A stretch of DNA of 22,764 bases from Anaeromyces robustus (Eukaryota > Neocallimastigomycota > Neocallimastigomycetes > Neocallimastigales > Neocallimastigaceae). Under the pieces are notes generated by a model. It searched no databases and was not told the origin of the DNA. It saw nothing but the letters and a program-made list of their open reading frames with translations. Shown piece by piece: positions 1 through 22,764 of this stretch; the first letter of the stretch is position 1, and every line of letters starts with the position of its first letter. A program made the translations under genes and the position numbers. Location: positions 1-22,764 of the forward strand of contig MCFG01000618.1 of NCBI GenBank assembly GCA_002104895.1, written 5' to 3'.

Positions 1-367
1 AATATATTATTATTTTTTATACAGTCATTACTAAAAGAATTAAGATTTGAGACAAATTTTATATATTAATTGAATGAATTTAATTTGATGTTATTTTTAA
101 ATGTTTATTCTTATATAAATATAAACTTTAAAAAATAATTTTTTTCTCAATTAATTAATTGGGCAGTTAATTTTATATATGATTATATGGTAACAGTCTT
201 GATTTGTTAAAAGTAATATATATATAATTTTAAAAAAAAAAAAAAAAAAACAAAATTTATTGTAATTTGTAACCGTACCAAATTTTAAGTACTTTGTGTA
301 TTAATTAATCTAAAATTAATCTAATCGATTATAATAATATTCATATTTTTAAATATAAAAATGGCTT

Positions 368-405
<38 letters not shown>

Positions 406-1119
406 ATTATGTATCCGTATCAATTTTTTTTTCCTTTTAATTTAATAAATATATAAATAAAATTTAAATAATCATATTTTATTTATTTATATAAACTATG
501 TCATTATGTATATAATATAATAAATTAAAAAATATTTTTTATATTTCTTAATTGGTCTATTAATTAATTATTTTTATTTATTTTTATGAAAATTCATAAA
601 ATCACTGATATTATCAAAATTATAAAATGAATTTAGTTGTTGTTAATTAGTAATAATAAAAATATAATATATATAGATGCATATTCTTATTTTAATTAAA
701 TTTTTATTAGAAGAAAAATATATATATATATCTTTTTCTTATTTATACATCATATTCTTATACTATACGATATAATTTTTGATAACAGGAATTAAATTTA
801 ACATTTGTGTCATTTTTTCGATTTTCAATTTTCGTTTTATATATTTAATTTGAAGAAATTTTTATGTTGCATATATATAAATAATTATTTTTAATATTAA
901 AATACAAAAGTTATTGTCTTAAAAAAAAAAAATTATTTTATTTAAAAAATTTTTTAATTTTATTTTATTTCGATTATAAAAGAAATTTGTTATAACCATA
1001 CTTTTTATTTAAAAATTTGAATTAGAATGAAAAATATATATATATATATAAAGCTTAAAATAAATTATAATAATATCATAACATTGTTTTAATATACATT
1101 TTTGTTTAAACTCATTTTT

Positions 1120-1120
<1 letters not shown>

Positions 1121-1187
<67 letters not shown>

Positions 1188-1190
1188 TTA
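1121..1190. repeat. TTTA microsatellite (left arm)
   Basis: About 70 bp of uninterrupted TTTA/ATTT tetranucleotide repeat, mirrored at 4453-4522 with the same length. Equal length in both arms is notable, because such tracts normally drift quickly. Confidence 0.9.
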
Positions 1191-1367
1191 TTACTAAATA
1201 TATAAATATAATAAAATATCATATTTTCTTTTTAGTATATTTATTATATGTTTTTTTGTTTCCATTAATTCTATAAATATGATATATGTTATATATATAA
1301 ACTTTTTTATATGTAGATTATGTTTTCTTATTTCATTGTATTATATAAAATATATAGTATATATTAC

Positions 1368-1490
1368 ATGGACAACAACAACAAAAAAAAGAAAGTTAAA
1401 AGAAATGGTTCAATATCTATTGCATTACAATATGAAGCATTATATCCTAATAAAAGTTTTATAACAAATTTTATATTACTATTATTGTAA
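1368..1490 (+). other. Possible coding remnant / 5' exon (left arm)
   Basis: A 40-codon frame opens with ATG, then three Asn and a run of Lys, followed by a mixed-composition stretch that includes GSISIALQYEALYPNKSF. That reads more like protein than the Ile/Tyr/Phe/Asn output of the surrounding DNA. It ends at TAA 1488-1490; a possible donor (GTAATT) lies at 1486. A possible acceptor (TTTCAG) at 1610-1615 precedes another short open stretch, and a third lies at 1702-1776, but I could not join them into a convincing gene. I do not recognise a family. It may be a decayed gene fragment or chance. Confidence 0.25.
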
Positions 1491-1701
1491 TTAAAAATAA
1501 TAATAATAAAATAATAAAAAAAATATAAAATAGTAATAATAATAAATAAGAATAATAATAATATTAATAATAAAGAAATCATAATAAAGAAGAAACATCG
1601 TTAGTATTATTTCAGATCTTTCGAAATTCATTTATAAAAAATAGTAATACAAGTTTTTATTTTGCTTTTTTTTTTTTTTTTTTTTAATTATCAAAATGTA
1701 A

Positions 1702-1776
1702 GTCTTATTTAGTATCCTATTTTTTATTAAAACACCAGCTATAGGAGGTATCTGGAAATTACGAGATAGAGCATAA
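1702..1776 (+). other. G+C-richer coding-like island (left arm)
   Basis: Bases 1730-1773 are roughly 40% G+C in a region otherwise near 10%. In the frame starting at 1702 they encode KTPAIGGIWKLRDRA before TAA at 1774-1776. Reading on in the same frame gives further protein-like segments broken by TAA and TAG. This looks like a decayed exon, but no family is recognised. The identical mirror copy lies on the minus strand at 3866-3940. Confidence 0.25.
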
Positions 1777-2237
1777 ATATTCATCAATTTAGATATAATT
1801 TTTAACTAGATATTAATTGAGATACTACAATAATTGTCAATCCTTTTGAAAAAAAAAAAAAAAAAGTTTTTGATATTGATATTAATAATAAAATTTAAAT
1901 AAATGTCATATAACAAAGACTTAATAAATTAATAATAATTAAATTTTATTTATTTATTCACTTTTATTTTTATGTTTACATGTATTTACTTTATATATAT
2001 ATATATTTTTTTTTTTGAATAAAAAATTTATTTTTTATTTTTACGTTTACATGTATTTATTTTATATCTTTTTTTTTTTTTTTTAATAAAAATTTATTAT
2101 AATTCTTATTCATTTTTAATTTTTAAATCATTTTAAATTCTTTATTTTGTATTTTTTTTTATTTATTAAGTTTCTAATTTATCTTTTATCCTTTAACATT
2201 AAGATCATAAAGGATATTCCATATTGATAACCTTTTA

Positions 2238-2486
2238 TTAACCTGAAGCTTTTACTTTATCAGGGTCGCCACAGCAAACTCCATCTTCACAAAGCTTTGT
2301 ACCTCTATCATAGGGTATCCAACCCTTTTTTCTACAAGCATCTTTGCTCATTACACATTCTGTACCATATACTTTTTTACCTTGGATGACGCATTGTTTA
2401 CCAATACCAGGTAATTTAGCCAAAGAAGATCCAAATAAAAGTACGGCAATTAAGGAAAATAAAAGTAATTCAGTATTGAAACGCAT
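2238..2486 (-). CDS. Small secreted six-cysteine protein, copy 1
   Basis: An 82-residue single-exon protein. Residues 1-23 form a signal peptide: a basic start, a Leu/Phe/Ile-rich core, and Ser-Ser-Leu-Ala before the likely cleavage at Lys24. The mature ~59 residues carry six cysteines at 32, 44, 51, 66, 71 and 72 (C-X11-C-X6-C-X14-C-X4-C-C), an even number suited to three disulfides, plus many Lys and Gly. It is probably an extracellular disulfide-stabilised peptide. I do not recognise the family; an effector, antimicrobial or inhibitor role would be speculation. The coding region is clearly richer in G+C than its flanks. The gene is identical in protein to copy 2 at 3155-3403 and points away from the palindrome centre. 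A TATAAAAAG-like element lies at about 2557-2565, some 70-80 bp upstream. Confidence 0.85.
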   Translation of the reverse strand: MRFNTELLLFSLIAVLLFGSSLAKLPGIGKQCVIQGKKVYGTECVMSKDACRKKGWIPYDRGTKLCEDGVCCGDPDKVKASG

Positions 2487-2730
2487 TCTCAGTATTTTTA
2501 TTAAAGTACAAATAACTTTTGTTTTTATTGATTTTTTTATTTGATTAAATTTCTCTCTTTTTATACTATTTTAAAAACTATATGAATTCTTTTTATGCTA
2601 TTTTTATGAATATTGACAATATTAAATACATTAATATTTTAATTTTGTGTTTTATTAAAGTATTAAAAATAATAAGCAAGAACCAATAAAATATCGCTTT
2701 TTTTGTATTATAATTTATATTTAATTAAGG

Positions 2731-2910
2731 TATAGCATTGTTTATTGTGTATATAATATGTATATATAACATATTTCTTTAGATAGCAATGTTTATTGTG
2801 TATATAATATTTATTTATACATCATTAAATATTTTATATACACAATAAACATTGCTATCTAAAGAAATATGTTATATATACATATTATATACACAATAAA
2901 CAATGCTATA
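2731..2910. repeat. 29-bp element, four copies around the palindrome axis
   Basis: A 29-bp element containing TGTTTATTGTGTATATAATA occurs at 2731-2759 and 2782-2810 as direct repeats with a 51-bp period and two mismatches. Its reverse complement occurs at 2831-2859 and 2882-2910. Each gene copy therefore has two elements upstream. They could be regulatory sites or relics of whatever formed the inverted repeat. Confidence 0.75.
2808..2833. other. Central spacer of the palindrome (~26 bp)
   Basis: Strict pairing fails between 2807 and 2834. Pairing 2808 with 2833 is the first mismatch, followed by scattered matches only. This asymmetric A+T-rich stretch is the loop of the inverted repeat and the symmetry axis of the head-to-head gene pair. 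Confidence 0.85.
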
Positions 2911-3154
2911 CCTTAATTAAATATAAATTATAATACAAAAAAAGCGATATTTTATTGGTTCTTGCTTATTATTTTTAATACTTTAATAAAACACAAAATT
3001 AAAATATTAATGTATTTAATATTGTCAATATTCATAAAAATAGCATAAAAAGAATTCATATAGTTTTTAAAATAGTATAAAAAGAGAGAAATTTAATCAA
3101 ATAAAAAAATCAATAAAAACAAAAGTTATTTGTACTTTAATAAAAATACTGAGA

Positions 3155-3403
3155 ATGCGTTTCAATACTGAATTACTTTTATTTTCCTTAATTGCCGTAC
3201 TTTTATTTGGATCTTCTTTGGCTAAATTACCTGGTATTGGTAAACAATGCGTCATCCAAGGTAAAAAAGTATATGGTACAGAATGTGTAATGAGCAAAGA
3301 TGCTTGTAGAAAAAAGGGTTGGATACCCTATGATAGAGGTACAAAGCTTTGTGAAGATGGAGTTTGCTGTGGCGACCCTGATAAAGTAAAAGCTTCAGGT
3401 TAA
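3155..3403 (+). CDS. Small secreted six-cysteine protein, copy 2
   Basis: Mirror copy of the gene at 2238-2486 with an identical 82-residue translation, including the signal peptide (1-23) and six mature cysteines (32, 44, 51, 66, 71, 72). The ATG at 3155 is the natural start because it begins the signal peptide directly. A TATAAAAAG-like box at 3076-3084 lies about 70 bp upstream. It is divergent from copy 1, with 668 bp between the start codons. Identity over the whole gene and its flanks means either very recent duplication or gene conversion, or one locus represented twice by an assembly fold-back. Function is unknown. Confidence 0.85.
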   Translation: MRFNTELLLFSLIAVLLFGSSLAKLPGIGKQCVIQGKKVYGTECVMSKDACRKKGWIPYDRGTKLCEDGVCCGDPDKVKASG

Positions 3404-3865
3404 TAAAAGGTTATCAATATGGAATATCCTTTATGATCTTAATGTTAAAGGATAAAAGATAAATTAGAAACTTAATAAATAAAAAAAAATACAAAATAAA
3501 GAATTTAAAATGATTTAAAAATTAAAAATGAATAAGAATTATAATAAATTTTTATTAAAAAAAAAAAAAAAAGATATAAAATAAATACATGTAAACGTAA
3601 AAATAAAAAATAAATTTTTTATTCAAAAAAAAAAAATATATATATATATAAAGTAAATACATGTAAACATAAAAATAAAAGTGAATAAATAAATAAAATT
3701 TAATTATTATTAATTTATTAAGTCTTTGTTATATGACATTTATTTAAATTTTATTATTAATATCAATATCAAAAACTTTTTTTTTTTTTTTTTCAAAAGG
3801 ATTGACAATTATTGTAGTATCTCAATTAATATCTAGTTAAAAATTATATCTAAATTGATGAATAT

Positions 3866-3940
3866 TTATGCTCTATCTCGTAATTTCCAGATACCTCCTA
3901 TAGCTGGTGTTTTAATAAAAAATAGGATACTAAATAAGAC
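3866..3940 (-). other. G+C-richer coding-like island (right arm)
   Basis: Mirror copy of 1702-1776, with the same short open stretch and the same stop. See the left-arm entry for composition and limits. Confidence 0.25.
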
Positions 3941-4152
3941 TTACATTTTGATAATTAAAAAAAAAAAAAAAAAAAAAGCAAAATAAAAACTTGTATTACT
4001 ATTTTTTATAAATGAATTTCGAAAGATCTGAAATAATACTAACGATGTTTCTTCTTTATTATGATTTCTTTATTATTAATATTATTATTATTCTTATTTA
4101 TTATTATTACTATTTTATATTTTTTTTATTATTTTATTATTATTATTTTTAA

Positions 4153-4275
4153 TTACAATAATAGTAATATAAAATTTGTTATAAAACTTTTATTAGGATA
4201 TAATGCTTCATATTGTAATGCAATAGATATTGAACCATTTCTTTTAACTTTCTTTTTTTTGTTGTTGTTGTCCAT
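4153..4275 (-). other. Possible coding remnant / 5' exon (right arm)
   Basis: Mirror copy of 1368-1490. ATG at 4275-4273 on the minus strand opens the same 40-codon frame, ending at TAA. No family is recognised. Confidence 0.25.
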
Positions 4276-4452
4276 GTAATATATACTATATATTTTATAT
4301 AATACAATGAAATAAGAAAACATAATCTACATATAAAAAAGTTTATATATATAACATATATCATATTTATAGAATTAATGGAAACAAAAAAACATATAAT
4401 AAATATACTAAAAAGAAAATATGATATTTTATTATATTTATATATTTAGTAA

Positions 4453-4455
4453 TAA

Positions 4456-4522
<67 letters not shown>
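4453..4522. repeat. TAAA microsatellite (right arm)
   Basis: Reverse complement of the tract at 1121-1190, with equal length (70 bp). Confidence 0.9.
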
Positions 4523-4523
<1 letters not shown>

Positions 4524-5237
4524 AAAAATGAGTTTAAACAAAAATGTATATTAAAACAATGTTATGATATTATTATAATTTATTTTAAGCTTTATATATA
4601 TATATATATTTTTCATTCTAATTCAAATTTTTAAATAAAAAGTATGGTTATAACAAATTTCTTTTATAATCGAAATAAAATAAAATTAAAAAATTTTTTA
4701 AATAAAATAATTTTTTTTTTTTAAGACAATAACTTTTGTATTTTAATATTAAAAATAATTATTTATATATATGCAACATAAAAATTTCTTCAAATTAAAT
4801 ATATAAAACGAAAATTGAAAATCGAAAAAATGACACAAATGTTAAATTTAATTCCTGTTATCAAAAATTATATCGTATAGTATAAGAATATGATGTATAA
4901 ATAAGAAAAAGATATATATATATATTTTTCTTCTAATAAAAATTTAATTAAAATAAGAATATGCATCTATATATATTATATTTTTATTATTACTAATTAA
5001 CAACAACTAAATTCATTTTATAATTTTGATAATATCAGTGATTTTATGAATTTTCATAAAAATAAATAAAAATAATTAATTAATAGACCAATTAAGAAAT
5101 ATAAAAAATATTTTTTAATTTATTATATTATATACATAATGACATAGTTTATATAAATAAATAAAATATGATTATTTAAATTTTATTTATATATTTATTA
5201 AATTAAAAGGAAAAAAAAATTGATACGGATACATAAT

Positions 5238-5277
<40 letters not shown>

Positions 5278-5647
5278 AAGCCATTTTTATATTTAAAAAT
5301 ATGAATATTATTATAATCGATTAGATTAATTTTAGATTAATTAATACACAAAGTACTTAAAATTTGGTACGGTTACAAATTACAATAAATTTTGTTTTTT
5401 TTTTTTTTTTTTTAAATTATATATATATATTACTTTTAACAAATCAAGACTGTTACCATATAATCATATATAGAAATTAACTGCCCAATTAATTAATTGA
5501 GAAAAAAATTATTTTTTAAAGTTTATATTTATATAAGAATAAACATTTAAAAATAACATCAAATTAAATTCATTCAATTAATATATAAAATTTGTCTCAA
5601 ATCTTAATTCTTTTAGTAATGACTGTATAAAAAATAATATATAATAT

Positions 5648-5872
<225 letters not shown>

Positions 5873-5880
<8 letters not shown>

Positions 5881-5912
5881 GATGTTATATAATAATATAA
5901 CATCAAATAAAT
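5873..5912. repeat. Perfect 18-bp hairpin with 4-base loop
   Basis: Bases 5873-5890 and 5895-5912 are exact reverse complements around the loop AATA. The central stem GATGTTATAT/ATATAACATC is not part of the neighbouring TTTA tract, so the symmetry is not merely microsatellite self-pairing. It could form a cruciform or RNA hairpin; role unknown. Confidence 0.85.
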
Positions 5913-6534
5913 TATAAATGTTTAATAATAAATGTTAATGTTTCAATAGTTCATAACACAATAAGTAAAAATAAAATTTTTTTTATGTTTTTAATAAAAT
6001 TTTTTTCTATGTTTTTATTTTTAACTAAAAATATGTAAAATAGAAATTAGAATGAATCTTATTGTATATAAATTTATTTAATATACTGCCTGAATGAAAA
6101 TTCATAAATACATTTTTTTTTAATTGATATTTTTCTATTAATGTAATTTTAACAATTATTTTATAATTAAAATAAAAATAAATAAACATAATTTGTTCTA
6201 TACTTTGACAATAATAATAATAAAGTAAAAAAAAAAAGAAAAAAGAAAAATCAAAAATCAAAAATAAACAATCAAAAATCAAAAATTTATGTTTATTCCG
6301 TTTATCATAAATTTTATCAAGAAATTCACTGCCAGAATAAAAATATTAATAAAATAAAAAATTTTTTTTTAAAAATAATAAAAATGAAGTATATTAAAAA
6401 AGATTTTATTAAAAATTAAGATAGAATTTATTTCATTAATTCAATTAAAAATTATAAAAATTGATTAAATAAAAAATTTTTTATTTACATTTTCATTTAA
6501 TAATAAATTATTTGAATAATAAATAAATAATAAT
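5913..6534. other. Intergenic, no gene seen
   Basis: A+T-rich DNA. At about 6248-6287 a short ATCAAAA-type motif is repeated four times. An 85-codon minus-strand frame at 6025-6282 is only low-complexity Phe/Tyr/Ile output and lacks protein-like composition. Confidence 0.6.
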
Positions 6535-6840
6535 TAATAATAATTAATAATATAAATAATTTTAATAATAATAATAATAATAATTAGTAATTAGCAATAA
6601 CTAATAAATAATAATAATTAATAATATAAATAATTTTAATAATAATAATAATAATAATAATTAGTAATTAACAATAACTAATAAATAATAATAATTAATA
6701 ATATAAATAATTTTAATAATAATAATAATAATAATAATTAGTAATTAACAATAGCTAATAAATAATAATAATTAATAATAGTAAATAATATTAATAATAA
6801 TAATAATTAGTAATTAACAATAGCTAATAAATAATAATAA
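6535..6840. repeat. ~77-bp tandem repeat, four copies
   Basis: A unit containing TTAGTAATTAACAATAACT recurs with that motif at 6584, 6661, 6738 and 6808, giving periods of 77, 77 and 70. Copies differ by point changes (GC/AC, AACT/AGCT) and in the number of AAT triplets, and the last is shortened. The array ends about 40 bp before the ATG of the VWA-Vint gene, so it occupies that gene's promoter or 5' UTR. Confidence 0.85.
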
Positions 6841-6878
6841 AGGTTTAATAAAAGCATTGATAATTAATCTACTTAAGA

Positions 6879-7908
6879 ATGTCCTTTAATATATTTAAAA
6901 AAAAAGTTGGTAGTAAAACAACTCAAAATGTAGAATTTGAAGAATTATTTGGTCGTTATATTTCAGAAGAAAAAAGTAACGGTTTATGTAAAGATTCCAT
7001 TCATGTATGTATGAAACCTAAAAAAGTTAAAAGTACTTTACCAGTATGTTTAATTTGTGTAGTAGATATTTCTGGTTCAATGAATATAAATTGTTGTAAT
7101 AATGTCGATGGAATGAAATCAATGTATCTTTCAAGACTTGAATTAGTTAAACATTCAATTAAAACTATTGTTTCAACTTTAAGAAAAGATGATATGATTA
7201 GTATTATTACATTTGATAATGATGCTAATATGAAAATTTAACCAACTATATTAATAAATAAAGAAAAAAAAGATGATGTAATTAGTAAAATAGATGAAAT
7301 TACTACAAAAGGATGTACTAATATGTGGGCTGGTATTAAAATGGCTATTGATACTTCATGTACTATTTCATATGAAAATTATCAAAAATCTATTATGGTA
7401 TTTACAGATGGTGACTCTAATGAAAACCCACCTAAAGGAGTGTATGAAACATTAAAAGATGAATTAGAAATAATATCTAAAGATAAATTTACTATTTCTA
7501 CTTTTTCATTTGGTAATAATATTAAACCAAAATTATTAATTGATATTGCAAATCTATGTAATGGTATTTATGGATATTGCCCTGATGGAACTATGGTTGG
7601 AACTATATTTATTAATTATATGTCTAATCTTCTTTCTACTATTACTCCTATTGTTCAAGTTACAATTACACAAGGTAATGATAATAAAAATACTACAGTT
7701 ATTGGTCCATTATATCGAGGAATTTATAGAAATGCTATTTTCAATATTGATAAAAAATTATTAAATGAAACTAAAATTATTGTTGAACTTCCAATGACAG
7801 GTCAAAAATTTGAAGTTCCTCTTAATATGGATAGTCCAAATCTTCAAACATATATTGATGAAATGTCAGAATTAGACAAGAAATCAAATAATACGGATAT
7901 TGATCATA

Positions 7909-7952
<44 letters not shown>

Positions 7953-9194
7953 TTACTTGATAAAGAATCAGATGAAGAAACTCTTAAACTTGAAGATATT
8001 GATACAAATGGAATAATTGAAGAGAAAGATTCTAAACCTATTCAATATGAAGAAATTCTTCTCAATCAATTAATGAGAGATGAATTTATTAATATTCTTA
8101 AAAAAATTGTTCAAACTGAAAATTTATCTTTATATAATGAAGAAAATGAAAGAGCTAAAAAATTTTTAAAAGATTATTATGATTTATTGACAAGTATCAA
8201 ATATAAAACCAAATTTATTAAAGATTTAATGATTGATATTGATAATCCAGATCCAAATCATGGACAAGTTGAAAAAGCTATTCGTATGGAATATTATAAA
8301 ACATGGGGAGAATGTTATATTAATTCATTTTTAAGATTCCATCAACTTGAACAATGTGGTAATTTTAAAGATCAATCTTTACAATATTATGGAAGTGATG
8401 TTTTTTCTACTTATAGAAAAATGGCTAATACTATATTTGTTAATCTTCCACCACCAAAAACTGAATCTAGAAGTTATTACAGAGGTAGTGGTAATGTCCA
8501 TTCATCTGGTCAAACATTCCAAATGAGTAATTTTATTAATCGTCATGGAGGATGTTTTAATGGAGATGCTATTGTATTATTAGCAAATGGAAAAACTAAA
8601 TATGTTAAAGATTTGAAAAAAGGAGATCGTCTTAATAATAATGCAATAGTTCAATGTCTTATTGAACAAACTTCTTCTTCTTCTTCTTCTTCATCTTCTG
8701 ATAAGAATCATTTATCAAAATTATATATGTGTGATATTCAAGGAGTTTTATTTACACCATATCATCCTATATTAATGAATAATGAATGGTATTTCCCAAA
8801 TGATCTTGTTGAAAGTAAAGAAGTTTCAATTCATTCATGGTTTAATTTAATATTAATGGATGAAGAAAATAAAAAATATGAAGTTGAATTTTCTAATGGA
8901 ATTAAAGCTATTACTTTAGGACATTATCGTGAAGAAAATGAAGTTTTAAAACATCCATATTTTGGAACAGATTTAGTATTAAAAGATTTACAAGAAAGAG
9001 ATCCTATTGGATATTCTCAAGGATATATTTTCATAAATGAATTTAATCCAAGAAAATTACAATTCGATAAAGATAATCAATATTGTATTAATTATTATAA
9101 AGTAATACCTGAAACAGAAACAACAATACAAAGTAAAACTGAAGATATTAAAAATATAATTGTAAATAATGATTTTAATAAATTAGTATATTAA
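6879..9194 (+). CDS. VWA-Vwaint-Vint (Hint) protein, interrupted by one in-frame TAA
   Basis: One 772-codon frame, open except for TAA at 7239-7241 (codon 121). Both sides belong to one protein because the stop falls inside the VWA domain. The MIDAS motif D63-x-S65-x-S67 is before it; T147 (CTN) and D177 (FTDG) are after it. A middle region follows, with an acidic run of about 13 Asp near residue 350 and a helical segment matching the Vwaint region known from this architecture. A Hint/Vint domain starts at C559 (HGGCFNGD) and has the TxxH motif T626-P-Y-H629. A Ser run lies near residue 600. Hint domains usually self-process at such a Cys; activity is not shown here. Plain alternatives are a pseudogene, sequencing error, readthrough, or restart at Met149 giving 623 residues without a complete MIDAS. 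No intron is needed to explain the frame. It converges on the ankyrin gene. Confidence 0.85.
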
Positions 9195-9381
9195 AATATA
9201 TTTTAATAAATCCTAAGTAATATAACTATTGTCTTTATTATTAATAATTTTTGGAAAATATAGTATTAATAATTAAATAAATAAATAATTAATTAAATAA
9301 TTAATAAAAAATAAATAAATATATAAATAAATATATATATATATAAATAAATAAATAAATAACAAATAAATAAATAAATAA

Positions 9382-9425
<44 letters not shown>

Positions 9426-9535
9426 AAACAACTAATATATATTTGATAAAGATAAATCTTTTTATTATTTTATAAAATTCTTTTTTTTTTTAACATCTTT
9501 ATCGAAAATAATAAAAATAAACTTATATTTTTTAA
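9195..9535. other. Intergenic region between convergent genes
   Basis: Shared 3' flank of the VWA-Vint and ankyrin genes. It is mostly TAAA microsatellite (about 9275-9425) and a T run near 9481. No gene or distinct terminator was seen. Confidence 0.7.
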
Positions 9536-12007
<2,472 letters not shown>

Positions 12008-12823
12008 TATACTAATTTTTTTTAAAATTGTAAATAAAACTAGAAAAAGAATAAAATAAAAATATAAAGATTTTTTTCAATTTATATAATGATTAATATA
12101 TTCTATAGATAATAATACTATAACAAAATAAAATAAATAAAATAAAATTTATAATTTTAATGTCCAAACATTTATATATACATAGAGTTTAGTTAGTATT
12201 TCATAAATAATTAAAAATAATTTATGTTAATATATATATGTATTATGTATTATAAATCATATTTATAGTTATGAATTATAATAATCAATAAAAGAAAAAA
12301 TTGTAACAATAACAATAAAAAAGTAATTATATATAAATTAACTTTAAAATTATATTATTTTATTCTAACCAATAAAAAAAAAGATTTTTATTAAAAATAA
12401 TCCACATTTTTTTTTTTTTTTTTTAGATTAAATCATATTCATATTTTATTATAAAATATAATTAATTATTAAAACAAATTAAACAAAATTAAACAAGACC
12501 TTGTATATTTTAAATATATTAAATGTTCTCTATGCTTAGAATATTTTAAATATTTTAAATATTTTTATATGTTCCATAAATTTTATGTATGATAAAACGA
12601 TAAAACATGTAAAATATACAATTTTATATATAAATATTTAAATTTAAATATAATAATAAAATTTATTTATTATTTTTTTTTTAATTTGGTATTATATATA
12701 ATAATAAAAATTTAAAAAAAAATTTTTTAACCTATAAATTATTTTAATTATTTCTTTACTAATTACAAAAAAAAAAATTTTTTTTTCTATTTCTATTAAA
12801 CTAAATATATAAGAATAATTGAA
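12008..12823. promoter_or_regulatory. Divergent upstream region of ankyrin and NOSIP-like genes
   Basis: An 816-bp A+T-rich segment between two start codons facing away from each other, so it must contain both 5' regions. Several short A/T palindromes occur (for example around 12716-12730 and 12769-12786), and a TATTTTAAA motif is iterated near 12541-12562. No specific control site is recognisable in this composition. Confidence 0.4.
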
Positions 12824-14538
12824 ATGTCAAGGTAAAATGAATTAAATTTATAATAATAATTATTGTTATTTTTTATTCATATTTATTATATTTATTATTT
12901 TAATTTTACTTTTTAGTTTTAATATATTATTTATTTATTTATTTATTTATATTTAATCATTTAAAATAATATAAATTACAACTAATTATTAAATTATATA
13001 ATACATAAATCATTATACTATATAAAACTATATTGACCTTTTAGACATTCAAAGAATAATACAGGTTTTATTTTAAAATTCTTTTATTTATTTTTTATTT
13101 TTTTTAATATATTATCGTATTATCAAATAAATAATTTTAATCTGTTGTTTTATTTTTTATATTTAATTCTTCTGGCATATTAATACAAATTATATTTTTT
13201 TTTTAAATAAAAAAATGATAAATAATTATATATAGCACTTGGTTTTTTTACTTATGCCGAAAGACAAAAATTAAATTATGGTACTCAAAAGGTAAATTAA
13301 TATATTATTTATAAATATATACATATATAAATGACTTTAACGGATAATAAAATAATTAAAAATATTTTATTTTAATTTAAAAACCATAAAAAACCATAAT
13401 AATTGAATATATATATATAATATTTTTAATTTATAAAAATAAAATAAATAGTTACGTTTAGGAAGAGAATCATTACGTGATTTTGATGCATGCTTTTTAT
13501 GTCTACAAAAAGCAAGGTCACCAGTTATATGGTAAAGAAATAATAATAATAATATTAATAATAATAGTGATATAATAGTAAAAAAAAGGAACTGTAAAAG
13601 CATTTTTTTTTTTTTTTTTTTTTTTTTAAATATATCTTCAATTTTTAAAGTTTATAAAGAAAATAAATAATAACAAGTATTAACATAATATATTTTTATT
13701 TTTTTTTAATTATACATATTATATATTAGTCCGAAAGGTCATTTAATGTGTAAAGAGTGTATATATGAAAGTGTATATATTTTATTAAATTTTTTACTTT
13801 TTTTTTTTTTAAAAAAAAAAACATTATATATTGTATTCAAATTTCAATAATATATATTCATTTTTATATTTTAATATGCTAATCTGTCATTTTATATTTA
13901 TATAATATATATTAAAAATTTTTTTTAAAAAAGATTTTGACTCAAAAAAAAGAAATTGCAAGACAAACAAAGCTTTATGAACTTCAACAAGATGAAATTA
14001 AAGTACTTTATTAAAAGAATTTTATAATATTTTTTATTATAATTTATTATTATTTAATAAAAAATCTAATTCCAATATTAACTATTAATTCTTTGAAATT
14101 TCATTATAAATTTATAATTATTGTTTATATAATAAAATTATTTAAAAAGAATGAAAAAATAAAAAAAGATCAAATGGCAAAAGATATATTAATAAAACAA
14201 TTTGAGAAAACTCAAAATAGTTATTTAGAAGTTAAACCATTAAAAGCTCATACAGATATGAAAGGTAAAATAATAATTATAATATATATATATTTATAGA
14301 AATTGGAATGAATTTACTGAATCAATATATATTATATATTTATATATAAACAATTTCTTATATATAATATAAAAGAAAGTGAAATTAAAGATATACCAGC
14401 ATCAGAAAGAGAGAAAAAGATTGCACTTGATATTGCTGAAAAACAAGCAGTATGTTGTTAGAATAATTATTTTGTATATAATATTTGAATAATATATTTT
14501 ATATATAAAATATATATAATTTAATAACAATTTTTTTC

Positions 14539-14569
<31 letters not shown>

Positions 14570-15263
14570 TATAATTAATGTTAGAACAAATCAAATAGTA
14601 ATATGAATTGTTTTTGGATTGTAAGCTATAATAATCATTAAATATAAAAATATTATTATTAAGAAAGAAAAATTCATAATATAAGATATAATATTAATTA
14701 TATATATATATAGCCAGATTTAACGCCTGAAAATAACCCAGAACAAATAAAAAAAGTAGAACTACATCCACAATGTTATGCAGGGGAAAAATCACATAAA
14801 ATAAAGTAAAAAAAAAAAAATTATAAAAAAAATTTTTTTTTAAATATATATAATAATAATTATTAAATTTATTATTTAAAAATAATATTAAGAAGATTTA
14901 TATAATATATATATATTTGTATGTATTTTATTTATAATCAATAGTATTAAAAAATTAATACCAGTCAATTTTTCAATAGCAAAAGAATCTTTAACTTCAA
15001 CAGGTAGAAAAGAAGTTATATATAATTGTCCATGTTGTGTAAGAACTTTTACTAATGGTACTCGTCTCATTGTTTTAAAAAATTGTGGTCATGTTTTTTG
15101 TTATGATTGTAAAAAGAAATTCCTTTTAAAATCTCAAAAATGTATGTTATGTGAAAAGAAAAATAAAGAAAAAGATATGATTGAATTAGAAAGAGAAGGT
15201 ACTGGATTTAGTAGTACTACAAGAGTTGCAGAAGCTAAAAGAGCTGGTATTGCTTTCCAATAG
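12824..15263 (+). CDS. NOSIP-like U-box/RING-type protein (ten exons)
   Basis: I assembled ten exons by GT...AG sites and frame: 12824-12831, 13045-13064, 13236-13291, 13452-13531, 13730-13772, 13934-14002, 14150-14264, 14376-14449, 14714-14805, 14945-15263. They join to 291 residues, close to the ~300 of nitric-oxide-synthase-interacting protein. The start MSRHSKNNT matches the family's basic N-terminus, followed by FFTYAERQKLNYGTQK. The first U-box-like half has cysteines at 42, 45, 55, 62 and 65 (DFDACFLCLQ...CPKGH). A Lys/Glu/Gln-rich coiled coil spans ~70-155. The second half starts at C214 with CPCC, then CGHVFCYDC and CMLC, and the end (EGTGFSSTT...) is family-typical. Known homologues are E3 ubiquitin ligases or spliceosome-associated proteins; which role applies here is inference. 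The ORF is intact and converges on PNP. Confidence 0.92.
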
Positions 15264-16308
15264 AAATCTTTATTATCTCAAATATATACAATATTTCTTA
15301 TTAGAAAGATTCAATATCTTATATAAAATAAGTCATTAATTATTTAAATTTAACAATAATCTTTTTAAATAAATCTAATTATAACTATTTTTTCGTCACT
15401 AATTTTGATACTATAAATTTAATTATTATTAATTACACTGTAATTAATATATAAAAAAGTAATGTTGATATATATATAAATTAAAATAAAATAAATAAAT
15501 AATAAATTATATAATTTATATAATTTATATATATTTTTCTTCATTATTTATATTTATTAACCTTTAATATATATTTAAAAAATAATAATAATAATAATAA
15601 TGATTATATAATTTAATAGTCAAATAAATTAATAAATAAAACAATTAATAACAAAAATTTAATAAATATATAAATAAAATATATCAAAAAAAATAAAAAT
15701 TATAATTTGTACATATATGATTTTATTTCAAAAAATGTAATTTTTATTTTTATTTTTATTTTATTTTATTTTTTATTTTATTTATTATTGTTTGCTTTAT
15801 TTTGTTTATTTTATTCTTTTTATATCATGTGTATATTTTATATTACACTTTTATATTTTTGTTTTTTCGCTTTTTTTTTTTTTTTTTGTTGATTAGTTTG
15901 TTTTTTATAACAATTATAATTTGATAATTATTAATAATTTTATTTATTATAATAATAATTAAATTATAATTTATAATTTTTTTTGTGTAATGTCATAATT
16001 ATTTTTTTGGCAATAACTTGTAAAATAATTATAATATTAATTGAAATGTGGATATATTTTGATTTTGATCATTTTAATAATTATTATTTAAATATTACTA
16101 TTTATTTAAATAATAATTTATTCAGTTTTTTTTTTTTTTTTTTTTTTTTTTACTCCTCTTTATAATTTATATATATAAATATTTTATAATAATAATAATC
16201 ATAATAAATAAATAAATAAATAAATAAATATTATTTATTTATTTATTTACTTTTTATTATTTTAATTATTATTATTATTATTACTATTTAATTTTTTTAA
16301 TATAGTTT
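15264..16308. other. Intergenic region between convergent NOSIP-like and PNP genes
   Basis: About 1 kb of A+T-rich 3' flanks. It includes T/TA-rich stretches, poly(T) near 16127-16150, and the hairpin at 16213-16249. Short frames at 15707-15892 and 15983-16165 encode only Phe/Ile/Tyr low-complexity sequence and are not genes. Confidence 0.65.
16213..16249. repeat. 18-bp TAAA/TTTA snap-back palindrome
   Basis: Bases 16213-16230 and 16232-16249 are exact reverse complements separated by one base. It lies about 60 bp past the PNP stop codon, between two convergent genes, and would fold in either transcript. Confidence 0.8.
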
Positions 16309-17550
16309 TTAATTTTCTTCCTTTTCAAGTAAAGCAGTGAATTTTTCAACAATTCCTTCTAAAGTTTTGGCCTTTTGATTACCAACTTCAATAACTTCAG
16401 CATGAGAAATAGTTGGTTTTTTGTAGTTTTCAGCAGCAATTTGTTCTGGAGACTTAAAGGAAGTAAGAGTAAAGTCTTGGTTAACCATGTTAGTAACTAA
16501 ACTAATACCAATAACTTCCATACCACAGTGATTACCTACAGTAGCTTCTGGTGCAGTACTCATTCCTACTAAATCACCAATTTTAGCAAAGAAACGAGCT
16601 TCAGCTGGAGTTTCATAACTTGGACCACTTAAACAGATATAAGTACCTTCTTTTAAAGTATTATAGTCACATTGGGCAGCAGCTTGAGTGAAAAGATAAC
16701 GTAAACGGTGACTGTAAACATTTAACATTGGTGGGAAACGATCACCGAAAATAGAAAGATTTTGACCAATAAGTGGATTGGAACCAGTGAAGTTAAGGAA
16801 AGAAATATGATCACGAATAATAACTAAATCACCAGTGTTGAATTCTTTGTTTAAACCACCAGCAGCATTAGTTAAAATTAAAATTTTAGCTCCAAACATT
16901 CTGAAAATTCTAATTGGGAAAGAAACTTTTTGAGCTGAGTGACCTATTGTTAATATTTATTTGTTTTTATTTTATTTTATTTATTTATTTATTTTTTTTT
17001 TATTTTTATTTTTTTTTTTTGTATTTGTATTTTATGGAGATCATGTTTAATTATTAATTTATCAATTATTATATACGAAGAAATTCATTTATTGAATTTT
17101 CATTTTTATTATTTAGTTTAATAATGAATATAAGTTAATATTTCGTTAGATTTTTATATAGAAGTATATTATATTTAAATATATAGAAATAATAAATATG
17201 GAATAATAGTTCAGTATAAATAAATAAATATATATAAAATTATAATCATTTATACATTATAAATTAAAAATAATTGGATAATTTGATATAAAAATCTAAA
17301 TAAATATATTGTAATTTATAAAATTATTTTGCATATTACCTTCATAAAAGTGGAATCTTCCTACCATACAAACTACTGGAGTATTAGAAAGAATACCAAA
17401 AACTAATTTACCTTTATGACCTGGAACTGTACTTTGAGCAAATCCAGGGATATCCTTATTGATTATTTAAATATAAATAATAAATAAAAAATTATTTAAC
17501 ATTTAATTTCATTTATTTTTAAATAAATTATATATATAAATAAATATTCA

Positions 17551-17581
<31 letters not shown>

Positions 17582-17768
17582 TATTGTTATTGAACTTTAC
17601 TTTATAGTCGAAACCAACAGTATCCTTAATTTTATCAGCTAAATTATTTAAACCACTACCACAAACAATGGCAATTTTAACCTTTCTAAGGTTTTCTGGA
17701 AGTTTTTCATATAAATAATTGTAGCATTCAACGTAATTTTCTGGGAAATCTTTCAAATTAAGGCTCAT
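16309..17768 (-). CDS. Purine nucleoside phosphorylase (three exons)
   Basis: Exons on the minus strand are 17768-17601, 17454-17340 and 16943-16309, with introns of 146 and 396 nt (GTAAAG...AAG, GTAATA...TAG). They join to 305 residues, against 289 in human PNP and a similar length in fungi. It is a trimeric-type PNP: phosphorolysis of inosine and guanosine to base plus ribose-1-phosphate, in cytosolic purine salvage. The phosphate loop is GSGL (37-40). STVPGHKG and [10 protein letters not shown] (88-97) follow, then TNAAGG (119-124). SGPSYE has E205, then M222 in VGMSTAPE, and N246 in TNMV; these correspond to human E201, M219 and N243. All key residues are present. Exon 2 ends on a split Gly codon. 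Beyond residue 56 the apparent exon-1 frame runs into the intron. The gene is intact and co-directional with the LIM gene. Confidence 0.95.
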
Positions 17769-19073
17769 TTTTTCCTTTAATTTTTTATATTATATATATA
17801 AATTATAAATAAATAATATTATGTTTTTTTATATATAAATGATAAAGAGTTTTAAAAAAAAAATTTTTTTTTATATTATTTAAATTTTTTTTTTTTTTGT
17901 TAAGGATTATAATTAAATGTAAGGATTATATTAAAAAATTTTTTTTTTATTATTAATATAAATAGTTGTATACATTGATTATATTATAATATTTTTATAT
18001 TATATTATTTTATTTTATTTTATTTTATTTTATTTTATTTTATTTTAAATGTATCTTTTTATAAATTAGAATATTAGAATATTAAATATAAGAATATTAT
18101 AAAAATTTTGTTTAACATTAAAATTAAAAAATGAAAAAAAAAAAATAAAATAAATAAATAATTTTTATATATAAAAAAATATATACAAATACAATTTAAT
18201 AAATAATTTAATAATAAAAAAAAGTCCTTATTTTTAATATTATTATTTAATAATATATTATTTTTATTTTTTTTTAATGTTAAACAAAATATTAGAATAA
18301 TGATAATTTTTATATTGTTTTGACAGATCAAAAAATAAAATAAAGCTTAATATTAATAAATAAATTAAAGATTATGTGATTTAAATTATATTTCAATATT
18401 CTATATTATCCACTTTTTTTTTTATTATATAAATTATTTTATTTCTATATATTTCGATATTCTTTAATTATCCACTTTTTTTTTATTATATAATTTTTTT
18501 TAATTATTTTATTTCTATATAATTTTTTAATTTTATATATTTCTATAATATATATGTATATTTATACATATTTAATATATAAATATTTTTTTTATTTTGT
18601 TATGTAATTTTTTCTATTCTTTATTCTAATTATTATTTTTTTATATATATATAGTTTTAATTAATAAATTATTTTATATATAATACATATTATTTATTTA
18701 AAGTTAAAAATATATATGATTATTAAATTATTTAATTATTCTACTTTCTTTTTTTCTCTCTCTTTTTTTTTTTACCATTTTATAGTTATGCTAAATATAA
18801 AAGTTAATATAAAAATAAAAGAGAAAGAAGAAAATTTAAGAAATATAAGATAAGATGTGAAACATTTCTATTAAAATATTAAAATTAAATATATAAGATA
18901 AAAAAATATGAAGTAAAGCAATAACTTCTAATATAGAATCTTGTAAAATATATATGCTTTAAAAAATGAAATTTTAAGTTTTTTTTATTTTTTTTTTTTA
19001 AAAAAAAAAAAACAAAAATAAAAAATATAATATAAAAAAATTAAAAAGATAAGTAAAAAAAGAATAAATAAAA
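17769..19073. other. Intergenic region between LIM gene 3' end and PNP start
   Basis: About 1.3 kb, nearly all A/T. It contains eight units of TTTTA at about 18006-18047. A ~60-bp direct repeat (period 62) holds TATCCACTTTTTTTTTATTA at 18407 and 18469. A poly(T)-poly(A) palindrome at about 18988-19012 lies 60-85 bp past the LIM stop. PNP promoter elements must lie near 17769-17900 but cannot be identified. An 85-codon frame at 18074-18331 is low complexity. No gene was seen. Confidence 0.65.
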
Positions 19074-20431
19074 TTATTCTTCTTGTGCTTGTGAACATTC
19101 TTCACAATAAACTTCTTGCATTGTATTTCCATTGCCATCATCTAATTCCATAATGTAACATTGTTTTCCGGAAAGAGTTGTTTTACATTTAGAACAAACA
19201 AAATGATCCTCATGATAGTATTTACCTTCAAAATCAATATAAGTATCCACAATTAATTGTTTACATTCAGCACAGTATAAGTTATCATCTTCTACATAAT
19301 GCTGTTCGCAATAAGGTTCGTTATCAACTTCATAGAATGTATCTTCCAATACTTTACCACATTTCTACATTTTTATGATTTTGATTTTTATTATAATTAT
19401 AATTATTAATAATTATTATCATTATAATAATTATTAATAATATTTATTTATTATAAAAATTATTATTATTATTAAAGTAATTATCAAATATTTTTATTTA
19501 TTTATTTACCATCATTATATTAAATAAATAAAAGAATTATTTATATAATACTTACTTTGCATTTGAAACAATAAGTATGCCAAACACTATTTAGCGCTTC
19601 AATGTAATCACTATTACCTATTTCAGTATTACATCCTGAACATTTAACAACATTATTAGTATTTTCGAATTTTGGATTAATAAGTGATTGACGTACAGCT
19701 GAATTCTTTCTTTTAGAAATGTAGTTATCCATACTAAATATTTGAGTTTTACGTTTACTAACATTTTTATTTAAATTATTTGAAATACTATTTTCTTCTC
19801 TTTTAGGATTTTCACTTATAATAAAATTATCTAAAGTAATTTCATTAATATCACTAGTAGCTCGATGACTTGTTGGTGTTTTAATCATATAGGCTTGATC
19901 ATCATCAAGACTTCCTTTTCTAGTATAATCTTCTAATCCAAGTTCTGTTGAATTATTAACAGAATTTTTGCTATCTTCTAATTTACTTTTTAAAAAATCA
20001 TCTGATCCATTAGATGAATCATTAATTCCATCAAATGAACTATTAACAATAGCTTCTAATTGTAATATAGCTTCATCTTGAGTTACTAAAGGTGAAGATA
20101 TTTTTGGTAATGACATAATTGATGAATTTTTACTAGTTATATTTTTTTCTGTATCACTATTAAGTGATTCATGTGAAAAGTTATAACCATTATTGATACC
20201 ATTCATAATGGATTCTTCTTCTAATTGTCTAAATCTTTTAAAGAATTCACTATCTTCTTGAGAATGTGAATTTATAGAAGTTGCTGATGGAGAACGATTA
20301 AATGAACTTAATTGAGATATATGATGATTAACTGGTATAATTTCTGGAAGATTAAATATTGCTTTACTAACATGTTTACTAATATCTGAAATATCTGTAT
20401 TCGATCTGTCAATGACTTTTTTTTTTTTCAT
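19074..20431 (-). CDS. Two-LIM-domain protein, paxillin-like (two exons)
   Basis: Exons are 20431-19556 and 19364-19074 with a 191-nt intron (GTAAGT...TAG). The product is 388 residues. Residues 1-260 are Ser/Asn-rich and probably disordered, with a charged helix near 60-80 (EDSEFFKRFRQLEEESIM) and an acidic LEAIVNSSFDG-like motif near 125-140. LIM1 has all eight zinc ligands: C264, C267, H285, C288, C291, C294, C311, H314. LIM2 has C323, C326, H343, H346, C349, C352, C379, C382, with the H-x2-H spacing seen in paxillin-type LIM domains. Such proteins act as adaptors at the actin cortex or the cytokinetic ring; fungal Pxl1 is the closest role I can suggest. The intron splits LIM1 between its fifth and sixth ligands. 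The gene is intact. Confidence 0.9.
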
Positions 20432-20581
20432 TATTTTATTTTTTTATTTATTCGTTTTAATGTGAATTTTTTATATTATATATTTTGTATAATAAAAAAA
20501 TAAAGAAAAAAATATTATTAGTAATAATGAAATAAGTTTTTTTTTTATTTTGAATGTAATTTATTTTTTTATAACTTAATT

Positions 20582-22495
20582 TTAATTTATATTTGTTAAT
20601 AATGCATTTATACCAGTACTATTATGAGAAGCTTTTTGAATAAGTTGAATTTTGGCATTAATAGCATTGGAGTCTACGGTAGAGTCTAGTAATAAATTAA
20701 AAATTTAATTAATATTATAATTATAATATATATTATTATTATTATAATTATTATTATTATTATTTAATATGACATTATTAATTAATATGTCATTATTAGT
20801 AATGATTTAAAGAATACTTACTTATTATTTGAGCACAATTTCTTAAACTATATATTACATCAACTTCATCTTTAAATGGATTACCTGATAATGATATTCC
20901 TTTTATTAATGTTTTTTAAATAAATTAAGAATATATATATAAATAAAACATAAAAAGAAAAAATTAAAATTAAAAAAATTTAAAATTGAGAATAATAAAA
21001 TTATTATTTTAATACTATAAATACATGACTTTTCTTTTTGATATTTATATATATACCTTTTAAACATGGCAAACCAAGAATACATTTCGGTATTTCTTTA
21101 AAATTATTATTATTTAAACCCAAAAATTTCTATTATATTTTGCAATATAAATTCGTAAATATATGATTTATATAACAAAATATTAAGTAAATAATTCTAT
21201 TGTAAAGTTGATATATTATTAAATATTATAAATATTATTTTTCATACAAGATTGATTAAATTAGAAAATTGGTCTGGTATTTCAGAAATATTATTATCAG
21301 ATACAACCAATTTTGTTAATCTTTAGTATATATATGTTTCAATAACAATAATAATATATATATCATTAATATTTTTTTAGTTTATTTATATTTTTTTATT
21401 TTTATTTTATATTATAAAAAATAAATTGTATATTTTGTATATATAATTTATATATAAAAAAAAGTTTTACGTTTTAATTGAATAAACTGATTTTGGTATA
21501 CAGTTTAAATGATTTTTTGATAAATTTAATGCTTGTAAATGTAGATTTGATAATCCACATGAATCAATTTCTTTTTCAGTTAATTGATTTCCAGCTAAAG
21601 ATAAAGAATGAAGATTTGATAATTTGGATAAATTGGCTAATGATGATACCAAATTATGACTTTATTATATATATAAATATTGTTATTGTATTATTGTATC
21701 AATGTATTTTTTGTGATAAATTTTTTTTATAATTAATTTAATTAGAGAAATTGGTTTATTGTTAATTATATTAAAACATATTATTATTTTATGTGTTAAT
21801 AAATTATTTTTCGGAATATTGAAAAATTGTATAAAATATATTAAGATAGCCAAGAGAAAGAAAAGTTAATAAAAATTTGTTAATTTTTATATATAAATAA
21901 GTATATAATTTAATTTATAATTTATAGTTTTTATTATTTTTACTTGACAGTTAAATTCTGAAGTTTTTTTAATTGAGTTATTTCTTGAGGTATACATGAT
22001 AATTTATTATGACTTTTGATAATAAAAAAGATATATAAATAAGAAAATTGAAAAAATCATATTAATTTTTAATTGCTATACAAATAAATATATGAATAGT
22101 ATAATTTCATTTTTGCCTATACCTCAAATTCAAAGATGTTAAACTTTTGACTTTGAAAACTCTATTTGGTATTTCATCAATATCTTCATAAGTTATTGAT
22201 ATAACCTAATATTTATGAATATACATTTATATATTATTTAATAATTCATAATTTTTTTTTGTACTGATGTTTTTTATTATTCTTATTATTCTCATTATTA
22301 TTATTATTATACAAAAAAAGTCTTATTTTTCTTCTCTATTATTTCATTTCGATTATTAATAATTGTATTTTTATCAATTTTTAATAACTCAAATAATTTA
22401 TTTTCATCCTCATTGAATTTTAAAAAAAGAAAAACCTGATTTTTTTTTTTTACCTCTCCTTCTTCATTATTATCTTTATTTTTCCTTTGGTACAT
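20582..22495 (-). CDS. Leucine-rich-repeat protein (eight exons)
   Basis: Exons are 22495-22454, 22205-22123, 22012-21944, 21659-21471, 21320-21248, 21129-21057, 20899-20822 and 20685-20582, joining in frame to 236 residues. All seven introns are GT...AG and 110-284 nt long. After a charged 14-residue start come roughly seven LRRs of 22-24 residues with the LxxLxLxxNxLxxIP pattern: LTSLNLSHNKLSCIP, LQNLTVNHN, LHSLSLAGNQL, LQALNLSKNHLNCIP, LTKLVVSDNNISEIP, LKFLGLNNNNFKEIP, then a GISLSGNPF capping repeat and a short helical tail. There is no signal peptide or membrane segment, so it is a cytosolic scaffold resembling the short LRRC57/SHOC2-type group; the partner is unknown. Exon 1 is the least certain part. 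The gene is intact, and the LIM gene follows 150 bp downstream in the same direction. Confidence 0.88.
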
Positions 22496-22634
22496 TTTCT
22501 TTTTTCTTTTTAATGATTTATTTTCAATGTAATTGTATAATTATTTTATATATTATTAAAATTACTCAAACTCATATATATTTAATATATATAGATAAAT
22601 TCCAATTTTTTTATATAGATATTTAAGTTGCTTT

Positions 22635-22676
<42 letters not shown>

Positions 22677-22764
22677 TGTTATTGTTTTTGAATATTTTTT
22701 TATTTTTTTTATTTATTTTTAAGTCATTAATAATGATAATATTCTTAATAGTAATAGTATTAAT
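22496..22764. other. Upstream flank of the LRR gene
   Basis: A+T-rich 5' flank of the LRR gene with an ATT run of about nine units near 22640-22671. No gene is seen before the window ends. Confidence 0.6.

Follow-up and report, generated by a model that had tools for sequence, protein, structure and literature searches.

Contig C577 (MCFG01000618.1; 22,764 bp, analysed here at full length and referred to as the window) of the assembly of Anaeromyces robustus, an anaerobic gut fungus of the Neocallimastigomycota, begins with a near-perfect inverted repeat covering its first 5.6 kb. This palindrome is probably a fold-back artefact, in which a single molecule or a small number of them folded back at a short inverted repeat and became part of the contig end. 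Because the window is a complete contig and its left end is also the end of the left arm, this arm has no outer flank and unique sequence adjoins the palindrome on its right side only. The status of the window as a complete contig, which the initial annotation did not mention, alters the interpretation of the palindrome.

Assembly and contig context

The assembly used for comparison comprised 769 contigs (70.17 Mb), with C1 at 671,251 bp. According to the accessible text of PMC5622200, the A. robustus genome was sequenced with PacBio alone at 20x and processed with Falcon, FinisherSC, and Quiver. The totals published there (1,035 contigs, 71.69 Mb) differ somewhat from those of the assembly used here, and the largest scaffold given there, 0.67 Mb, matches C1 in size. 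Other genes on the contig were a Vint gene with weak vWA matches, an ankyrin gene, a purine nucleoside phosphorylase gene, and LIM-domain exons.

Apart from the two arms themselves, a second long copy of the arm was absent from the best 40 of 2,473 candidates, the other hits listed being short AT-rich matches. An allelic contig free of the palindrome was sought with the arm, with 6840-12000, and with 16310-20440, and none was found among the best 40 candidates for each. The closest flank match among the candidates scored lay on C199 (94% over 1.1 kb, window 8309-9423) and was taken as a paralogue.

Structure of the palindrome

By gapped alignment, the left arm (1..2813, minus strand), which extends to the contig end, was matched to the right arm (2826..5648, plus strand, the outer limit being approximate), which is continuous with the remaining contig. 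Ungapped inverted blocks returned by the repeat finder were 343-1685/3958-5300 (1,343 nt, 99%), 2006-2810/2831-3635 (805 nt, 100%), 1654-2042/3600-3988 (389 nt, 96%), 229-401/5244-5416 (173 nt, 100%), and 8-173/5474-5639 (166 nt, 100%), and the longest stretches of exact arm-to-arm identity were 1,316 and 802 nt. The match between the arms is far above chance expectation, even for very AT-rich DNA. The palindrome with arms of about 2.8 kb, placed at 8..5639 by the initial annotation, was thus recovered, with ungapped blocks that cover 8-173 and 229-2810 and their counterparts in the other arm, are 96-100% identical, and measure 1,343 nt at most, and the near-identity extends, as was also proposed, over noncoding DNA as well as genes. 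Base 8 did not prove firm as an arm boundary, since the left arm gets to base 1 when gaps are allowed, by way of two 1-base gaps among the final bases; the spacer, previously given as 26 bp, was reduced to a 12-nt loop (2814-2825) by folding and to 20 nt by the ungapped repeat finder.

Folding of 2796-2846 with DNA parameters gave, at the centre, a 12-nt AT-rich loop (2814..2825) on a stem of 8 bp, which a 2-nt bulge separates from the long arms; on the right side, the innermost 8-bp stem and the bulge occupy 2826..2835 (plus strand) by both fold and alignment. The innermost stem and bulge may be what is left of a short, imperfect inverted repeat of natural origin, or they may reflect an error in the consensus. 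At its outer end, the right arm leaves the symmetry in a TATT array (5645..5880, 59 copies, 236 bp), to the right of which the sequence is non-mirrored.

Duplicated open reading frame and its family

Each arm carries an 82-aa ORF (left copy, 2238..2486, minus strand; right copy, 3155..3403, plus strand), and both copies are intact and identical to each other across the ORF. The product, judged by eye, is small and cysteine-rich with a signal-like N-terminus, and a Pfam search with it gave no match. The only protein match at E ≤ 1 (3 candidates) was hypothetical protein BCR32DRAFT_287684 [Anaeromyces robustus]. The first 81 aa of the public 92-aa protein are common with the 82-aa ORF and its tail is encoded at 3653-3688, so that the right-copy gene has an intron of about 250 bp.

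Eight matches to the 82-aa protein were obtained in the assembly, namely both copies in the window, a pair in divergent orientation on C268, and one match each on C84, C148, C39, and C215, the last being weak (E = 0.21). For C84, C148, and C39, the matches listed included an inverted second copy of neither the gene nor a long flank, and inverted repeats of 150 bp or longer were absent from the 3.2-kb loci of the family, which for C215 is the whole of what the check covered.

The pair on C268 lies in an inverted duplication (arms 120379-125122 and 125870-130004, with 747 nt between them) inside a 284,809-bp contig, and its arms carry the related-gene copies in divergent orientation, in the same layout as in the window. 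In both structures, inverted arms enclose members of one small-protein family in divergent orientation, whereas that on C268 differs from the window in being contig-interior, in its 747-nt spacer, and in its many substitutions.

Differences between the arms

The window arms differ by 8 gap events, all of them (8:0) in the terminal left arm, and by 1 mismatch column, which falls in an ambiguous AT repeat. The gaps comprise 1 at the centre bulge, 2 at the extreme end of the contig, where their placement was decided by the alignment program, and 5 in the main part. The main part thus contains 1 mismatch and 5 gaps, and the same 5 gaps were obtained under four further scoring schemes. A sign test for one-sidedness gave 0.008 for the 8 gaps and 0.06 for the 5 gaps of the main part (5:0). 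The C268 arms served as a yardstick: five aligned segments, to which the counts are confined with the unaligned stretches between them excluded, were 87.6-96.6% identical and contained 101 substitutions and 29 gap events, the latter split 16:13 between the arms as against 8:0 in the window.

Judged from these alignments, the window arms do not resemble the C268 divergence on a smaller scale; they look like a single sequence that was written out two times, with more bases lost from the terminal copy. Gap-only differences could also arise by slippage if the duplication is very young, and low coverage at the contig end could mimic one-sided gaps even for a real palindrome.

Origin of the palindrome

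If the palindrome is a fold-back artefact, a DNA end with a short and imperfect inverted repeat of natural origin (12-nt loop, 8 bp, a 2-nt bulge, and some 10 further bp) would have snapped back and been filled in during library making, and the resulting molecule or molecules would have been read from template through loop into complement. The assembler would then have continued leftwards from the true locus (2826 and beyond to the right), passed the loop, and followed the complementary copy of that locus to the end of the read, and the contig would thus terminate in a 2.8-kb self-copy. Snap-back of this kind accounts for both the loop and the neighbouring asymmetry, and is possible in vitro as well as in vivo.

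The artefact is favoured by the contact of the mirror with the contig end, with unique sequence on one side only; by the position of 8/8 gaps in the terminal arm, where C268 is split between arms; by the ratio of mismatches to gaps in the main part (1:5, against 101 substitutions to 29 gaps in C268); by the arm having no other long match among the best candidates scored; and by the assembly being a PacBio-only Falcon product at the low coverage of 20x, as described in the available portion of PMC5622200. It is favoured also by the abundance here of short inverted repeats able to prime fold-back. Stems of at least 10 bp with loops of 3-20 nt occurred at 5.5 positions/kb in the unique part of the contig and at 0.5-0.8 positions/kb in three single-base shuffles, so that the real sequence had about 7 to 12 times more, the counts including overlapping positions and simple AT repeats and the single-base shuffle being a lenient control that disrupts AT repeats.

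Several observations weaken the artefact. Inverted repeats with a length of 150 bp or more and an identity of 90% or more were found at 0/18 contig starts (10 kb each). Terminal fold-backs thus do not appear rife in the assembly, and the control does not speak for an artefact, but it is weak, since a rate of about 1% is beyond the reach of 18 starts among 1,538 ends. The centre is genomic-looking, neither blunt nor adapter-like. A related gene lies in the contig-interior inverted duplication on C268 with the same divergent layout, and the gap-only differences may reflect slippage in a young duplication and the left-arm gaps low coverage. A missed adapter is expected to leave adapter sequence or a blunt joint. 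The centre found here was a 12-nt AT-rich loop with a 2-nt bulge, and, judged by the look of this centre, a missed sequencing adapter was rejected as the exact cause. Older PacBio chemistry may differ from HiFi in its fold-back behaviour.

Fold-back reads make up about 0.6% of nanopore genomic reads and 0.03% of Iso-Seq reads and are virtually lacking in PacBio HiFi data, according to the accessible part of PMC12870357, and the HiFi value weakens the artefact somewhat. In the excerpted text of PMC6218980, palindromic reads, including false positives, were 0.5% of an unamplified PacBio control, and this low count was judged to leave the assembly of that control unchanged, which also weakens the artefact; the discussion in the same excerpt states that unamplified data can suffer and that such reads may matter. 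The palindromic long reads of these two sources, as far as their available text describes them, resemble the palindrome in their near-perfect mirror, short or absent spacer, and one-sided unique sequence, whereas the palindrome differs in lying in a finished contig, in having a genomic-looking loop, and in being known here from the assembly alone. Among the literature matches listed, no paper naming the species was found for an A. robustus palindrome, which says little, and for inverted artefacts at contig ends only PMC6218980 was useful.

The initial annotation suggested a recent inverted duplication, and of this the structure stands in the assembly and the cellular origin is possible, with the mirror at the contig end and the one-sided gaps against it. 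A very recent true inverted duplication, made in the cell by a break, resection, snap-back at a short inverted repeat, fill-in, and replication, is the strongest alternative explanation, to be held tentatively, and with the same reserve the contig may stop where the mirrored arm becomes indistinguishable from the right arm. The centre of the palindrome, where a short loop joins the halves of a small imperfect inverted repeat, is of the kind described for fold-back priming in yeast, where an 11-bp imperfect repeat with a 6-bp spacer and a 5-bp repeat with a 35-bp spacer served (PMC10622511, available text), and yeast fold-back duplications are like the window in this feature. The short inverted repeat is present at the palindrome centre, but an artefact would show the same, and such repeats are common here. 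Duplication is further supported by the interior precedent on C268 (related gene, same divergent orientation), by both ORF copies being intact and identical, and by 0/18 contig starts folding back. Against it, a unique left flank is absent, the gaps are confined to the terminal arm, and the 2-nt asymmetry, which may be a consensus error, persists, whereas in the yeast imperfect repeat two mismatches were corrected in all sequenced sae2-deletion clones, as given in the same excerpt of PMC10622511. The window thus departs from the yeast case in having no left flank and an uncorrected repeat asymmetry, and it is known from an assembly, not from cells. That the structure is a young palindrome with a 12-nt loop, formed by in-cell fold-back priming and doubling the gene for a small, cysteine-rich, secreted-looking protein head to head, is accordingly regarded as rather unlikely.

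A natural hairpin-closed DNA end, belonging to a chromosome end or a linear element, would let the polymerase round the closed end, and all reads would then be mirrored about one and the same loop; the terminal palindrome, 12-nt loop, and centre free of adapter-like sequence suit this geometry, as does the absence of TTAGGG-type repeats from the assembly (an 18-base pattern with up to 2 mismatches allowed gave 0 matches; a period-6 GGG pattern gave 1 match, not TTAGGG, and period 7 gave 0). Since TTAGGG-like arrays are absent, they cannot serve to mark any contig end as telomeric, and an assembly gap explains the missing repeats as easily. The contig, however, has fungal-looking chromosomal genes, at least one with an intron. 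A telomerase RNA-binding domain was matched above the cut-off on C162 (32.3 bits, cut-off 25), the match being partial (model positions 53-99 of 133) and the profile having matches in 0/14 control genomes, while the telomere resolvase profile PF16684, which matches 1/14 control genomes, had no match in the assembly. The folded chromosome end named in the initial annotation is therefore disfavoured and, on the partial telomerase-domain match and the lack of a resolvase match, very unlikely. An old palindrome whose arms were homogenised by gene conversion, the third reading of the initial annotation, is extremely unlikely: the near-identity does cover noncoding DNA as well as the gene, but the evidence here does not separate conversion from youth or artefact, and the related-gene arms on C268 have drifted to 87.6-96.6% identity, so that those arms were not kept uniform.

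Implications

If the palindrome is an artefact, as is favoured here, the public A. robustus assembly contains about 2.8 kb and one gene copy that are spurious, and what truly adjoins 2826 on the left is either absent from the assembly or placed on a different contig. A real palindrome would be a fresh case of gene duplication by fold-back in a fungus with extremely AT-rich DNA, whose genome already shows, on C268, an inverted duplication of this gene family that is older. The same family would then have been duplicated in inverted form at least twice (C577 and C268), and this would hint that very AT-rich fungal genomes often duplicate genes by fold-back.

Telomere signals in the assembly

Across the 70 Mb of the Anaeromyces robustus assembly (G000), a search for TTAGGG-type telomere arrays that tolerated up to 2 mismatches per 18 bases gave 0 matches, even though contig C162 of the assembly contains a partial match to a telomerase domain.

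Genes and repeats outside the palindrome

The Vint/Hint gene (6879-9194), in which vWA matches were weak and below the cut-off, is broken by an in-frame stop at 7239-7241, and this may reflect a pseudogene, an unseen intron or a sequencing error. DNA related to this gene region is contained in contigs C445 and C199, and a tandem repeat (6522-6840; 77-bp unit, 4.3 copies) is located immediately upstream of the gene. The ankyrin-repeat ORF on the minus strand (9536-11848) includes 88 tandem triplets (10887-11150), translated as a poly-asparagine run, and two copies of a 27-bp repeat (11758-11812).

The 82-aa protein family and an inverted duplication in C268

The small cysteine-rich 82-aa protein, encoded by an ORF in two copies (2238-2486 and 3155-3403), gave no match in Pfam, and its own record was the sole match among 5.8 billion proteins. 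Relatives with 44-50% identity were found elsewhere in G000; since the protein search missed these, it does not demonstrate restriction of the family to A. robustus. Two divergently oriented genes of this family are carried by an older, drifted inverted duplication in the interior of the 284,809-bp contig C268 (120379-130004; L022 and L023), of which the arms, separated by 747 nt, are 87.6-96.6% identical over five segments.
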